Part shown: positions 1-64,000 of the stretch, in pieces
How positions within the stretch are numbered: the stretch's first letter is position 1
Layout of the letters: every line of letters starts with the position of its first letter
DNA from: Bacteroidetes bacterium GWF2_38_335
GTDB lineage: Bacteria > Bacteroidota > Bacteroidia > Bacteroidales > GWF2-38-335
Assembly: GCA_001769535.1 (NCBI GenBank)
Contig: MEOH01000001.1
Coordinates: 62,001 to 126,000 of the forward strand
Length of the DNA: 64,000 bases
Reading direction: 5' to 3'
Program-made: the position numbers and the translations under genes
Notes under the pieces: model-generated
Seen by the model: only the letters and a program-made list of their open reading frames with translations
Told to the model about the DNA's origin: nothing
Database searches by the model: none

Positions 1-1
1 C

Positions 2-2650
2 AGCAACCTTCAGGGAGTAGATGCTGTTTATGCAGGGCATTCGTTATGGTATTATGTTGCTACTAAATACGGAAAATCCGTTATTCCAAATATCGTATAT
101 CTTACCAGAGTCAGTAAAAATGTTGAAAGCGGCTTTCTTTTTGTAATTGGAACAACACTCAAGTATTTATCCTATGATTGGCTTACCCATTATGATCAGA
201 TGTTTTATGATGCCGATCAAAAGAGAACCATGCCCCCTGAAGAATCAAGGATAAATAAAAAATATAAAAAGAACAGAGTTTACAAAAACCCCAAAATCAG
301 TCCGGACAGCAAATATCTGGTTTATACAACAAATATTTATGGCAAGTACATATTATGGTTGTATAACACCGAAACAAAAAAACATAAAAGAATCATCCGG
401 CGGGAGCACAAACTTGACCAGCTTACCGATTACAGTTACCCGGTTGTAGCATGGCACCCAACCGGCAGTCTTTTTACTTTCATTACTGAGGAAAAGGGCA
501 AAATCATGCTTACTTTTTACATCATGGAAACCGGCAAACTTGAAACAAAAGAGGTTTTCAATTTTGAGAAAGTGCTTGACATGTCATATTCACAATCCGG
601 AAAATATCTGATTTTTTCTGCTGTTAAAAACGGCTATACCGATTTATATCTGTATACTGTTTCTTCAAATACAGCCGAACAACTTACTGATGACATTGCA
701 GATGATCACTCTCCCAGATTCATCAATGATTCAAAGCAGATTGTATTTTCCTCAAACCGTTTGAATGACACCATAGTATTCAAAAATTACAGACAAAGCT
801 CGATGGGGAAAAACGACGACATCTTTATTTATGATTTCGAGACCCGCAATCCTGTATTAAAAAGATTTACGACTACCCCATATATTAATGAATCCCAGCC
901 ATTCCAGCTTAAAAATGATGTTTTCACCTATCTCAGCGACGAAAACGGCATTGTGAACAGATATGTGGCAGTTTATGACAGTGCCATAAGTTACATCGAT
1001 ACTGCGACTCATTATTATTATTATTCAAGGCCACACCCGGTGACCAATTTTAAAAGAAACATTTTAGATCAGGATGTAAACGCCGCTTCGGGTTCAGTTG
1101 CCCAAATAATTTACCATAACGGAAAATACAAGTTGTTTAGTTCTGATTTAACAACCGAAAAAAATTCCTATTCCGGCAAATTTTTCAATACTTCCTTTAG
1201 GAGAAAAATTACTGATAATTACAAAAAAGCTGACAGCCTGACCCTTATTAAAAAAGATTCTCTTCAGCTTATTAACAAGAAGTTTGAAGAACTTCTAAAA
1301 TTAAAAACAGATTCTTCCTTTAACGATACTATTATAGACATCAATAATTTTATTTTTGAATTAGAACGATTAAAACTATCCACATTAAATACCCCAAGAG
1401 ATACCAATTCAGTAAATCTGCAAAATGACAACCCTGCTTTTCCAAAACAACTGATATATTTCACATCATTTTATCCGAACCAGTTTGTCAGTCAATTTGA
1501 CTTTGGCTTTTTAAACGCGTCCTATCAGGCATTTACGGGCAATGCAGTATATTTTAATCCTGGGATGAACATGCTTTTTAAAATTGGCGCACAGGACCTT
1601 TTTGAGGATTACCGTATTACCGGCGGAATAAGATTGGCAGGAAATTTTGAAAGCAATGAATACCTGCTTTCTGCTGAAAACCTGAAAAAAAGGTTTGATA
1701 AACAAATGGTTTTCCACCGACAGGGGTTCACCAATCTGGTAAACAATTACTATTACAAAACTATTTCACACGAACTCTTTTTTATTACCAAATATCCATT
1801 TTCACAGGTGTCAAAAATAAAAGGTACCGCTTCATTGAGACATGATAAGATTTCGGTGTTGTCATCAGAATATTTCCCATTAAATGCCGAAGGATCATTT
1901 AAAATATGGGGAGGGGTTAAACTTGAATATATCTTTGACAACAGCAGGAGTTTGGGTTATAACCTGAATACCGGTACTAAATTCAAAGTTTTTGGTGAGA
2001 TTTATAAGCAGATTAATGAAAGCGAGTCGGATCTTCTGGTGTTGGGAATGGACTACCGACACTACATCAAGTTGCATAAATGTTTAATCTGGGCTAACAG
2101 ATTCGCCTCGAGTCTTTCCTACGGATCAAGCAAGCTCATTTATTATTTGGGTTCAGTTGACAACTGGATTAACCTGTCACCCCGGGTTGAAAAATTTAAT
2201 TTGGGAATACCCATTAATGACAAAGTGAACTATGTTTATCAGACATTAGCAACCAATCTTAGGGGATTTACGCAAAACATCCGTAACGGGACTCATTTTG
2301 CAGTAATAAACAGTGAACTTCGCTGGCCAATTGTAAAATATTTTGCCAACAAACCCATAAACTCTGATTTTCTTGAAAATTTCCAGGTAATCGGCTTTTT
2401 TGATATTGGATCAGCCTGGTCGGGATCATCGCCCAATTCAGACGAAAACGCTTACCAAACACAGACAATAAGCACTCCGCCTGTTACAGTAATCATTGAC
2501 CGCGACCGTGATCCCGTTGTTTTCGGATATGGTTTTGGAGTCAGAACCCGTCTGTTGGGTTATTTCGTGAGAGCTGACTGGGCCTGGGGCGTGGAAAATT
2601 CAACTATTCTGGATGGAATCTTTTACCTTTCTTTAAGTCAGGATTTTTAA
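2..2650 (+). CDS. TolB-like beta-propeller / outer-membrane barrel protein, 5' end missing
   Basis: The reading frame is open from the first bases of the window with no stop, so the gene starts upstream and only its last ~880 residues are here. The first ~65 residues (GHSLWYYVATKYG onward) resemble the tail of a peptidase MA-like domain. They are followed by propeller blades typical of PD40/TolB repeats (for example SPDSKYLVYTTN, SQSGKYLIFSA, INDSKQIVFSSNR). The last ~350 residues are strand-rich, and the chain ends in an aromatic-terminated strand (FYLSLSQDF), as in D15/BamA-type barrels. I infer an outer-membrane or periplasm-facing surface protein. The downstream amidohydrolase starts 1 nt after its stop, so the two are probably cotranscribed. 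Substrate unknown; family resemblance is by motif only. Confidence 0.7.
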   Translation, partial: SNLQGVDAVYAGHSLWYYVATKYGKSVIPNIVYLTRVSKNVESGFLFVIGTTLKYLSYDWLTHYDQMFYDADQKRTMPPEESRINKKYKKNRVYKNPKISPDSKYLVYTTNIYGKYILWLYNTETKKHKRIIRREHKLDQLTDYSYPVVAWHPTGSLFTFITEEKGKIMLTFYIMETGKLETKEVFNFEKVLDMSYSQSGKYLIFSAVKNGYTDLYLYTVSSNTAEQLTDDIADDHSPRFINDSKQIVFSSNRLNDTIVFKNYRQSSMGKNDDIFIYDFETRNPVLKRFTTTPYINESQPFQLKNDVFTYLSDENGIVNRYVAVYDSAISYIDTATHYYYYSRPHPVTNFKRNILDQDVNAASGSVAQIIYHNGKYKLFSSDLTTEKNSYSGKFFNTSFRRKITDNYKKADSLTLIKKDSLQLINKKFEELLKLKTDSSFNDTIIDINNFIFELERLKLSTLNTPRDTNSVNLQNDNPAFPKQLIYFTSFYPNQFVSQFDFGFLNASYQAFTGNAVYFNPGMNMLFKIGAQDLFEDYRITGGIRLAGNFESNEYLLSAENLKKRFDKQMVFHRQGFTNLVNNYYYKTISHELFFITKYPFSQVSKIKGTASLRHDKISVLSSEYFPLNAEGSFKIWGGVKLEYIFDNSRSLGYNLNTGTKFKVFGEIYKQINESESDLLVLGMDYRHYIKLHKCLIWANRFASSLSYGSSKLIYYLGSVDNWINLSPRVEKFNLGIPINDKVNYVYQTLATNLRGFTQNIRNGTHFAVINSELRWPIVKYFANKPINSDFLENFQVIGFFDIGSAWSGSSPNSDENAYQTQTISTPPVTVIIDRDRDPVVFGYGFGVRTRLLGYFVRADWAWGVENSTILDGIFYLSLSQDF

Positions 2651-2651
2651 T

Positions 2652-3839
2652 ATGGAATTATTATCGAAAATTAAAGAGCTGAGTGCTGCTTATTACAAGG
2701 AAACTGTAAAAACAAGGCAGTACTTGCATAAAAACCCCGAACTTTCCTTTAATGAGGTAGGAACATCGGAATTTATCTGTGATTTTCTGAAAAATAACAA
2801 AATCCCATTTCAGAAAGGAATCGCAAAAACAGGAATACTTGGAATTATTGAAGGTAAAAAACCAGGGAAAACCATTGCGCTGCGTGCAGATATGGATGCT
2901 TTACCAGTTCCTGAAAAAAATATACTGCCATACACATCAAAGAATAAAGGTGTCATGCATGCCTGTGGACATGACATGCACATGGCTTCCCTGATGGCAA
3001 CTGCAAAAATACTGAATTCAGTTAAAGACTCCATTAATGGCCGGATCCTTCTTGTATTTCAACCGGCAGAAGAAAAACTCCCCGGGGGAGCAAAAGCAAT
3101 GCTTGAAGATGGACTCTTTAAAAAATACAAGCCCGATCATGTAATTGCACAACATGTGATGCCCGAACTTGAAGCCGGCAAAACAGGATTCAGGGAAGGA
3201 ATGTATATGGCCTCAACTGATGAGATTTACATGACAGTTAAAGGAAAAGGCGGACATGCTGCCATGCCACACCAGATTACCGATACTGTACTTGTAAGCA
3301 GCCATATAATTGTTGGTCTGCAGCAAATAGTAAGCAGAAAAGGAAATGTTTCCGTTCCCTCGGTGTTGTCTTTCGGAAAAATAATTGCCCAAGGAGCAAC
3401 CAACATCATTCCGGATGAAGTAAAAATTGAAGGCACCTTTAGAACAATGGATGAAACCTGGAGAAAGTCAGCCCACAAAGAAATTGTTAAACTGGCCAAA
3501 GGAATAGCGGCATCAATGGGCGCAGAATGTGAAATTGAAATTGTCAAGGGATATCCATTTTTGGTAAATGATTCAAAGACCACAGCCATGGCCGAAAAAG
3601 CTGCTTCAGAATATTCAGGCAAAAGGAATGTTACACAGCTTGATATCAGGATGACAGCCGAAGATTTTTCTTATTTTACACAGCTTTATCCATCTGTAAT
3701 GTACCGTACCGGCACAGGGAATGTAAAAAAAGGAATTGTTGCCCCCTTGCATTCGCCTTCATTCAATATCGACGAGAGTGTTCTTAAGGAAAGTCCGGGA
3801 ATTATGGCCTGGATAGCCATTTCATTGCTGGCCGAATAA
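2652..3839 (+). CDS. M20 family metallo-amidohydrolase (N-acyl amino acid / hippurate hydrolase type)
   Basis: A 395-residue protein of normal length for M20D amidohydrolases, which remove acyl groups from N-acyl amino acids using a two-metal centre. Visible family blocks are ALRADMDALPVPE, MHACGHDMHMA (metal-ligand Cys/His/Asp region), FQPAEEKLPGGAKAM (general-base Glu region) and a later His-rich GKGGHAAMPH in the lid/dimerisation domain. There is no signal peptide, so it is cytoplasmic. It follows the preceding gene by 1 nt. The exact acyl substrate cannot be told from sequence. Confidence 0.9.
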   Translation: MELLSKIKELSAAYYKETVKTRQYLHKNPELSFNEVGTSEFICDFLKNNKIPFQKGIAKTGILGIIEGKKPGKTIALRADMDALPVPEKNILPYTSKNKGVMHACGHDMHMASLMATAKILNSVKDSINGRILLVFQPAEEKLPGGAKAMLEDGLFKKYKPDHVIAQHVMPELEAGKTGFREGMYMASTDEIYMTVKGKGGHAAMPHQITDTVLVSSHIIVGLQQIVSRKGNVSVPSVLSFGKIIAQGATNIIPDEVKIEGTFRTMDETWRKSAHKEIVKLAKGIAASMGAECEIEIVKGYPFLVNDSKTTAMAEKAASEYSGKRNVTQLDIRMTAEDFSYFTQLYPSVMYRTGTGNVKKGIVAPLHSPSFNIDESVLKESPGIMAWIAISLLAE

Positions 3840-3842
3840 CTA

Positions 3843-4235
3843 TTATTTTATTCTGCTCAGACTTTCAAAATAAATAGTTGAATCCCTACCGAAAGATTCA
3901 ATTTTATTGTCTTTAATTTTAAAAGTACATTGTTCTCCGGCTCTCCTGGAAAAAAGAATTTCATGTTCTTTATTTTTCCCATCAACCATAATAATTCTGG
4001 CAAGGTTTTCATGGATTGCTTTATGTTCCAGATTTGCATGACAGATAGGGCAGAAAAAATCGACCAGTTCACCTTTGAGGAACTCAAATGACGGGTGGTT
4101 CACATAGGAATAATTTCCCATTCTGGGATTCATAATAATCAACCCATATTTTTTATCAAGAGTCATAGTTGAAAAAATGATCATGTTGTTTATTCTGAGA
4201 TGACCTCTGCATTTTGGGCAAATATATTGTTCCAT
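3843..4235 (-). CDS. Small two-CxxC zinc-ribbon-like protein, function unknown
   Basis: 130 residues. Two Cys pairs (CPKC at residues 6-9 and CPIC about 65 residues in) are spaced as in a zinc ribbon split by a strand-rich insert. No signal peptide or membrane segment. It is convergent with the M20 gene, with only 3 nt between the stops. I do not recognise the family. The Cys pairs suggest a structural zinc site, possibly a regulator or a nucleic-acid or protein adaptor, but nothing visible assigns a role. Confidence 0.6.
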   Translation of the reverse strand: MEQYICPKCRGHLRINNMIIFSTMTLDKKYGLIIMNPRMGNYSYVNHPSFEFLKGELVDFFCPICHANLEHKAIHENLARIIMVDGKNKEHEILFSRRAGEQCTFKIKDNKIESFGRDSTIYFESLSRIK

Positions 4236-4569
4236 GATTCAGGTTATTATTTCCTTTAAAAATAGATAATTATTTTAAATTTACAATCTTTTGTCTTTAT
4301 TAATAATAAAAAAACCGTCATTAATCAATGATAATAGATTAATTACCTGATTTTTCAATGAACTTATTATTCGTCATAAATAATAAGCCTTTCAAACCAT
4401 CTAAACTACAATAATATCAAAAAATAAAAAATTATGATTTAAATCATATCCTAACGCCCTTTTCTATTTATAAAATAGTATATTTTTGCGTTGCTGAAAA
4501 AACCTATAAAAATTGAAGCACGAGAGAAAAAAAGTGAATAATAAAAAATAATTACTAATTAAATTTAAA
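4236..4569 (+). promoter_or_regulatory. AT-rich leader with promoter-like -7 element for the 1509-residue protein
   Basis: The 334-bp gap separates a minus-strand gene from a plus-strand gene and so serves both starts. It is strongly AT-rich. TATTTTTG at 4481-4488 fits the Bacteroidota -7 consensus TAnnTTTG, about 80 nt before the start codon. No good -33 TTG sits at the expected distance, so this call is weak. Nothing else was recognised in the gap. Confidence 0.4.
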
Positions 4570-7500
4570 ATGCAAATGAGAAAACTTTACCTTATTTTGA
4601 TTTTCTTTTCGCTTTTGGCATTTAAAGTGTCGAATGCGCAGGAAAATTTTGCCACTCCGATAGTCATCGGAGAACTGGTTGGGGTCTACGATTGCGGAGC
4701 AGTCTACTCAAACAGTCAAAACACATGTGGTTTTGCAAATGACTTTGCCGGTTATTATACGAGCGCCGATGTTGTATATCAATTCACCGTTTCGGCTACT
4801 TCAACTGTTGTATTGGACATGTGTACAGGAACCGACTATGACTCGTATCTTTATTTATGCGATCCCAGTCAGGCAATTATCACTTACAACGACGATTATT
4901 GCGGCGGAGCAAGCTACCTTTCCTATACTGTTGGACCGGGCACCTATTATATCGTAGTTGAAGGATTTTCCTCTTACTGCGGAAACTATACACTTCAGGT
5001 AAGTCTCTCTGATGTTACTGCTCCGGTACCTGATGTTGCAACTCTACCCAACGTAACAGGTGATGGCACCGTAAACGTTTTAACAACACCAACCGCCACA
5101 GACGCTTGTGAGGGTTCAATAGCCGGAACAACAACTGATCCATTAACTTATTCCGTTCCCGGAACCTACACAATAACATGGACTTACAATGATGGTCTTG
5201 GAAATACCAGCACACAAACACAAACTGTAGTTGTTGTAGCCAATCCTATTGTTATTGGCGAACTGATTGGTGTTTATGACTGCGGTCAACCTGCCTATTC
5301 AAACTCACAAAACACTTGTTTACTTACCAATGATGTTCAAAACGGCAGTGGAGACGCAGTTTACCAGTTTACTGTTTCAGCAAATGCAACTGTTGTAATG
5401 GACATGTGTACTGGAACTACATTTGACTCATTTATTTATTTATGCGATGCCGGAATGACTGTTCTTGCATCTAATGACGATTACTGTGGAACAGCAAGTT
5501 ATCTTTCATATAATGTTACTCCCGGAACTTACAATATTATTGTTGAAGGTTACTGGGATGGCGCTTGCGGCAACTATACCCTTCAGGTTAGTGTTCCAAA
5601 TGCTGCACCAATACCTGTTTTAGCTACCTTGCCAGATTTAACCGGCGAATGTACTGTTACTGCCACAGCCCCTACCGCTACCGATTGCGCAGCAACTATT
5701 ACAGGAACAACAACAGATCCATTAACCTATACAACTCAGGGAACCAGTACAATTACATGGACATATAATGATGGTGCCGGGTTTACAACAACCCAAACCC
5801 AAAATGTAATAATTGATGATATTACTGCTCCGGTACCTGATTTAGGCACATTACCTGATCTTATTGCAGAAGGAACTGTTACCGCATCTGCCCCAACAGC
5901 AACAGATGCTTGCGTTGGAACTGTTACAGGTACTACAACCGATCCATTAACTTATACAACTGAAGGAACATATGTAATTACCTGGACATACAATGATGGC
6001 AATGGAAACACTATTACTCAAACACAAAATGTTACCGTACTTCCTTCACTAATTGTTATCGGTGAATTAATTGGCACTTATAACTGTGGCGTTCCCTATT
6101 CAAATTCACAAAACACCTGTTATTATTCAAATAACCAGATGGGAAGCAGCAACGATGTACTTTATCAATTCACACTTTCTGCCGATGCAACTGTAGTACT
6201 TGATATGTGTGCTTCCGGAACAACCACCTATGACTCATATCTGTATTTATGTAACGACGCAATGGGTGTAATAACTTCGAATGATGACTACTGCTCTTAT
6301 GGCGCAAGTTACCTGACAGCCACTATTACTGCAGGAACTTATTATATTGTTGCTGAAGGCTATAGCACCAGTTGTGGCAACTATAATTTACAAGTTAGTG
6401 TTCCCAATACTGCTCCTGTTCCTGACGTAACCACCTTAGCTGATGTTACAGGTGAATGTACTGCAACTTTAACTGCTCCAACAGCTACTGACGCCTGTGC
6501 AGGCGCAATTACAGGTACCACATTAGATCCAACTACTTATTCTACAATTGGAACCTACTTGGTAACATGGAGTTATAATGATGGCAATGGAGGAATTTCG
6601 ACACAAACACAAAATGTAATTGTGGATGATTTTACTGCTCCCGTTGCTGATTTAACCACACTGCCTGACATTACAGGTGAATGTAGCGTAACAGTATCCA
6701 CATTCCCAACTGCAACAGATGCTTGTATTGGATCAATTACCGCAACAACAGCAGATCCTTTGACCTATACTACATTAGGAACTCATCTGATAACTTGGAC
6801 TTATACCGACTCTGAAGGTAACAGTTCAACCCAAACCCAAAATATTGTGATTAATGACCTTACTGCTCCCGTTGCCAATGTTGCAACATTGCCAAATGTA
6901 AATGGTGAAGGTACCGTAACTGTATCTGCCCCCACTGCTACTGACAACTGCGCCGGAGCAATAACCGGAACAACAACAGATCCTTTAACTTATACAGTTC
7001 CTGGAACTTATACAATCACCTGGACTTATGATGATGGCAATGGAAATACCAGCAGCCAAACTCAAACAGTAAATGTTGTTCCCAATCCGATTGTTATCGG
7101 CGAATTGGTTGGCGTTTACGATTGTGGCAATGTTTATTCAAGCACTTTAAACACTTGTACACTTAACAGTGATGTTCAAAATGCAAGCGGTGACGCTGTA
7201 TATCAATTTACAGTTTCTGCAAATTCAACAGTTGTAATGGATATGTGCACCGGTACAGATTTTGACTCATATATTTATTTATGTGATGCAGGCATGACTG
7301 TTATTGCTTCAAACGACGATTACTGCGGTGGTGCAAGTTATCTTTCTTATAACGTTGCTCCCGGAACCTATAATATTATTGTAGAAGGATACTGGGATGG
7401 CGCTTGCGGTAATTATACCCTTCAGGTTAGCATTCCAAATGCTGCTCCGGTTCCTGATGTTGCCACACTGTCCGATATTTCAGGCGAATGTGTTACAGTA

Positions 7501-9099
7501 ACCACTGTACCTACAGCAACTGATGCATGTTCAGGTCCGGTAAACGGAACAACTATCGATCCGCTTTCATATTCTGCAATAGGCTCCTATGTTGTAACCT
7601 GGAGTTACGATGATGGCTTTGGTGCAATTTCAACCCAAACACAAAATGTAATTGTAACAGGTGATGTATCTGCTCCTATTGCCGACTTAACAACCCTGCC
7701 TGATATTTTAGGCGATTGTTCTGCTACTGTTGATGTTTATCCGACCGCCACTGACAATTGTGCCGGCGCAATTACAGGAACAACAACTGACCCTGTAACC
7801 TATACAACTGCAGGAACTTATTCAATTACCTGGACTTATGATGATGGCAACGGAAACACCAGTACTCAAACACAAAACGTTGTTATCGATGACGTTACAG
7901 GACCTATCGCTGATGTTACCACTCTGCCCGATGTTCTTGGCGAATGTGATGCTGTAGTTTCAGCTGTTCCTACTGCCACTGACATTTGTTCCGGTCCTGC
8001 TACAGGAACCACAACAGATGCACTGACATACAACACACAAGGAACACATGTTATCACCTGGACATATACCGACGGTGACGGAAACACTTCAACTCAGACA
8101 CAAAATGTGATCATTGAAGATGTTACTGCTCCGGTTGCCGATTTAGTTTCTCTTGTAGATGTAACCGGCGAATGCAGTGTTACAGTTTCAACTGTTCCAA
8201 CTGCTACCGACAACTGCGTTGGTGCTATTAACGGAACCACACTTGATCCTATGACCTATACTGTACCCGGTGACTATGTAATTACCTGGACATTTGATGA
8301 TGGTAATGGAAATACCTCAACACAAACTCAGAATGTTTCTGTAACTGACGAAATATCACCTGTTGCAGATCTGACAACACTGGAAGATATTACAGAAGAA
8401 TGTTCTGCTACTATTAGTGTTTTCCCGACAGCTACTGACGCTTGTGCAGGTGCAATTACCGGAACAACAACTGATCCTTTAACTTACACTGCTCAGGGAA
8501 CTTATACTATTACCTGGACTTACGATGACGGCAATGGAAACTCAAGCTCACAAACACAAACCGTTATTATAAGCGATGAAACTTCACCTGAAATTGCCTG
8601 TGTTGACAACATGGTTATCAACCTGAATGATGGTGAAACTTTCTATACTGTTGTTGCAGATGAACTCAATCCCGCATCAGTTGATGACAACTGTGGTGTT
8701 GACTCATATTACAACAGCGTAAACAGTAGTGCTACCCTTACAGGAGAAGAACTTGCAATCGGAACACATTATATTGTCTGGACAGCAACTGATGCAGCCG
8801 GAAATATTGATACTTGTGAAACAATTGTTGTAGTTAATCCTTATGTTGGTATCAGTGATCTCAGCAAAACAGGTTACAGTGTGTACCCAAATCCTTCAGA
8901 AGGAACTGTATTTGTATCACTTGAAAACAACAACAGCGCAATCATTTTTGTAAGAGATGCCTTAGGCAGAATTGTTCTTGAAAAACAGGCCAACAGCAAT
9001 CTGATCGAAATTGATCTTAACAATGTAGAAAGCGGTGCTTATACCATTGAAATCAACAACAATAATGTAAAAACCTACGAAAAAGTTATTATAAAATAG
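4570..9099 (+). CDS. Giant repetitive secreted protein with T9SS type A sorting domain
   Basis: 1509 residues. An N-terminal signal peptide ends near ...VSNAQ, and a second Met at residue 3 is an equally good start. Four ~110-residue modules start at IVIGEL.GVYDCG (near nt 4660, 5245, 6045 and 7085) and resemble bacterial pre-peptidase C-terminal (PPC) folds with conserved Cys. They alternate with ~75-residue HYR/Ig-like modules (start APVPD..TLP, end STQTQ). Eleven such modules occur, in groups of 1, 2, 3 and 5 after successive PPC-like modules. A divergent HYR unit (SPEIACVDN) and a C-terminal sorting domain (VYPNPSEGTVFVS ... VIIK) complete it. I infer a T9SS-exported surface adhesin or matrix protein. 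No catalytic domain is visible. A strong terminator follows. Confidence 0.85.
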   Translation: MQMRKLYLILIFFSLLAFKVSNAQENFATPIVIGELVGVYDCGAVYSNSQNTCGFANDFAGYYTSADVVYQFTVSATSTVVLDMCTGTDYDSYLYLCDPSQAIITYNDDYCGGASYLSYTVGPGTYYIVVEGFSSYCGNYTLQVSLSDVTAPVPDVATLPNVTGDGTVNVLTTPTATDACEGSIAGTTTDPLTYSVPGTYTITWTYNDGLGNTSTQTQTVVVVANPIVIGELIGVYDCGQPAYSNSQNTCLLTNDVQNGSGDAVYQFTVSANATVVMDMCTGTTFDSFIYLCDAGMTVLASNDDYCGTASYLSYNVTPGTYNIIVEGYWDGACGNYTLQVSVPNAAPIPVLATLPDLTGECTVTATAPTATDCAATITGTTTDPLTYTTQGTSTITWTYNDGAGFTTTQTQNVIIDDITAPVPDLGTLPDLIAEGTVTASAPTATDACVGTVTGTTTDPLTYTTEGTYVITWTYNDGNGNTITQTQNVTVLPSLIVIGELIGTYNCGVPYSNSQNTCYYSNNQMGSSNDVLYQFTLSADATVVLDMCASGTTTYDSYLYLCNDAMGVITSNDDYCSYGASYLTATITAGTYYIVAEGYSTSCGNYNLQVSVPNTAPVPDVTTLADVTGECTATLTAPTATDACAGAITGTTLDPTTYSTIGTYLVTWSYNDGNGGISTQTQNVIVDDFTAPVADLTTLPDITGECSVTVSTFPTATDACIGSITATTADPLTYTTLGTHLITWTYTDSEGNSSTQTQNIVINDLTAPVANVATLPNVNGEGTVTVSAPTATDNCAGAITGTTTDPLTYTVPGTYTITWTYDDGNGNTSSQTQTVNVVPNPIVIGELVGVYDCGNVYSSTLNTCTLNSDVQNASGDAVYQFTVSANSTVVMDMCTGTDFDSYIYLCDAGMTVIASNDDYCGGASYLSYNVAPGTYNIIVEGYWDGACGNYTLQVSIPNAAPVPDVATLSDISGECVTVTTVPTATDACSGPVNGTTIDPLSYSAIGSYVVTWSYDDGFGAISTQTQNVIVTGDVSAPIADLTTLPDILGDCSATVDVYPTATDNCAGAITGTTTDPVTYTTAGTYSITWTYDDGNGNTSTQTQNVVIDDVTGPIADVTTLPDVLGECDAVVSAVPTATDICSGPATGTTTDALTYNTQGTHVITWTYTDGDGNTSTQTQNVIIEDVTAPVADLVSLVDVTGECSVTVSTVPTATDNCVGAINGTTLDPMTYTVPGDYVITWTFDDGNGNTSTQTQNVSVTDEISPVADLTTLEDITEECSATISVFPTATDACAGAITGTTTDPLTYTAQGTYTITWTYDDGNGNSSSQTQTVIISDETSPEIACVDNMVINLNDGETFYTVVADELNPASVDDNCGVDSYYNSVNSSATLTGEELAIGTHYIVWTATDAAGNIDTCETIVVVNPYVGISDLSKTGYSVYPNPSEGTVFVSLENNNSAIIFVRDALGRIVLEKQANSNLIEIDLNNVESGAYTIEINNNNVKTYEKVIIK
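4660..8570 (+). repeat. Intragenic protein-module repeat array (4 PPC-like, 11 HYR-like units)
   Basis: Long, nearly in-phase DNA repeats encode the module array. The most similar PPC-like copies are those near 5245 and 7085, which share SGDAVYQFTVSAN and GYWDGACGNYTLQVS. That similarity points to duplication of a PPC+HYR block followed by HYR expansion. Such arrays are prone to length change by recombination and to assembly collapse. Confidence 0.8.
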
Positions 9100-9122
9100 T
9101 TTTAATAACTGCATAAATTATA

Positions 9123-9159
9123 AAAGAGACTGTCTTTAAAAAAGCCAGTCTCTTTTTTT
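9123..9159 (+). terminator. Rho-independent terminator
   Basis: A 10-bp perfect stem, AAAGAGACTG (9123-9132) with CAGTCTCTTT (9146-9155), runs into a T tract just after the giant secreted-protein gene. Confidence 0.85.
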
Positions 9160-9170
9160 ATTTCCATATT

Positions 9171-9200
9171 TTGAAATTTCTACTATTTAAATTACATTTG
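9171..9200 (+). promoter_or_regulatory. Bacteroidota-type promoter for the VanZ/TPR operon
   Basis: TTG (9171-9173), 19 nt, TACATTTG (9193-9200) match the Bacteroidota -33/-7 consensus. The start codon is at 9218, so the leader is very short (about 10-15 nt). Confidence 0.6.
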
Positions 9201-9217
9201 AACAAACATAAACAAAT

Positions 9218-10426
9218 ATGGCATTCCGATTAACCCCAAAACTAAATCTCGAGCTTTATGGTTTATTGATGGTAATTACACCATTTTTGCTTTTGCAGAA
9301 TTACCTTCAGGATTCGATGGGAATGCTTTCTCGATTAAGTTTTTCTATGGGTGAGAATGATTATCCTGTATTTTTGTTTATTGCAATATTGTTGGGTCTT
9401 GCATCAGTGTTTTTCCTAATCAAAAATTTTACCCTGAACCGTTTGTACGGTCTGATACTGGTTTGTTTCCTGTTTTGGGTAGGATATAACACCAGTGATT
9501 ATTATTACAATCATCACTTTTATGACATCCAGCATAACTGGCACTATTTTGCCTACGCAATTTATACATGGCTCGCCTGGAGGTATTACCTTTCCAAAAA
9601 GTATCCTGTCGAAAAGATAATTCTGCGAACCTTTTTACTTGCACTGGGTATTTCAGCAGCTGATGAACTTATTCAGGTTTTTATTTCAAACAGGGTTTTT
9701 GATCTTTCTGATGTGGCAAAAGACCTTTGGGGGTGTATGATCGGACAGGTTTTTATTCATTTTGTCATATTTAATTTGGAGAATCTTTCCTTTAAAAAAT
9801 TTTGGCGAAAGGGTATAAAAGACTGGACAAAACATGGATTATATCTGCTTATTTTAGAAGTCCTTTTCGCATGGGTTTTCTTAAATGTTTCATCTCTGAT
9901 TTCTGATGCAAAATATGCCGTCAACGTACTGTTTATCACATTATTAATTTTTACCATCCTTTCATTCCTGCTTCATTTAGCAGGTAAAAAACCAATGAGG
10001 TATTATGTAATCGCCCTGACCGCATTTCTTATTATATATCCACTTGTGCGGTTGAAATTCTCGGAACCTAAAATTTCGATTACATCGGGAAACATCATTA
10101 TATATAAGGGGCTGCCCGTTCCATATTTTGACCTGATGATTTATCCTAACGGGATGATGAGGCCTGTGGATAAAAAAACCAGCTTCAACGTAAGGGATAA
10201 GAAGAAAATAGAAGCTATAGGGCCTGATATTCTGATCCTTGCCACTGGGAAGAAAGGACAGGGAGGAAAGGGATTTCAGGACCAGCTGAAAGTTGAAATG
10301 AAGTATAATTTTGAAAAAGATAAAAATTACCAAATTATCAAACTCCCAAACAGGGAAGCATGTAAACTTTATAATAAACTAGTGAAAGAAGGAAAAAAAA
10401 TATTAATGATCATACATAACTCATGA
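9218..10426 (+). CDS. VanZ-like membrane protein fused to a C-terminal Mth938-like domain
   Basis: 402 residues. The first ~290 are hydrophobic with several membrane helices and carry the VanZ-type block SAADELIQ...DVAKDLWGCMIG. The last ~110 are soluble and read as the Mth938/NDUFAF3-like fold: a strand-rich start (DLMIYPNGMMRPV), GPDILILATGKKGQ matching the usual 'pDvlilGTG', and ACKLYNKLVKEGKKILMI matching the usual 'A..YN.L..EGR.V'. VanZ proteins are linked to glycopeptide or envelope stress in some species; the role of Mth938 in bacteria is unclear. The gene overlaps the next by 4 nt (ATGA), so translation is coupled. Confidence 0.7.
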   Translation: MAFRLTPKLNLELYGLLMVITPFLLLQNYLQDSMGMLSRLSFSMGENDYPVFLFIAILLGLASVFFLIKNFTLNRLYGLILVCFLFWVGYNTSDYYYNHHFYDIQHNWHYFAYAIYTWLAWRYYLSKKYPVEKIILRTFLLALGISAADELIQVFISNRVFDLSDVAKDLWGCMIGQVFIHFVIFNLENLSFKKFWRKGIKDWTKHGLYLLILEVLFAWVFLNVSSLISDAKYAVNVLFITLLIFTILSFLLHLAGKKPMRYYVIALTAFLIIYPLVRLKFSEPKISITSGNIIIYKGLPVPYFDLMIYPNGMMRPVDKKTSFNVRDKKKIEAIGPDILILATGKKGQGGKGFQDQLKVEMKYNFEKDKNYQIIKLPNREACKLYNKLVKEGKKILMIIHNS

Positions 10427-11343
10427 AAATTGACCGTTTTGCATCTTATGTAATTTTAAGCTTTTATTCATTGCTGATTGTGTTTGGCATAATTAGTCTG
10501 ATGAACCCCTCATGGCTGCAACAATTATCTGAACCCGGAAGGGGTTCTGAAGCACGGATCAGTTTTGAGCAAGGCAACCAACTGATGTATCAGGGTGCAT
10601 TTGATAAAGCAATAATTCCTTATACAGAGGCACTTAATATAGATACTGCCAATCCTAATATTCATGGAAACCTAGCCATTGCCTATGTTAAAACCGGGAA
10701 CTTTGTTTTGGCCGACAAACATCTTAAGGAAGTTTATCGGCTTAGCAAAGGACTCGACAGCATTGCTTTTTTCACTTACTTAGAAACCCGGGGAAATCTG
10801 GAAAAAGCAATCGGTTTTCAAAAGGTGCAGGCTGGTCAGGATGGTTCAGCCAATTTCAATAATTCAATGAAATACTACAGAGATGCGATACAAGTTATGC
10901 CCTTTGAAGCCAACCTTAATTACAAGTATGCTCACCTGGCTATGACACTGGGAATGGATTCATTGGCAATGGCCGAGTTTGAAAAAGGCATTTTAAAAGA
11001 TCAGAATATTAACAGTTATTACTATGCAGCCCTTTACAGTGAATATTCAACTGCAATGGCAAATAAAGAGAATGAAACTGCTGAAAAAGTGAGAATAAAA
11101 ATCAATTCGGAAGAACCAATTCCATGGGAAAATTACGATACAATCACTATTATCAACTTAAGACAAAAAAATCCCCAACTTGCTCTTGCCTTATCTGAAC
11201 TTGGAGAACTTTACATGAAAAAGGGCCGTGTAAACGAGGCTGAAACACTTTTCAAAAAAAGCACTTCCATCAACCCTGCGCTGATCAAAAAGATAAATGA
11301 TATAAAAAAGAAATATACAATGGTACAGCCCGTTAACCAATAA
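10423..11343 (+). CDS. Membrane-anchored TPR protein
   Basis: 306 residues. One N-terminal hydrophobic helix (residues ~8-27) is followed by tetratricopeptide repeats (EQGNQLMYQGAFDKAIIPY, NIHGNLAIAYVKTGNFVLA, and a C-terminal unit ELGELYMKKGRVNEAETLF). This is a protein-protein interaction scaffold, probably facing the periplasm. It starts inside the stop of the VanZ-like gene (ATGA), so the two are made together. Its tail overlaps the convergent cyclo-ligase gene by 11 nt. Partner unknown. Confidence 0.75.
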   Translation: MKIDRFASYVILSFYSLLIVFGIISLMNPSWLQQLSEPGRGSEARISFEQGNQLMYQGAFDKAIIPYTEALNIDTANPNIHGNLAIAYVKTGNFVLADKHLKEVYRLSKGLDSIAFFTYLETRGNLEKAIGFQKVQAGQDGSANFNNSMKYYRDAIQVMPFEANLNYKYAHLAMTLGMDSLAMAEFEKGILKDQNINSYYYAALYSEYSTAMANKENETAEKVRIKINSEEPIPWENYDTITIINLRQKNPQLALALSELGELYMKKGRVNEAETLFKKSTSINPALIKKINDIKKKYTMVQPVNQ

Positions 11344-11875
11344 TAATCTGGTCCATTTTTACATCATATTTGTCGCAGGGAATACTTTCAAAATACTGGA
11401 AATCAAAACAAACACCGATTTTAACAGCTTTTGTTGAAGTAAGCAGTTTGTCATAATAAGCCTTACCCCTTCCCATACGGTTATTGCTTTTGTCGAAAGC
11501 TACTCCGGGCACTATTATTAAATCTATCGAATTCAAATCAGTGAATTCCTCCCCTATTGGCTCCATAATTCCGTAACTCTGGCCAGTTTTCATATTTTGC
11601 TCACCGGAATACTTTTTCAGAATAAGCTTATCGCCAGAAACAACGGGTAAAATAATGGTTTTTTTCAGATACCATTTTTCAACCACATTGTGAGTTTGCA
11701 CCTCATCATCCATTGACCAGTAGAGCATGATTGTTTTTGCCCCCTCAAATGAATCTGTTTTTTCAACGCTTTTAAAAATCAATTCAGATCTTCGCATTTT
11801 TTCATCCAATGGGATTTGTGATTTCAATTCCCTTATTATCTTCCGAAGCTCCTTTTTTTGTTCATCTACAGTCAT
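11333..11875 (-). CDS. 5-formyltetrahydrofolate cyclo-ligase
   Basis: 180 residues, the usual family length. It converts 5-formyl-THF with ATP to 5,10-methenyl-THF, a salvage step of one-carbon metabolism in the cytoplasm. The C-terminal signature VPGVAFDKSNNRMGRGKAYYD is the family's ATP/folate loop, and KKELRKIIRELKSQI near the N-terminus is also typical. glyA, another folate enzyme, lies about 4 kb away but not in the same operon. The 3' end overlaps the TPR gene on the other strand. Confidence 0.88.
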   Translation of the reverse strand: MTVDEQKKELRKIIRELKSQIPLDEKMRRSELIFKSVEKTDSFEGAKTIMLYWSMDDEVQTHNVVEKWYLKKTIILPVVSGDKLILKKYSGEQNMKTGQSYGIMEPIGEEFTDLNSIDLIIVPGVAFDKSNNRMGRGKAYYDKLLTSTKAVKIGVCFDFQYFESIPCDKYDVKMDQIIIG

Positions 11876-11960
11876 ATCGCTTACATATAAAACAATTCCG
11901 GCTCTGATTTTGAATGTATCAGAGCCGGAAAAGAAATTTATTTATTTTAGTGCGAATTCA

Positions 11961-13070
11961 TTATTGGTTTTGCATAACAAGGTAAACAATACCGCCAATA
12001 ACTGCAAGTCCGGCAACAACTGCCAATGCAATTTTAACCCAGCTCCATGGTCTTTCACCCTGAACCTCACCGGTACGGGCATTTACCATAAAACGATATA
12101 CTTTTTCTTTATACCTGTAAGCACTGATCCATACAGGAAGAAGTACATGCTTGAATGTGATATCATTATAAGCAGTATTTACAGAGAAAATTCTTTGGTG
12201 GTCACCGCCAATGTTTTTCTTGATGGTTACCCTTATTTCACTGTCCATGATGACCTTTGCCTGATCAAAGCCGTCTTTAAGCTCAACCTGATAGGATTCG
12301 GTTTTAAAACCGGCAAGGAATTTCTCATCAAATGGCACAAGATTTTTTAAATCCCATGGTTCCAACTTGTCGGCTTTCTTTTTGGGAAGCGACTTACTGG
12401 CGAGAATCAGGATGTCGTCAAAAATGTTATTGACTCTGCCACTTACGAAAGTCCAACGGGTCTTTTTAACCTGTCTGGTTTTTGACTGTCCGTTATCAGT
12501 GTAGGTTTCAGTAACGTAGTAATCATCACCCCGCTGACCGGTGTAACTTGAGTCGGTTTTTGAATCGTATGTCCAGTAAGGAATATACATTCCCTGTAAG
12601 CGTTCGGCCTGACGGGCAAATTCTTTCAATCCGCTTGGAGCAAACCACAATTTTCTCAGCCATTTTCTAAATTGCTCGAAAGCCTTATCTGAATCATAAA
12701 TAAAGGGAAGCAAAGATTTTGGCTTGATAACCGATTTGTTTGTACCTTCCTTTACCACCATCGGTGTTCCACAAAAAGCACAAAAATCAGAAACCACATT
12801 GGGTTTAAAAGTTGTTTCGGCACCGCAACCTTTACATTTTACGGTAACTATTTCCTGTTTATCCTGCCCTACTGTATTTTCTGACAGAAATTTCTCAAAA
12901 TCAATCTCTTCAATATTTTCCTGTTTGATATCAATGGGATTTTCTGCACCACAATGATCGCATTTAAGCATGGTTGAACCCGGCTTAAATTTTAGACTCG
13001 ATCCGCAACTGATACATGCAATATCATCCTGAGCAGTTTCCTGAATTTTCTTTTCGTTATTTTCTTCCAT
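11961..13070 (-). CDS. Zinc-ribbon protein with C-terminal membrane helix (YdjG-like)
   Basis: 369 residues. Two zinc-binding units lie at the N-terminus: CISCGSSL...CDHCGAENP (residues ~19-42) and CKGCGAET...CAFCGTP (~79-103). A soluble central domain and a C-terminal hydrophobic helix (IALAVVAGLAVIGGIVYLV) follow. The layout matches Bacillus YdjG-type 'TFIIB zinc-ribbon' proteins, in which the domain is not a transcription factor. The downstream partner in function is the SPFH gene immediately upstream on the same strand, as in ydjFGHI. A hairpin lies between the two genes and may reduce read-through. Confidence 0.7.
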   Translation of the reverse strand: MEENNEKKIQETAQDDIACISCGSSLKFKPGSTMLKCDHCGAENPIDIKQENIEEIDFEKFLSENTVGQDKQEIVTVKCKGCGAETTFKPNVVSDFCAFCGTPMVVKEGTNKSVIKPKSLLPFIYDSDKAFEQFRKWLRKLWFAPSGLKEFARQAERLQGMYIPYWTYDSKTDSSYTGQRGDDYYVTETYTDNGQSKTRQVKKTRWTFVSGRVNNIFDDILILASKSLPKKKADKLEPWDLKNLVPFDEKFLAGFKTESYQVELKDGFDQAKVIMDSEIRVTIKKNIGGDHQRIFSVNTAYNDITFKHVLLPVWISAYRYKEKVYRFMVNARTGEVQGERPWSWVKIALAVVAGLAVIGGIVYLVMQNQ

Positions 13071-13097
13071 AATGTTTCAGTGTGTTTGGTTTTGAAA

Positions 13098-13126
13098 AAA
13101 GAGAAGCAATCTTTGCAGATTGCTTC
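13098..13126 (-). terminator. Hairpin with T-tract between SPFH and zinc-ribbon genes
   Basis: The perfect 10-bp stem GAAGCAATCT (13103-13112) / AGATTGCTTC (13117-13126) is followed on the minus strand by TCTTTTTTC. It probably terminates or attenuates transcription leaving the SPFH gene. It is symmetrical enough to act on both strands. Confidence 0.65.
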
Positions 13127-13156
13127 ATTTTTTATTTTAATCAGTACTAGCTTTTT

Positions 13157-14293
13157 TTATTGACCCGGCATTGGTGGAGGAGGAGGTGGAGGAGGAGGAA
13201 CCGCTCCGAAAACAGAAATCAGTTCGCCTACTTGTCCGGCCTGCATCCATCCCGACATTCCTTCTTTCCATACCATTGATTCCTTGGTGAAAGTTTTCTG
13301 GGCAATCATGCCTTTTATTGTATTAAGGTCGAACGGACCGGTTTGTTGTCCGCCTGCTGCAACATAATACATTGATTGAGCTGGCATTGGAGGAGGTGCT
13401 TGTGGACTATGCTGCTGGGGCTGCTGTGCCTGGCCCATTGAGCCCATCATTGCAGAACCCATTGCCATTCCCATACCCATGCCCATGCCGCCTGCTGCCA
13501 TTCCGCTGCCGTCGCCACCGGCTTTACCCATGTCGCCGATTGCCTGACCGGTTTGGTACTGCTGGAATTTGCCCATATCGCCAATGATACCCATACTTGA
13601 GCGTTTGTCGAGAGCTTCTTCCACATTCTGGGGCAAACTAATATTGGATATCAATAATTTGGTCAGTGACAATCCGTATTCCTCAAATTCGGGAACCATT
13701 TTGTCGTGACAGAATTTTGATACTTCATCATAATTTGAAGCCATGTCAAGAACCGGAATTTTGCTTTCGGCAATAGCATCGGTAAATCTTGACAGAACAA
13801 TATTCCTTAACTGTTCGGTAATACCTTCGGTGGTAAAATTACCATCAGTTCCAACAACGTCCCTGATAAATTTCACGGGATCTTTTACCCTGAACTGGTA
13901 ATTTCCGAAAGCCCTGATACGGATCGGACCAAATTCCGGGTCGCGAAGCATGATCGGGTTTGGGGTTCCCCATTTCTGATCGGTAAAGTTTTTGGTATTG
14001 ATGAAGTAAACTTCAGCAAGGAACGGACTGTTAAATCCATATTTCCAACCTTTCAAAGTAGAAAGGATGGGTAGGTTTTCGGTAGTCAGTGAGTACATGC
14101 CCGGCTCAAAAACATCGGCCAGTTGTCCTTCGTTAATAAATACTGCAACCTGAGATTCTCTTACAGTGAGTTTAGCACCGTTTTTAATCTGGTTCTTGTA
14201 TCTCTCAAATCGATGAACCAGTGTGTTATTTGTAGGGTCTAACCATTCAATGATATCTACAAATTCGCCTTTAATTTTTCCTAATAATCCCAT
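13157..14293 (-). CDS. SPFH-domain protein with C-terminal GYF_2 domain (YdjI-like)
   Basis: 378 residues. An N-terminal SPFH/virion-core-like domain covers residues ~1-240, with RESQVAVFINEGQLADVF and FGNYQFRVKDPVKFIRDVVG visible. A Gly/Met/Gln-rich linker (MGMGMGMAMGSAMMG) follows, then a GYF_2 segment (YYVAAGGQQTGPFDL ... MVWKEGMSGW). The chain ends in a run of nine prolines. In Bacillus subtilis ydjFGHI the SPFH partner helps recruit the PspA-like YdjF to the membrane; here no PspA gene is next door. The GYF domain probably reads short peptides, possibly its own Pro-rich tail. Confidence 0.75.
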   Translation of the reverse strand: MGLLGKIKGEFVDIIEWLDPTNNTLVHRFERYKNQIKNGAKLTVRESQVAVFINEGQLADVFEPGMYSLTTENLPILSTLKGWKYGFNSPFLAEVYFINTKNFTDQKWGTPNPIMLRDPEFGPIRIRAFGNYQFRVKDPVKFIRDVVGTDGNFTTEGITEQLRNIVLSRFTDAIAESKIPVLDMASNYDEVSKFCHDKMVPEFEEYGLSLTKLLISNISLPQNVEEALDKRSSMGIIGDMGKFQQYQTGQAIGDMGKAGGDGSGMAAGGMGMGMGMAMGSAMMGSMGQAQQPQQHSPQAPPPMPAQSMYYVAAGGQQTGPFDLNTIKGMIAQKTFTKESMVWKEGMSGWMQAGQVGELISVFGAVPPPPPPPPPMPGQ

Positions 14294-14646
14294 TATGGTA
14301 CTGTTTTTAGGTTTATACTAATCTATAAATTCAAAAATACTTTTTTTTATTCAAAATATCAAATACAAAATTAATTTATTTTTTTGTGGTGTAAGTATTA
14401 AAAAAGCTTAAAAATGTGAAATTAGTGTTGGGGAGGGTTAATGGTTAAATGGTTCACAGTTCCGGGTTGACTGTTCCGAGTTCCGGGTTCATGGTTCCGG
14501 GTTCCTTGTTCTGGTTGGGTGTGGGGTATTAAAAAATTTGGTTTTGAGATATTCAGCCATTTTGTTTGCGGTAATTGGTTTTATTATTATTTATTTCTTA
14601 TTTTTGTATTGTCAGATATTATATTGTTAGTTAAAAATCTTGTTAT
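14294..14646. repeat. Non-coding gap with GTTCCGGGTTC-type degenerate direct repeats
   Basis: At about 14455-14515 the unit 'gttccgggttc' recurs four or five times in imperfect form. The rest is poly-T/AT-rich. No gene or clear promoter was recognised. Confidence 0.55.
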
Positions 14647-15903
14647 ATGAAAAGCATATTGACTTTTGTTATGGCCGTTTCATTTTTCATGAATGGCAAC
14701 TCACAGATGTGGAGTAATTTTGAATGTGGTATGGTTGGGGAAGTCTGGGACATGATAGAATACCAGGGAAAACTGGCTGTGTGCGGCAATTTTACACAAG
14801 TAGATGGCCTGGAAACACAGGGGTTTGCATTATGGGATGGAACCGATTGGACAGTTACCATGAATGGCTTTGATTTGGGCTTAAAGATGGCAATTAACAA
14901 TGATACTTTGTTTACTGCTGCACAGGACAGTAGCACGGTCAATATTTACTATTGGAACGGTACCAGCCAGGTTCAATATGCAAGAAAATACTACGAATAT
15001 TGTGATGAATTAATAAGTTTGAACAACCAACTGTATTTATTTTCTTCCCTTAATCAACTTCAGATAATTAAACCAGACACCATCCAATTCCATGAATATA
15101 TTGACAATAGCGGACCCCCAATTGTCTATAAAAACAACTTTTATTTCGGAGGTTGCTTTACCTCAGTAGATGGAGTTTACTCTCCCCACTTCGTTTCATA
15201 TGACGGAATGGAATTCCATGCATGTGATTCTGGTTTTTCAGGCGGCAGTGCCTCGGTGCAGGAGATGGTTGTTTTTAATGACACCTTGTTTATTGCCGGA
15301 AGTATTCATACAGAATGGGGAAATCCGGGTAATTATCTTGTAAAATGGGATGGTGAGGATTTTTTCCCTATGAATGAAGAACCCGACAGTAATGTTTATT
15401 ATTTGAAATCAACTGACGACATGTTATTTATTGCTGGCAAATTTGACAGCATAGGCAATACTTACACGAATAATTTTGCCATGTACGACGGAACAGAATA
15501 CCACTCTTTAGGTTATTTAAATTACGGCATAGGTGATGTCATCAAATATGGAGACATGGTTTTAATGACTGGGATTACAGTAGACAGTGTCCATTATGGT
15601 CCAATTGTCCAATTTAATTATTCATCCTCAGTCAAGGAAAATTCAGAAATCACTGTCCAGGTCAAGGTGTTTCCCAATCCGTGTTCGGATAATATTCATT
15701 TTGCAATCAAAAATGCACCTGAAAACGAACAGTATCATTTAAGGATTTTCAATGCCAACGGTTTGTTGATTAAGCAAGTCCATGACATGAACGTAATTAA
15801 AACGACCATTTCGCTGCAACCATTCAACCCGGGCATTTACTTTTATGAAATATACTCAGACTCCGGTTCAACCTACCGAGGAAAAATAATTAAGAGCGAA
15901 TAA
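14647..15903 (+). CDS. T9SS cargo protein with beta-propeller-like repeats
   Basis: 418 residues, with a signal peptide ending near GNSQ. The body is built of repeats pairing 'F..W(D/N)G..' with '(L/F)(F/Y)IAG.F' (examples FALWDGTDW, LFIAGSIHTEWG, MLFIAGKFDSIG). This resembles propeller-type 'WD-like' secreted proteins of Bacteroidota that list item-by-item readouts. The last ~85 residues (VKVFPNPCSDNIHF ... GKIIKSE) form a T9SS type A sorting domain. An exported surface protein; ligand unknown. It stands alone between a gap and glyA. Confidence 0.8.
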   Translation: MKSILTFVMAVSFFMNGNSQMWSNFECGMVGEVWDMIEYQGKLAVCGNFTQVDGLETQGFALWDGTDWTVTMNGFDLGLKMAINNDTLFTAAQDSSTVNIYYWNGTSQVQYARKYYEYCDELISLNNQLYLFSSLNQLQIIKPDTIQFHEYIDNSGPPIVYKNNFYFGGCFTSVDGVYSPHFVSYDGMEFHACDSGFSGGSASVQEMVVFNDTLFIAGSIHTEWGNPGNYLVKWDGEDFFPMNEEPDSNVYYLKSTDDMLFIAGKFDSIGNTYTNNFAMYDGTEYHSLGYLNYGIGDVIKYGDMVLMTGITVDSVHYGPIVQFNYSSSVKENSEITVQVKVFPNPCSDNIHFAIKNAPENEQYHLRIFNANGLLIKQVHDMNVIKTTISLQPFNPGIYFYEIYSDSGSTYRGKIIKSE

Positions 15904-15961
15904 AAAGAACCCTGCTGTTTTTTCCGATTGTGTTCCTCCTAGTTTTATCTGCAAATATATT

Positions 15962-15992
15962 TTGCAGTTTTTCACATAAAACAATATCTTTA
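15962..15992 (+). promoter_or_regulatory. Promoter of glyA
   Basis: TTG (15962-15964), 20 nt, TATCTTTA (15985-15992) fit the Bacteroidota pattern with one deviation (A for G at the end of -7). It lies 25 nt before the glyA start. Confidence 0.55.
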
Positions 15993-16017
15993 CAGACCAT
16001 TTAAAAAAGACAACAAT

Positions 16018-17298
16018 ATGGAAAGAGACAATAAAGTTTTTGACCTGATTGAACAGGAATATGAACGCCAGTTAAACGGAATCGAACTGATTGCTTCCGA
16101 AAATTTTGTCAGCGACCAGGTGATGGAAGCCATGGGCTGCGTGATGACAAACAAATACGCCGAAGGATATCCCGGAAAAAGATATTACGGTGGATGTGAA
16201 ATCGTTGACCAGACCGAACAACTGGCCATTGACCGTGTTAAACAACTGTTTGGTGCCTGTTGGGCAAACGTACAGCCACACTCGGGTGCTCAGGCCAACG
16301 CAGCAGTGATGCTCGCCTGTCTGAACCCCGGTGATACTTTTCTCGGTCTAGACCTTTCTCATGGTGGTCACCTTACCCACGGATCCTTTGTAAACTACAG
16401 CGGTATTCTTTATCGTCCTGTGGCTTATCAGGTAAAAAAAGAAACCGGCCGTGTTGATTATGATATGATGGAAGATCTGGCAAAGAAAGAAAAACCAAAA
16501 ATGATCGTTGCCGGTGCATCTGCTTATTCCAGAGATTGGGATTTTAAACGCATGAGGGAAATTGCCGACATGGTTGGCGCTATTTTGATGGCTGACATCT
16601 CCCACCCTGCCGGACTGATTGCTGCAGGTTTGTTGAATAATCCATTTCCACATTGCCATATTGTTACCACCACCACACATAAAACATTGCGCGGACCACG
16701 TGGCGGACTGATCATGATGGGTGAAGATTTTGACAACCCATTTGGAAAGAAAACCCCGAAAGGCGAAATACGCTCCATGTCATCATTGCTCGATTCAGCA
16801 GTTTTCCCAGGCATCCAGGGCGGACCACTGGAGCATATTATTGCTGCAAAAGCCGTGGCATTTGGCGAAGCACTGACCGATTCATATAAAGGATACATGA
16901 AGCAGACACAGAAAAATGCTGCTTTAATGGCTGCTGAATTTATTAAAAGAGGTTATCATGTAATCAGCAACGGTACCGACAACCACAGCATGTTGATTGA
17001 CCTGAGATCAAAATTCCCGCAAATCACAGGAAAACAGGTTGAAAACACTCTGGTTCTGGCACACATCACTTTGAACAAGAACATGGTTCCTTTTGATGAC
17101 CGCTCACCGTTCCAGACATCCGGAATGAGAGTCGGAACTCCCGCCCTTACAACAAGAGGCGCAACCGAAGAACACATTCCAACCGTTGTTGAATTTGTTG
17201 ACAGGGCCATTTCAAATATTGAAAACGAAGCTGTAATCAAAGAAATCGGAAATGAAGTTCATAAAATGATGGATCAGTTTCCTTTGTTTGCTTATTAG
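16018..17298 (+). CDS. glyA: Serine hydroxymethyltransferase
   Basis: 426 residues, the usual bacterial length. It is a PLP enzyme that interconverts serine and glycine and loads 5,10-methylene-THF in the cytoplasm. Clear signatures are [42 protein letters not shown] and the PLP-lysine segment [14 protein letters not shown]. The C-terminal [12 protein letters not shown] substrate-carboxylate Arg region is intact. It is monocistronic, with its own promoter and a terminator directly after it. Confidence 0.97.
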
Positions 17299-17325
17299 GA
17301 ATTGATTGATCGATAGGATGATAAA

Positions 17326-17361
17326 AAAATGGGATGCAAAAATTTGCATCCCATTTTTTTT
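17326..17361 (+). terminator. Bidirectional terminator between glyA and tRNA-Arg
   Basis: The stem AATGGGATGCAAA (17328-17340) pairs with TTTGCATCCCATT and is flanked by A and T runs. It can end glyA transcripts on the plus strand and the tRNA transcript on the minus strand. Confidence 0.85.
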
Positions 17362-17363
17362 CG

Positions 17364-17436
17364 TGAACCCGGAGAGACTCGAACCCCCAACCTTCTGATC
17401 CGTAGTCAGATGCACTATCCATTATGCTACGGGTCC
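17364..17436 (-). tRNA. tRNA-Arg (anticodon ACG)
   Basis: 73 nt. The acceptor GGACCCG pairs with CGGGTTC (one G-T pair), with discriminator A. The D arm contains the A-GC...GG-A pattern. The anticodon stem TCTGA/TCAGA encloses loop CTACGGA with anticodon ACG, read as I34 after deamination. The T arm carries GGTTCGAGTC. The 3' CCA is not encoded, so it must be added by nucleotidyltransferase. Confidence 0.95.
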
Positions 17437-17452
17437 ATTTTTTTTCAGACTG

Positions 17453-17483
17453 CAAATATAATAAATAAAATTGGACTGTTCAA
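17453..17483 (-). promoter_or_regulatory. Promoter of tRNA-Arg
   Basis: On the minus strand, TTG (17481-17483), 20 nt, TATATTTG (17453-17460) match the Bacteroidota consensus exactly. The -7 element lies 16 nt upstream of the mature 5' end. Confidence 0.7.
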
Positions 17484-17498
17484 AAAAAGTTTTTTTTA

Positions 17499-17538
17499 GG
17501 GGTAGGGAACCCACCCCTGCCCCCTCCGGAGGAGGGGA
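17499..17538. repeat. GC-rich palindromic stretch abutting the hisS stop codon
   Basis: An imperfect inverted repeat in AT-rich DNA: GGGGTAGGGAACCCACCCC followed by CCCCTCCGGAGGAGGGG (17521-17537). It ends immediately before the hisS stop codon. It looks like the short CCCACCCCT/CTCC-type repeats often scattered in Bacteroidota genomes. It may also fold as a transcript end for hisS. Confidence 0.5.
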
Positions 17539-18906
17539 TTACTCCATCTGCAGGATGGAGAGCAAGGTGGTGAGATCAACTGGTTTTTGTTCGCCGGTGA
17601 CCATATTTTTTAGGGAGATTTTGTTTTCGTTCATCTCATTTTCGCCGATCATGGCCACAAATGGAATTTTTCGTGAATCGGCGTAGCCCATTTGCTTTTT
17701 CATTTTTGCTGCATCGGGGTATAGCTCGGCATTGATTCCGGCTGCCCTGATTTTCTCAAGCAGGTTAAGACAATATGCTGCTTCCTTGTCGCCAAAATTG
17801 ACGAAGAGGATTTTAGTGGTATTTAAAGTTTCTGTGGGAAAAGCGTTTAACTGGAGCAGTACATCGTAAATCCTGTCGGCTCCGAATGAAACGCCTACAC
17901 CTGAAACATCGGGCATACCAAAAATGCCGGTCAGGTCGTCATACCTACCGCCACCGCAAACACTGCCAATTTCAGCATCAAGTGCCTTGACTTCAAAAAT
18001 GGCTCCGGTGTAATAATTCAGTCCGCGCGCCAAAGTAAGATCAAGCTCAACTTTTGTTTTAAGGTTTAAGCCATTAATAAAATCGTAAACTGTTTTTATT
18101 TCACTAATTCCTTTTATTCCTGTTTCTGAGCCCTCTAAGATTGTTCTTAGCTTGCACAATTTTTCAGCAGATTCACCTTTAAGGAATAAAATTGGCTTGA
18201 GTTTTTCAATGGCCTCATCCGACAGTCCTTTTTCCTTAAGCTCTACAACCACTTTATCTATACCAATCTTATCAAGTTTGTCAATTGCTACGGTGATATC
18301 AATCATCTTATCTGCTGCACCAACAGTTTCGGCTATTCCGGCAAGTATTTTGCGATTGTTGAGTTTAATGACCACATTCATTTTTAGTAAGCCAAACACC
18401 TCATCAATGATCTTGATCAGCTCGACTTCGTTTAGTAGGGACGGACTGCCAATCACATCAACATCGCACTGGTAAAACTCGCGGTAGCGGCCTTTCTGGG
18501 GCTTATCCGCACGCCAAACGGGCTGAATCTGATATCTTTTAAACGGAAAAACCAGGTCATTCCTGTGCTGCACCACAAAACGTGCAAAGGGAACGGTAAG
18601 GTCATAGCGTAAACCTTTTTCGCTGATTTTACTTTGAATCGCAGCAGATTTTTTTTCTTTCAGTTCATCGTCGTTCACACCGGCAAGAAAATCACCCGAA
18701 TTAAGAATTTTAAAAAGCAGCTTATCTCCTTCTTCACCATATTTTCCAAGAAGGGTAGAGAGATTTTCCATGGCCGGGGTTTCGATGGGTAGGTAACCAT
18801 ACTTATTAAAAACTGATTTAATATGGTCGAAAATATAGTTTCTGCGGACCATCTCAACGGGTGAAAAATCACGGGTGCCTTTGGGGATTGAAGGAGTTTG
18901 TGCCAT
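17539..18906 (-). CDS. hisS: Histidyl-tRNA synthetase
   Basis: 455 residues, a class II aminoacyl-tRNA synthetase charging tRNA-His. Visible motifs are [13 protein letters not shown] and [10 protein letters not shown] around motif 2, with [19 protein letters not shown], and the histidine-specific blocks [12 protein letters not shown] and [12 protein letters not shown]-terminal anticodon-binding domain is present. The start [14 protein letters not shown] is the usual form. On the minus strand TATTTTTG (18926-18933) is a fitting -7 element just upstream. Confidence 0.96.
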
Positions 18907-18925
18907 AATGATTAAAATTAAGGTA

Positions 18926-18933
18926 CAAAAATA
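18926..18933 (-). promoter_or_regulatory. -7 promoter element of hisS
   Basis: TATTTTTG on the minus strand, 20 nt upstream of the hisS start, fits TAnnTTTG. No TTG is found at the -33 position. Confidence 0.45.
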
Positions 18934-19108
18934 AGGTTAATATGTTGAAAAAAAAATTGGGGGTTTGGGGAAGAAGGTTCTTTTTGTTCTTTTTGTTCTT
19001 TTGGTTCCTTTGGTTCTTATTGTCCCGAAAATGAAATTTTCGAGGATGCTCGACTTTAGTCGGCATTCCTTTGGTTCTTTTGGTTTTTGTTTGTTTAGTT
19101 GTTTCCCA

Positions 19109-19164
19109 TCACCCTGTTACCTTGTTACCTTGTCACCTTGTAACCCTGTCACCTTGTAACCCTC
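19109..19164. repeat. 8-bp tandem repeat, seven copies
   Basis: Seven consecutive 8-mers of the form T(T/C/A)ACC(T/C)TG. It sits at the 3' end of the minus-strand barrel gene, in an untranslated region between it and hisS. Just before it (18970-19090), T/G-rich 'GGTTCTTTT' repeats also occur. Confidence 0.8.
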
Positions 19165-19168
19165 TCAA

Positions 19169-19765
19169 CTAGCAATTACAAGATTTCCGGTGAACAATTT
19201 TTCTGGAGATCCAGAATCGGTAACCGCCTGAAATTGAAATCCCCCACGGATGTGAAATGGATGTCGAAATGGTTACCTCGCTTTTCTTGCTCAGGTAATA
19301 ATTGAACTCCAGTCCGGCATTAAACATGATATAATGTTGGAAATTATCAGTCCCAATCCATCCGTCTTTTTTATATCCTTCCATATAATACCAGGTGCTG
19401 CGGTAATTAAGGGCCGGACCAATTCCGCCGCGCAAAGAGTGCCTCCATTTTTCGTAAACCCTCCACCACATTCCCAAAGAAAGGTAACCGGCAAACTGGT
19501 TGGCCCCATCAACATAAAGGCCTTTGGTAAATCTGACAGACTTAATAATATCCATTACAAAAAACTCATAAGACAGCTCTATTCCGGGTTCAAAGACCAT
19601 TACACCTTTTGAATCAAAATTATTTGTCATGATGCCCGAATTGATATTTCCGGCGGGATTCAGAGAAATAGTTTTAAACTTAAGGCTTATATTGTCCTGT
19701 CCCTTTGAATGATACAGAAAAACCAGCATTATAAACAACAGAAATATTTTCCTAATAAGGTTCAT
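19169..19765 (-). CDS. Predicted small outer-membrane beta-barrel protein
   Basis: 198 residues. A signal peptide (MNLIRKIFLLFIMLVFLYHSKGQ) precedes alternating hydrophobic/aromatic strands such as GIELSYEFFVMD, YLSLGMWWRVYEKW and FNAGLEFNYYLSKKSE. The pattern suggests an 8-strand outer-membrane barrel, but the last residues (HRKSCNC) are not a classical aromatic-ended barrel terminus. No family recognised. It is divergent from the ChaN-like gene, with an 82-bp intergenic region. Confidence 0.6.
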   Translation of the reverse strand: MNLIRKIFLLFIMLVFLYHSKGQDNISLKFKTISLNPAGNINSGIMTNNFDSKGVMVFEPGIELSYEFFVMDIIKSVRFTKGLYVDGANQFAGYLSLGMWWRVYEKWRHSLRGGIGPALNYRSTWYYMEGYKKDGWIGTDNFQHYIMFNAGLEFNYYLSKKSEVTISTSISHPWGISISGGYRFWISRKIVHRKSCNC

Positions 19766-19820
19766 GCAGTTAATTTCGTGTTAAAATTAGGAATTATTTT
19801 TTTATCCTGCGATACATAAT

Positions 19821-19828
19821 TACATTTG
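19821..19828 (+). promoter_or_regulatory. -7 promoter element of the ChaN-like gene
   Basis: TACATTTG matches TAnnTTTG and lies 19 nt before the start codon. No -33 TTG at the expected spacing. Confidence 0.45.
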
Positions 19829-19847
19829 AATAAAAAACTCAAAAACC

Positions 19848-20723
19848 ATGAAAAAAGTTGCTTTACTCATCGTTATTTTTACATTTTTCCTGTTTTCTTT
19901 TCAGGAAGATAAGCCCGCTTATAAGATTTTTGATTCTGAGGGTAAGGAAGTTGGATATAATTCCATGCTTGAAAAAATCAAGGAAGCTGATATTGTTTTC
20001 TTTGGCGAATTGCACAATAATGCCATCGCGCACTGGATGCAATATGAATTAACAGCAGATTTATTCAAAGCCAAAGGTGAAAAACTGGTTTTGGGAGCAG
20101 AAATGTTTGAAGCTGACAATCAATTAATGATAGACGAGTATCTGAAAAGTATCATTTCCGAAGAAAAATTCGAAGATGAAGCCAAGCTATGGCCCAACTA
20201 CCAGACCGATTACAAACCCCTGCTGAATTTTGCAAAAGAAAACAAGCTGCCGTTTATTGCAACCAACATTCCGCGTCGTTATGCCGCAGTAGTTTATAAA
20301 GAAGGATTTGAAGGCCTGGAAAAACTTTCTGATGAAGCAAAAAAATTCATCGCTCCGCTCCCATTCGAATACGATGAAAACCTCAATTGTTACAAAAGCA
20401 TGCTCGAAATGGGCGGAATGAAAAAAGGCATGGGTGCAGGAAATAATAATCTTCCTAAAGCACAGGCAGCAAAAGATGCCACCATGGCTTATTTTACTTT
20501 AAAGAACTGGGAAAAGGGAAAGACATTTTTACATTTCAACGGTTCATATCATTCAGATAACCACGAAAGTATTGTATGGTATTTGAAAAAGAAAAACAAA
20601 GATTTAAAGATTGTAACCATTACCACCATAACCCAAAAGGATTTGACCACAATGGATGAGTCGGCCAAGGGGACTGCGGATTTTATTTTGGTTGTTCCCG
20701 AAACAATGACAAATACATACTAA
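19848..20723 (+). CDS. ChaN-family (haem-binding/Tiki-like) secreted protein
   Basis: 291 residues. The N-terminal signal peptide (LLIVIFTFFLFSFQ) has no lipobox Cys, unlike many ChaN lipoproteins. The family hallmark IVFFGELHNNAIAHW lies at ~residues 49-63, followed by LGAEMFEADNQ, and a HFNGSYHSDNHESIVWYL block near the C-terminus. ChaN proteins are linked to haem/iron uptake in some bacteria and share the Tiki/TraB metalloprotease-like fold. A single gene; role here inferred only. Confidence 0.8.
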   Translation: MKKVALLIVIFTFFLFSFQEDKPAYKIFDSEGKEVGYNSMLEKIKEADIVFFGELHNNAIAHWMQYELTADLFKAKGEKLVLGAEMFEADNQLMIDEYLKSIISEEKFEDEAKLWPNYQTDYKPLLNFAKENKLPFIATNIPRRYAAVVYKEGFEGLEKLSDEAKKFIAPLPFEYDENLNCYKSMLEMGGMKKGMGAGNNNLPKAQAAKDATMAYFTLKNWEKGKTFLHFNGSYHSDNHESIVWYLKKKNKDLKIVTITTITQKDLTTMDESAKGTADFILVVPETMTNTY

Positions 20724-20728
20724 TGTAC

Positions 20729-20748
20729 GGCCATGCATCTGCATGGCC
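20729..20748. repeat. Palindrome GGCCATGCA/TGCATGGCC
   Basis: A 9-bp perfect inverted repeat with a 2-nt loop directly after the ChaN-like stop codon. It is not followed by a T run, so it is more like a REP-type palindrome or mRNA end stabiliser than a terminator. Confidence 0.5.
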
Positions 20749-20916
20749 AAATTTATATACCCAAAAACCAACCGTTAGTCAACCCGCTGCCACCGTTGGT
20801 AAAACGGAAGCCGGGGGGTACATACCAAAAAATAATAATATCCGTTAAATATACAAAGCGAACTGCTTTGGATTAAATGGTTACAAGTTAATGTCCTTGA
20901 GTTTATTGGTTACGCG

Positions 20917-20950
20917 GAAGGGAAACGGTCGTTTCCCTTCTTTATTTATT
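20917..20950 (+). terminator. Terminator-like stem-loop in the 677-bp gap 20724-21400
   Basis: GAAGGGAAACG (20917-20927) pairs perfectly with CGTTTCCCTTC (20930-20940), followed by TTTATTTATT. The gap otherwise holds AT-rich DNA and a 7-bp repeat; I see no gene in it. Confidence 0.5.
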
Positions 20951-21240
20951 GGCAATAATAAAAACACCTAATATTTGATACCTTATAAGCACTCCTTTTT
21001 CAATTTTAAGTAGTTTTCTTATAAACACCACCTTAGAGTACAATAGAAGCATACTTTAAAAGTACTTTTAATTCAAAATTTTTGACTACAACAACATCGC
21101 CCCTAATCCGCCAACACACTCCAAAATGATCAGTTTTCAAATTATAAATATTTCATATTTGGACACAAAAAACATCCAACTTCTTGCTTTTCACTGTTTA
21201 AGTTTGTATATTTAACACTCTTATTCAGAATATTATGAAG

Positions 21241-21282
21241 CCAACAGCCAACAGCCAACAGCCAACAGCCAACAGCCAACAG
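21241..21282. repeat. 7-bp tandem repeat CCAACAG, six exact copies
   Basis: Six perfect copies. The array sits about 120 bp before the start of a T9SS cargo gene. A unit length of 7 in a promoter-proximal position could alter expression by slippage, but that is inference. Confidence 0.9.
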
Positions 21283-21400
21283 CGTGTTCATTGGCTTCAA
21301 TTCAAATTTTGCCATTATTTACATTCCACCTTGATTCCTCCGTAAATAATCACATAGATATTCCTAAATCTGATTTTTAATACTTGTTTATTATTTTTTC

Positions 21401-22903
21401 ATGAATCAATTTTTCATTTCCCTTATGATTGTTTTTTCTGCTTTTGAATCTTTCTCACAGATACACCCCGAGCACAAAAGAGCCAACCATTGGTTTTTTG
21501 GCGAAGATGAGAGCGGTGTAGGAGGAGTACACCTTGATTTTAACTCGGGAACCATAGAGGTTGGAACAAGTCCTGTGATTGGGGCAGCAGGTGCTTCTCA
21601 AACAACCATATCTGACACAGCGGGTAATTTTTTGTTCTTTTATAACGGGAACTTTATAATGAATAACGAATTTGATCTTATCGAAGGTGGGGAAGAAGTT
21701 TATGGACATGAGTTTTCTCCAAACGGAGCAATGTTTTTGCCTGTCCCTGAAAATGACAGTTTGTACCTGTTATTTTATTCTTCATGCTGGGACAATAATT
21801 TTTATGGGGGATTAAGGTATGCACTCATTGATTCAAAGGCCAATGGAGGGTTGGGAAAAGTGTTAAGCTATGACAATCTTATTCTTACCGGAGCTACCGG
21901 ATCAATTTCTGCAACTTACCATGAAAATGGAAAAGACTTTTGGCTGATCTCTGCTGACACAAGCAGTTATTTACATTCTTTTTTGATTGACAACACCGGA
22001 GTACCTCAACATATTGATTCACAAAAGATAATAACCGTTTCGAGTCTTTTTGGAACGCCCATTTGTAAAATAATACCAGTTTTTACTACAAGACCGGAAG
22101 GAGATTTAATTGCTGTTTCATCAATTGACCTTGAGGATGGATTCAACTCTGATTATTCATTATCAATAATAAGGTTTAATAACCAAACCGGAAATTTTAA
22201 CACTGAGCTGTTAATTGAAGATCATGCCGGAGAATTGGTTGAGGGAGATTTTAATCCTCTTCTTCATGCCTTTTCGCCAAATGGCGACTGGTTGTATGTG
22301 CCATTCAATGAGAACCCATTGCCTCGTAACGGTTATATCAAAAGATATGGCAATTTATATGGCTCAGTTGAACCAGCAGATATAATTTCAGAAATTGTAT
22401 TTGAAACCGAAACTCATCAGGCACCATATACAATTCAATGTACTCCTGTTGGGTCAATGTTGTATTATTCTTTGCCCGGTGATGACAATCCCGGCTCAAT
22501 GAATACACCATATATTTCTGAAATTCTTTATCCGGATTCAACCAATCCGGTTGTTTTACACAACAATATATTAACGGATGTTTATTTTACCCTGAGTCCT
22601 AACAATAATCTTCCTCCACATTGGTATTACAGACCAACCGGCTTTACAAACAGCTCTGAAAAAACAAAATATGAACCCCTTCTTTGCTTTCCAAACCCGG
22701 TTAATGATAAACTATATTTTTTAAACGGGTTTACAGATATTGAAGAGGTTAAATTCGTAAATTATTTGGGAGAAGAGCTTACCGGAACAATTCTCAACAA
22801 TTATGAGATCGATGTCAGTCGCATTAAAAACGGTATTTATATTTTAAAAATCAGGTTAAGGAATAATTTGTTAAAAACAACAAAAATTATTGTTCAACAT
22901 TAA
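21401..22903 (+). CDS. T9SS cargo protein, 'NHWYFG'-type propeller-like
   Basis: 500 residues, with a signal peptide ending near ESFSQ. The N-terminal block ANHWFFGEDESGVGG ... HLDFNSG is the form seen at the start of many Bacteroidota surface proteins of the 'NHWYFG...GLDF' kind. Later repeats (FSPNGDWLYVPF) suggest a propeller. The C-terminal ~75 residues (LCFPNPVNDKLYF ... KTTKIIVQH) form a T9SS type A sorting domain. The next gene (S74-type protein) starts 26 nt downstream, so the two probably share a transcript. Function unknown. Confidence 0.8.
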   Translation: MNQFFISLMIVFSAFESFSQIHPEHKRANHWFFGEDESGVGGVHLDFNSGTIEVGTSPVIGAAGASQTTISDTAGNFLFFYNGNFIMNNEFDLIEGGEEVYGHEFSPNGAMFLPVPENDSLYLLFYSSCWDNNFYGGLRYALIDSKANGGLGKVLSYDNLILTGATGSISATYHENGKDFWLISADTSSYLHSFLIDNTGVPQHIDSQKIITVSSLFGTPICKIIPVFTTRPEGDLIAVSSIDLEDGFNSDYSLSIIRFNNQTGNFNTELLIEDHAGELVEGDFNPLLHAFSPNGDWLYVPFNENPLPRNGYIKRYGNLYGSVEPADIISEIVFETETHQAPYTIQCTPVGSMLYYSLPGDDNPGSMNTPYISEILYPDSTNPVVLHNNILTDVYFTLSPNNNLPPHWYYRPTGFTNSSEKTKYEPLLCFPNPVNDKLYFLNGFTDIEEVKFVNYLGEELTGTILNNYEIDVSRIKNGIYILKIRLRNNLLKTTKIIVQH

Positions 22904-22929
22904 CATTTTTCACCCTTAAACTTATAAAA

Positions 22930-24237
22930 ATGAAAAAAACAATTCTATTTGCCTTAATGGCATTATTATGTCCGTTTATCATATTATCACAGGGAATTAA
23001 CTGGAAAACAAACGGCAATTCGGGTATTAATTCAAATAACTTTATCGGAACCATCAACAAAGCTGATTTGATTTTTAAAACACATGATACCACCCGTATG
23101 GTAATTGGCCAAAACGGAACAATTGAAGCTTTCGATGATGTTAGGGTACATGGAACGCTCTTTGTTGGGGATAGTACTATTGCCTTAACTGATAATTCTC
23201 TATCTCAGACACCTCCTTTACTCACCGCCGAAATCACCTCCGGCAACGGACGTATGGCTTTAGGCAGGTCAAGTTTTACAGGTCTTCCGTTTATTGCATC
23301 AAATTTCAGTCTGGGAGTTGGTGGCAGTCACCACCAACACAAAGTCCATATCGAAAGTCAAAGCAACAATGTGGCTTTCGAAGCCCGCATCGGGTTTACC
23401 AACAATACAACCGGGCACAATGCAAGTACCTTAGGTTCAACTGTCGGTTTAATAAACGGGAGCAGGAATTTTCTTATCAACCAGCAGGAAAACGCCAGCA
23501 TCTTTTTTAACACTTCGGGGTTGCCAAGAATGAATATTATCGGCAATGGAAATGTGGGCATTGGCGACTACTCCGCTTTTACGCCTTTCAGAAGACTTGA
23601 TGTTTTTGATGATTCAGATGTTCCGCAATTTCGGCTCACATACAATACAGGTGCTGCAATAACTGACTTTTATGTAGTTGAAGAAGGTTTTCTGTTGATT
23701 AATCCGTCCAAGGCAAGAGTTGGAATCAACTTATCAGATGTCAACCTTCCAACTGAAGCTTTGGATATAAATGGCGATGTAAGAATCAGACAAATGCCTT
23801 TGAATAATACCCTTACCGAGGTAGTTGTAATTGATGCCAGCGGAAAGCTATTCCGAAACACAGCCATTGGATCAGGTGGTGGCGGTGGTGACGCAGATTG
23901 GTATGAACCGGGAAACACAGCTCCCAACCACATTGATGATGATATTTTCACTTTTAATAATGTCAGTATTGGAGCTTCAAGTTCATTTTCCTCAAGATTA
24001 TATTCTTATAATGGAATAGATAATGCTCATCATCAGACAAACATGAAACACAGCATTTATTCAAATACCCTTGTTGACCCAACATATGCAGGTGGTTCAA
24101 TTTATGGAATTTATAGCTATATGGTAAATTCCAACCCTTTATTAAATGTGAAAAAATTTGCTGTTCTGGGACATACTGCCTGTAATTCAAATGAAACTTT
24201 TAATGTAGCCATAAAAGGTGATATTTCAGGCGGTTAA
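22930..24237 (+). CDS. N-terminal part of a split tail-fibre-like secreted protein (stops at an in-frame TAA)
   Basis: 435 residues, with a signal peptide ending near ILSQG. The body has glycine/asparagine-rich shaft-like repeats (VHGTLFVGDSTIAL, GNVGIGDYSAFTPFRRLDVFD, KARVGINLSDVNLP) like those preceding peptidase S74 chaperone domains. The chain ends ...DISGG then TAA (24235-24237), with no sorting domain. The same frame stays open after the stop through a complete S74 and sorting domain (next entry). The stop is therefore either a nonsense mutation or a sequence error. If real, the product would lack trimerisation and export signals. Confidence 0.75.
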   Translation: MKKTILFALMALLCPFIILSQGINWKTNGNSGINSNNFIGTINKADLIFKTHDTTRMVIGQNGTIEAFDDVRVHGTLFVGDSTIALTDNSLSQTPPLLTAEITSGNGRMALGRSSFTGLPFIASNFSLGVGGSHHQHKVHIESQSNNVAFEARIGFTNNTTGHNASTLGSTVGLINGSRNFLINQQENASIFFNTSGLPRMNIIGNGNVGIGDYSAFTPFRRLDVFDDSDVPQFRLTYNTGAAITDFYVVEEGFLLINPSKARVGINLSDVNLPTEALDINGDVRIRQMPLNNTLTEVVVIDASGKLFRNTAIGSGGGGGDADWYEPGNTAPNHIDDDIFTFNNVSIGASSSFSSRLYSYNGIDNAHHQTNMKHSIYSNTLVDPTYAGGSIYGIYSYMVNSNPLLNVKKFAVLGHTACNSNETFNVAIKGDISGG

Positions 24238-25083
24238 AAAAATATCGGAATTTGGGGAACTGTCCCTTTAGGGGATTTAAATAACTGGGCCGGATATTTT
24301 GACGGCAATGTCCAAATTAACGGAAACCTAGTTGTTACCGGCACCTACCCTACCTCTGATATTATCTTTAAGGAAAATATTGAGGATCTATCAGGTGCTT
24401 TGGCAATTATCAATCAATTAAACCCCAAAACCTTCAATTTTAAAACCGAAGAATATCAAAGGATGCATTTTTCAGAAGGGCAGCAATTTGGGATGATTGC
24501 ACAGGATGTGGAACCTATTCTGCCATCACTTGTAAAAGATTGTTATGCTGTTCCTGTGTTTGATTCTGCCGGTATTGAAATCGAACCTGAATTAGAGTAT
24601 AAATCCTTAAATTACAACGCCTTTATTCCAATCCTGATCCAAGGAATTAAAGAGCAGCAAGACAGCATTGACGCTTTAAAAGAAATTATTTCCTCGTACG
24701 AATCCCGCTTCCAGCAAATCGAAACCATGCTCGCTGCCTGTTGCGAAAGCGGTGCAAAAAACGCTGAAGTTGATGTGGAATCTGACATTACCATTTCACT
24801 TGATCCTTCTGTCAACGATGAGCAAACAAAACTCTATCAGAACATTCCAAACCCGTTCAGGGAAAAAACAACTTTCAACTACAAAATCGGCAAAACCGGC
24901 TTTGTAGAACTTGAAATAACCGACGAATTTGGAAGAATGGTTACTACGCTTGTGGAAACAAACCAGGAAACCGGAAACTATTCGGTGAACTGGGACACAA
25001 ATGACCTTGCCCCCGGAATCTATTTCTACACTTTGAAAGTGGACGGAATGGTTTGGGTCAAAAAGGCAATCAAGATAAAATAG
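24238..25083 (+). pseudogene. C-terminal part: peptidase S74 intramolecular chaperone plus T9SS sorting domain
   Basis: This continues in the same frame as the preceding gene directly after its TAA (KNIGIWGTVPLGD...). No ATG or GTG lies near the break; the first possible start is a TTG at 24400, inside the S74 domain, so it is not an independent gene. The S74 signature is clear: TSDIIFKENIEDL (Ser codon at 24355, the expected self-cleavage Ser-Asp pair), QLNPKTFNFK and GMIAQDVEPILPSLV. A coiled-coil-like stretch and a type A sorting domain (LYQNIPNPFREKTTF ... VKKAIKIK) end it. The intact gene would encode about 717 residues. Confidence 0.8.
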
Positions 25084-25092
25084 TTAAACAAA

Positions 25093-25120
25093 AAATCCCG
25101 TCGTAAACGGGATTTTTTTT
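25093..25120. terminator. Bidirectional terminator between the S74-type gene and alaS
   Basis: The stem AAATCCCGT (25093-25101) / ACGGGATTT (25107-25115) is flanked by an A run on the left and a T run on the right. It serves both convergent genes. Confidence 0.85.
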
Positions 25121-27767
25121 ATTTATTAAAAATAAATTTTTTGGCTTTATTTATCGCCCCCTCAATCCCCGCCGGGTTCTTTCCCCCTGCGGTGGCAAAG
25201 AACGGCTGTCCGCCGCCGCCGCCCTGAATTTCGGCAGAAATTTCTTTGATGATGGCTCCGGCATTCAATCCTTTTTCGGCAATCAGATTGTCTGAAATCA
25301 TCACCGCCACATTGGCTTTACCATCAATTTCAGCACCAAGAATGAGTACCAGGTTTTCAATGTCGGCCTTGAGCATATAGGCAATGTCTTTAAGTGCTGC
25401 GGCTGAACTGACTTCCAGCTTTCCTGCAAACAGGTTTATATCGCCTTCTTTCACAATTTTAGATTTCAGCTCCTGTGCAATATTTTTCAGGCGGTCCTTC
25501 TGAAACAATTCTATTTGCTTAGCCATTTCAGCATTCTGGTTCATCAGGTCCTCAACCCCTTTCACTAAATCCTTTGAGCCCTTCAATGTGGCCTGCAATC
25601 CTTTAATTATTTTAATCTGCTCGTTGAGATATTGCTCCGAATGTCTTCCGGTGATGGCTTCAATCCTTCTGATTCCTGCTGCTATGGCCCCTTCTGAAGT
25701 TATTTTGAAAAACCCGATTTTTCCGGTATTATGAACATGTATACCTCCGCAAAACTCCATGGATTCGCCAAATCGAATAACCCTTACTGTTTCACCATAT
25801 TTTTCGCCAAACAGCGAAACGGCGCCCATGCTTTTAGCTTCATTTATGGGAAGATTGCGCTTTTCATCAAGGGCAATGCATGATCTGACCACATCATTCA
25901 CAATGGCCTCCACTTTTTCAATTTCCTCATCAGTCAATTTCTGAAAATGGGCAAAGTCGAAGCGCAAATGATCGGGATTGACCAATGAACCCTTTTGCTC
26001 TACATGATTTCCCAACACCTGTTTTAAAGCATAATGTAAAAGATGTGTGGCCGAATGATTGGCTGCAGTATGCTCACGATTTTCATTATTCACCACTGCA
26101 GTGAACGTTGCATTAAGATTTTCAGGAAGTTCATTTACAAAATGGATGATCTGATTGTTTTCCTGTTTGGTGTCAATGACTTCGATTTTTTCTGTATCGT
26201 TTGTCAGATAACCGGTATCACCAACCTGTCCACCCCCCTCGGCATAGAACGGAGTTTTATTTAGAACGATCTGAAATGATTCTTTGCCTTTCATTTTTAC
26301 CTTGCGGTATTTAACGATCGCCACTTCAGTTTCTATTTGGTCATAACCCACAAACTCAACCTTTTCAATTTTTGAAAGTTCGGTCCAGTCGCCGGTATCA
26401 ATTTCGGTGGCTTTTCTTGACCTGTCTTTCTGGTTGTTCAGTTCTGCCTCATACCCTTTTTCATCAATATCCAGTCCGTATGTTTTGGCAATCAAAGCAG
26501 TTAAATCAACAGGAAATCCGTAAGTGTCATATAGATCGAACACCAGTTTTCCTTCAATAATTTTTGATTTTCCCTGATTTATCAAGGTAATGCAATGCTG
26601 GTCAATTCTTTTTAGTCCGGTTTCAAGCGTCCTGTAAAAAGAAATTTCTTCTTCCTGTATGACTTTCTCGATCAACATTTTTTGGGTTTCCAGTTCAGGG
26701 TAAGCTTTTCCCATGTGATGAGCCAAAGCGGGAACCAGTCTGAACAGGAACGGTTCTTTAAGGTTGAGTGATTGATAGCCATAACGAACGGCGCGTCTCA
26801 AAATTCTGCGTATCACATAGCCGGCACCGGTATTCGATGGCAACTGACCATCGGCAATGGAAAAAGAAATGGCTCTGATGTGATCGGCGATCACGCGCAT
26901 GGCGATGTTGATGATTTCGGCCTGTTTGTGATTTTTATCTTCGGGGCGGTAATGCAATCCTGAAATATCTTCAATTTTTTTGATCACCGGCTGAAACACA
27001 TCGGTATCATAATTTGATTCTTTTTTCTGAACAGCCATGCAAAGGCGTTCAAAGCCCATTCCGGTGTCAACATGTTTGGCAGGCAGGGATTCCAGACTAC
27101 CATCGGCTTTGCGGTTAAACTGGATAAAAACCAGATTCCAGATTTCAACAACAAGCGGATTGCCCGTATTAACAAGCGAAGCGCCATCCACTTTTTTTCT
27201 TTCCTCATCGCTGCGCAAATCCACATGGATTTCGGAACACGGTCCGCAAGGGCCGGTATCGCCCATCTCCCAGAAATTGTCTTTTTTGGAACCTTTCAGG
27301 ATTCGGGCTTCGGGGAGGTATTGTTTCCAAAAGTTAAGAGCTTCAGAATCTGCGTCCAGTTTATCGTCTTTGCTACCTTCGAAATAGGTGGAATACAATC
27401 TCTCTTTATCGAGTTTCATGACAGAAGTCAGGAACTCCCATCCCCAGTCGATGGCATCTTTCTTAAAATAATCGCCAAAGGACCAGTTGCCCAGCATTTC
27501 GAACATGGTATGGTGGTAAGTATCATGTCCAACCTCTTCAAGGTCATTGTGTTTTCCCGAAACCCTGAGGCATTTTTGGGAATCGGCAATTCTTGGGTAT
27601 TTGGCGGGAGCATTACCAAGAAAAATATCTTTGAACTGATTCATTCCGGCATTGGTAAACATCAATGTGGGGTCGTTTTTAACAACCATCGGAGCTGAGG
27701 GAACAATATGGTGATTCTTTGATTTAAAATAATTTAGGAAGGCATCTCTTATCTCGTTGGCTTTCAT
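25119..27767 (-). CDS. alaS: Alanyl-tRNA synthetase
   Basis: 882 residues, normal length. It carries the catalytic class II core (FTNAGMNQFKDIFLG, GHDTYHHTMFEMLGNWSFG), the editing domain with HSATH and CGGIHVHNTG zinc/editing residues, and a C-terminal DHHA1/C-Ala domain ending in a GGGGGQPFFATAGGKNP block. It charges tRNA-Ala and clears mischarged Ser/Gly in the cytoplasm. It is divergent from the M23 gene, and the -7 elements of the two promoters lie within 20 bp of each other. Confidence 0.97.
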   Translation of the reverse strand: MKANEIRDAFLNYFKSKNHHIVPSAPMVVKNDPTLMFTNAGMNQFKDIFLGNAPAKYPRIADSQKCLRVSGKHNDLEEVGHDTYHHTMFEMLGNWSFGDYFKKDAIDWGWEFLTSVMKLDKERLYSTYFEGSKDDKLDADSEALNFWKQYLPEARILKGSKKDNFWEMGDTGPCGPCSEIHVDLRSDEERKKVDGASLVNTGNPLVVEIWNLVFIQFNRKADGSLESLPAKHVDTGMGFERLCMAVQKKESNYDTDVFQPVIKKIEDISGLHYRPEDKNHKQAEIINIAMRVIADHIRAISFSIADGQLPSNTGAGYVIRRILRRAVRYGYQSLNLKEPFLFRLVPALAHHMGKAYPELETQKMLIEKVIQEEEISFYRTLETGLKRIDQHCITLINQGKSKIIEGKLVFDLYDTYGFPVDLTALIAKTYGLDIDEKGYEAELNNQKDRSRKATEIDTGDWTELSKIEKVEFVGYDQIETEVAIVKYRKVKMKGKESFQIVLNKTPFYAEGGGQVGDTGYLTNDTEKIEVIDTKQENNQIIHFVNELPENLNATFTAVVNNENREHTAANHSATHLLHYALKQVLGNHVEQKGSLVNPDHLRFDFAHFQKLTDEEIEKVEAIVNDVVRSCIALDEKRNLPINEAKSMGAVSLFGEKYGETVRVIRFGESMEFCGGIHVHNTGKIGFFKITSEGAIAAGIRRIEAITGRHSEQYLNEQIKIIKGLQATLKGSKDLVKGVEDLMNQNAEMAKQIELFQKDRLKNIAQELKSKIVKEGDINLFAGKLEVSSAAALKDIAYMLKADIENLVLILGAEIDGKANVAVMISDNLIAEKGLNAGAIIKEISAEIQGGGGGQPFFATAGGKNPAGIEGAINKAKKFIFNK

Positions 27768-27819
27768 CTGATAAAAATGTTAATAATAATTAAATGTCTT
27801 AGTATCGTTTTTTTATGGT

Positions 27820-27849
27820 TTGCAAAGTTAGTTTATTTGCCTAAATTTG
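27820..27849 (+). promoter_or_regulatory. Promoter of the M23-CapA-MerR run, overlapping the alaS promoter
   Basis: On the plus strand, TTG (27820-27822), 19 nt, TAAATTTG (27842-27849) match the consensus exactly. On the minus strand TAACTTTG (27823-27830) is a -7 element for alaS and lies inside this promoter's spacer. RNA polymerase binding at one site should therefore exclude the other. Confidence 0.6.
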
Positions 27850-27907
27850 TAATAATATAAAGAAAATAATATTAAATCCTTTTGGGGTTTTGTCAAACGG
27901 ATAATGC

Positions 27908-28870
27908 ATGGCAAAAGGTAAATACAGGTTTAATCCTGAAACATTAAGTTACGATAAAATTCAAAAATCTCTGAAGACGTATCTGATAGCAATGATACCA
28001 AGTGCTATTTCAGTTCTCTTCACATCGCTGTTTTTGTATTTTGTGGTGTTTGACTATTTACTTGAATCGCCGAGTCAAAGGCAATTGAGAAAGCAAAACG
28101 AGCAAATCACTGCTGCATATAATGAAATGAAAAAAGAGCTTGACCGTATGGATAAAGTTCTGGATGATTTTGCCAAGAGGGATGATAATCTTTACCGGCT
28201 CACATTTAACGAGGAACCTATTCCGGCTCGCTTAAGAAATCAGGGTGTTGGAGGATCAAAAGACTATACCGAATATGAAAAATACGAGAATTCTGACCTG
28301 ATCATTGATGTTGCGCGCAAAATAGACATTCTGGAAAGAAAGATTGTTGTTCAGTCAAAATCATTTGACAGACTGGTTTCTCTGGCCAAAACACGTCAAA
28401 AAATGCTTCGTTCTATTCCGGCCATTCAGCCGGTCAGGAAAAAAGACCTCAATCACATCGCTTCATTTTTTGGCATGCGTAAACACCCGATTCTTGGATA
28501 TGTAAGGATGCATTCGGGCATTGATTTTTCAGCCCAAAGAGGCAAGCCTGTTTTTGTAACCGGTGATGGACGTGTAACCGAAGCCGGATGGTCAAAAGGC
28601 GGTTATGGCAGGGTGGTAGTGGTTGACCATGGATTTGGTTATACAACTGTTTATGCGCATCTTAACAGGATCAATGTGCGCGAAGGACAAAAAGTAAAAA
28701 GAGGAGAAAAAGTTGGTACAGTTGGAAGTACCGGACTTTCAGTTTCCCCGCATCTTCATTATGAAGTCAGGATGAACGATGTACCCATCGATCCCATCAA
28801 TTTCTTTTACAGTGATCTTAGTCCGGAAGAATACGATAAAATTCTGGAGCAATCAGAAAAAACAAATTAA
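27908..28870 (+). CDS. Membrane-anchored M23 peptidoglycan endopeptidase
   Basis: 320 residues. An N-terminal cytoplasmic stub is followed by one membrane helix (residues ~27-50), a coiled coil (KQNEQITAAYNEMKKELDRM) and an M23/LytM domain. Zinc and catalytic motifs are intact: MHSGIDFSA (HxxxD) and PHLHYEV (HxH). It probably cuts peptide cross-links in the cell wall during growth or division. Bacteroidota commonly carry it near a MerR-like gene, as here. It is the first gene of a run with the CapA-like gene 9 nt downstream. Confidence 0.9.
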   Translation: MAKGKYRFNPETLSYDKIQKSLKTYLIAMIPSAISVLFTSLFLYFVVFDYLLESPSQRQLRKQNEQITAAYNEMKKELDRMDKVLDDFAKRDDNLYRLTFNEEPIPARLRNQGVGGSKDYTEYEKYENSDLIIDVARKIDILERKIVVQSKSFDRLVSLAKTRQKMLRSIPAIQPVRKKDLNHIASFFGMRKHPILGYVRMHSGIDFSAQRGKPVFVTGDGRVTEAGWSKGGYGRVVVVDHGFGYTTVYAHLNRINVREGQKVKRGEKVGTVGSTGLSVSPHLHYEVRMNDVPIDPINFFYSDLSPEEYDKILEQSEKTN

Positions 28871-28879
28871 TTTTCTACT

Positions 28880-29941
28880 ATGAAATTATCAGGTTTTATT
28901 TTACTGGTTTTTGTCGGCGCGGCTTTATATACCCCGGCAAAAAGTCAGGCCACCAGCAATATCAAGGATACGATAACGGTAATTGGTGTTGGAGACATGA
29001 TGCTGGGATCGGGGTTTCCCAGTGCTTCGCATCTTCCCCCCAACGATGATTGTGATGCTTTACTGAAGCCCGTCTGGCATATCCTACAAAACGCTGATGT
29101 GACTTTTGGAAATCTTGAAGGATGCTTTCTCAATAGTGGTCCGACAACAAAAAAATGTTCAGACCCTTCGAGATGTTATGCTTTCAGGATGCCCGACCGT
29201 TATGTGCATGGATATCTCAATGCAGGATTCGATGTGGTAAGTCTGGCCAACAACCATTCAGGTGATTTTGGTGAAGCCGGAAGAAATAATACCATGAAGC
29301 TGCTTGATTCGGTGGGAATTAATTACGGAGGACTGTTAGTCCACCCAACTGCTTCTTTTATGATTGATAGTGTAAAATATGGTTTCTGTGCATTTGCACC
29401 AAACTCAGGAACATGTGATGTTAGGGATATAGTATCTGCAGCCGAAATTGTAAAAAAGCTGAAAGCCGAAAATGACATTGTAATCATTTCGTTTCATGCA
29501 GGAGCCGAGGGCAGCAGCCGCCAGCATGTTACACGAAAAACCGAAGAGTTTATCGGTGAAAACAGAGGAAATGTTTATGAATTTGCCCATTCGATGATTG
29601 ATGCCGGAGCAGATGTGCTTTTTGGACATGGTCCGCATGTTACCCGTGCCGTTGAATTGTACAAGGAAAGGTTTATCATCTATTCAATGGGGAATTTCTG
29701 CACCTACAGTCAGTTTAATCTTGCAGGCGTAAGCGGATTGGCTCCCATTGTGAAGGTTTTCATGAACAATAAAGGAGAATTTCTTAAGGCAGAGGTTACC
29801 CCGACAATTCAGGTTGGTGAGGGCGGATCAAATATTGATTCACAAAAAAGGGTTATTAAAGTTATTCAGGACCTAACCGCTACCGACTTTCCTGAAGGCG
29901 TGTTAAATATTTCGAATGATGGTTTGATCACAAAAAAATAA
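28880..29941 (+). CDS. CapA-family (PGA synthesis-type) metallophosphatase-like protein
   Basis: 353 residues, with signal peptide (FILLVFVGAALYTPAKSQ). The CapA/PgsA fold is visible through GVGDMMLGSG, FGNLEGCFLN, LANNHSGDFG, SFHAGAEGS and GADVLFGHGPHV. The Asp/Asn/His residues typical of the calcineurin-like metal site are present. In capsule-forming Gram-positives CapA takes part in poly-gamma-glutamate export, but most Bacteroidota homologues have no known role. Context (M23 peptidase upstream) suggests an envelope function. Confidence 0.85.
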   Translation: MKLSGFILLVFVGAALYTPAKSQATSNIKDTITVIGVGDMMLGSGFPSASHLPPNDDCDALLKPVWHILQNADVTFGNLEGCFLNSGPTTKKCSDPSRCYAFRMPDRYVHGYLNAGFDVVSLANNHSGDFGEAGRNNTMKLLDSVGINYGGLLVHPTASFMIDSVKYGFCAFAPNSGTCDVRDIVSAAEIVKKLKAENDIVIISFHAGAEGSSRQHVTRKTEEFIGENRGNVYEFAHSMIDAGADVLFGHGPHVTRAVELYKERFIIYSMGNFCTYSQFNLAGVSGLAPIVKVFMNNKGEFLKAEVTPTIQVGEGGSNIDSQKRVIKVIQDLTATDFPEGVLNISNDGLITKK

Positions 29942-29944
29942 ATT

Positions 29945-30301
29945 ATGGATCAGGAATTAGAAATGAATGAAAATGCTGAAGTAAAAGAAAAACTTTATTA
30001 CAGCATCGGCGAAGTGGCCGAAATGTTCAAGGTTAATCAGTCGCTTATCCGTTTCTGGGAAAAAGAGTTTACCATTATCAAGCCTTATCGAAATAAAAAA
30101 GGAACCAGATATTTCACCAAAAAAGACATTGATAATTTTCACCTGATATTTCATTTGGTAAAGGAGCGCGGACTAACTTTAAAAGGAGCGAAGGCAAAGC
30201 TCAGGGAAAATCGCGAAGACCAGGAACAGAATTTTGAAGTGGTGAAAAAACTTAAGGAAATAAAAGAGTTGCTGGTGGAGATGAGAGATGGTATTGAGTA
30301 G
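29945..30301 (+). CDS. MerR-family transcriptional regulator (short form)
   Basis: 118 residues. It has an N-terminal winged-helix MerR domain (YYSIGEVAEMFKVNQSLIRFWEKEF ... RNKKGTRYFTKKDI) and a short coiled-coil tail with no ligand-binding Cys or metal domain. It starts 3 nt after the CapA-like gene, so it is in the same operon. This short type is widespread in Bacteroidota next to cell-wall peptidases. Its target is unknown. Confidence 0.88.
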   Translation: MDQELEMNENAEVKEKLYYSIGEVAEMFKVNQSLIRFWEKEFTIIKPYRNKKGTRYFTKKDIDNFHLIFHLVKERGLTLKGAKAKLRENREDQEQNFEVVKKLKEIKELLVEMRDGIE

Positions 30302-30361
30302 GAGTTTGGAGTTGGGAGGTTTAAATATGAGGCGTTAATCGGAATAAACAATAAAATTTAA

Positions 30362-31456
30362 ATGAAACTTAAGGAAATAATTTCTGTTTTTGAAAAAGAG
30401 GCTCCGCTTGCCTGGCAGGAATCCTATGATAATTCAGGTCTGCAGACAGGCGACGAAAATACCGAGATTAAATCGGCGCTTCTTACGATTGATGTTACTG
30501 AAGAAGTAGTAGATGAAGCCATTAAGAAAAAATCAAATTTAATTATTTGTCACCACCCGGTAATTTTCGGCGGGATAAAAAAGCTTACAACAAAAACCCC
30601 TGTAGAAAGGATACTCCGCAAGGCCATACAAAAAGACATAGCCATTTACGCTGCACACACCAATCTGGATAATATAAAAAACGGTGTTAATTCAAAAATC
30701 TGTGACAAACTCGGATTGAAAAACCGAAAAATACTGTCTCCGGTAAAAAACAGTCTGAAAAAGATTGTGGTATTTGTTCCGGAAACCCATGCCGACAAAG
30801 TAAGAAAAGCCATTTGCGATGCCGGAGCAGGTCACATCGGCAATTATGATTTCTGCAGTTTTAATGTTCAGGGGACAGGCACATTCAGAGGTTCAGAAGA
30901 AACAAATCCATTTGTTGGAGAAAAAGGCAAGATTCATTTTGAAAAAGAAATCAGAATAGAAACCATTATTCCCTCATTTCTTCAAAACAGTGTGGTCAAT
31001 GCAATGAAATCGGCACATCCATATGAAGAAGTTGCCTATGACATTTACCCAATTGAAAACAAAAACGAAGAAATAGGTGCAGGAATGACAGGGGAACTTG
31101 AAAAAGAAATCGAAACCCTGAAATTTTTCAATTTTATTAAAAAGACATTCGGAGTTAAAAGCATCCGTCACACCGAAATTACCAAAAATAAAATCAAAAA
31201 AATTGCGGTCTGTGGAGGAAGCGGAAGCTTTTTAATCAGGGATGCCATTTCATCCGGGGCAGATATTTTTATTACCGGTGATGTAAAATATCACCAGTTT
31301 TTTGATGCAGAAAACCGAATAATAATCGCAGATATAGGACATTTTGAGAGCGAACGCTTTACAAATGAAATTTTTTATGATTTACTTACAAAAAAATTTC
31401 CTAAATTTGCAGTCAATTTTTCGGAAACGAGTACGAATCCAATTTATTATTATTAA
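30362..31456 (+). CDS. Nif3-like dinuclear metal-centre protein (YbgI/DUF34)
   Basis: 364 residues, the long form with an inserted PII-like domain in the middle (residues ~125-225). Metal ligands are visible in ICHHPVIFGG, AAHTNLDN, and the C-terminal DIGHFESER. The protein forms a hexamer. Its reaction is debated; the 'GTP cyclohydrolase I type 2' label is not well supported. It is 2 nt upstream of the zinc-ribbon coiled-coil gene, a pairing common in this phylum. Confidence 0.92.
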   Translation: MKLKEIISVFEKEAPLAWQESYDNSGLQTGDENTEIKSALLTIDVTEEVVDEAIKKKSNLIICHHPVIFGGIKKLTTKTPVERILRKAIQKDIAIYAAHTNLDNIKNGVNSKICDKLGLKNRKILSPVKNSLKKIVVFVPETHADKVRKAICDAGAGHIGNYDFCSFNVQGTGTFRGSEETNPFVGEKGKIHFEKEIRIETIIPSFLQNSVVNAMKSAHPYEEVAYDIYPIENKNEEIGAGMTGELEKEIETLKFFNFIKKTFGVKSIRHTEITKNKIKKIAVCGGSGSFLIRDAISSGADIFITGDVKYHQFFDAENRIIIADIGHFESERFTNEIFYDLLTKKFPKFAVNFSETSTNPIYYY

Positions 31457-31458
31457 GT

Positions 31459-32232
31459 ATGAAGGAAAAGAAAACGAGTATTGCTGAAGTAACTGAGATC
31501 TCAATTGAAGATAAACTCCGCGCTTTATATCAACTGCAAAAAGTTGATTCAGATATAGATAAAATAAGAATTCTGAGAGGCGAGCTTCCTCTTGAAGTAC
31601 AGGATCTTGAAGATGAGATTGCCGGACTCGAGACCAGGATTGCCAATTATGAAGAAGAGGTGAAAAAATTTGATCAATCGATTGTCAAGAAGAAAAACGA
31701 GATCAAGGATTCGGAAACCCTTATCAAAAAATATCAGGAACAGCAAAACAACGTCAGAAACAACCGTGAATATGATTCACTTTCCAAGGAAATCGAATTT
31801 CAAACCCTTGAAATTCAGCTTTGTGAAAAGCGAATCAAGGAATTCACCAGTGAAGCTGCTCAGATGAAAACAATGATTACCGAATCATCTGAAAGGCTCA
31901 ATGAGAGAAGAACTGATCTTGATCACAAAAGAAAAGAACTGGAAGACATCATTGCAGAAACACAAAAAGAAGAAACCCAGCTTTTTGATTCTTCACAAGA
32001 CATTGAAAAAATCATTGAAGACCGTTTGCTGACTGCTTACAAGAGAATCAGGAAAAATGCACGCAACGGTTTGGCAGTGGTTAGTGTTGAGCGTGATGCA
32101 TGCGGAGGATGTTTCAATAAAATACCACCCCAAAGACAGCTTGATATTAAAACCCGCAAGAAAATTATTGTCTGCGAATACTGCGGACGAATACTTGTCG
32201 ATCACGATATTATGATTGATTTGGTTGAATAA
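31459..32232 (+). CDS. Coiled-coil protein with C-terminal C4 zinc ribbon (zf-RING_7 / CT398-like)
   Basis: 257 residues. A long antiparallel coiled coil spans residues ~30-185 (EQQNNVRNNREYDSLSKEIE is the conserved turn). The C4 zinc ribbon follows as CGGCFNKIPP ... CEYCGRILVD. The Chlamydia homologue CT398 binds RpoN and secretion components, suggesting an adaptor role. It sits directly behind the nif3 gene, so one transcript is likely. A complex double hairpin and a terminator follow. Confidence 0.88.
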   Translation: MKEKKTSIAEVTEISIEDKLRALYQLQKVDSDIDKIRILRGELPLEVQDLEDEIAGLETRIANYEEEVKKFDQSIVKKKNEIKDSETLIKKYQEQQNNVRNNREYDSLSKEIEFQTLEIQLCEKRIKEFTSEAAQMKTMITESSERLNERRTDLDHKRKELEDIIAETQKEETQLFDSSQDIEKIIEDRLLTAYKRIRKNARNGLAVVSVERDACGGCFNKIPPQRQLDIKTRKKIIVCEYCGRILVDHDIMIDLVE

Positions 32233-32235
32233 TAC

Positions 32236-32340
32236 CGAAATGAATTATAAAATAGTCCATAGGCCAATTATTTTGTAATTCATTTCGAGTATTAACCATT
32301 GTAAAATTATAAAACAGTCCAAACTGTTTTATAATTACAA
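32236..32340. repeat. Two long adjacent hairpins after the zinc-ribbon gene
   Basis: Hairpin 1 has 19-bp arms, 32236-32254 and 32269-32287, with one G-T pair. Hairpin 2 has arms 32299-32318 and 32323-32340, perfect except for a 2-nt bulge, with loop CCAA. The inner parts of the left arms are direct repeats of each other (AATTATAAAAnAGTCCA). They lie between the stop codon and the terminator, so they would be part of the mRNA 3' end. Confidence 0.8.
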
Positions 32341-32365
32341 TTGGAATAAAAACATTTGAATATAA

Positions 32366-32403
32366 AATAAACAGGGGCAATCTAGCGATTGCCCCTGTTT
32401 ATT
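32366..32403. terminator. Strong bidirectional terminator between the zinc-ribbon gene and dnaB
   Basis: A perfect 17-bp stem (32366-32382 with 32387-32403), GC-rich in its upper half (CAGGGGCAATC) and AT-rich at the base, with a TAGC loop. It ends just before the dnaB stop codon and serves both convergent units. Confidence 0.88.
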
Positions 32404-33903
32404 TTAAAATGGCGCATTATTATCCTCAAAATCCTTATTTGCAGTAATATCAAAATTCCCCGATTTATCTTCAATATTCATTTTTGAAGAATAACTCGAA
32501 AATCCTTCCGGGATTGAAAAGTCAGGATCGAGTTCCACAAACTTGGCCTGTTCTTTAATGAATTTCAATTGCACATCACCTGTGGCTCCGTTACGGTGCT
32601 TGGCTATGATGATCTCAGCAATACCAATCAGCGAATTACCTGCTTCATCTGAAGTTAAACCATAATATTCGGGACGGTGTATAAACAATACCATGTCGGC
32701 ATCCTGTTCGATGGCGCCAGATTCACGAAGGTCGGATAGCTGAGGCTTTTTATTCCCTCCCCTGGTTTCAACTGATCGGTTCAACTGGGAAAGGGCAATT
32801 ATACAAACCCCCAATTCCTTAGCAATTGCTTTCAGCGAGCGCGAAATCATACTCACTTCCTGCTCACGGTTTCCTTTATTATCACCTCCTGCGCTCATCA
32901 ACTGCAGGTAGTCAATGATAATGACCTCAACGTTATACTGCATTTTCAATCTGCGGCATTTTGCCCTGAGTTCGAAAATGGTGATGGCCGGAGTATCATC
33001 AATATATATTGGTTTGTCAGTAAGATTTTTTATTTTTATTTCCAACTGCTCCCATTCAAACCGCTCCAACCGTCCGTTTTTAACCTTTTCAGAATTCAGT
33101 CCGGTTTCAGCAATTATCAAACGGTTTACCAATTGTACCGAAGCCATTTCGAGGGAGAAAATGGCAACCGGACGGTTATGGTCAACAGCCATGTTTCGTG
33201 CCAGGGAAAGCACAAAAGCAGTCTTACCCATAGAAGGACGGGCGGCAATGATAACCAGGTCGGATTTCTGCCAACCCGAGGTGATCCTGTCAATCCCTGT
33301 AAAACCTGAGGGAACACCACTCAATCCATCTTCACGTTTACTTGCCTCCTCGATCATCTGGATGGCTTCCTTGATCAGGATGTCAATTTTCGTAGTCTCT
33401 TTCTTGATGTTTCCTTCCGCCACCTTGAATAACTGGTCCTCTGAGAAATTAAGGAGGTCAAAAACATCAATGCTGTCATCAAAAGCACGACCTTGAATTT
33501 CAGTTGAAATCCTGATCAATTCACGCTGAATGTATTTCTGTGCAATAATTCGGGCATGAAATTCAACGTGAGCGGCCGAAGCAACTCTGTTTGTAAGCTG
33601 GGTAATATAAAATGGTCCGCCTACCTCGTCTAACAGTCCGTTTTTTCTTAATTCCTCTGTAACGGTAAGAATATCTATAGGCTCAGTGCGAGTTGAAATA
33701 GAAACAATAGCGCTGAAAATTTTTTGGTGTGCTTCCTTATAAAAACTATCCGGTTTTAACACATCAAGAACCGTGACAACCGTATTTTTTTCAAGCATTA
33801 AAGCTCCCAACACCGCTTCTTCCAAATCCAATGCCTGCGGGGGAACTTTTCCATATTCAAGATTAATAACAGGGGCAGTTTTTGCCTTATATTTTTCAGC
33901 CAT
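32404..33903 (-). CDS. dnaB: Replicative DNA helicase
   Basis: 499 residues. The N-terminal DnaB domain (PPQALDLEEAVLGALMLE) precedes a RecA-like hexameric helicase core with Walker A IAARPSMGKTAF, Walker B VIIIDYLQLM, and the ALSQLNRSVE and LSDLRESGAIEQDADMVLFI signatures. It unwinds DNA at the replication fork. No intein is present. A -7 element (TAAATTTG) lies just upstream on the minus strand. Confidence 0.97.
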   Translation of the reverse strand: MAEKYKAKTAPVINLEYGKVPPQALDLEEAVLGALMLEKNTVVTVLDVLKPDSFYKEAHQKIFSAIVSISTRTEPIDILTVTEELRKNGLLDEVGGPFYITQLTNRVASAAHVEFHARIIAQKYIQRELIRISTEIQGRAFDDSIDVFDLLNFSEDQLFKVAEGNIKKETTKIDILIKEAIQMIEEASKREDGLSGVPSGFTGIDRITSGWQKSDLVIIAARPSMGKTAFVLSLARNMAVDHNRPVAIFSLEMASVQLVNRLIIAETGLNSEKVKNGRLERFEWEQLEIKIKNLTDKPIYIDDTPAITIFELRAKCRRLKMQYNVEVIIIDYLQLMSAGGDNKGNREQEVSMISRSLKAIAKELGVCIIALSQLNRSVETRGGNKKPQLSDLRESGAIEQDADMVLFIHRPEYYGLTSDEAGNSLIGIAEIIIAKHRNGATGDVQLKFIKEQAKFVELDPDFSIPEGFSSYSSKMNIEDKSGNFDITANKDFEDNNAPF

Positions 33904-33923
33904 AATATTTCAAAGTTATGCGG

Positions 33924-33931
33924 CAAATTTA
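33924..33931 (-). promoter_or_regulatory. -7 promoter element of dnaB
   Basis: TAAATTTG on the minus strand, 20 nt upstream of the dnaB start. The -33 position is not conserved. Confidence 0.45.
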
Positions 33932-34100
33932 CTACAAACCAACTGGTGAAATTTTATTTCATGGTAATTTCTTTTTAAACAAATGTTATTAACAATTGTT
34001 TGAAAAAAATAGCAGTCAGAAAACCAAATTATTATAACGTACACAGCCTCTTTTAATCTTTATTAACTGACAATAATTAAGACAATCGGCAATAAATGAG

Positions 34101-34108
34101 TATCTTTG
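34101..34108 (+). promoter_or_regulatory. -7 promoter element of the mutL operon
   Basis: TATCTTTG matches TAnnTTTG, 71 nt before the first gene. No convincing -33 TTG. Confidence 0.45.
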
Positions 34109-34179
34109 AATCCAGATATGTTTATCCTGTCATGAAGACAGCTCAGATACTACAAAATTACTGATTATAAGATTAAAAA

Positions 34180-34500
34180 ATGGCAATACTATCAGGAGGA
34201 GTTTTTAAGCAAAGAAAGGCAAAGCCGTTCGATTACAAACCCCGGTATTTCAGTCCGGAAAAACAGGAACTCGAAAGCAGGGTAAATGAATCCAAACGCA
34301 AGTACGGTGATCAGGAGGCAAAAAGTAATGTTCCTGATTATGAGACAAATATCCGGAATAACTTTCGTCAGAATAAGGATTACAAAGCGATGAAAGAGCG
34401 TAACTTTTCCAGAATGAAACTGATGATCAGGATTATTACAATAAGCATGATACTGATAATCGGAGTTCTTGTTTACCAACTTTTAAGAATGGCTTCTTAG
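34180..34500 (+). CDS. Small single-pass membrane protein upstream of mutL
   Basis: 106 residues. A basic, charged N-terminal two-thirds is followed by one C-terminal membrane helix (MIRIITISMILIIGVLVYQLL). A homologue sits before mutL in many Bacteroidota, sometimes mislabelled 'riboflavin synthase subunit beta'; nothing here supports that name. It starts the mutL operon, with 4 nt to mutL. Function unknown. Confidence 0.75.
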   Translation: MAILSGGVFKQRKAKPFDYKPRYFSPEKQELESRVNESKRKYGDQEAKSNVPDYETNIRNNFRQNKDYKAMKERNFSRMKLMIRIITISMILIIGVLVYQLLRMAS

Positions 34501-34504
34501 ATCC

Positions 34505-36352
34505 ATGTCAGACATCATCAAATTATTACCAGATTCCATTGCAAACCAGATTGCAGCGGGTGAAGTGATTCAAAGGCCTGCTTCGGTTGTAAAGGAGCTA
34601 ACCGAAAATGCCATTGATTCGGGGGCAATGAGTGTGAGCGTGGTGGTGAAGGATGCCGGACGAACATTAATACAAGTCATTGACAGCGGTTGTGGAATGT
34701 CGCCCTCGGATGCGCGCATGTGCTTTGAAAGACATGCTACCTCAAAAATCCGTAAATCGGATGATCTTTTTGCCATACGCACCATGGGTTTCAGAGGTGA
34801 GGCGCTTGCTTCGATCGCTGCTGTAGCCCAAGTGGAACTGCGTACCCGGCGCATGGAAGATCAGCTTGGAACCGCAATACAAATCGAAGATTCAAAAGTC
34901 ATCCTGCAAGAACCGGTCTCCTGTCCTTCGGGAAGTAATTTCCTGATTAAAAATCTTTTTTATAATGTACCGGCACGCAGGAAATTCCTGAAATCAAACA
35001 ATGTAGAATTCAGGCATATAATCAATGAATTTTGCAGAGTTGCCCTCACAAACGATGGTGTATCCATGACTCTGATACATAACGACGAGGAAATCTACAA
35101 CCTGCCCGCATCAAATCTCAAACAGCGTATAGTTGGGGTTTTTGGGAAAAATATCAGTCAGAATCTTATTCCTGTTAAAACAGAAACCAGTCTGGTTAAC
35201 ATCTCCGGATTTATCGGAAAACCCGAATTTTCAAAGAAAACTTCAGGCGATCAGTTCTTTTTCGTCAATAACCGGTTTATGAAAAATCCCTATTTTTACA
35301 GGGCGGTGATGAAAGCCTACGAAAATCTTATTCCCGGCGACATGTTTCCTTCTTTTTTCATTTATCTGGAAACCGATCCCAAATCCATTGACATCAATAT
35401 CCATCCCACAAAAACCGAAATTAAGTTTGAGGACGAAAATGCAATCTGGCAAATAATCTATGTAACGATAAAAGAAGCCCTGGGCAAATTCAATGTTGTT
35501 CCATCATTGGACTTTGACCGTGATCCTGCTTTTAATGTCCCGGTTTTGAAAAAGGGCGAAGATGTGAGACAGCCTTCCATAACCGTAAATCCCGATTATA
35601 ACCCTTTTAAGTCCGAAAGACCTGCCGGGGGAGGATACCGCGAAAAGATCCGGCAGGAAAGTGTGAAATACTGGGAAAATATGTATGAAGGTTTAAAAAC
35701 AGAACCGGCTGTACAAGGCAGTTTGCCTGTTCCAGAGCCTCTTGCTACCGGACAGATCGAAAGTTCATCCAGTTTTTTCCAGTTCAAAGGTCGGTACATC
35801 CTTACCTCTGTAAAATCGGGATTGATGGTAATTGACCAAAAAAGGGCACATGAACGAATTTTGTTTGAAGAATATATTGGAGTCATCAATACCAAATCCC
35901 TGATATCGCAGAAAACACTTTTTCCGGAAACACTTCAGCTAAACCCCACGGATTATGAGACGCTGAAGGAGATCAAAAATGATTTGCTCAAATTGGGCTG
36001 GGAAATTGGCATGAAAGAGAAAAACACCATCGAGATATTGGGCATTCCAGGGTATCACCAATTTGAAAATCCGGCTCAAAATATAGAGAAATTTATTGAG
36101 GCATATAAAACCACCTCGCCCGATTTTAATGAGAAAGCTGTGGAAAGAATTGCCCTGTCGCTGGCAAAATCCACTGCCATTCAATACGATGCTACCCTGT
36201 CGTTCATGGAAATGAATAACCTGTTTGACCGGCTGTTTGCATGCTCAAACCCCAATTATACGGCTGATGGCAAAAAAGTGATTTCCATCATCCCCACCGA
36301 TGAAATTGTTAAAAAAATGAATAATTTCGCAAAAAACACTGACGATGAATAA
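34505..36352 (+). CDS. mutL: DNA mismatch repair protein MutL
   Basis: 615 residues. The N-terminal GHKL ATPase is intact (IANQIAAGEVIQRPASVVKEL, NAIDSGA, DSGCGM, ATSKI, GFRGEALASIAAV). The C-terminal dimerisation/endonuclease domain has the motif region as VIDQKRAHERILFEE, where the usual DQHA histidine is replaced by Lys. The 'CPHGRP' zinc motif is also absent (NPNYTADGKK instead). It couples MutS recognition to repair. The stop overlaps the next gene by 8 nt. Confidence 0.95.
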   Translation: MSDIIKLLPDSIANQIAAGEVIQRPASVVKELTENAIDSGAMSVSVVVKDAGRTLIQVIDSGCGMSPSDARMCFERHATSKIRKSDDLFAIRTMGFRGEALASIAAVAQVELRTRRMEDQLGTAIQIEDSKVILQEPVSCPSGSNFLIKNLFYNVPARRKFLKSNNVEFRHIINEFCRVALTNDGVSMTLIHNDEEIYNLPASNLKQRIVGVFGKNISQNLIPVKTETSLVNISGFIGKPEFSKKTSGDQFFFVNNRFMKNPYFYRAVMKAYENLIPGDMFPSFFIYLETDPKSIDINIHPTKTEIKFEDENAIWQIIYVTIKEALGKFNVVPSLDFDRDPAFNVPVLKKGEDVRQPSITVNPDYNPFKSERPAGGGYREKIRQESVKYWENMYEGLKTEPAVQGSLPVPEPLATGQIESSSSFFQFKGRYILTSVKSGLMVIDQKRAHERILFEEYIGVINTKSLISQKTLFPETLQLNPTDYETLKEIKNDLLKLGWEIGMKEKNTIEILGIPGYHQFENPAQNIEKFIEAYKTTSPDFNEKAVERIALSLAKSTAIQYDATLSFMEMNNLFDRLFACSNPNYTADGKKVISIIPTDEIVKKMNNFAKNTDDE

Positions 36353-37094
36353 TTTTAGATCAGGATTTGGAAATATACCGCCGGTAGTTAAAAATCTGCT
36401 GATTATTAACGTGCTGTTTTTTCTTGCAACACTTGTTCTGCAGGCAAGAAACAATTTTGACTTAAACGGATACCTTGGGCTTTATTATCCGGCTTCAGAA
36501 AATTTTAAGCCTGTTCAGTTTGTGACTTACATGTTCCTTCACGGTAGTTTTTTCCATCTTTTCTTTAACATGTTTGCACTGTATATGTTTGGAAGGATGA
36601 TTGAAATGGTTTGGGGTCCAAAAAGGTTTTTCATTTATTACTTTGTAACCGGAATCGGTGCAGCCATCACACAACTAGCCATTGCGTATTTTCAGGCAGC
36701 ACCAATTGAAGCACAGCTTCCTGCAGAAGCAATTAATGCAGTAATTAAAGAAGGTCCGGCAATCCTTGACACACAAAGAAACTGGTCTGATCCCTTAATT
36801 GGAAAACTCAACCTCATTTACAACATTCCCATGGTTGGTGCATCGGGTGCAATTTTTGGAATTCTTCTTGCTTTTGGTATGCTTTTTCCCAACGTGGAAT
36901 TGATGTTGCTGTTTCCTCCCATCCCCATTAAAGCAAAATACATGGTGATTTTTTACGGATTGGCCGAGTTTTATTTTGGTGTTGCCAACCGCAGCGGTGA
37001 TAATGTAGCTCATTTTGCGCATCTTGGCGGGATGTTGTTCGGAATTATTTTCATTTTTGTCTGGAACAAACATAAATTTAACCGGTTGAATTGA
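36345..37094 (+). CDS. Rhomboid intramembrane serine protease (first of two)
   Basis: 249 residues with six or so membrane helices. Catalytic Ser in GASGAIFG and catalytic His in NVAHFAHLGG are present; HGSFFHLFFNMFALYMFG gives the conserved helix-2 His/Asn residues. A ~45-residue loop (AAPIEAQLPAEAINAVIKEG) is inserted before the Ser helix. It cleaves membrane-protein substrates in the inner membrane; substrates unknown. It overlaps mutL by 8 nt and lies 1 nt before the second rhomboid. Confidence 0.93.
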   Translation: MNNFRSGFGNIPPVVKNLLIINVLFFLATLVLQARNNFDLNGYLGLYYPASENFKPVQFVTYMFLHGSFFHLFFNMFALYMFGRMIEMVWGPKRFFIYYFVTGIGAAITQLAIAYFQAAPIEAQLPAEAINAVIKEGPAILDTQRNWSDPLIGKLNLIYNIPMVGASGAIFGILLAFGMLFPNVELMLLFPPIPIKAKYMVIFYGLAEFYFGVANRSGDNVAHFAHLGGMLFGIIFIFVWNKHKFNRLN

Positions 37095-37095
37095 T

Positions 37096-37992
37096 ATGGC
37101 AAGCATTGCTGATGAAATAAAAGAAAACTTTAAGAGCGGCTCCATGCTGACAAAACTCCTGTATATTAACATCGGAGTTTTTGTTGTTTCCCTGCTGGTG
37201 AGGATGGTTTACTATCTTTATGATAAGAGCTGGATTGATTACGAATTTGACTTTGTCAGGAATATTGCAATTCCTTCTGATCCTGACATTCTTTTAAACA
37301 AACCATGGACAGTCTTTACCCACATGTTTGCCCATATTGACCTCCTGCATATTTTATTCAACATGCTTTGGTTGTATTGGTTCGGAAAGATTTTCCTGCA
37401 TTATCTGGACGGGAAAAAAATGCTTGGACTTTACCTGATGGGCGGATTGGCAGGGGCACTTGTTTACATTGTTTCATTTAATGTGTTTCCGGTTTTTGAA
37501 AAGGATGTGCATGTATCGGTGGCCCTGGGGGCTTCTTCCGCGGTTTTTGCCATCATTGTGGCAGTGGCTATGCTGGTGCCCGACCAAAAGCTTTACCTGC
37601 TGTTTTTTGGTCCGGTTAAAATAAAATACATTGCTTTGGTTTCGATTGCCATCGGAACAATAATTGGTTTTGAGGAAAACACCGGAGGGAAACTGGGGCA
37701 TATAGGCGGAGTGATTCTTGGCTATCTGTATATGCTGCAGTATAAAAAAGGACGTGATATTTCAAAGGGTTTTCTTGGATTCTTCTCCTTTTTTGGTAAG
37801 CCTTTCAGAAGAAGAAAGAAAATGAAAGTGACCTATAAAAGTCCACCCCGCTCCGATTACGATTACAATGCCGACAAAGCAAAAAAACAGGAGCGCATGA
37901 ACCTGATTCTCGATAAAATTTCAAAATCGGGATATAACAGTCTGACCAAAGAAGAAAAGGAAATTCTTTTTAAAATGAGCAACCGCAATTGA
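37096..37992 (+). CDS. Rhomboid intramembrane serine protease (second of two)
   Basis: 298 residues. The helix-2 block HIDLLHILFNMLWLYWFG, catalytic Ser in LGASSAVFA (GASS in place of the usual GASG) and catalytic His in GKLGHIGG are visible. A basic C-terminal cytoplasmic tail of ~70 residues (KPFRRRKKMK) is typical of Bacteroidota rhomboids paired in this way. The divergent GxSx and different loop lengths suggest the two paralogues take different substrates. It overlaps the next start by 4 nt. Confidence 0.92.
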   Translation: MASIADEIKENFKSGSMLTKLLYINIGVFVVSLLVRMVYYLYDKSWIDYEFDFVRNIAIPSDPDILLNKPWTVFTHMFAHIDLLHILFNMLWLYWFGKIFLHYLDGKKMLGLYLMGGLAGALVYIVSFNVFPVFEKDVHVSVALGASSAVFAIIVAVAMLVPDQKLYLLFFGPVKIKYIALVSIAIGTIIGFEENTGGKLGHIGGVILGYLYMLQYKKGRDISKGFLGFFSFFGKPFRRRKKMKVTYKSPPRSDYDYNADKAKKQERMNLILDKISKSGYNSLTKEEKEILFKMSNRN

Positions 37993-39074
37993 AAAAAGCA
38001 CTGAAAATAGCAGTCCTTTCACTGAATATTCTGGCACTGGTTTCATTGCTGTTTTCCTACCTATCAGTTTATGTAAGTCCGGCCTCTTTCTGGCCCTTCG
38101 CTTTTTTCGGATTATTTTACCCCGTAATTTTCATTGTAAACCTTTGTTTTCTGGTTTTCTGGATCATCAGGAAAAAATATATTTATGCTGCTGTCATTGG
38201 TTTTTTGGTTATTATTGGCTGGAATTTTATTTTCCGCACTTTTCAGATAGACTTTACGGGAACGCGCGAAAGAACGCCCGAAACCCTAAAGGTAATGAGT
38301 TATAATGTTAGATTGTTTTGTCTTTACGACTGGAAAGACAATTATCAGAAAAGAGACATGATCATTGAGTATTTTCTCGAAGAGGACCCCGACATACTTT
38401 GTTTACAGGAATTTTATTACGAAGACAATCCCGAATTTGAAACACTTGACACTTTGATAAAAGTTCTAAAGGCAAAAAATTACCACACCTATGATGCAGC
38501 AGTCTTGTGGGATAATTATCATTTTGGGGTAGCCACACTCAGTTCATATCCAATAGTAAACAAAGGCCACATACATTTTGACAACACATCAAATTGCTCC
38601 ATTTTTACTGATATTGTTTTCAGGGGAGATACCATCAGGATTTACAACAACCATTTGGAATCCATACGTTTTAAGGAAGCAGAATACAACCAGATTGACA
38701 GTTTGACAGAGTCTTTTGATGAGGATAAATACAACGGAATTATTCAGAAACTGAAGCACAGTTATTCAATCAGGGCAAAGCAGGCCGAGATTGTATCGGA
38801 ACATATCGCCAAATCACCTTACCCCGTGATTGTTTGCGGAGATTTCAACGACACACCGGTATCCTATGTTTACCGCAAGATGAAAGCAGGATTAAATGAT
38901 GCTTTCAGAAAATCGGGAGCCGGCATGGGCACTACGTATAATGGTAAAATCCCCTTCCAGCGTATTGATTACATTCTCTATGGAGATGAATTCAAATCAT
39001 CCAATTACACCACCGGAGATATTTCATTATCTGATCATTACCCTATTCATTGTTTGATTGAGTTGGATGAATAA
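37989..39074 (+). CDS. Membrane-anchored endonuclease/exonuclease/phosphatase (EEP) family protein
   Basis: 361 residues. Three N-terminal membrane helices (residues ~1-90) precede an EEP domain with VMSYNVRLF, CLQEFYYED, IYNNHLES, VCGDFNDTP and a C-terminal SDHYPIH catalytic His. The likely start is a TTG whose last bases form the preceding stop (TTGA); the helices favour this over any internal start. The active site faces the periplasm. Substrate (nucleic acid, phosphoinositide-like or lipid) is not determinable. Confidence 0.87.
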   Translation: MKKALKIAVLSLNILALVSLLFSYLSVYVSPASFWPFAFFGLFYPVIFIVNLCFLVFWIIRKKYIYAAVIGFLVIIGWNFIFRTFQIDFTGTRERTPETLKVMSYNVRLFCLYDWKDNYQKRDMIIEYFLEEDPDILCLQEFYYEDNPEFETLDTLIKVLKAKNYHTYDAAVLWDNYHFGVATLSSYPIVNKGHIHFDNTSNCSIFTDIVFRGDTIRIYNNHLESIRFKEAEYNQIDSLTESFDEDKYNGIIQKLKHSYSIRAKQAEIVSEHIAKSPYPVIVCGDFNDTPVSYVYRKMKAGLNDAFRKSGAGMGTTYNGKIPFQRIDYILYGDEFKSSNYTTGDISLSDHYPIHCLIELDE

Positions 39075-39176
39075 AAGATAATTCATGCCCTGCATGCATT
39101 TTGTTTAATGGGTATGTCCTCCCAAATTCCAACACAATCCCATAATTTCCAGGAAATTTCATCAAAAAAAATACCA

Positions 39177-39250
39177 AAAAGGCTGTAGGCCTTTAATTTA
39201 TGTAGCCCAATGTGCAACATTGGCATGCAAAAGGCTGTAAGCCTTTAATT
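39177..39250. repeat. REP-like element: two palindromic direct repeats around a third palindrome
   Basis: AAAGGCT-GTA-(A/G)GCCTTT occurs twice in 22-nt units, 39177-39198 and 39229-39250, differing at one base. Between them lies CCAATG-TGCAA-CATTGG (39207-39222). It fills much of the gap between the EEP gene and the amidase gene. Confidence 0.75.
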
Positions 39251-39299
39251 ATTAACAATTCTTTATCAGTCCACATTTCATTTTTAAAAAAAACTGCCG

Positions 39300-39307
39300 T
39301 ATTTTTG
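39300..39307 (+). promoter_or_regulatory. -7 promoter element of the secreted amidase gene
   Basis: TATTTTTG matches TAnnTTTG, about 30 nt before the start codon. No -33 TTG at the right distance. Confidence 0.4.
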
Positions 39308-39338
39308 CAAATTAAACCTGAATACACTTAGAAAAACG

Positions 39339-42300
39339 ATGAAGACTATTTTATTTGCCCTGACCATTTTCATGGTCACAAATTTATTTGCTCAGAATAC
39401 CAATGTACCTGTTTCAGTTTCTGAAAATTCTATACTCATTAATGATCCTTCAACAACAATAATTTGGGAAAATCCTGAAAAAGGAATTGGGAATGCTATT
39501 GAACTTTCCGGCACTGTTCAGAAGGAATTTACCTGTTTTGGTTTTGGTATTTCTACAGGTTCTGAAATTTTAGACCTTGACGAAATTCAGATTCTTTTCC
39601 GCACAAGGGAAAACAATAAACAATGGTCTGAATGGAAAACAACTGAATTCGATGTGTTGCCTTCTGAAACTCCCACTGAAATGTACTGGACTGATTTGTT
39701 GTTTAACTCAAACCAGAACCCTCACGCTGATTTTGAAATACAAATTACAGGTTTAAACATTGAAATTTCATCCGTCAGGGCCGATTTTATTAATATTGGT
39801 AAAAGTTTACCCGGAATAGAATACTCTGCTCCCAAACCCGGTGGCTGTCCCCCATTCCCCACAATCATTACCCGCGAAACATGGCTGGTACCGTATTACG
39901 GTGAACAGTCATACACACCCACCGTTATTTACCCAACCCACGTGGTTATCCACCATGGTGCATCGCCTGATACCTATACCGACGGAGCTGCCGTTGTACG
40001 TTCATACTGGAATTATCACGTAAACACCTTGGGTTGGTCTGATATTGGTTACAATTATTTATGTGACAAATACGGAAATCTCTATCAGGGCAGGAAAAAC
40101 TCTGATATGGAAGGTCAGGATGTGCGCGGAGCCCATGCCGGAGCATCAAATGACGGATCAATCGGAATGAATTTCCTTGGCAATGCCGATGTAACAGTAC
40201 CAACAACCGTTCAGCTCGAAGCCTGCTACGCTTTGCTCGGATGGTGGTTCGATACCCGCGGTTTTGACCCTACCAGCTCGGCTTCACTCATTTTGCAAAG
40301 CACAAGTGCAGCGGCAGTTGTGCCAAGAATTCTTGGTCATAAGGATACCAACATCGGAGGAACATCCTGCCCGGGCGATGTGCTATACGCCCAGCTTGCC
40401 ACCATGCGCACTCAGGTAAAAGCAGTGATCGACGCCTGTCTTTCGGTTCCCACAACTTCTGTGGCTCCTGTTGCAGGATGGCAAACAACCAATTTTAACG
40501 CCTCTTTCACCGATGCCGATCAGGAAATAAGTTTTTATCAGGTGCTTGACAACAACGGAACCGAATGGCGCGCCAACGGCTCACACGGATTTATCAATGA
40601 TAATTTTACTTCGGCCATTCATCCGGACTGGACTTCCATTTCGGGTAACTGGATCATCAATTCAGGTCATTTGAATCAAACCAATGAAGATTCGAGCAAC
40701 ACCAACTTTTACATTCCGGTGACTCAGGTTTCCGGAAATGCTTATATATATCATTTTCAGATGAATATTGGTGGTTCGGGGAGTAACAGGCGGGCCGGAC
40801 TGCATTTTTTCTGTGATGATCCCGACATGATACAAAGAAACAATTCGTACATGATCTATTTCAGGGCCGACAACAATAAATGTCAGATTTACAAAGCAGT
40901 TGATGACAACATTACCTTGTACACTGATGATGACTGCACCGTTGCAGCCAACACCTGGTATGACTATAAAATTATTTTCAATACAACAACAGGAGAAATT
41001 TCGGCTTTCCAGAATGATGTGCTGGTTTCTTCCTGGACTGATCCATCGCCCTATACAGCAGGAGGTTATCTGTCATTGCGCACAGGAAATTGCAACGTTC
41101 AATACGATGATGTTAAAGTGTACAAGTCAAGGACAGCCACTCAAAATGTTACTGTAGGAAGTACCTCGGCACAGGTAAGATACTGCAACTCATCACCTTC
41201 AACCCCTTCGTGTCGCATTAAATCAGTTGTCGTCAGTGAGTTTGATAAAATATCCCTGATCGATGGTGAAGATGTAAATGTTGACTGGACTGCCCCAGCT
41301 TCTTTCCAGGTATATGATGGCATCGCATCAGACATTGATACATTTTACCTGAATACAGAAATCACAGGAAGCTGGGATGCTACAACCGACGCAAACTCAG
41401 GTGTTTCATTTTACGAATACTGCGTGGGCACCAGTTCGGGTGGAACAGAAATTGTTGGTTGGACGAACAATGGAACAAGCACTGAGTTTACCCTGACAGG
41501 TTTGTCACTGACATATTCTACTGATTATTTTGTTTCGGTAAGGGCAAAAAATAATGCCGGCATATATTCAACTGTGTGCATTTCAGACGGGCAATATCTT
41601 AAAGAACCCTTTGCTGAACCCGTTTGCAATTTTACCTGGTCATCGGCTGAAATTTGTGCCGGCGATTCAATAGTGTTTATCTCAAATTCAACAGATGCCA
41701 CTGCCTATTCATGGAGTATTACCGGAGGAATTCCTTCATCATCATCCAGTTCGAATGTTGTGGTTTATTTCAGTGAGCCCGGAATTTATACTGCATCGCT
41801 TTCGGTAACCGGACCAGGAGGAACAGATGAGCTTTCACAGGATTTTGAGGTGATTATTCATCCCATTCCACTTGCACTTTTCAATGCAATAGAAACATAT
41901 CTGCAAATTCCGGAAGCCGTTGCCACATTTGTAAACAATTCGGAAAATGCAGACTGGTATCACTGGGATTTTGGAGACGGAGGGACCTCTTCCGATCAAA
42001 ATCCCTGGCATGAATATACCTCAACCGGGATGTTCGACATTTTACTAGTGGCAGGAAATGAATATTGTGGAGCCGATACTACTCTTCTCACTTCTTATAT
42101 CGAAGTAGTTGACCTGACAGATGTTAATGAAATAACCAAAAACAACATTACGTTATATCCCAATCCATTCACTGATGCATTTACAATAACTTCAAATGAA
42201 TCTTTATTGGGTTCCAAAATAAAACTCATTGATATTACAGGTAAAGAAGTATTTTCGACCATTATTGAAAAAAATGTACTGAGTGCGGAAATAAAAATTC

Positions 42301-42386
42301 AGGAAGAACTTTCATCAGGAATCTATACCATTCAAATCTTTAAAAACGGTAAACAAAATAACCTGAGGATCATCCGCCGGAAATAA
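39339..42386 (+). CDS. T9SS-exported peptidoglycan amidase with lectin-like and PKD domains
   Basis: 1015 residues, signal peptide ending near NLFAQ. An amidase_2/PGRP domain (N-acetylmuramoyl-L-alanine amidase) at about residues 190-370 has zinc ligands in VIHHGASPD, RGAHAGAS and GTSCPGD. A fibronectin/PGRP-linked segment, a concanavalin-like lectin module (~residues 425-600), a second fibronectin-like region, and two PKD-type domains (second with YHWDFGDGGTSSDQNPWHEY) follow. A type A sorting domain (LYPNPFTDAFTI ... LRIIRRK) ends it. I infer a cell-surface or released enzyme that hydrolyses outside peptidoglycan. Confidence 0.88.
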   Translation: MKTILFALTIFMVTNLFAQNTNVPVSVSENSILINDPSTTIIWENPEKGIGNAIELSGTVQKEFTCFGFGISTGSEILDLDEIQILFRTRENNKQWSEWKTTEFDVLPSETPTEMYWTDLLFNSNQNPHADFEIQITGLNIEISSVRADFINIGKSLPGIEYSAPKPGGCPPFPTIITRETWLVPYYGEQSYTPTVIYPTHVVIHHGASPDTYTDGAAVVRSYWNYHVNTLGWSDIGYNYLCDKYGNLYQGRKNSDMEGQDVRGAHAGASNDGSIGMNFLGNADVTVPTTVQLEACYALLGWWFDTRGFDPTSSASLILQSTSAAAVVPRILGHKDTNIGGTSCPGDVLYAQLATMRTQVKAVIDACLSVPTTSVAPVAGWQTTNFNASFTDADQEISFYQVLDNNGTEWRANGSHGFINDNFTSAIHPDWTSISGNWIINSGHLNQTNEDSSNTNFYIPVTQVSGNAYIYHFQMNIGGSGSNRRAGLHFFCDDPDMIQRNNSYMIYFRADNNKCQIYKAVDDNITLYTDDDCTVAANTWYDYKIIFNTTTGEISAFQNDVLVSSWTDPSPYTAGGYLSLRTGNCNVQYDDVKVYKSRTATQNVTVGSTSAQVRYCNSSPSTPSCRIKSVVVSEFDKISLIDGEDVNVDWTAPASFQVYDGIASDIDTFYLNTEITGSWDATTDANSGVSFYEYCVGTSSGGTEIVGWTNNGTSTEFTLTGLSLTYSTDYFVSVRAKNNAGIYSTVCISDGQYLKEPFAEPVCNFTWSSAEICAGDSIVFISNSTDATAYSWSITGGIPSSSSSSNVVVYFSEPGIYTASLSVTGPGGTDELSQDFEVIIHPIPLALFNAIETYLQIPEAVATFVNNSENADWYHWDFGDGGTSSDQNPWHEYTSTGMFDILLVAGNEYCGADTTLLTSYIEVVDLTDVNEITKNNITLYPNPFTDAFTITSNESLLGSKIKLIDITGKEVFSTIIEKNVLSAEIKIQEELSSGIYTIQIFKNGKQNNLRIIRRK

Positions 42387-42592
42387 TACCGGTTGAAAAT
42401 AGTTTGTTTTGCTCTTTTTTGCTTCATTATTTTAACAAAACTGCCATACAAATACTTGAAAAGGCATAATGTTGCACACAGTAATACCTTTTTTAACGAT
42501 AATAAAAATATCGTTCATGTTAAGAATAAAAAAGATTATCAAAAAAAAATAGTTATTCTGTGTTTTTTGATTAATTTAAAGGAAAAATTTTT

Positions 42593-42985
42593 ATGACCTT
42601 CAGCGGAGAAAAATATCAATGGAAAAATAAGATAATCCTTATTGTTGAGGACGAAGACATAAATTATTTCATCATTGAAAAGCTTCTCAGCAGCAGCAAT
42701 GTAAAAATCCTTTGGGCAAAAAACGGCCAAAAAGCTGTGGATTTATGCCTGTCAGATGAAAAAATCGATTTGGTATTAATGGATTTGCAGTTACCTGTTA
42801 TGAATGGATTTGATGCAATGAAAAAAATTAAAGAGCATAAAAAAGAACTTCCAATAATTGTTCAGACTGCCTACGCCATGAAAAGTCATAAAGAAAGAGG
42901 GTTTGAGGCCGGAGCAGATGAATATCTTACTAAACCATACTCTGAAGAAACTCTTTTAAAAGCAATTGACAAACACATGAAATAG
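42593..42985 (+). CDS. Stand-alone response-regulator receiver protein
   Basis: 130 residues, essentially one REC domain. Acidic pocket EDED near residue 20, phospho-acceptor Asp in LVLMDLQLPVM, Thr in VQTAYAM and Lys in YLTKPY are all present. No output domain and no kinase next door, so it probably receives phosphate from a hybrid kinase elsewhere (CheY-like relay). A 206-nt AT-rich leader precedes it, and a strong terminator follows. Confidence 0.9.
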   Translation: MTFSGEKYQWKNKIILIVEDEDINYFIIEKLLSSSNVKILWAKNGQKAVDLCLSDEKIDLVLMDLQLPVMNGFDAMKKIKEHKKELPIIVQTAYAMKSHKERGFEAGADEYLTKPYSEETLLKAIDKHMK

Positions 42986-42998
42986 CTTATTAAACAAA

Positions 42999-43026
42999 AA
43001 AAACGCCGGAAAACCGGCGTTTTTTT
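42999..43026. terminator. Bidirectional terminator between the REC gene and uspA-like gene
   Basis: AAAAACGCCGG (42999-43009) pairs with CCGGCGTTTTT (43014-43024) around loop AAAA, with A and T runs on either side. Confidence 0.9.
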
Positions 43027-43028
43027 TT

Positions 43029-43889
43029 CTATTTTTTCTTCCTTTTTGGAACCACGCTCATAATAGGAATATCCGCCGTATGGATAATTTCCTTTGCAAG
43101 TGAACCGATAAAATATTCAACAATTTCGGCCTCCTGCTGAGTCATGATCAACATGAGATCACCATTAACCTTTTTTGAATAATTGATTAGAGCTGCAGCC
43201 ATTTTTTCATTTTTGGCAGCAGATTTTACAATACTGCTATCGCATTCGACACCCTCGTCCCTGATGTGTTGCTTAACCTTTTCAAGCTGTGTTTTTAGTC
43301 TTCTCTTGATATACTCGTCGCTGGTAGTAACCACAGAAACTGCCCAAACTTTGGAGTGGAAAAACTTAGCCATCTGGATAGCTTTGCTAACCTTTTGGTT
43401 GGTTTCTTTGGTAAGGTCAAGTGGCAGAATAATGTTGCTGCAGCTTTTTCTTTTCGCACTGTCTTTAACAGTAACAATGGGGCAATTGGTTTCACGGATC
43501 AGACGAAGTGCATTTGATCCAACAATTTTTTGCATGATGTTCTTTGAACCGGTAGTTCCAACAACAATCATTTTTGCATCAATATCATCAGCTACTTTGA
43601 TAATGGTATCGATCAATTTTCCCTTTTCCAGGATGGTTGAAACCTTAACATTCTCTTTTTTGGCAATTATTTCGGCATAGCTTTTTAGCTTTTCTTCAAG
43701 CTTTTTTACTACATCCTTCTGTTCTTTAGGAGAAAAAACGCTCCAGAGACCGCCTGAATCAACTATAATATGAAGAAGTACAATCTCAGCCTGTGAAAGA
43801 CGGGCAAAGATGTATGATTGTTCGAGACCGCTCATTGAGTGCTCCGAAAAATCCAACGGAACCAGAATTTTATTTGTTGCTTGTGTCAT
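43029..43889 (-). CDS. Universal stress protein, two tandem Usp domains
   Basis: 286 residues made of two UspA folds. The first (residues 1-145) holds the ATP-binding pattern G-2x-G-9x-G-S in VVGTTGSKNIMQKIVGSNALR. The second is degenerate at this site (MTQQEAEIVEYFIGSLAKEI). Such proteins modulate stress and energy responses in the cytoplasm. The gene has a consensus promoter on the minus strand that reaches into the start of the divergent nucleoside phosphorylase gene. Confidence 0.9.
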   Translation of the reverse strand: MTQATNKILVPLDFSEHSMSGLEQSYIFARLSQAEIVLLHIIVDSGGLWSVFSPKEQKDVVKKLEEKLKSYAEIIAKKENVKVSTILEKGKLIDTIIKVADDIDAKMIVVGTTGSKNIMQKIVGSNALRLIRETNCPIVTVKDSAKRKSCSNIILPLDLTKETNQKVSKAIQMAKFFHSKVWAVSVVTTSDEYIKRRLKTQLEKVKQHIRDEGVECDSSIVKSAAKNEKMAAALINYSKKVNGDLMLIMTQQEAEIVEYFIGSLAKEIIHTADIPIMSVVPKRKKK

Positions 43890-43957
43890 AATAATTGTAT
43901 AGTTTTGAATATTAATTATCAGGATGCAAAAATATTATTTCTGAACGATGAAAACAA
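43877..43957. promoter_or_regulatory. Overlapping divergent promoters (Usp versus nucleoside phosphorylase)
   Basis: Plus strand: TTG (43877-43879), 20 nt, TAGTTTTG (43900-43907), driving the phosphorylase. Minus strand: TTG (43955-43957), 20 nt, TATTTTTG (43927-43934), driving Usp. The -7 boxes are 19 bp apart and face each other, so the two transcripts would overlap at their 5' ends. Both spacings are canonical. Confidence 0.65.
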
Positions 43958-44820
43958 TAAAAGAATCAGAACTTATCATTAATAATGACGGAAGTGTGTA
44001 TCATTTACATTTACGGCCTGAACATATAGCCGAAACTATTATTTTAGTTGGTGACCCGCAACGCGTTGAAGTGATCTCAGGTTATTTTGATAAGATAGAG
44101 CATAAAATATACAACCGTGAATTTATCACACATACAGGATATTATAACGGGAAAAAGTTGTCGGTGATTGGAACCGGTATCGGCACCGATAATATTGACA
44201 TAGTGGTAAATGAACTGGATGCCCTGGTAAACATTGACCTTGAAAAAAGAACCGTAAAAAAAGAACTGAAAAAGCTTAATTTAATACGCATTGGAACATC
44301 CGGAGCCTTACAGGGAAATATTCCCATTGATTCTTTTCTGATTTCAGAAATGGCTTGTGGTTTCGACGGCTTATTGAATTTCTACGGAAAAAGAAATGAT
44401 ATTTGTGATCTTGAGATTGAATCTGCTTTCAAAAAGCATACGGGATGGAACCCGCTTCTTACATCACCCTATTTTATTAAGAGCTCGGATTATCTGTTCA
44501 ATTTATTAAAAGAGAAAGCTGTTCAGGGTGTTACCATTTCGGCTCCTGGTTTTTATGGGCCACAGGGCAGGGTTCTGCGACTCGAGACTGCCGACCCAAA
44601 ACTCAACGACAAAATTGAAACTTTTGAATTCAAAGGAAAAAAAATCACCAACTTTGAAATGGAGTGTTCAGCTTTGTACGGATTGTCTACTTTACTCGGA
44701 CATAATGCAATAACTCTCTGCGCTATTATTGCAAACCGTGTTGGAAAAAAATACAGTCCCGATTACAAGAAAACCGTTGTCAAATTGATTGAATATTGTC
44801 TTGAAAAGCTGACAAAATAA
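43948..44820 (+). CDS. Uridine/purine nucleoside phosphorylase family protein
   Basis: 290 residues of the PNP_UDP_1 fold. LVGDPQRVEVISGYFD (phosphate loop), GTGIGTDNIDIVVNE, IRIGTSGALQGNIP and the ribose-binding FEMECSALYGLSTLLGH are all visible. It cleaves a nucleoside with phosphate to base and ribose-1-phosphate in the cytoplasm. Uridine is the likeliest substrate, from overall similarity, but base specificity is not certain. Confidence 0.88.
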   Translation: MKTIKESELIINNDGSVYHLHLRPEHIAETIILVGDPQRVEVISGYFDKIEHKIYNREFITHTGYYNGKKLSVIGTGIGTDNIDIVVNELDALVNIDLEKRTVKKELKKLNLIRIGTSGALQGNIPIDSFLISEMACGFDGLLNFYGKRNDICDLEIESAFKKHTGWNPLLTSPYFIKSSDYLFNLLKEKAVQGVTISAPGFYGPQGRVLRLETADPKLNDKIETFEFKGKKITNFEMECSALYGLSTLLGHNAITLCAIIANRVGKKYSPDYKKTVVKLIEYCLEKLTK

Positions 44821-44843
44821 TTTTTCAAATACAAAACTGATAA

Positions 44844-45794
44844 TTAGAATTTAAAGGATAAACCCAGTCCGAAAACTTCCATAAACTGAGCCCGCGGACC
44901 CCTTTTAACAATATTCTGGTTATTATCGTATATATTAATCATCACATCATCATCGTAAATGAGACGGGTTTGAATGTTTGCAGACAAAAACTTATTTATT
45001 TTCATGGCGATGAGCAATTCCCAGTTCACGTCAATGTTTTGAGGTTTATTTGAATAATTCGAGAACAAATCGAGTTTGGTGGTAAGTGCCACATTTTTCA
45101 TGAGGTTTGTTTTAAACATGGATTTCAGATAACCTCCAAATTCCTTTCTGGATTTTTCACCAACCTCCAAACCGTATTTAACTGTTAATGAGGCATCGTT
45201 TACAAATGTAACTTTGCCGGTAACCGGAGCAAAAAACACGGTAAAATTATCGCTGGGTTTATAGTCAAGTCCCATGGCAATCAATAAATAAGCCGGAGCC
45301 ATAAAGTTTGAGACCGTCACATTTGAGTCCGGAAAATTGTAATCGGGAGTTCGTGTCATTTGCGATTTAAAATTGAGCATTCCGGCATAATACCAGTTTT
45401 TATTGAATGCCACCCTACCGTATTTTGATGAAAAATCGATCCGGTCCTCACTTTTCTGAAAAATGCTTGCATCCTCATTTCCCTGTTTTATGGTACCATA
45501 TCCCAAATCAAGCGTATTGTCCCATGTGGATTTTCCCTTTTTATAATTGGCAAACAAATTAACAAGACTGTTTAATGCGATTGAATTTTTACCCCCTGCA
45601 GCCCAATTTTTAACGGTAGTCTGGGCAAAGTTAATAGTTGTAACACCACCCATTTTCCATCCTTCAGTGGAATCCTTTGCTTCCTTCTCTTTGTCTTTTT
45701 TGGGTGTTTTAATTTTATCCTCAAGTTCAGTAACCTGCGAATAAGCGCACATAGCATAAACAGCCAAAAATAAAGCTATAACAATAGTTCTCAT
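44844..45794 (-). CDS. DUF3078 outer-membrane-type protein
   Basis: 316 residues from the chosen start (MRTIVIALFLAVYAMCAYSQ, a clear signal peptide). An upstream in-frame TTG at 45815 would add 7 residues, but that TTG is part of the -7 promoter box, so the ATG at 45794 is preferred. DUF3078 blocks are visible: GGVTTINFAQTTVKNWAAGG and LDLGYGTIKQG. Strand-rich segments and the Phe-ended terminus (GLGLSFKF) suggest an outer-membrane barrel. Function unknown. Confidence 0.85.
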   Translation of the reverse strand: MRTIVIALFLAVYAMCAYSQVTELEDKIKTPKKDKEKEAKDSTEGWKMGGVTTINFAQTTVKNWAAGGKNSIALNSLVNLFANYKKGKSTWDNTLDLGYGTIKQGNEDASIFQKSEDRIDFSSKYGRVAFNKNWYYAGMLNFKSQMTRTPDYNFPDSNVTVSNFMAPAYLLIAMGLDYKPSDNFTVFFAPVTGKVTFVNDASLTVKYGLEVGEKSRKEFGGYLKSMFKTNLMKNVALTTKLDLFSNYSNKPQNIDVNWELLIAMKINKFLSANIQTRLIYDDDVMINIYDNNQNIVKRGPRAQFMEVFGLGLSFKF

Positions 45795-45812
45795 AGTTGC
45801 AATTTTATATCG

Positions 45813-45820
45813 CAAAATTA
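45813..45820 (-). promoter_or_regulatory. -7 promoter element of the DUF3078 gene
   Basis: TAATTTTG on the minus strand, 18 nt before the ATG at 45794. It decides the start codon because the alternative TTG start lies inside it. Confidence 0.5.
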
Positions 45821-45825
45821 TAAAT

Positions 45826-45855
45826 AAAAAGGGGGGATAAAAAAAAGGGGGGATA
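45826..45855. repeat. Two tandem copies of AAAAAAGGGGGGAT
   Basis: Homopolymer-rich direct repeat (A-run, G6, AT) upstream of the DUF3078 promoter and next to the ferredoxin terminator. It is slippage-prone and an error risk in sequencing. Confidence 0.7.
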
Positions 45856-45858
45856 AAA

Positions 45859-45885
45859 AAAATGTCCGCAGTTGGCGGACATTTT
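45859..45885 (-). terminator. Terminator after the ferredoxin gene
   Basis: The stem AAAATGTCCGC (45859-45869) / GCGGACATTTT (45875-45885) is followed on the minus strand by a T run. It isolates the ferredoxin gene from the DUF3078 gene. Confidence 0.85.
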
Positions 45886-45895
45886 CAATTTTTTA

Positions 45896-46063
45896 TTAAG
45901 CCGGGTGGATTGCTTCAACCGGACAAACATCAGCACATGCACCACAATCAGTACAAGTGTCTGGATCAATTTTATAGATGTCACCTTCTGATATCGCTTC
46001 AACTGGACATTCGTCGATGCAAGAACCACAAGCTGTGCAATCGTCTGAAATTTTGTAAGCCAT
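45896..46063 (-). CDS. 2x[4Fe-4S] ferredoxin
   Basis: 55 residues from the ATG at 46063; a longer frame upstream has no family support. Two CxxCxxCxxxCP cluster motifs are visible (CTACGSCIDECP and CTDCGACADVCP), the Clostridium-type electron carrier for low-potential cytoplasmic reactions such as pyruvate:ferredoxin oxidoreductase. A -7 element TATCTTTG lies 30 nt upstream on the minus strand (46093-46100). Single gene with its own terminator. Confidence 0.95.
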   Translation of the reverse strand: MAYKISDDCTACGSCIDECPVEAISEGDIYKIDPDTCTDCGACADVCPVEAIHPA

Positions 46064-46092
46064 TTTTTTTAATTTTTGGTTAATAATTACCA

Positions 46093-46100
46093 CAAAGATA
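46093..46100 (-). promoter_or_regulatory. -7 promoter element of the ferredoxin gene
   Basis: TATCTTTG on the minus strand matches TAnnTTTG. The -33 region is A/T-rich without TTG. Confidence 0.45.
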
Positions 46101-46277
46101 TCTGTCAATTTTAAAATAGAAAAGATTTTACCTGTTTTTTTGTCTAAAAAATACCTGTAAAAGCCTAAATGATTGTGTTATAAAACATTGTACTTGTTAA
46201 ACCTCTTAATTTTTCTTCTGACTTTTTTATTCATATATGCACGATTCTCACCAATGCACATTAAATTTGCAGAATAT

Positions 46278-47090
46278 ATGCAATTCAGTACCCAGGAAAT
46301 ATTATTTGCATTCGGACTAACACTTTTCGCAGGGTTGGCAACCGGTATCGGAAGTATTTTGGCTTTTTTCACAAAGAGCACAAACAAGAAATTTCTTGCT
46401 GTGTCTCTTGGTTTTTCTGCAGGAGTAATGATTTATGTTTCCATGGTGGAGATTTTCTTCAAAGCAAAAAATGCCTTGATCCTGGATCATGGTGAGAAAA
46501 TAGGATATTGGATAACCATTGCAGCTTTTTTCGGAGGTATTCTTATTATTGCCATCATTGATAAGCTTATTCCTGAAGCCGAAAATCCACACGAAATGAA
46601 AGGCGTAGAAGCTATTCCTAAAGATAACGATCCAAATAAAAAGCTCATCAGAATGGGTCTTTTCACTGCACTGGCAATCGCCATCCATAATTTTCCTGAG
46701 GGAATGGCTACTTTTGCAGCCGGACTGGCCGATCCATCTATTGCTTTGCCCATCGCCGTTGCTATTGCAATTCATAATATCCCCGAAGGAATTGCCGTTT
46801 CTGTCCCCATTTATTTTGCAACCGGAAATAAAAAGAAGGCTTTCTGGCTTTCATTTTTATCAGGGCTCGCCGAACCGGCTGGTGCCATTATCGGATTTCT
46901 GATTCTGGCACCTTTCATGAACAACACTGTTATGGGAATATTATTTGCCTCGGTGGCCGGAATTATGGTTTTTATTTCTCTTGATGAATTATTACCTTCG
47001 GCCCGTGAACATGGCGAGCATCATTTGTCAATTTACGGACTTATTGCCGGAATGATCATAATGGCTGTTAGTCTTGTTTTGTTTGTATAA
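46278..47090 (+). CDS. zupT: ZIP-family zinc transporter
   Basis: 270 residues from the chosen ATG ([19 protein letters not shown]), which aligns with the usual ZupT start at helix 1. Upstream in-frame starts at 46254 (ATG) and 46173 (TTG) would add an unusual hydrophobic leader. Eight membrane helices are seen. The metal site is intact in helices 4 and 5: [12 protein letters not shown] and [11 protein letters not shown]. It imports Zn2+ (and perhaps Fe2+/Mn2+) across the inner membrane. The DUF4293 gene follows 15 nt later. Confidence 0.92.
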
Positions 47091-47105
47091 CTTAATTTTT
47101 TTCAT

Positions 47106-47516
47106 ATGATACAGAGAATTCAAACTGTTTATTTACTTTTTTCACTGATTGCTTCAGTGGTAATGTTTATTGTGCCGGTTATTGGCTTAAATAGCGCCTC
47201 ATTTAAAATTACAGACGAAGGTTTTACTTCTCTTGGAATACTTACCGGAGCAATTTGTGCCATTTCATTTGCTACAATTATTCTTTTCAAAAAACGCACC
47301 CTGCAAATCAGACTGTGCCTGTATAATATGATCCTGTTCTTTTTCTTTTACGGATTGCTTTATTACATCTTGCATTCCAATGAGATTTCAATCTCTGATG
47401 TCGATTTCGGATTCGGAGTCATCCTCCCGGCAATATGTTTCATCCTTACTTTCTTGGCTTTCAGAAGTATCAGAAGAGACGATGCTTTGATTAAATCCAT
47501 GGACAGATTGAGGTAG
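47106..47516 (+). CDS. DUF4293 four-helix membrane protein
   Basis: 136 residues beginning with the family's usual MIQRIQTVYLLFSLI, and four hydrophobic helices. DUF4293 is found in Bacteroidota and has no known role. It probably shares a transcript with zupT. Confidence 0.85.
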   Translation: MIQRIQTVYLLFSLIASVVMFIVPVIGLNSASFKITDEGFTSLGILTGAICAISFATIILFKKRTLQIRLCLYNMILFFFFYGLLYYILHSNEISISDVDFGFGVILPAICFILTFLAFRSIRRDDALIKSMDRLR

Positions 47517-47521
47517 GGTTG

Positions 47522-47586
47522 GAAGTCTTTAAAGTCGAAAGTCTTTAAAGTCGAAAGTCCTTAAAGTCGAAAGTCCTTAAAGTTCG
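47522..47586. repeat. 16-bp tandem repeat AAAGTCGAAAGTC(C/T)TT
   Basis: Three full units from 47531 with partial units on both sides, just after the DUF4293 stop. It belongs to a 620-bp non-coding gap (47517-48136) that also has imperfect GC-rich palindromes (near 47628-47655, 47710-47735, 47850-47910). No gene seen in the gap. Confidence 0.85.
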
Positions 47587-47984
47587 GAGTTGAAATTCTG
47601 AAGTGGGAAGTCAGAAGACGGAAGACCGCCCTCCTTCGCTAAAGCTACAGAGGGTAAAAAGTCGGAAGTATTGATTAACCCTTTGAATCCAAAAAAGCAA
47701 ACAGCCTGACCACCTTTGCTGAAGCTTTGGTGGTTAAAAAAGGCCAGCTCAATTCAGCCCCGGCTTTGTGCCTCCCTTAGGTCGCCGAAGGCTTGCCGTA
47801 GGTGAAACGCTATAGCTTCAGCGACACGCGGTCAAGTCGGAGGGTTAATAAGCCTGGAGGGCTTATATTATGGTAGCCCCGGGCAATTGCCTAGGGGCCC
47901 GCCGGCCACAAACACATCAGAACGAAAAACCCCATTCCGGCGGAAATGAATGATTAAATTAATTAAAAGGTAAGATTATAAAGC

Positions 47985-48032
47985 CCATCAAGTCGAAAGT
48001 CCATCAAGTCAAAAGTCCATCAAGTCAAAACC
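47985..48032. repeat. Second 16-bp tandem repeat, CCATCAAGTC(G/A)AAAGT
   Basis: Three units at 47985-48000, 48001-48016 and 48017-48032. The unit length and the AAGTCGAAAGTCC core are shared with the array at 47522, about 400 bp away, so the two probably derive from one another. Confidence 0.85.
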
Positions 48033-48094
48033 CATAATCCACAAACTAAATAAGTTCTTTTGTTATAAACTGCTTAGTTTAATTCTATTTTTTG

Positions 48095-48102
48095 TAATTT
48101 TG
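48095..48102 (+). promoter_or_regulatory. -7 promoter element of the 48137 gene
   Basis: TAATTTTG, 34 nt before the start codon; no -33 TTG at the right distance. Confidence 0.45.
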
Positions 48103-48136
48103 CAATAATAAAAATACAATTACCGTTTTCTTTTAG

Positions 48137-49399
48137 ATGAGGTTTTTAAAACAAATATCAATCGTTTTCCTGATTTTTTCCGCAATGAATTTATCTGCGG
48201 CAAAATTGCTTATCCCCATGGATGATTCACAAAAAAATCACCTCAAAGCATACGGTATCGCATATTGGTCACTTCAAAATGCTGTCGAAGTGCAGTGGCT
48301 CCTCAATTATCGCGGTGGCAGTTTCATGATAGACAATCTGAAAGACATCGAAAACGAATGCATCATTCGCGGCGTAAGTTATGAAGTGATTGCTGACGCC
48401 CAGGCCAGTGGCATTCTCAATGAAATAAGTCAGGCCGATGTAAACATGGATGCAGTCAAACTTGAAAAAGCTCCGAAAATTGCAGTCTACACTCCGCCCG
48501 GCAAACAACCCTGGGACGATGCCGTTACCCTTGTACTTACCTATGCTGAAATTCCCTATGATGCAATTTATGACAAGGAAATTATTGACGGCAAGCTGGC
48601 CGATTATGACTGGCTTCACTTGCACCATGAGGATTTTACAGGACAATACGGGAAATTTTATGGTGCTTACAGATATGCTGCATGGTATCAGGAACAGCAA
48701 GCCGAATCAGAAGAAATGGCCAAAACTTTCGGCTTTGAAAAAGTATCTGAATTAAAACTTTATGTTGCCAAAACAATAAAAGCTTACGTTCAGAATGGCG
48801 GTTTCTTATTTGCTATGTGCTCCGCATCTGATACTTATGATATTGCTTTGGCTGCCGAAGGCGTGGATATCTGCGACGGAGTATTCGACGGTGACCCAAT
48901 GGACCCTCAGGCCCAGTCGAAACTTGATTACAGCAAAACTTTTGCTTTCAAAGATTTTACCATCACTAAAAACCCCCTTGAATACGAACATTCGGATATT
49001 GATGTGTCACATACCAGAAAAGTTGCTGAAAACGATGACTATTTTGCTCTGTTTGAATTCTCTGCAAAATGGGATCCTGTTCCTACCATGCTTTGCCAAA
49101 ATCACACCAGTTTAATCAAGGGTTTCATGGGACAGTCTACTGCCTATAATAAAGATAAGGTCAAATCGAATGTCTTAATCATGGGCGAAAACAAAGCAGC
49201 CAATGAAACCCGTTATCTACACGGCGAATTTGGTCAGGGCACATGGACTTTCTATGGCGGTCACGATCCTGAGGATTTCAGACATTATGTGTATGATGAA
49301 CAGACTGAGTTGGAACTTTTCCCCAACTCTCCGGGCTACCGCCTGATACTGAATAATGTGCTTTTTCCTGCCGCTAAAAAGAAAAAACTTAAAACCTGA
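48137..49399 (+). CDS. Secreted Bacteroidota protein, often labelled 'asparagine synthetase B', function unknown
   Basis: 420 residues with signal peptide (IVFLIFSAMNLSAA). After LLIPMDDSQKNHLKAYGIAYW come KIAVYTPPGKQPWDDAVTL, the block YDWLHLHHEDFTGQYG and VQNGGFLFAMCSASDT, and near the end GQGTWTFYGGHDPEDFRH. The Cys/His arrangement and 'GG' turns recall the glutamine-amidotransferase/ThuA-like flavodoxin fold. No ATP-pyrophosphatase domain of a real asparagine synthetase is present, so that name is not supported. The GT-C-like membrane gene follows 2 nt later. Confidence 0.75.
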   Translation: MRFLKQISIVFLIFSAMNLSAAKLLIPMDDSQKNHLKAYGIAYWSLQNAVEVQWLLNYRGGSFMIDNLKDIENECIIRGVSYEVIADAQASGILNEISQADVNMDAVKLEKAPKIAVYTPPGKQPWDDAVTLVLTYAEIPYDAIYDKEIIDGKLADYDWLHLHHEDFTGQYGKFYGAYRYAAWYQEQQAESEEMAKTFGFEKVSELKLYVAKTIKAYVQNGGFLFAMCSASDTYDIALAAEGVDICDGVFDGDPMDPQAQSKLDYSKTFAFKDFTITKNPLEYEHSDIDVSHTRKVAENDDYFALFEFSAKWDPVPTMLCQNHTSLIKGFMGQSTAYNKDKVKSNVLIMGENKAANETRYLHGEFGQGTWTFYGGHDPEDFRHYVYDEQTELELFPNSPGYRLILNNVLFPAAKKKKLKT

Positions 49400-49401
49400 C
49401 C

Positions 49402-50859
49402 GTGCAAGAAATTACCGGTAAAAAATATTTACTGCCTCTTACCTTAACAACCTTATCGGTTGCGTCATTCTTTCTGAGGTTTTTTTCCCTGCAACAAACA
49501 GAATTTGCCAACGGGTGGGATGGCTATTTTTATCTTGTCCAGCTGAAATCCTTTTTCGAGGAGGGCAGCATGCATTCGTCCGATTATTCGCTCATTTATC
49601 CATTAATGTTTGTGATACAATGGCTTACGGGCGATTACGTTCTGACTTACAAAATAACCTCTGCCCTGCTTTGTGCACTGTTCACTCTGGCTGTTTCTGT
49701 TTTTGTATTAAGATATTCCAAAAACAAAACTCTTTCTTTAATGGCCGGGGCTTTCACCGTTTTTAGTCCGCAACTCACCTTTTTCGTATCGCAGTACCCG
49801 AAAAACCTTTTGGGGGTTGATATGCTGATTTTATACATGGCTTTTTTCAGGCACCGCTATAAGGCGCTACCGGCCGGACTGTTCATCCTTAACCTTTTCG
49901 GGCATCGTGTTACTTTTATTCTTTCAGTTGTTTTTACCATTTGCATGTTTCTTTCACAAAAACACCTGAAATGGCTCTTATATGGTTTCCTTGGAATTGT
50001 GACATTGGGTACCATTACCGTTCTGATTCCCGGATTGATTAACCTGCATGATTTTGAAAGGTTTTCAGGAGAGTTTTCTTTGACTCCGCAATTTGCACCG
50101 CTCTCATTTATCAACGAGTTCACAAATGAAAAGCTCACCATGCTATGGAAAGCAGAAATTATGTTTGCAGTTCTGTTTTACGCTTTTTCGGTTTTTCTTT
50201 TAGTGCGGATGTTTCTGAAAAAAGAACATAACCGCATCCATTTTTCACTGATTATTTTATTTGCAATTCTATTGTTTCCCTTTTTCAGATGGTCACTCGA
50301 AGGGTTCAGCTTCAGGATGTACCTGCTTTTTGTAATTATGGTTCCGCTTCTGTTTATCAATCTTCCGGGAAGGTTAAATACTGCTTTTATGGTTACCATT
50401 CCTTCACTGCTTGTGTTATCTTTTTTTTCAACCCAAAGCTACGATCCGCAAAAGCACGATCCACCTTATGCAAAATATGAGGTTGTGGCGCAGAAAGTCA
50501 GCCAATCCGGATTTGATATTGAATTGATCATCGGCCACAAAGCCCTTGCCGAATATGTTACCTATTCATCGGGAATTGATGTGATGCCCTGGATTCCCGA
50601 TTACAAAATAGAAAAGGAAAAATTGTGGAGAATTGCTGCAGATGTCCGTGAACTGGAGCTAGAATACTACATCGGCGAAGAAAACATGAAATATGTGAAG
50701 CGTCTTAACATGGGATATTTTCTTATCCGCGAGGACCTTTGGCAGCTTTTCTTAAAGCTTGTTATTGAAAAAGACAATGACACAGAGCTGTACAACAGGG
50801 TAAACACCTGGAAAAATCCCAGTGAGGTTCGGCCTTATTATTTGGGGAAGAATCGGTAA
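49402..50859 (+). CDS. Multi-pass membrane protein, GT-C glycosyltransferase-like
   Basis: 485 residues starting at GTG, 2 nt after the previous stop, so translation is coupled. It has about ten membrane helices in the first ~330 residues and a C-terminal soluble domain. The first outer loop contains GWDGYFYLVQLKSFFEEG, placed like the catalytic Asp loop of GT-C enzymes (ArnT/PMT type). SQYPKNLLGVDMLILYMAFF also fits that fold. The likely donor is a polyprenyl-phosphate sugar and the acceptor an envelope lipid or protein. No strict family match is claimed. Confidence 0.65.
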   Translation: MQEITGKKYLLPLTLTTLSVASFFLRFFSLQQTEFANGWDGYFYLVQLKSFFEEGSMHSSDYSLIYPLMFVIQWLTGDYVLTYKITSALLCALFTLAVSVFVLRYSKNKTLSLMAGAFTVFSPQLTFFVSQYPKNLLGVDMLILYMAFFRHRYKALPAGLFILNLFGHRVTFILSVVFTICMFLSQKHLKWLLYGFLGIVTLGTITVLIPGLINLHDFERFSGEFSLTPQFAPLSFINEFTNEKLTMLWKAEIMFAVLFYAFSVFLLVRMFLKKEHNRIHFSLIILFAILLFPFFRWSLEGFSFRMYLLFVIMVPLLFINLPGRLNTAFMVTIPSLLVLSFFSTQSYDPQKHDPPYAKYEVVAQKVSQSGFDIELIIGHKALAEYVTYSSGIDVMPWIPDYKIEKEKLWRIAADVRELELEYYIGEENMKYVKRLNMGYFLIREDLWQLFLKLVIEKDNDTELYNRVNTWKNPSEVRPYYLGKNR

Positions 50860-50899
50860 GTTTATTGAAAACTGAGTTAAATCAATTTAAGCCACCATT

Positions 50900-51496
50900 T
50901 TATGTTCTTGCAAAAACAATCAAAGAATTAATTTCACCTTTATCCGCCTGTCTTACAGCCGTTAAATAATTAGTTCTGGCCACTCCTCTTTTGTTCAAAT
51001 CATATCTATTCCATGAAAAAACCGGTTTGCCAAAAATTTGGCTTATTATTATATCTGCAATCAATCTCGAGTGCCTGCCATTACCATTTGGAAAACAATG
51101 TATAGTCACAATTCTATGTTTAAATCTAATGGCAAATTCATCATCAGTATATGTTTTGTTCTTTAGCCAAAAGAGACTATCATCCAATAACTGCCTTAAA
51201 CAAATTGCTATTTGATACTTTTCAACGCCAATATTCTTATTGGTTTTTCTAAATTCACCTGCCCATTCCCATACATCGGAAAACATTTTTTTATGGAGTT
51301 CCCTGACAAAATGTTCAGAAAGAATATATTCCGGATTCCATTTTTTTCCAAAAGTCAACTGAATTGCTTTTTCAATATTAAATTGCTCAAATTCATCTAA
51401 CTCACCCCTGGTTGTAATTGATTTTATCAATAATCCTTCTTTTTCATCTTCATCAATTGGTGTTTGTCCTTCAATATATTCAATTTTTAATCCCAT
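50900..51496 (-). CDS. Fic-domain protein ('mobile mystery protein B' type)
   Basis: 198 residues. The Fic core reads HCFPNGNGRHSR (residues 133-144): catalytic His and the GNGR anion hole are kept, but the usual acidic residue (D/E) before GNGR is Asn. KMFSDVWEWAGEFRKTNKNIG is the conserved Fic-flap region. Most Fic proteins transfer AMP to a target; the Asn may change or weaken Mg-ATP binding. Its first codons overlap the HTH gene by 10 nt. The pair has the layout of a toxin-antitoxin or conflict module carried on mobile DNA. Confidence 0.85.
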   Translation of the reverse strand: MGLKIEYIEGQTPIDEDEKEGLLIKSITTRGELDEFEQFNIEKAIQLTFGKKWNPEYILSEHFVRELHKKMFSDVWEWAGEFRKTNKNIGVEKYQIAICLRQLLDDSLFWLKNKTYTDDEFAIRFKHRIVTIHCFPNGNGRHSRLIADIIISQIFGKPVFSWNRYDLNKRGVARTNYLTAVRQADKGEINSLIVFART

Positions 51497-51951
51497 AAGT
51501 ACTTTGGCATTTTAATTTTAATTTCATCTGCTCTGTTTTTTATTGCCTTTTTCAGTCTTGATTTTGAATTTTTCTGATTTTCAAGCTGCATTGTTTGTGA
51601 AGTTCGCATAACAATTTCTGTTGCAATCTCCAGTGCTCTGGCCTCAATCATTTCCTCAATGGTTTTTTCCTTGGGGACAAACCCATAAACGAGCTTCATA
51701 TCAATTGCAGCCCCGGCTTCCCTAAGCCCTTTTAATGTAATTGATCCGTTGGCTTCGCGTGCTTCTAACTCTTTTACACTTTGCGGAGATATTTTTAACC
51801 GATTACCCAATTGTCTCAATGACATTTTTAAGGCAGTCCGTATGGTATGCACCCAACCCTTTTGAGGCATTTGCACTGATCTCAAAGGATAAAACACAGC
51901 TAATTTTCTATCAACCTGTTCAATCAGTAATTTTTGTTTTAAAATATCCAT
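51487..51951 (-). CDS. HTH regulator ('mobile mystery protein A' type), partner of the Fic protein
   Basis: 154 residues. An XRE-like helix-turn-helix lies at about residues 35-75 (WVHTIRTALKMSLRQLGNRL...ISPQSVKELEAREANG), with a basic C-terminal tail. It is the first gene of the pair and probably represses its own promoter (51978-52008). It is the candidate antitoxin/regulator of the Fic protein; direct inhibition cannot be judged from sequence. Confidence 0.85.
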   Translation of the reverse strand: MDILKQKLLIEQVDRKLAVFYPLRSVQMPQKGWVHTIRTALKMSLRQLGNRLKISPQSVKELEAREANGSITLKGLREAGAAIDMKLVYGFVPKEKTIEEMIEARALEIATEIVMRTSQTMQLENQKNSKSRLKKAIKNRADEIKIKMPKYLWD

Positions 51952-51977
51952 CAGGTTATATCTTTAATTTTATTTGT

Positions 51978-52008
51978 CAAATATAAGGTTATAATATGAT
52001 ATTTGCAA
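51978..52008 (-). promoter_or_regulatory. Promoter of the HTH-Fic operon
   Basis: On the minus strand, TTG (52006-52008), 20 nt, TATATTTG (51978-51985) match the consensus fully, 27 nt before the start of the HTH gene. Confidence 0.65.
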
Positions 52009-52117
52009 GTATTATTTAAGGTTAATACCTGATTTTTTTCAATTTATCAGAAACCTGTTTCATATTTTCAGATATGCGTTGGAAATAGTTGACCACATTC
52101 ATTGTTTTGGTAATATT

Positions 52118-52146
52118 TTGAAAACTACAATTTTATTTTAATTTTG
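52118..52146 (+). promoter_or_regulatory. Promoter of the GldM-like lipoprotein pair
   Basis: TTG (52118-52120), 18 nt, TAATTTTG (52139-52146). The -7 box contains the TTG that would otherwise open a longer frame at 52144, which fixes the first gene's start at the ATG 52168. Confidence 0.5.
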
Positions 52147-52167
52147 TCAGATACAAACAGAAACCAT

Positions 52168-53196
52168 ATGAAATCAATTATCGTGTCAGTGTTATTCGCT
52201 TTTTTAATAATACTACTTAATGGTTGTGGAAATAATTGCCGCACACCAAAAGAAACGCTGGACGCTTTTGTTGCCATGGATAAAGGACTAAATGATGCTT
52301 TGGTGCAAATTGAACAGCAAAATGAAATGATTTATCAGGAGTTTGAAAAACAATACCAATTATCAAAAAAAAAGGTTGAGAAATGGAAGAAATTAGCCGA
52401 TGCAGTAAAACTTAAGTCAGAAAAACTCAGCAATGGTATAAACGATATTAAGGTTAAAATCATTAAGGAAGCAGATGAAAATATGTCTTTATTTCTTAAA
52501 GATGGTATAATGAAGGTTGATGCAATTAAAATTGCTTCAAAAGACAACATAGATTTTCCAAAGAAAGTTTTGTTTGATGATGCTGCTGGTAGTTTACTCA
52601 GAAAAAAAATGGAAAATTACCATGAATTTTTAGAAAAAATATTGCTTGATAATAAAGCAGATGAAGAAATTATTCAGAAAATAAAGTTATTACTTAATAC
52701 CGGGAACCATATTTCTGAGGATGGTGAAGAAATAACATGGGAAGAATATTTGTTTGAGGGAATGCCTTTGATATCAGTTATTGCAATGCTTACAAAAATT
52801 CAACTTGATGTTAGAATTGCTGAGAATTTAGTAACATTATTTTTTATGAGACAAATATCAGGAGATGATCATTTCAGTTTTAAATTAGAAGCATTAGTTC
52901 TGTCCAAAGCCACAGAAATTATCGAAGGAAGCGATTATCAGGCTGAAATTTTTCCGGCTGTTTTTGACACTTTGGTAAGACCAGATATATATATTGGTGA
53001 TTACAACCCCGAGACCTTCGAATTAGGTAAAAACGCAATTAAAATAAATATTCTTAATAATGGCAGGGGAAGGTATATTATTAAAGATCCATCCTTAGGG
53101 GAACACACTTATAAAGGATTTATCAAATTGTCAACACCACTTGTAGACAAATACTATCCTTTTGAAGGGAAATATAGAGTTTTGCCAAGAAAATAG
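52168..53196 (+). CDS. GldM/PorM-like lipoprotein A (D1-D2 half only)
   Basis: 342 residues from the ATG at 52168. The lipoprotein signal ends in LLNGC (Cys20). The rest follows the first two periplasmic domains of GldM/PorM, the T9SS/gliding motor protein: D1 starts LDAFVAMDKGLNDAL and continues IYQEFEKQY ... VEKWKKLADAVKLKSEKLSN; D2 follows the block WEEYLFEGMPLISVIAMLTK (W191) and LDVRIAENLV, then EALVLSKATEIIEGSDYQAE. True GldM is ~520 residues with an N-terminal membrane helix that contacts GldL, plus D3-D4; both are missing here. It heads a two-gene operon, 6 nt before a paralogue. I infer a periplasmic-face lipoprotein that could bind GldM or its partners. Confidence 0.7.
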   Translation: MKSIIVSVLFAFLIILLNGCGNNCRTPKETLDAFVAMDKGLNDALVQIEQQNEMIYQEFEKQYQLSKKKVEKWKKLADAVKLKSEKLSNGINDIKVKIIKEADENMSLFLKDGIMKVDAIKIASKDNIDFPKKVLFDDAAGSLLRKKMENYHEFLEKILLDNKADEEIIQKIKLLLNTGNHISEDGEEITWEEYLFEGMPLISVIAMLTKIQLDVRIAENLVTLFFMRQISGDDHFSFKLEALVLSKATEIIEGSDYQAEIFPAVFDTLVRPDIYIGDYNPETFELGKNAIKINILNNGRGRYIIKDPSLGEHTYKGFIKLSTPLVDKYYPFEGKYRVLPRK

Positions 53197-53202
53197 AATA
53201 AC

Positions 53203-54225
53203 ATGAAAAACTTAACAGCAATAATGTTTGCAGCTGGCATAGCCATTTTCTCTCATTCATGCACTCCAAAGGAAGAAAAAAAGCAGGATGAAATGGTGGA
53301 TGCATTTGTTATTGTCAATGATGGCTTTGAACCAAGCAACGAAGTCACCGATTATAGCAATGATCTGATTTATTCGGAATTTGAAAAACAATACGCAATC
53401 AATAAAACCAAAATCAAGCCATGGAGAGACAAAGCAATGATAGTAAAAAGCCATGCCGATGAGTTGATTAATTTTATGGAAGATTGCAAAATAAGGATTT
53501 TGGAAACCGCATCAGAACAGGAAGCCATAGTTAAGAAAAATGGAGCGAGAACCATAAACTTATCCAAAGTTGATAAAAAAGACAACCAGATAACTCCAAC
53601 CCAAATAATGATTGACGAAGAAAGGGGAATCCAATTAAAACAAAAGATTCATGATTTTAGTGATTTTTTAATAAAGATGATAGAGGGGGAAAGGGGGAAT
53701 GAAAGTGTAACCTTAATTAGTGGTCTTCTTAATGTAGAGGACCATATGGGAGAAGAGGGAGATTTTCATTCATGGGAGTCCAATAATTTTGAGTATCTTC
53801 CTTTAATGGCCGTCATTACCATCCTTTCAAAGATTCAGGGAGATGTTCGTAATGCCGAAAACATTGTGCTAAGGTGGTTGTTGAGCAATATTTCCATGGA
53901 TGATAATCAAACCCTGATTGGCTTTTGTGCGGTGGTATGTCCGTCGGATGCAAAATTGAATTATGGTGAGGATTTTAAAGCAGAGGTATTTTTGCCATTA
54001 AGCCAGTTGAATCAAAATGTTGAGATTTATCTGGGAGAGTTCGAAAAAAGCACCCTGGAACCAAAGCCGGGGGCAAAGAAATTAAAAGTTACTGACCAGG
54101 GAATAGGAAAAGTATTCATCAAAAAACCTGCTGTGGGAAAGCACAGTTTCAAGGGTTTTATCAGAGCAAATGTGGATGGTAAAATCGGGGTGTGGGATTT
54201 TTCAGTTGATTTTTTGGTGGAATAG
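53203..54225 (+). CDS. GldM/PorM-like lipoprotein B (D1-D2 half only)
   Basis: 340 residues. The signal peptide ends at IFSHSC (Cys20, a slightly unusual lipobox). D1 reads VDAFVIVNDGFEPSNEV, LIYSEFEKQYAINKTKIKPW and KSHADELINFMED; D2 has WESNNFEYLPLMAVITILSK (W191, same position as in A) and GDVRNAENIVLRWLLSN, very close to GldM wording. The chain ends at the close of D2 (GVWDFSVDFLVE). It differs from A across much of its length, so the duplication is not recent. Same operon and probably a heteromeric partner. Confidence 0.72.
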   Translation: MKNLTAIMFAAGIAIFSHSCTPKEEKKQDEMVDAFVIVNDGFEPSNEVTDYSNDLIYSEFEKQYAINKTKIKPWRDKAMIVKSHADELINFMEDCKIRILETASEQEAIVKKNGARTINLSKVDKKDNQITPTQIMIDEERGIQLKQKIHDFSDFLIKMIEGERGNESVTLISGLLNVEDHMGEEGDFHSWESNNFEYLPLMAVITILSKIQGDVRNAENIVLRWLLSNISMDDNQTLIGFCAVVCPSDAKLNYGEDFKAEVFLPLSQLNQNVEIYLGEFEKSTLEPKPGAKKLKVTDQGIGKVFIKKPAVGKHSFKGFIRANVDGKIGVWDFSVDFLVE

Positions 54226-54487
54226 AGAATATTTCATAACGAAGATATTAGAGGTTTCAAATCCGTAAATTTTTTATAACGATACTAACACAAACCCTGG
54301 CTGCTGATAAACTTATAACAAATTGATTTATATATCTTTTTTTGGGAATTTATTCAATTAGGCGCAGGGTTTAGCAACATTCCATTTTTTTTCTTGCATA
54401 AAAAAATCGTTTTCATTTCCACCGCAACAGCATCATCTTTCTTAATAGCCCTTTGGGCGGCGGTTATTACCGGTTTACACCTTATTT

Positions 54488-54592
54488 CTACAGAGAGTAC
54501 GGTGCTCTGCACCTTGTAAGCATTTTATTGGTGCAGAGCACCTTGCCCTCTGTAGAACATATCAAGCAAAATAAAAAAAGGTGCAGAGCACC
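54488..54592. repeat. REP-like inverted repeat with GGTGCAGAGCACC core
   Basis: Arms at 54488-54513 and 54530-54555 (26 nt, few mismatches) both contain the self-complementary GGTGC(A/T)(G/C)AGCACC-type core. A third core copy sits at 54580-54592. It lies in the 432-bp non-coding gap 54226-54657 between convergent units and looks like a multicopy genomic palindrome. A 76-codon frame through it is not credible. Nothing else was seen in the gap. Confidence 0.8.
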
Positions 54593-54657
54593 GTGCCATT
54601 TTATTTTATTATTTATTTTTGATTTTGCCTGCAGGCCTTATTATTCCTTTTTTTCTT

Positions 54658-56052
54658 TCAATTCAAGGGTAAAGCAGAAATAATCAACCCGCCTCCTTTT
54701 TGAACTACAATATTTTCTTTGATGTTCATGTTTAGTTTTCCATTATTTTTCATCAATAAAACACCTCCGTTTTCAATTATTAAAGTTCCTTTCCAGATTG
54801 AATTATTGACTCCCGAAATTGTACCTCCATCCAAAATAATTTTACATCCACTTTTTATAACAATTCTGGCTTTGGCAGGAAGCTCAATTTGAGAGGTAAT
54901 AGTTAATTCGGTCCTGTTTTCTATAATTAAATCCTCAAAAAGTCTTTGGAAAAAATTCCAATATTCCTTTTTTGAAATGATCAATGGCTTATCTGAATCA
55001 TAACAATCATCATTAATGTATTTATTTATAGTGAAAAATCGAGTTGATCTCTGCATTTTTGCAATTTGCAACGGTGATAGATATGTTCTGCTGCCTACCT
55101 GATTGGACATAATGTTATTTGTCAGGCGGTCATGATGTAGCAATGTTGTATCATAGGGATCTGCATCCCAATTGTATAAAGGCAAGGATTTACACTCTTC
55201 ACTATTACATGAACTTGTTATATGCGGTGCATTTCCGGGAAAAGGTAATCCAAAAACATCATAATGCCAGTCTTCATTTTCCTTCATTTCCTCAACCGTT
55301 TTTCCTGTACCCCCTCCCAGATATGTGTGTCCAAGTCCGAAATTATGACATGTTTCATGAACAATCCCTCCAATATTTGCCCAATCTCCACAAGTCGGAT
55401 CGGCTTCTTTCTCATTGAATCCTTTTACAAGTACTTGTGATAATTTTTTTGAACAGTCATTAAACAAAGGAATTGACCCATAGGATTGCTTATTTTCGGA
55501 TTCCGTAAAAAAGATATTTATCTCGTTAAAATGATCAGGATTTCTATTATTATCTGAACAAACAAATATTGAAAACGGACTACTATTTCCAATTATATTC
55601 TCTAATTCTCTGATGTTGTTTGAAGAAAAACCCTTACTGTTCCTGTAGAAATAAATATTATTTAATTCAAAACGAATTCGGGTATCTGCAATTGAGACAA
55701 CACCATTAATGTAATCTGATGGTGGAAAGAGTTTACTAAATCTTTGATTCAATCCATTATATAAATACAATAACCTTGGAACACCATACTTTTTAGAATA
55801 CTCAGAATTATCATTGATGTTTTGGAAATTACCTGTTCCATCATCTTTTTGCATTACAATAAAGTTTATCATTACTGTTTTAACAGGCGAATCAGGTGAA
55901 GGAATATAATTAATTAAGTTTTGGTATTTTTCATAATATGTTGGAAATTGACTTTTTAAAGTAATTTCATTTTCTGAATTATCTTCTTCCAACGTCTCAT
56001 TGCATGAGATAATTGAAAATATTAGCAGTATTATGGCACATGGTTTCAACAT
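54658..56052 (-). CDS. Metzincin-like (M43-type) lipoprotein protease
   Basis: 464 residues, lipoprotein signal ending FSIISC (Cys17). The zinc site is HETCHNFGLGH (residues 232-242), the full HExxHxxGxxH metzincin motif, with a Met-turn in NNIMSN (Met315). Length and the LSPLQIAKMQRS block after the Met-turn fit the pappalysin/M43 group. The last ~80 residues (IELPAKARIVIKSGCKIILDGG) look like parallel beta-helix turns. It is probably anchored in the outer membrane and exposed. The CAP-domain gene lies 21 nt upstream on the same strand. Confidence 0.8.
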   Translation of the reverse strand: MLKPCAIILLIFSIISCNETLEEDNSENEITLKSQFPTYYEKYQNLINYIPSPDSPVKTVMINFIVMQKDDGTGNFQNINDNSEYSKKYGVPRLLYLYNGLNQRFSKLFPPSDYINGVVSIADTRIRFELNNIYFYRNSKGFSSNNIRELENIIGNSSPFSIFVCSDNNRNPDHFNEINIFFTESENKQSYGSIPLFNDCSKKLSQVLVKGFNEKEADPTCGDWANIGGIVHETCHNFGLGHTYLGGGTGKTVEEMKENEDWHYDVFGLPFPGNAPHITSSCNSEECKSLPLYNWDADPYDTTLLHHDRLTNNIMSNQVGSRTYLSPLQIAKMQRSTRFFTINKYINDDCYDSDKPLIISKKEYWNFFQRLFEDLIIENRTELTITSQIELPAKARIVIKSGCKIILDGGTISGVNNSIWKGTLIIENGGVLLMKNNGKLNMNIKENIVVQKGGGLIISALPLN

Positions 56053-56073
56053 TCAATACATTTATAGCTATTA

Positions 56074-57141
56074 TCAATACCCATAATTCTGCACCCAATG
56101 ATACCCATACTTTTCATCCTCATAACGGTAGCATCCACAATAAACCCATTTTGGATCGATGGTGTTGTAACGATGTCCGCGTGAGCTGATGCCGTCATCA
56201 ATGAGCAATTCAATAACCGGAACACGGGCGCTTTCAGAGGAATTTCCTGCCCCGTTTTCGTTGCCGCTTTTTAATTCAGGACATTGTTTAAGGATTCGGT
56301 CCCAGGGCATGCTGCCATCACTGCCTTCATGGGCAAAGTAACCACGCTTTTGGGAATCCTGTCCGTGCAGTTTGGCGGCCTTATATACACATTCGCTGGG
56401 TTTTAATATGGTCAGGGGTTTCATGGTGTCGAGCTCGGCAATGATTTCCATTCCGGCTTCATATTCATCCGGACTTAATCCGCCCCATGCGGCACTTTGC
56501 TGACTGAGGTATTCGGCAATGATTTTTGAATACACTTTGGGATAGGCCCGTGCAAAATTAATTTCGAGAATCATGCGCTTTTCGGCAGCCGACATGTATG
56601 TGGCATTTTTGGCTGTGTTCAGTTTGTTGAAATCCACACCTGAGCTGTCAACCCTTTCATTAAATGTATATTCAATTTTTATGCGGTCGCACCTGAACCC
56701 GAAATTAAAGCTGTACCCGGTAAGACTCTTATTAAAATAAAGTCCGATATATAAGCAGTTGGGGTCATGCACATTATTTGAAATGTCACATACATAGGAC
56801 AGGGCATCATCAGAAAGTGTTCCGCTTGACGAGCCCGAGGCCGAACCGCACAGGGTGTTTGTGCCTTTATATTCAGGATTGAGGTCTTTGTTTTCGACCG
56901 ACTTTCTTCCCTGCTCGACCAGTCCGGGGTCCCATATTGCCTTTTCAATGGGCTTGAGTTTTTTCAGGCGTTCGGCATATTTAGGATTGTACTTTTCAAT
57001 TTGCTCTTTGTACTTTGTATAGAAATCGGATGGCTTTTCCCTTGCCATATTGATGAGGTCAAAAACTTCCTTTGCTTTTCCGGCGGGCTGGGAAAAAGCA
57101 ACCAGGGAAATTAGTGTAAAAACAACAGTTAGTGTTTTCAT
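56074..57141 (-). CDS. Secreted CAP-domain (SCP/PR-1) protein
   Basis: 355 residues with signal peptide (LTVVFTLISLVAFSQ). The C-terminal half is a CAP domain: AAKLHGQDSQKRGYFAHEG, SDGSMPWDRI and GHRYNTIDPKWVYCGC...YHWVQNYG, with the typical His/Glu pocket. The N-terminal half repeats the opening of a CAP domain (VFDLINMAREKPSDFY) but lacks the His residues, suggesting a degenerate first copy. Bacterial CAP proteins bind lipids or act at the cell surface; the role here is unknown. It is likely cotranscribed with the metzincin-like gene. Confidence 0.8.
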   Translation of the reverse strand: MKTLTVVFTLISLVAFSQPAGKAKEVFDLINMAREKPSDFYTKYKEQIEKYNPKYAERLKKLKPIEKAIWDPGLVEQGRKSVENKDLNPEYKGTNTLCGSASGSSSGTLSDDALSYVCDISNNVHDPNCLYIGLYFNKSLTGYSFNFGFRCDRIKIEYTFNERVDSSGVDFNKLNTAKNATYMSAAEKRMILEINFARAYPKVYSKIIAEYLSQQSAAWGGLSPDEYEAGMEIIAELDTMKPLTILKPSECVYKAAKLHGQDSQKRGYFAHEGSDGSMPWDRILKQCPELKSGNENGAGNSSESARVPVIELLIDDGISSRGHRYNTIDPKWVYCGCYRYEDEKYGYHWVQNYGY

Positions 57142-57312
57142 TCAAGATAAATTAATGTGCACTCATTTAACGAAAAAACAGCTGACATTGTTTTAAATTT
57201 GACCTGAATTTGAGAGCAGGCATTTCCACTTATATATTAATAGTTAACAGCCCAATATGTTTGAGAAAATCAGAATTGAGAACAACTTATATGATTATTT
57301 ATTTCTTAAACC

Positions 57313-57347
57313 AAAAAAGCAATGCCACCCCAAAGGAGCGGCATTGC
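57313..57347 (-). terminator. Terminator of the 57380-58279 gene
   Basis: On the minus strand GCAATGCC pairs with GGCATTGC (57340-57347 and 57319-57326), followed by TTTTTTGGTTT. Confidence 0.75.
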
Positions 57348-57379
57348 AGAGTCGAAAAATATAGGCCTGTGAGTGATGC

Positions 57380-58279
57380 TTAACTTTGTTCGAGGACGGG
57401 GTTGAGCTTTGTTGTGATGCCTTCGGTGATGTTGATTTTGAAGGATTGGGTTTTGTAGCCAAAGCGGGCAAAGACTATTTCGTAGCGTCCTTTTTCGATG
57501 TTTTCAAACCTGAAATTTCCTTTGTCGGTTGAAAGGGTTTTATGCGTGGTACCGGTGAGGGTGACCATAACATCTTTAACGGGCAGGCCTGATGCCGAAT
57601 CGGTTATTTTACCACTGATTGAGATCTTTGTTGTTTGAATGTTTATTATTTGCCTTGACTGCTGGTACAACAGGTAGAATTTGGGGCTGGTGCTTTTGTA
57701 AGCCCGCATTTCGTAATCGAGGCGGCGGTTGAGGATGTTTGAAATGTCTTTTATGAGTGCCGAGATTTGCGATGTTGCCAGTTTTCGGGCGTTTTTGGCT
57801 GTTTGCGGACTGTCAATGAGTGTGACAAGGGCATCGCGGTTTGTCACCAGGGTGTTGTTGAAAGCTTCGGTTAACCCATAGGGCTCCAATACTGCCAAAT
57901 TGGCCACAGTGAACTGGTACAGGTTTGTGGCCTTGTTGGTGAGTTCCTCGGCCTTGGTACGCATGAGGTGCGTGCGGCTGTAGTCGAAGAGGTTGTAGAT
58001 GTCGTCCTGTCCGGTTTCATCGGCATAGGAAAGTACAAAGCCTGCTATGTCGAGGATGCGGTCGACAAGGGCGGTGAGCTTTTCTTTTTTTTCTTTGGCG
58101 ATGCCGGTGAAGTCTTTTGTTTGAATTTGTATGTTGTCGTTGATTTCGGACCTTTTTTGGGTGATTGCAATTACAACATTGTGGAAGGGTACGTTTCCTG
58201 ACCAAACGGAGGAATTTTTGTTTACGAGATCGAGGGTTGTGTCAACCATACGGATAATCTCAATTTCATTTTTTTTCAT
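57380..58279 (-). CDS. Helical protein with C-terminal carboxypeptidase-regulatory-like domain
   Basis: 299 residues without an evident signal peptide. Residues 1-215 are all-helical with no recognised family (KKNEIEIIRMVDTTLDLVN start). The last ~80 form a CarboxypepD_reg-like Ig fold: ISGKITDSASGLPVKDVMVT ... GNFRFENIEKGRYEIVF. That domain usually appears in secreted proteins, so its presence without a signal is odd; a missed upstream start is possible but none was seen. The gene is visibly richer in G/C than the AT-rich DNA to its right. Confidence 0.6.
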   Translation of the reverse strand: MKKNEIEIIRMVDTTLDLVNKNSSVWSGNVPFHNVVIAITQKRSEINDNIQIQTKDFTGIAKEKKEKLTALVDRILDIAGFVLSYADETGQDDIYNLFDYSRTHLMRTKAEELTNKATNLYQFTVANLAVLEPYGLTEAFNNTLVTNRDALVTLIDSPQTAKNARKLATSQISALIKDISNILNRRLDYEMRAYKSTSPKFYLLYQQSRQIINIQTTKISISGKITDSASGLPVKDVMVTLTGTTHKTLSTDKGNFRFENIEKGRYEIVFARFGYKTQSFKINITEGITTKLNPVLEQS

Positions 58280-58488
58280 TACTAAAGATTTTAGGAATTT
58301 GAACTAATATTATTTATAACATTTATATTTGTTTTTTATTATGTATATTTTAATTTATTTTATCAAAATATTTATTAGCAGTGTTTTTTATAGGACAAAC
58401 GGTTGATTTTTCAATTTGTGGCCATAAATGGGTAATTGTTCTGTTATCAGAAGTCAATTTTAATACTACAGGCATTAGTTGCTGATTT

Positions 58489-58677
58489 AGTGATGTTTGC
58501 CCGGACATGAGTGAAGTTTGCTTGACCTTTAGCGATGTTTGCTTGATCATGAGCGGCGATTGCTTGAACATGAGCGACGAATGTTTGATCATGAGCGACG
58601 TTTGCTTGACCTTGAGCGACGTTTGCTTGACCTTGAGCGACGATTGTTTTATCCTGAGTGGTGTTTGTTTCGATGTT
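58489..58677. repeat. 21-bp tandem repeat, nine units
   Basis: Nine consecutive 21-bp units beginning AG(T/C)G..G, e.g. two identical copies at 58594-58614 and 58615-58635. Because 21 is a multiple of 3, three frames stay open as 7-residue repeats (plus: SDVCLTL or LDLERRL; minus: KVKQTSL). None has a convincing start, so no gene is called. Confidence 0.85.
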
Positions 58678-59275
58678 ACCGGGCTTTGTTTTTGTTTTAT
58701 GGGTGTTTGACTTTGTTGTATGTTTTGTTGTTAAGCGGAGAGCGTGTTTTGTTTAATGCGGTATTTATTATGTTGTTTAATTATGTTGGTGATTTGGGAT
58801 TAGCTTTTATGTGTATTGCTCAATGATGGGATTTAGGTTCTTTATATTATTTTGTCCTCAAGCCGGACAGGCTTTTCTTTTTTGTCTGCCACACAAAAAA
58901 GAAACAAAAAAAGTCACCACGGCTGAAAAACCCGGGCTAATCCTTCGCTTAGGCCATTATCCGCTAGCTGGCGGACAAGGATTACCCGTTTCCTGAAGTT
59001 TCATTCAGGGACGCACCATCCCGATGTTGCAATCGGGATGTAAACACACTTGGACGAGCCGACGCACTTGACAAACCTGTGCGACAGATTTTGGGCAAAT
59101 ATGCCGCAAAACACGCTTCTCTGTTTTCCTTAACAGACAAAGGATACAAGGAACCATACCGGCAACCTCAAAAAAATATTTCATTTTAACTGTCTACTTT
59201 TTGCCTTCCTGTGCATCATATAGGTACAAAGAGTAATTAATGAAAATCAATTATTTGAGAACTATGAACATCCTG

Positions 59276-59309
59276 CCCGGTTTTTTTTGGCCGGGTGGGT
59301 TTTTTTTGT
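59276..59309 (+). terminator. Terminator-like hairpin
   Basis: CCCGG (59276-59280) and CCGGG (59291-59295) enclose a T-rich loop and are followed by a run of eight T. No gene ends just before it, so it may belong to the repeat block. Confidence 0.4.
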
Positions 59310-59502
59310 AATATTGTATGATAAACCTGATATATGATAAAAAGTTGTGGATATGGTACCGCTTTTGGGTGGATGTGTGCGTGTTTGTGCTGATATTTTC
59401 AAGTTACCGCCAAGTGTAAAGACGACAACCATCCTGCAAACAGCTAATTTCCAAATATTTCAAACCTATACGAACTAAGTTTGCAAAAGAACTGTTTTTT
59501 GA

Positions 59503-59532
59503 TTGTACTATCTGAAAAAAAAATTACATTTG
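59503..59532 (+). promoter_or_regulatory. Promoter of the regulator/methylase/nuclease operon
   Basis: TTG (59503-59505), 19 nt, TACATTTG (59525-59532) match the consensus exactly, 40 nt before the regulator's ATG. Confidence 0.65.
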
Positions 59533-59571
59533 CATCAAATGCTAATTATTTGATTATATTCTCTAAATAAT

Positions 59572-59793
59572 ATGAGTAGTACGATTAAGAATAGGATATA
59601 AATAGTTCTAGCAGAGCAGGAGAAAACGAATAGATGGTTAGCTGAGAAAATAGGAAAGGACGAAACCACTGTTTCAAGATGGTGTACAAATAGAGTTCAA
59701 TCTAATTTGGATACTTTAGGTGATATAGCAATTGCCCTGAATGTGGATATTAGAGATTTAATTGCACCAATGCATTTGAACACTAAAAATTAG
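59572..59793 (+). pseudogene. XRE-family HTH regulator with nonsense codon
   Basis: In one frame, MSSTIKNRI is followed by TAA (59599-59601). The frame then runs on for 63 codons to TAG (59791-59793): IVLAEQEKTNRWLAEKIG, then KDETTVSRWCTNRVQ, then LDTLGDIAIALNVDIRDLI. That is a complete small Cro/C1-type regulator of 74 codons. A single A-to-T change (AAA Lys to TAA) explains the break. No usable start lies after it. Its promoter is intact and the methylase follows 9 nt later, so it was the controller of this operon. Confidence 0.8.
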
Positions 59794-59796
59794 GAG
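59792..59796 (+). promoter_or_regulatory. Shine-Dalgarno site of the methylase gene
   Basis: AGGAG lies 6 nt before the methylase ATG and overlaps the regulator's stop codon. Clear Shine-Dalgarno sites are uncommon before genes in this window. Confidence 0.6.
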
Positions 59797-59802
59797 TTGT
59801 AA

Positions 59803-62800
59803 ATGAAAAATCTTCTTGACATATTCAAAAAACTCAGTATTAATAGAGAGAATGGCCTCTTTATTACATCTGAAAATTTATGGAAAGAAGAGTGTCAATT
59901 TTCAAGTCGCATTGAGCGATTAATTGGGAATAAGCTTAAGCCTGATGCATTCTTCAATTTTGATAACAAACCATTAATCCTCTTTTATGATAACCCCAAA
60001 AACACTGAAAATATTCATAAGGCATTATGGAATTTTAATGAATCGCCAATTGTAATATTTGCTTTTGATGGGAAAATAGAGGTCTTCAATGGATTTACTT
60101 ATCTGATCGAAAAGTCAACATTACAGTTTATTGGAAATGAGGACTGTCTTGGAGACTTTAATTATTTTGAAATTGTTTCTGGTAATACATGGGAAAAGTA
60201 TCAAGAAAACTTACGATATGAGAGCAGAGTTGATTACCGGCTTTTAAAAAACATTGAAGTAGCTAGAGATATTCTAATCAAACAAAATAAGCTAGATGCC
60301 TCGATTGCGAATGCCTTAATTGGGAAGGTTATTTTTGTTCGATATCTTATTGACCGACAGGTCAAAATTGGTTATGATGGTGAAAGTAGGCTCTTGTCTA
60401 ACGATGATCTATGCTCCATTCTTTCAAAAAGAGAAAAAGCTATTGTTTTTTTCAAATACCTGGAGGAAAGATTTAATGGCGATATGTTTCTATTGGAAGA
60501 TCGTGATTACCAAAATATAACTGATCGTTCTTTTAAAACAATCATTAGTCTTTTGAGCGAAGACGATATGGGAAATGGGCAAAAATCACTTTTTAAATTG
60601 TATGACTTTGCCATAATTCCGATTGAGTTCATTAGTAATGTTTATGAATCTTTTATCGGCAATCAGGAAGAAGATAGTGCATATTACACTCCACTATTTT
60701 TAGTTGATTATATTCTTTCTGAAACTGTTGAAGGTTATTTAAAAAGCAATCCCGACGTTTATAATTGTCGAGTACTTGATCCAGCCTGTGGTTCAGGAAT
60801 ATTTTTAGTTGAGACACTTCGGAAAATAATCGAAAAATTTATTGCTTTAAATCCAGATATTAAGGAAGATTCAGACGAATTTAAAGATGTATTAAAACAA
60901 TTAGCGATTGATAACATTTTTGGAATTGATAAAAATCTTTCTGCCATTCAGGTTGCAATATTCTCACTACAATTAACTTTACTTGATTATCAAGAACCAG
61001 CAAGTATTGAAAAATTTAGGTTTCCCAAATTATTGAATACTAACTTTTTCGAAGCTGATTTCTTCAATACCAAACATCTGTATAATGATTTATTAGGGAA
61101 GAAAAATTTAAATTTTATTATTGGGAATCCTCCATGGAAAAGAGGAAATGGTGAAAAATCGCCATTGTTTGTAAAATACATCAATGAAAGAAACAAGAGA
61201 GAGAAAAAAGAGTATTTAGAAACAGAGAATAGGATTACTATTAGCAACAATGAAATAGCGCAGGCATTTTTATTGCGGGTAAGTGACTTTTCAATCTCAG
61301 ATACAGCATCTCTGATTGTAACAAGTAAGGTTTTATACAACCTCAATGGTAAAAATTTTAGAAAATACTTTTTAGATAATTTCATTATCCAAAAAGTATT
61401 TGAATTGGCTCCTGTTAGACATCAAGTTTTTGATAAATCTAGTGATCCATCAATTGCTCCAGCTGCAATATTATTTTATAAGCCTGCATTAAATCAAGAT
61501 ACTACAAAAAATATAATTAAACATATCTCATTGAAACCAAGTCGGTTCTTTAAGTTGTTTAAAATATTCTCATTGTATCGTACCGACATCAAAGAGGTGC
61601 AACAAGTAAAGTTAAAACAATATGATTGGCTTTGGAAAACCTTAGTATATGGTTCTTATTTGGATTTCAATTTAATAATTAGGTTAAAAACAGACTATTC
61701 TTCGATAGAAAATGAATTAAGCGATGAAACAAGATTTTTGAAAGGTCAAGGGGTTACAATTGGAGGTTCTGATGAAAATGACGCATCCCATTTATTAGGG
61801 TTGCCTTTTTTAAAGACAACAAGAAAAAACATACAACCATATTGGATAAATTTGACAATTGAGGACAATTGGGAATATAATATTATTCATAGACCTAGAA
61901 ATGAAGACCTTTTTAGAGCTCCTATGCTGCTTTTAAAAAAAGGTATTTCTAATGAATTTAAAATGACTTCGGCAGTTTGTGAAAAGGATGTTGTTTTTAC
62001 GGATTCTCTTACAGCAATCAAAGCATACAATTCGGAAGATTTACCAAAATTGCACGTTGTGTCGTCAATTATTAATTCCTCTTTATTCTCTTATTATGCA
62101 TTAATTTCATTTTCATCAATAGGTGTAGAAAGAGAACAAGTCCATGATAAAGAAAAGATGCAAATTCCGTATGTTTTTAATACAAGCATATTAGAAGCAT
62201 CTAAGGAAATGGAGTTTTTAATTGAATCAATTAATGCAAAAGATAATATTTTGGATGATCAATTGACTGAATATGAACTAAATGGGAAAATAGAAAAAAT
62301 AGATTTTTTAATTTTTAAAGAGTTTAATTTCACCGATATAGAAAAATCTTTAATTGATTACGCCAATAACATTGTTATTCCAGTACAAATGCAGCATACA
62401 GGTTATGAGAGACATTTCGAACCTATGCGCTTTAATGATCCAAATTTAGAATCTTATGCTCAATTATTTATTGATCGTTTTAGCTCATCATTAAATACAG
62501 AGAAACAACAATTCGTGGTTGAGATTTGGCATTCAAATCAAATTATTGGAATGTTCTTTAAGGTCGTGCCAAAAGATAGCAACCAACAAAGTATCGTTTG
62601 GGTAAATAAAGCTAAAGAAAAATTATTGTCAAAAGCGATTGAGTTATCATCGCAGAAAATAACCGACCAACTATTCGTTCAAAAAGATTTTCGTGGATTT
62701 GAAAAGAAATTCTTTTACATTATTAAACCAAATGAAAAAAGGTTGTGGCATAAAGCTATTGGTTATCAAGATGTAGATGAATTTATGGATGCAATCCTCA

Positions 62801-62832
62801 AAACAAACAGGAGGACGTATAGTGGAAAATAA
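59803..62832 (+). CDS. N6-adenine DNA methylase, Eco57I/type IIG-like, with degenerate N-terminal nuclease domain
   Basis: 1009 residues. The N-terminal ~110 have the shape of a PD-(D/E)XK nuclease domain of type IIG/Eco57I enzymes (PDAFFNFDNKPLILFYD, P47-D63, then VIFAFDGKIEVFNGF), but the expected E-x-K is F-Y-D, so it is probably inactive. The methylase core has motif I DPACGSG (326-332), IFGIDKNLSAIQVA, and catalytic NPPW (442-445). The C-terminal ~400 residues, with a TaqI/Eco57I-type segment (LHVVSSIINSSLFSYYALIS), should hold target recognition. The very AT-rich gene (14 of 60 G/C in a sample at 61081-61140) looks acquired. A PD-(D/E)XK gene overlaps its end. Confidence 0.85.
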   Translation: MKNLLDIFKKLSINRENGLFITSENLWKEECQFSSRIERLIGNKLKPDAFFNFDNKPLILFYDNPKNTENIHKALWNFNESPIVIFAFDGKIEVFNGFTYLIEKSTLQFIGNEDCLGDFNYFEIVSGNTWEKYQENLRYESRVDYRLLKNIEVARDILIKQNKLDASIANALIGKVIFVRYLIDRQVKIGYDGESRLLSNDDLCSILSKREKAIVFFKYLEERFNGDMFLLEDRDYQNITDRSFKTIISLLSEDDMGNGQKSLFKLYDFAIIPIEFISNVYESFIGNQEEDSAYYTPLFLVDYILSETVEGYLKSNPDVYNCRVLDPACGSGIFLVETLRKIIEKFIALNPDIKEDSDEFKDVLKQLAIDNIFGIDKNLSAIQVAIFSLQLTLLDYQEPASIEKFRFPKLLNTNFFEADFFNTKHLYNDLLGKKNLNFIIGNPPWKRGNGEKSPLFVKYINERNKREKKEYLETENRITISNNEIAQAFLLRVSDFSISDTASLIVTSKVLYNLNGKNFRKYFLDNFIIQKVFELAPVRHQVFDKSSDPSIAPAAILFYKPALNQDTTKNIIKHISLKPSRFFKLFKIFSLYRTDIKEVQQVKLKQYDWLWKTLVYGSYLDFNLIIRLKTDYSSIENELSDETRFLKGQGVTIGGSDENDASHLLGLPFLKTTRKNIQPYWINLTIEDNWEYNIIHRPRNEDLFRAPMLLLKKGISNEFKMTSAVCEKDVVFTDSLTAIKAYNSEDLPKLHVVSSIINSSLFSYYALISFSSIGVEREQVHDKEKMQIPYVFNTSILEASKEMEFLIESINAKDNILDDQLTEYELNGKIEKIDFLIFKEFNFTDIEKSLIDYANNIVIPVQMQHTGYERHFEPMRFNDPNLESYAQLFIDRFSSSLNTEKQQFVVEIWHSNQIIGMFFKVVPKDSNQQSIVWVNKAKEKLLSKAIELSSQKITDQLFVQKDFRGFEKKFFYIIKPNEKRLWHKAIGYQDVDEFMDAILKTNRRTYSGK
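62809..62814 (+). promoter_or_regulatory. Perfect Shine-Dalgarno that sets the nuclease start
   Basis: AGGAGG lies 7 nt upstream of the GTG at 62822 and inside the end of the methylase gene. It supports GTG 62822 over an earlier in-frame ATG at 62777. Confidence 0.7.
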
Positions 62833-63481
62833 GTTGGATGCCTCTGAGTTTTTGTTTAAGGATAAAATATGTACTCGTGAATTCGAATTCATACTCTCTA
62901 ATGTTACTTGTTGCTATAAAAAGATGATTGTTAGCAATAAACCAATTCCGCTTAACAATGAAAATGGAATTAGAGATATTCTGTTGCTTGATTATTTAAA
63001 AAATTCTGATATAAAAAAGGAATTGAATTTGACAAACTATCTATTTGATAGAGAAACAAGTGAAAATAGTTCAACCGGACGCGTAGATATAAGGGTTATG
63101 CCTGTTAATCCTTTAGTATCCGATGATGCATATTATATTCTTGAATGCAAAAGGTTAGACAATCATGCACGACGAGGTGTTTCTGGATTAAACTATAAAT
63201 ATATTGACAATGGAATTCAAAGATTTACAACAGGGTTCTATTTTTCTTATTATAAACTAAATGCAATGGTTGGTTTTGTAATTGACTCTTTGGATATTCA
63301 TAGTAATGTTGAAGATATCAATTACCTTTTAAAGAAGGATTTCAAACAAATTGACACAACAGTCCCACTGACAAAAGAAAATTTTATTAACAACTTTGAA
63401 TTTCATTATAGTTCAAATCATCTGACAAATGTCAATCAGGATTTAAAACTGTATCACTTAATGTTTTCTTTTGTAGAATGA
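62822..63481 (+). CDS. PD-(D/E)XK-type nuclease, probable restriction partner
   Basis: 219 residues from GTG 62822, overlapping the methylase by 11 nt. The nuclease signature is GRVDIRV (Asp89) followed 19 residues later by ECK (Glu108, Lys110), within a strand-helix pattern typical of the PD-(D/E)XK fold. No other domain is seen. With the methylase's own nuclease site degenerate, this protein is the likely DNA-cutting part of the system. AT-richness matches the methylase. I do not know a named restriction family for it. Confidence 0.72.
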   Translation: MENKLDASEFLFKDKICTREFEFILSNVTCCYKKMIVSNKPIPLNNENGIRDILLLDYLKNSDIKKELNLTNYLFDRETSENSSTGRVDIRVMPVNPLVSDDAYYILECKRLDNHARRGVSGLNYKYIDNGIQRFTTGFYFSYYKLNAMVGFVIDSLDIHSNVEDINYLLKKDFKQIDTTVPLTKENFINNFEFHYSSNHLTNVNQDLKLYHLMFSFVE

Positions 63482-63562
63482 TTATGATATACTTTGTGAC
63501 TATACTAAAGAAAAATGATAGAAAACAAAAAACACTAATTTAGTCCCACAAAACAAGTCAAA

Positions 63563-64000
63563 GTGAAAACCACGATAGAACACCTGCCGGTTAAGAACCG
63601 GAACGAGATAAACGGGATTGTTTCGGTATTGCGGAGCAAGCTGCCTGCGCAAATGATCATATTGTTCGGGTCGTATGCACGGGGGGAACAGGTGAACGAC
63701 AAGTATGTGGAGGATGGCATTACATACGAGTACCAGAGCGACTATGATATTTTGGTGGTGATGGACAGCGAGAGCCATGCCGTTGCCAAAGAGGCAGAGA
63801 AACGGTGGTGGCACAAGCTTAAAACCGTTGTGGACGATACTACCCCGCTTAGTATTATTTTTCACGGCATTGAATTCCTGAACGCGGAAATTGAACAGGG
63901 GAATTACTTTTTTACGGATATTTTAAAAGAGGGCGTTTTGCTGTATGACAGCGGCAAACATAAACTTTCGTCTCCCCTGCCCCTTAACGAAAAACAAAGG
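63563..64000 (+). CDS. Nucleotidyltransferase (MNT), probable MNT-HEPN fusion, 3' end missing
   Basis: 146 codons before the window ends, starting at GTG 63563; a stop lies a few codons upstream in frame, so no earlier start is available. LFGSYARGE and SDYDILVVM give the pol-beta nucleotidyltransferase motif (GS...DxD). Bacteroidota homologues of this form (EHLP...EDGITYEYQSDYDIL) continue into a C-terminal HEPN domain. It is clearly richer in G/C than the operon before it (29 of 60 in 63601-63660). It may be a separate conflict gene or old chromosome resuming after the acquired block. Confidence 0.75.
   Translation, partial: MKTTIEHLPVKNRNEINGIVSVLRSKLPAQMIILFGSYARGEQVNDKYVEDGITYEYQSDYDILVVMDSESHAVAKEAEKRWWHKLKTVVDDTTPLSIIFHGIEFLNAEIEQGNYFFTDILKEGVLLYDSGKHKLSSPLPLNEKQR

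Follow-up and report, generated by a model that had tools for sequence, protein, structure and literature searches.

GldM connects a proton-driven inner-membrane motor with an outer-membrane ring (PMC10202324, PMC5790014), and its domains are D1 (residues 32-232), D2 (233-320), D3 (321-405) and D4 (406-513) (PMC5790014). Two tandem genes of Bacteroidetes bacterium GWF2_38_335 raise the question of what a GldM is for when it is reduced to D1 and D2 and starts like a lipoprotein. The window, i.e., the whole stretch of 64,000 nucleotides that was analysed, contains gene A (52168..53196, forward strand, 342 amino acids) and gene B (53203..54225, forward strand, 340 amino acids), both identified by profile, model and fold matches as D1-D2 GldM paralogues and predicted lipoproteins. 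Their coordinates, strand and order (A, then B) are those given by an earlier sequence-only reading, and, as that reading stated, both products are shorter than GldM, which has 541 residues in the same genome. Since only 6 nt separate the two genes on the same strand, they are probably transcribed together. Gene A starts with ATG, and a longer TTG frame opens at 52144. A promoter-like TTTG-N18-TAATTTTG sequence, which we take to be the Bacteroidota-type consensus, is found ahead of A at 52117..52146 (forward strand), as a pattern match within the 219 nt 5' of A that carries no chance estimate.

Homology of A and B to D1 and D2 of GldM

A and B are homologues of GldM/PorM that span D1 and D2 only. 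The Pfam domain GldM_1st matched residues 30-221 of A (E 1.1e-31) and 31-229 of B (E 2.7e-36), and GldM_2nd matched residues 239-339 of A above its cut-off (E 2e-8). In B, GldM_2nd reached 22.1 bits (E 2.2e-4) against a cut-off of 24.4; its D2 is further backed by the predicted model and by the TIGR03517 alignment. This last profile (GldM) aligned over 30-321 (A) and 31-319 (B) of 524, with scores of 115.1 and 117.6 bits, below the curated cut-off of 180. A profile of A, B and a third copy, C, searched against 177,635 PDB sequences gave eight matches at E <= 0.01, all of them PorM/GldM, the best being PorM 7cmg (E 1.5e-33). Sequence identity to GldM of the same genome is 41% for A and 37% for B, with the core motifs kept, and A and B, both open frames, have diverged to 31% identity. 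Trp191 is invariant and stands at position 191 in both, as had been noticed.

Single-chain AlphaFold models were obtained with mean pLDDT values of 87.8 (A) and 84.3 (B), from an input alignment of A, B and 19 GldM rows that already includes GldM. According to Foldseek (E <= 0.001), PorM/GldM entries ranked first and made up 15 of the 16 matches of A and 15 of the 21 of B; the remaining matches (one and six, respectively) are unrelated folds with TM-scores of at most 0.21 of the query. The PDB profile result and the Foldseek ranking together exclude a chance match. Whole-chain TM-scores to PorM/GldM, normalised to the query, are low at 0.41-0.53, which probably reflects a different placement of the two domains. 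In the alignment with VIA-align 2, the fit to 7sau_A lies within D1 (Z 24.3, rmsd 1.8 over 194 residues for A; Z 22.6, rmsd 2.1 over 190 residues for B), and 7cmg_A, which includes D2, gave Z 24.5 and 23.0 with rmsd 14.5 and 18.3 for A and B. The nine PorM/GldM entries ranged from Z 16.5 to 24.5, and the next rows, mostly immunoglobulin-like folds matched by D2, reached at best Z 8.6 and 8.8. Pfam, PDB profile, AlphaFold and Foldseek thus agree with the initial proposal of a D1-D2 half of GldM that lacks the motor helix, and the comparison with PorM/GldM structures gave strong matches to D1 and D2 only.

The domain borders follow from these matches. In A, D1 is a helical domain of residues 28-230 (52249..52857, forward strand; GldM_1st and the 7sau_A fit) that keeps the long first helix, and D2 is a beta sandwich of residues 239-340 (52882..53187, forward strand; GldM_2nd and strands in the model). 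In B, D1 covers residues 25-231 (53275..53895, forward strand; GldM_1st and the 7sau_A fit) and D2 residues 241-340 (53923..54222, forward strand; GldM_2nd under cut-off and strands in the model). The models place the retained first helix at residues 28-65 of A and 25-66 of B.

Missing parts and the predicted lipid anchor

The first ~30 residues of GldM of the same genome, with its PRQRMI start and membrane helix, are replaced in A and B by a signal-like helix and Cys20; in A this helix comprises residues 1-19 (52168..52224, forward strand; sequence and model). The N-terminal helix of GldM, around which the GldL pentamer is wrapped, is absent from both proteins. At the other end both frames stop at the D2/D3 boundary, and D3 and D4 are absent. 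Both genes also lie outside the gldKLMN locus, where the place of GldM is taken by the 541-residue GldM on another contig. In the published structures, helix alpha1 mediates the packing of GldM D1 dimers, D2 domains swap strands 1 and 2, and the D2-D3 junction is less compact and forms a hinge seen in the crystals (PMC5790014). D4 of PorM alone suffices for PorN binding, and PorK binding requires D2-D3 plus D4 (PMC5790014). Set against these roles, the domain content of A and B indicates that the elements for dimerisation are still present, and that the contacts with motor and ring are gone. Binding of GldK/GldN in place of GldM, one of the roles first suggested for them, is disfavoured because the ring-binding D4 is missing, as is D3.

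A and B might also be decaying, truncated copies of gldM, as their length and the lack of such a match in the sister species would allow. Both frames are open and divergent, still model as D1-D2 and end cleanly at a domain border; the same form is found in other families; and no D3-D4 remnant was found beside them in the window (best tblastn E 0.81). We regard decay as very improbable.

Cys20 (codon 52225..52227 in A and 53260..53262 in B, forward strand) follows a short hydrophobic segment in both proteins and is the predicted lipidation site. The Cys is invariant in A, B and C (3/3) and in 8/8 other D1-D2 proteins, which are 20-30% identical to the first row of that set. The strict lipobox pattern at -3 to -1, which we take to be the Bacteroidota lipoprotein signal, is found in 10 of 13 D1-D2 lipoproteins, C included (one of the 13 sequences is a fragment and another ends at a contig edge). 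The three exceptions are A, with an atypical Asn at -2, B, with an atypical His at -2, and the beta protein of locus L058, with Leu at -1. Lipidation of this Cys is likely for the group as a whole, with A and B a little less certain owing to their -2 residue. The lipoprotein signal originally read in both proteins therefore stands as regards a Cys20 after a signal-like helix, and not as regards the strict lipobox, which fails at -2. The surface-export rule of C. canimorsus, C-X-K-(D/E)2-X (PMC5080379), is followed by neither A nor B, which is a weak indication as the rule comes from another taxon.

Residues 2-19 could instead remain a membrane helix, making A and B inner-membrane signal anchors rather than lipoproteins. 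The atypical -2 residues would fit this, as would the helix at 2-19 in the model of A, of low confidence (block means 54 and 65), and the existence, in another genome, of a D1-D2 protein that is anchored by an ordinary membrane helix (L057, G305). It is nevertheless improbable, given that the Cys is correctly placed in A, B, C and all eight others and that most of the group passes the strict pattern.

GldM halves in the same genome and in other genomes

The genome of A and B (5.27 Mb in 29 contigs, order Bacteroidales) contains four GldM_1st matches: GldM, A, B and C, the last being a third D1-D2 lipoprotein of 341 amino acids on another contig (L004:1132-2157). The GldM locus comprises genes for a PorP-like protein, a GldK-like lipoprotein and a GldL-like protein (the three recognised by eye), gldM directly after the GldL-like gene, and two tandem GldN genes (L024:9702-11909, forward strand; Pfam GldN 1.2e-44 and 3.6e-41). 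GldM_4th has eight matches in this genome, five above cut-off, GldM counted. Six exported-type proteins of 204-220 amino acids consist of D3-D4 only and are encoded by three tandem pairs (L181:5029-6308, reverse strand; L182:4729-6011, forward strand; L185:4048-5349, forward strand), assigned by GldM_4th and by reading. GldM_4th matches five of the six, three of these above cut-off, and the sixth was recognised from adjacency to its partner and alignment; the likely signal-peptidase site carries Gln in all six. The same genome also has an nSTAND-TM-D3-D4 protein (L183:5145-7238, reverse strand; Pfam nSTAND1, GldM_3rd and GldM_4th) and, at L184, two short tandem genes that cover part of D4, one of them with a weak match and the other recognised by eye. 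Similar D3-D4 proteins are found in other families, and form tandem pairs in G226 and G305. Judged by sequence, GldM is divided at the D2/D3 hinge within one genome, with both halves paired, and the GldM arm has apparently been cut at this hinge and reused in pieces. At least two matches to A8 (D3-D4) were present in five of the six genomes with D1-D2 lipoproteins, compared with 72 of 393 overall (Fisher p 0.0009), an association that is no proof, since three of the six genomes belong to one family and some of the matches counted are M56 proteins or split hits.

The paired halves could form a split, motorless GldM, in which A:B and D3-D4 heterodimers would join at the D2/D3 hinge and reach the GldK/GldN ring without GldL, as static or exchangeable arms alongside the normal motor. 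In the alignment the Cys sits where the GldM helix exits the membrane, so that such an arm could occupy the position of GldM if the lipoproteins stay in the inner membrane. We consider this arrangement unlikely.

One set compared consisted of 60 relatives from 59 families, the genome of A and B and its sister species G001 sharing one. GldM_1st was present in 57 of the 60, and extra GldM_1st matches were read at nine places, one of which (L022) gave no listed frame. The frames read encode GldL-like polytopic proteins with D1 (L016, L018, L019, L020 and L021), two fusions (L015 and L025) and a single-helix D1 protein (L017). In the sister species (95% complete, and the only other species of the genus or family compared), GldM is the sole GldM_1st match. 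This genome also showed a second match to A3 and a second match to A8, the latter at C145, residues 143-210 of 211.

Within the Bacteroidales, D1-D2 lipoproteins were found in at least six of 393 genomes from four families (G000, which is the genome of A and B, G166, G259, G263, G328 and G343), a lower bound, as five or six candidates were scored per genome. The search for further members thus yielded copy C and divergent lipoproteins in at least five other genomes from three further families. Three of these genomes (G166, G259 and G263) have tandem alpha-beta pairs. In G263 the first gene of the pair is split in two frames (L059:4170-4946, forward strand), by assembly error or decay. The D2/D3 boundary is the end point of every complete member; the beta protein of L064 stops at a contig end. 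Members of families f62, f66 and f89 lack the Trp-Glu pair, and some of them keep the Trp. Beyond the order, 395 genomes sampled from the phylum (47 with any match) yielded no recognised D1-D2 lipoprotein in a search that used one profile, scored at most six candidates per genome and set aside a few weak short-frame matches (e.g., G598, G733 and G729; 206-214 amino acids, E 4e-6 to 1e-3). A scan of named genomes with A2 returned no relatives.

In the phylogenetic trees A and B group with GldM of their own genus (support 99/95 in the 39-row tree, SH-aLRT 96 in the 66-row tree), and the D1-D2 lipoproteins of other families fall elsewhere. One group (100/98) unites the beta members of f62 and f66, and another (99/88) the alpha members of f62, which the broken alpha gene of f66 matches in blastp. 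A single clade of all D1-D2 proteins (12 rows including L057) is not rejected (AU p 0.129); the values fall to 0.021 for 11 rows without L057 and 0.025 when C is also left out, for row sets picked post hoc from the tree and involving long branches. A, B and C as one clade gave AU p 0.713, with a likelihood above that of the free tree. These results suggest, short of proof, more than one origin for the lipoprotein form.

The grouping with GldM of the genus, together with the fact that the closest GldM to A and B is that of the same genome, would suit a mixed dimer. In it, one chain would be GldM and the other A or B, held together by the retained first helix and by swapped D2 strands, and A or B would act as a regulator that leaves the motor half-armed and braked. 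Such a dimer would require that a single GldL ring accommodate both a transmembrane helix and a lipid anchor, and the tandem arrangement suggests that A pairs with B, which makes a mixed dimer distinctly unlikely.

Nine loci, namely those of A-B, of C and of the lipoproteins found in other families, were read by eye from the first residues of each frame and compared by blastp among frames; none of the adjoining genes was recognised as a T9SS gene. A SpoIIE phosphatase or kinase-type gene adjoins C (L023) and the lipoproteins of L059 and L066, in varying orientation, with blastp identities of 35.9% over 309, 34.5% over 226 and 41.5% over 65 amino acids. Receptor-like genes near L059 (L059:1-7715) and L066 (L066:474-5023) are 32% identical over 200 amino acids, and these two loci may have a common neighbourhood; SpoIIE phosphatase/kinase-type and receptor-like genes are taken here to be common genes. 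The neighbours of L058 and L059 gave one weak blastp match (26%). Some genes are shared among L023, L059 and L066, and no neighbour is common to all nine loci.

Gene A itself adjoins genes for the mobile mystery proteins B (Fic) and A (TIGR02613 and TIGR02612; window 50900-51951, reverse strand). Further along the window are two secreted-type proteins (54658-57141, reverse strand), one with a weak metallopeptidase match under cut-off and the other with a CAP domain, and a type IIG restriction enzyme-methyltransferase (59803-62832, forward strand; PADLOC E 5.9e-303). At E <= 0.001 neither A nor B had a PADLOC match that would point to a defence role. The accessory island proposed from the neighbouring genes is plausible: the mobile mystery genes, the type IIG enzyme, the GC content of A (0.31) and the lack of an extra GldM_1st match in the sister species agree with it, whereas the GC content of B (0.37) is near that of the window (0.38) and copy C lies elsewhere in the genome.

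Parts of GldM are also found on other proteins. In several proteins, some of them encoded in tandem, GldL-like multi-helix segments with KIQHWPGA-type repeats lead into a GldM-like helix and then D1 (L018:3876-6439, L021:5033-7592, L065:87-1517, L016, L019 and L071); Pfam GldL_N and GldM_1st are both shown for L018 and L065, and these fusions are possible single-chain GldL-GldM relatives. BlaR1-type M56 peptidases carry a C-terminal D3-D4 (L189:415-2079 by Pfam; L191, L192, L214 and L217 by eye). A protein of G047 (L015:4092-5794, reverse strand) resembles the nSTAND-type protein of L183 but has D1-D2, and a D3-D4 frame follows it. In G013, L025:4909-6621 combines a zinc-ribbon-like start, a membrane helix and D1-D4 (by eye). 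As halves of GldM occur on nSTAND and M56 proteins with no evident T9SS role, GldM folds may be general modules. A and B would then derive from a duplicated D1-D2 that serves to bind a ligand or, by dimerising, as a scaffold, without a role in T9SS. The nine loci with no T9SS gene recognised by eye, the signalling-type genes at three of them, the lack of a second GldM_1st match in the sister species and the members without the Trp-Glu pair, some of which keep the Trp, all speak for such a module, as do the zinc-ribbon and GldL-like proteins. The core motifs and the identity that A and B retain to GldM of the same genome speak against it, and we hold it to be possible, if on balance doubtful.

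Proposed role and comparison with known systems

The explanation that we favour, although we put it at somewhat less than an even chance, is that A and B are dimer-forming, lipid-anchored arm bases derived from GldM, without motor or ring contacts, near T9SS. Cys20 would be lipidated, so that a lipid anchor takes over from the motor helix. Two chains, probably A with B, would dimerise via the long first helix that both have kept and via the D2 strands, as GldM chains do. The A:B dimer could neither turn with GldL nor reach the ring through D4, and would serve as a static periplasmic strut or adaptor close to T9SS; one of the D3-D4 pairs encoded elsewhere in the genome might complete it. This explanation is supported by the D1-D2 homology in sequence and model, the long first helix, the recurrence of tandem pairs, the invariant Cys, the ends at the D2/D3 junction, the separate D3-D4 pairs, the gldKLMN-type locus in the same genome and the grouping with GldM of the genus. 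The strongest points against a T9SS link are the nine loci with no adjoining T9SS gene recognised and the GldM parts on M56 and nSTAND proteins; the sister species without an extra GldM_1st match and the atypical lipoboxes of A and B also weigh against the explanation, as does a two-hybrid study in which D1 alone or D4 alone showed no self-interaction (PMC5790014).

Independent, paired and exported halves, cut at a hinge seen in crystals, suggest that each half folds separately and is maintained apart from the motor, and they are natural constructs for asking what each half of GldM does. Should the pieces act on T9SS, they would add a layer of passive or regulatory arms, of which no account was found in the literature searched.

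GldJ and GldO, which are not half-length, are like A and B extra paralogues of a T9SS core part. In F. johnsoniae they are paralogues of GldK and GldN, respectively, and take part in complex formation (PMC10202324), whereas no such link is known for the half-length A and B. Among the literature matches listed, which covered few subscription papers or preprints, none described D1-D2 lipoproteins or D3-D4 proteins. The statement of the sequence-only reading that no GldM paralogue of this form had been described holds for these matches, and needs the qualification that F. johnsoniae has "other extra orthologues of porM" (PMC5790014); these resemble A and B in being extra PorM-like genes beside a complete set, and differ in that no lipoprotein form is mentioned in the part of that paper cited here. 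Compared with GldM/PorM, finally, A and B lack the GldL-binding helix and D3-D4, lie away from gldL and have a predicted lipid anchor, and they share with it D1 and D2, as profiles, PDB sequences and folds all show, and the same group in the tree.
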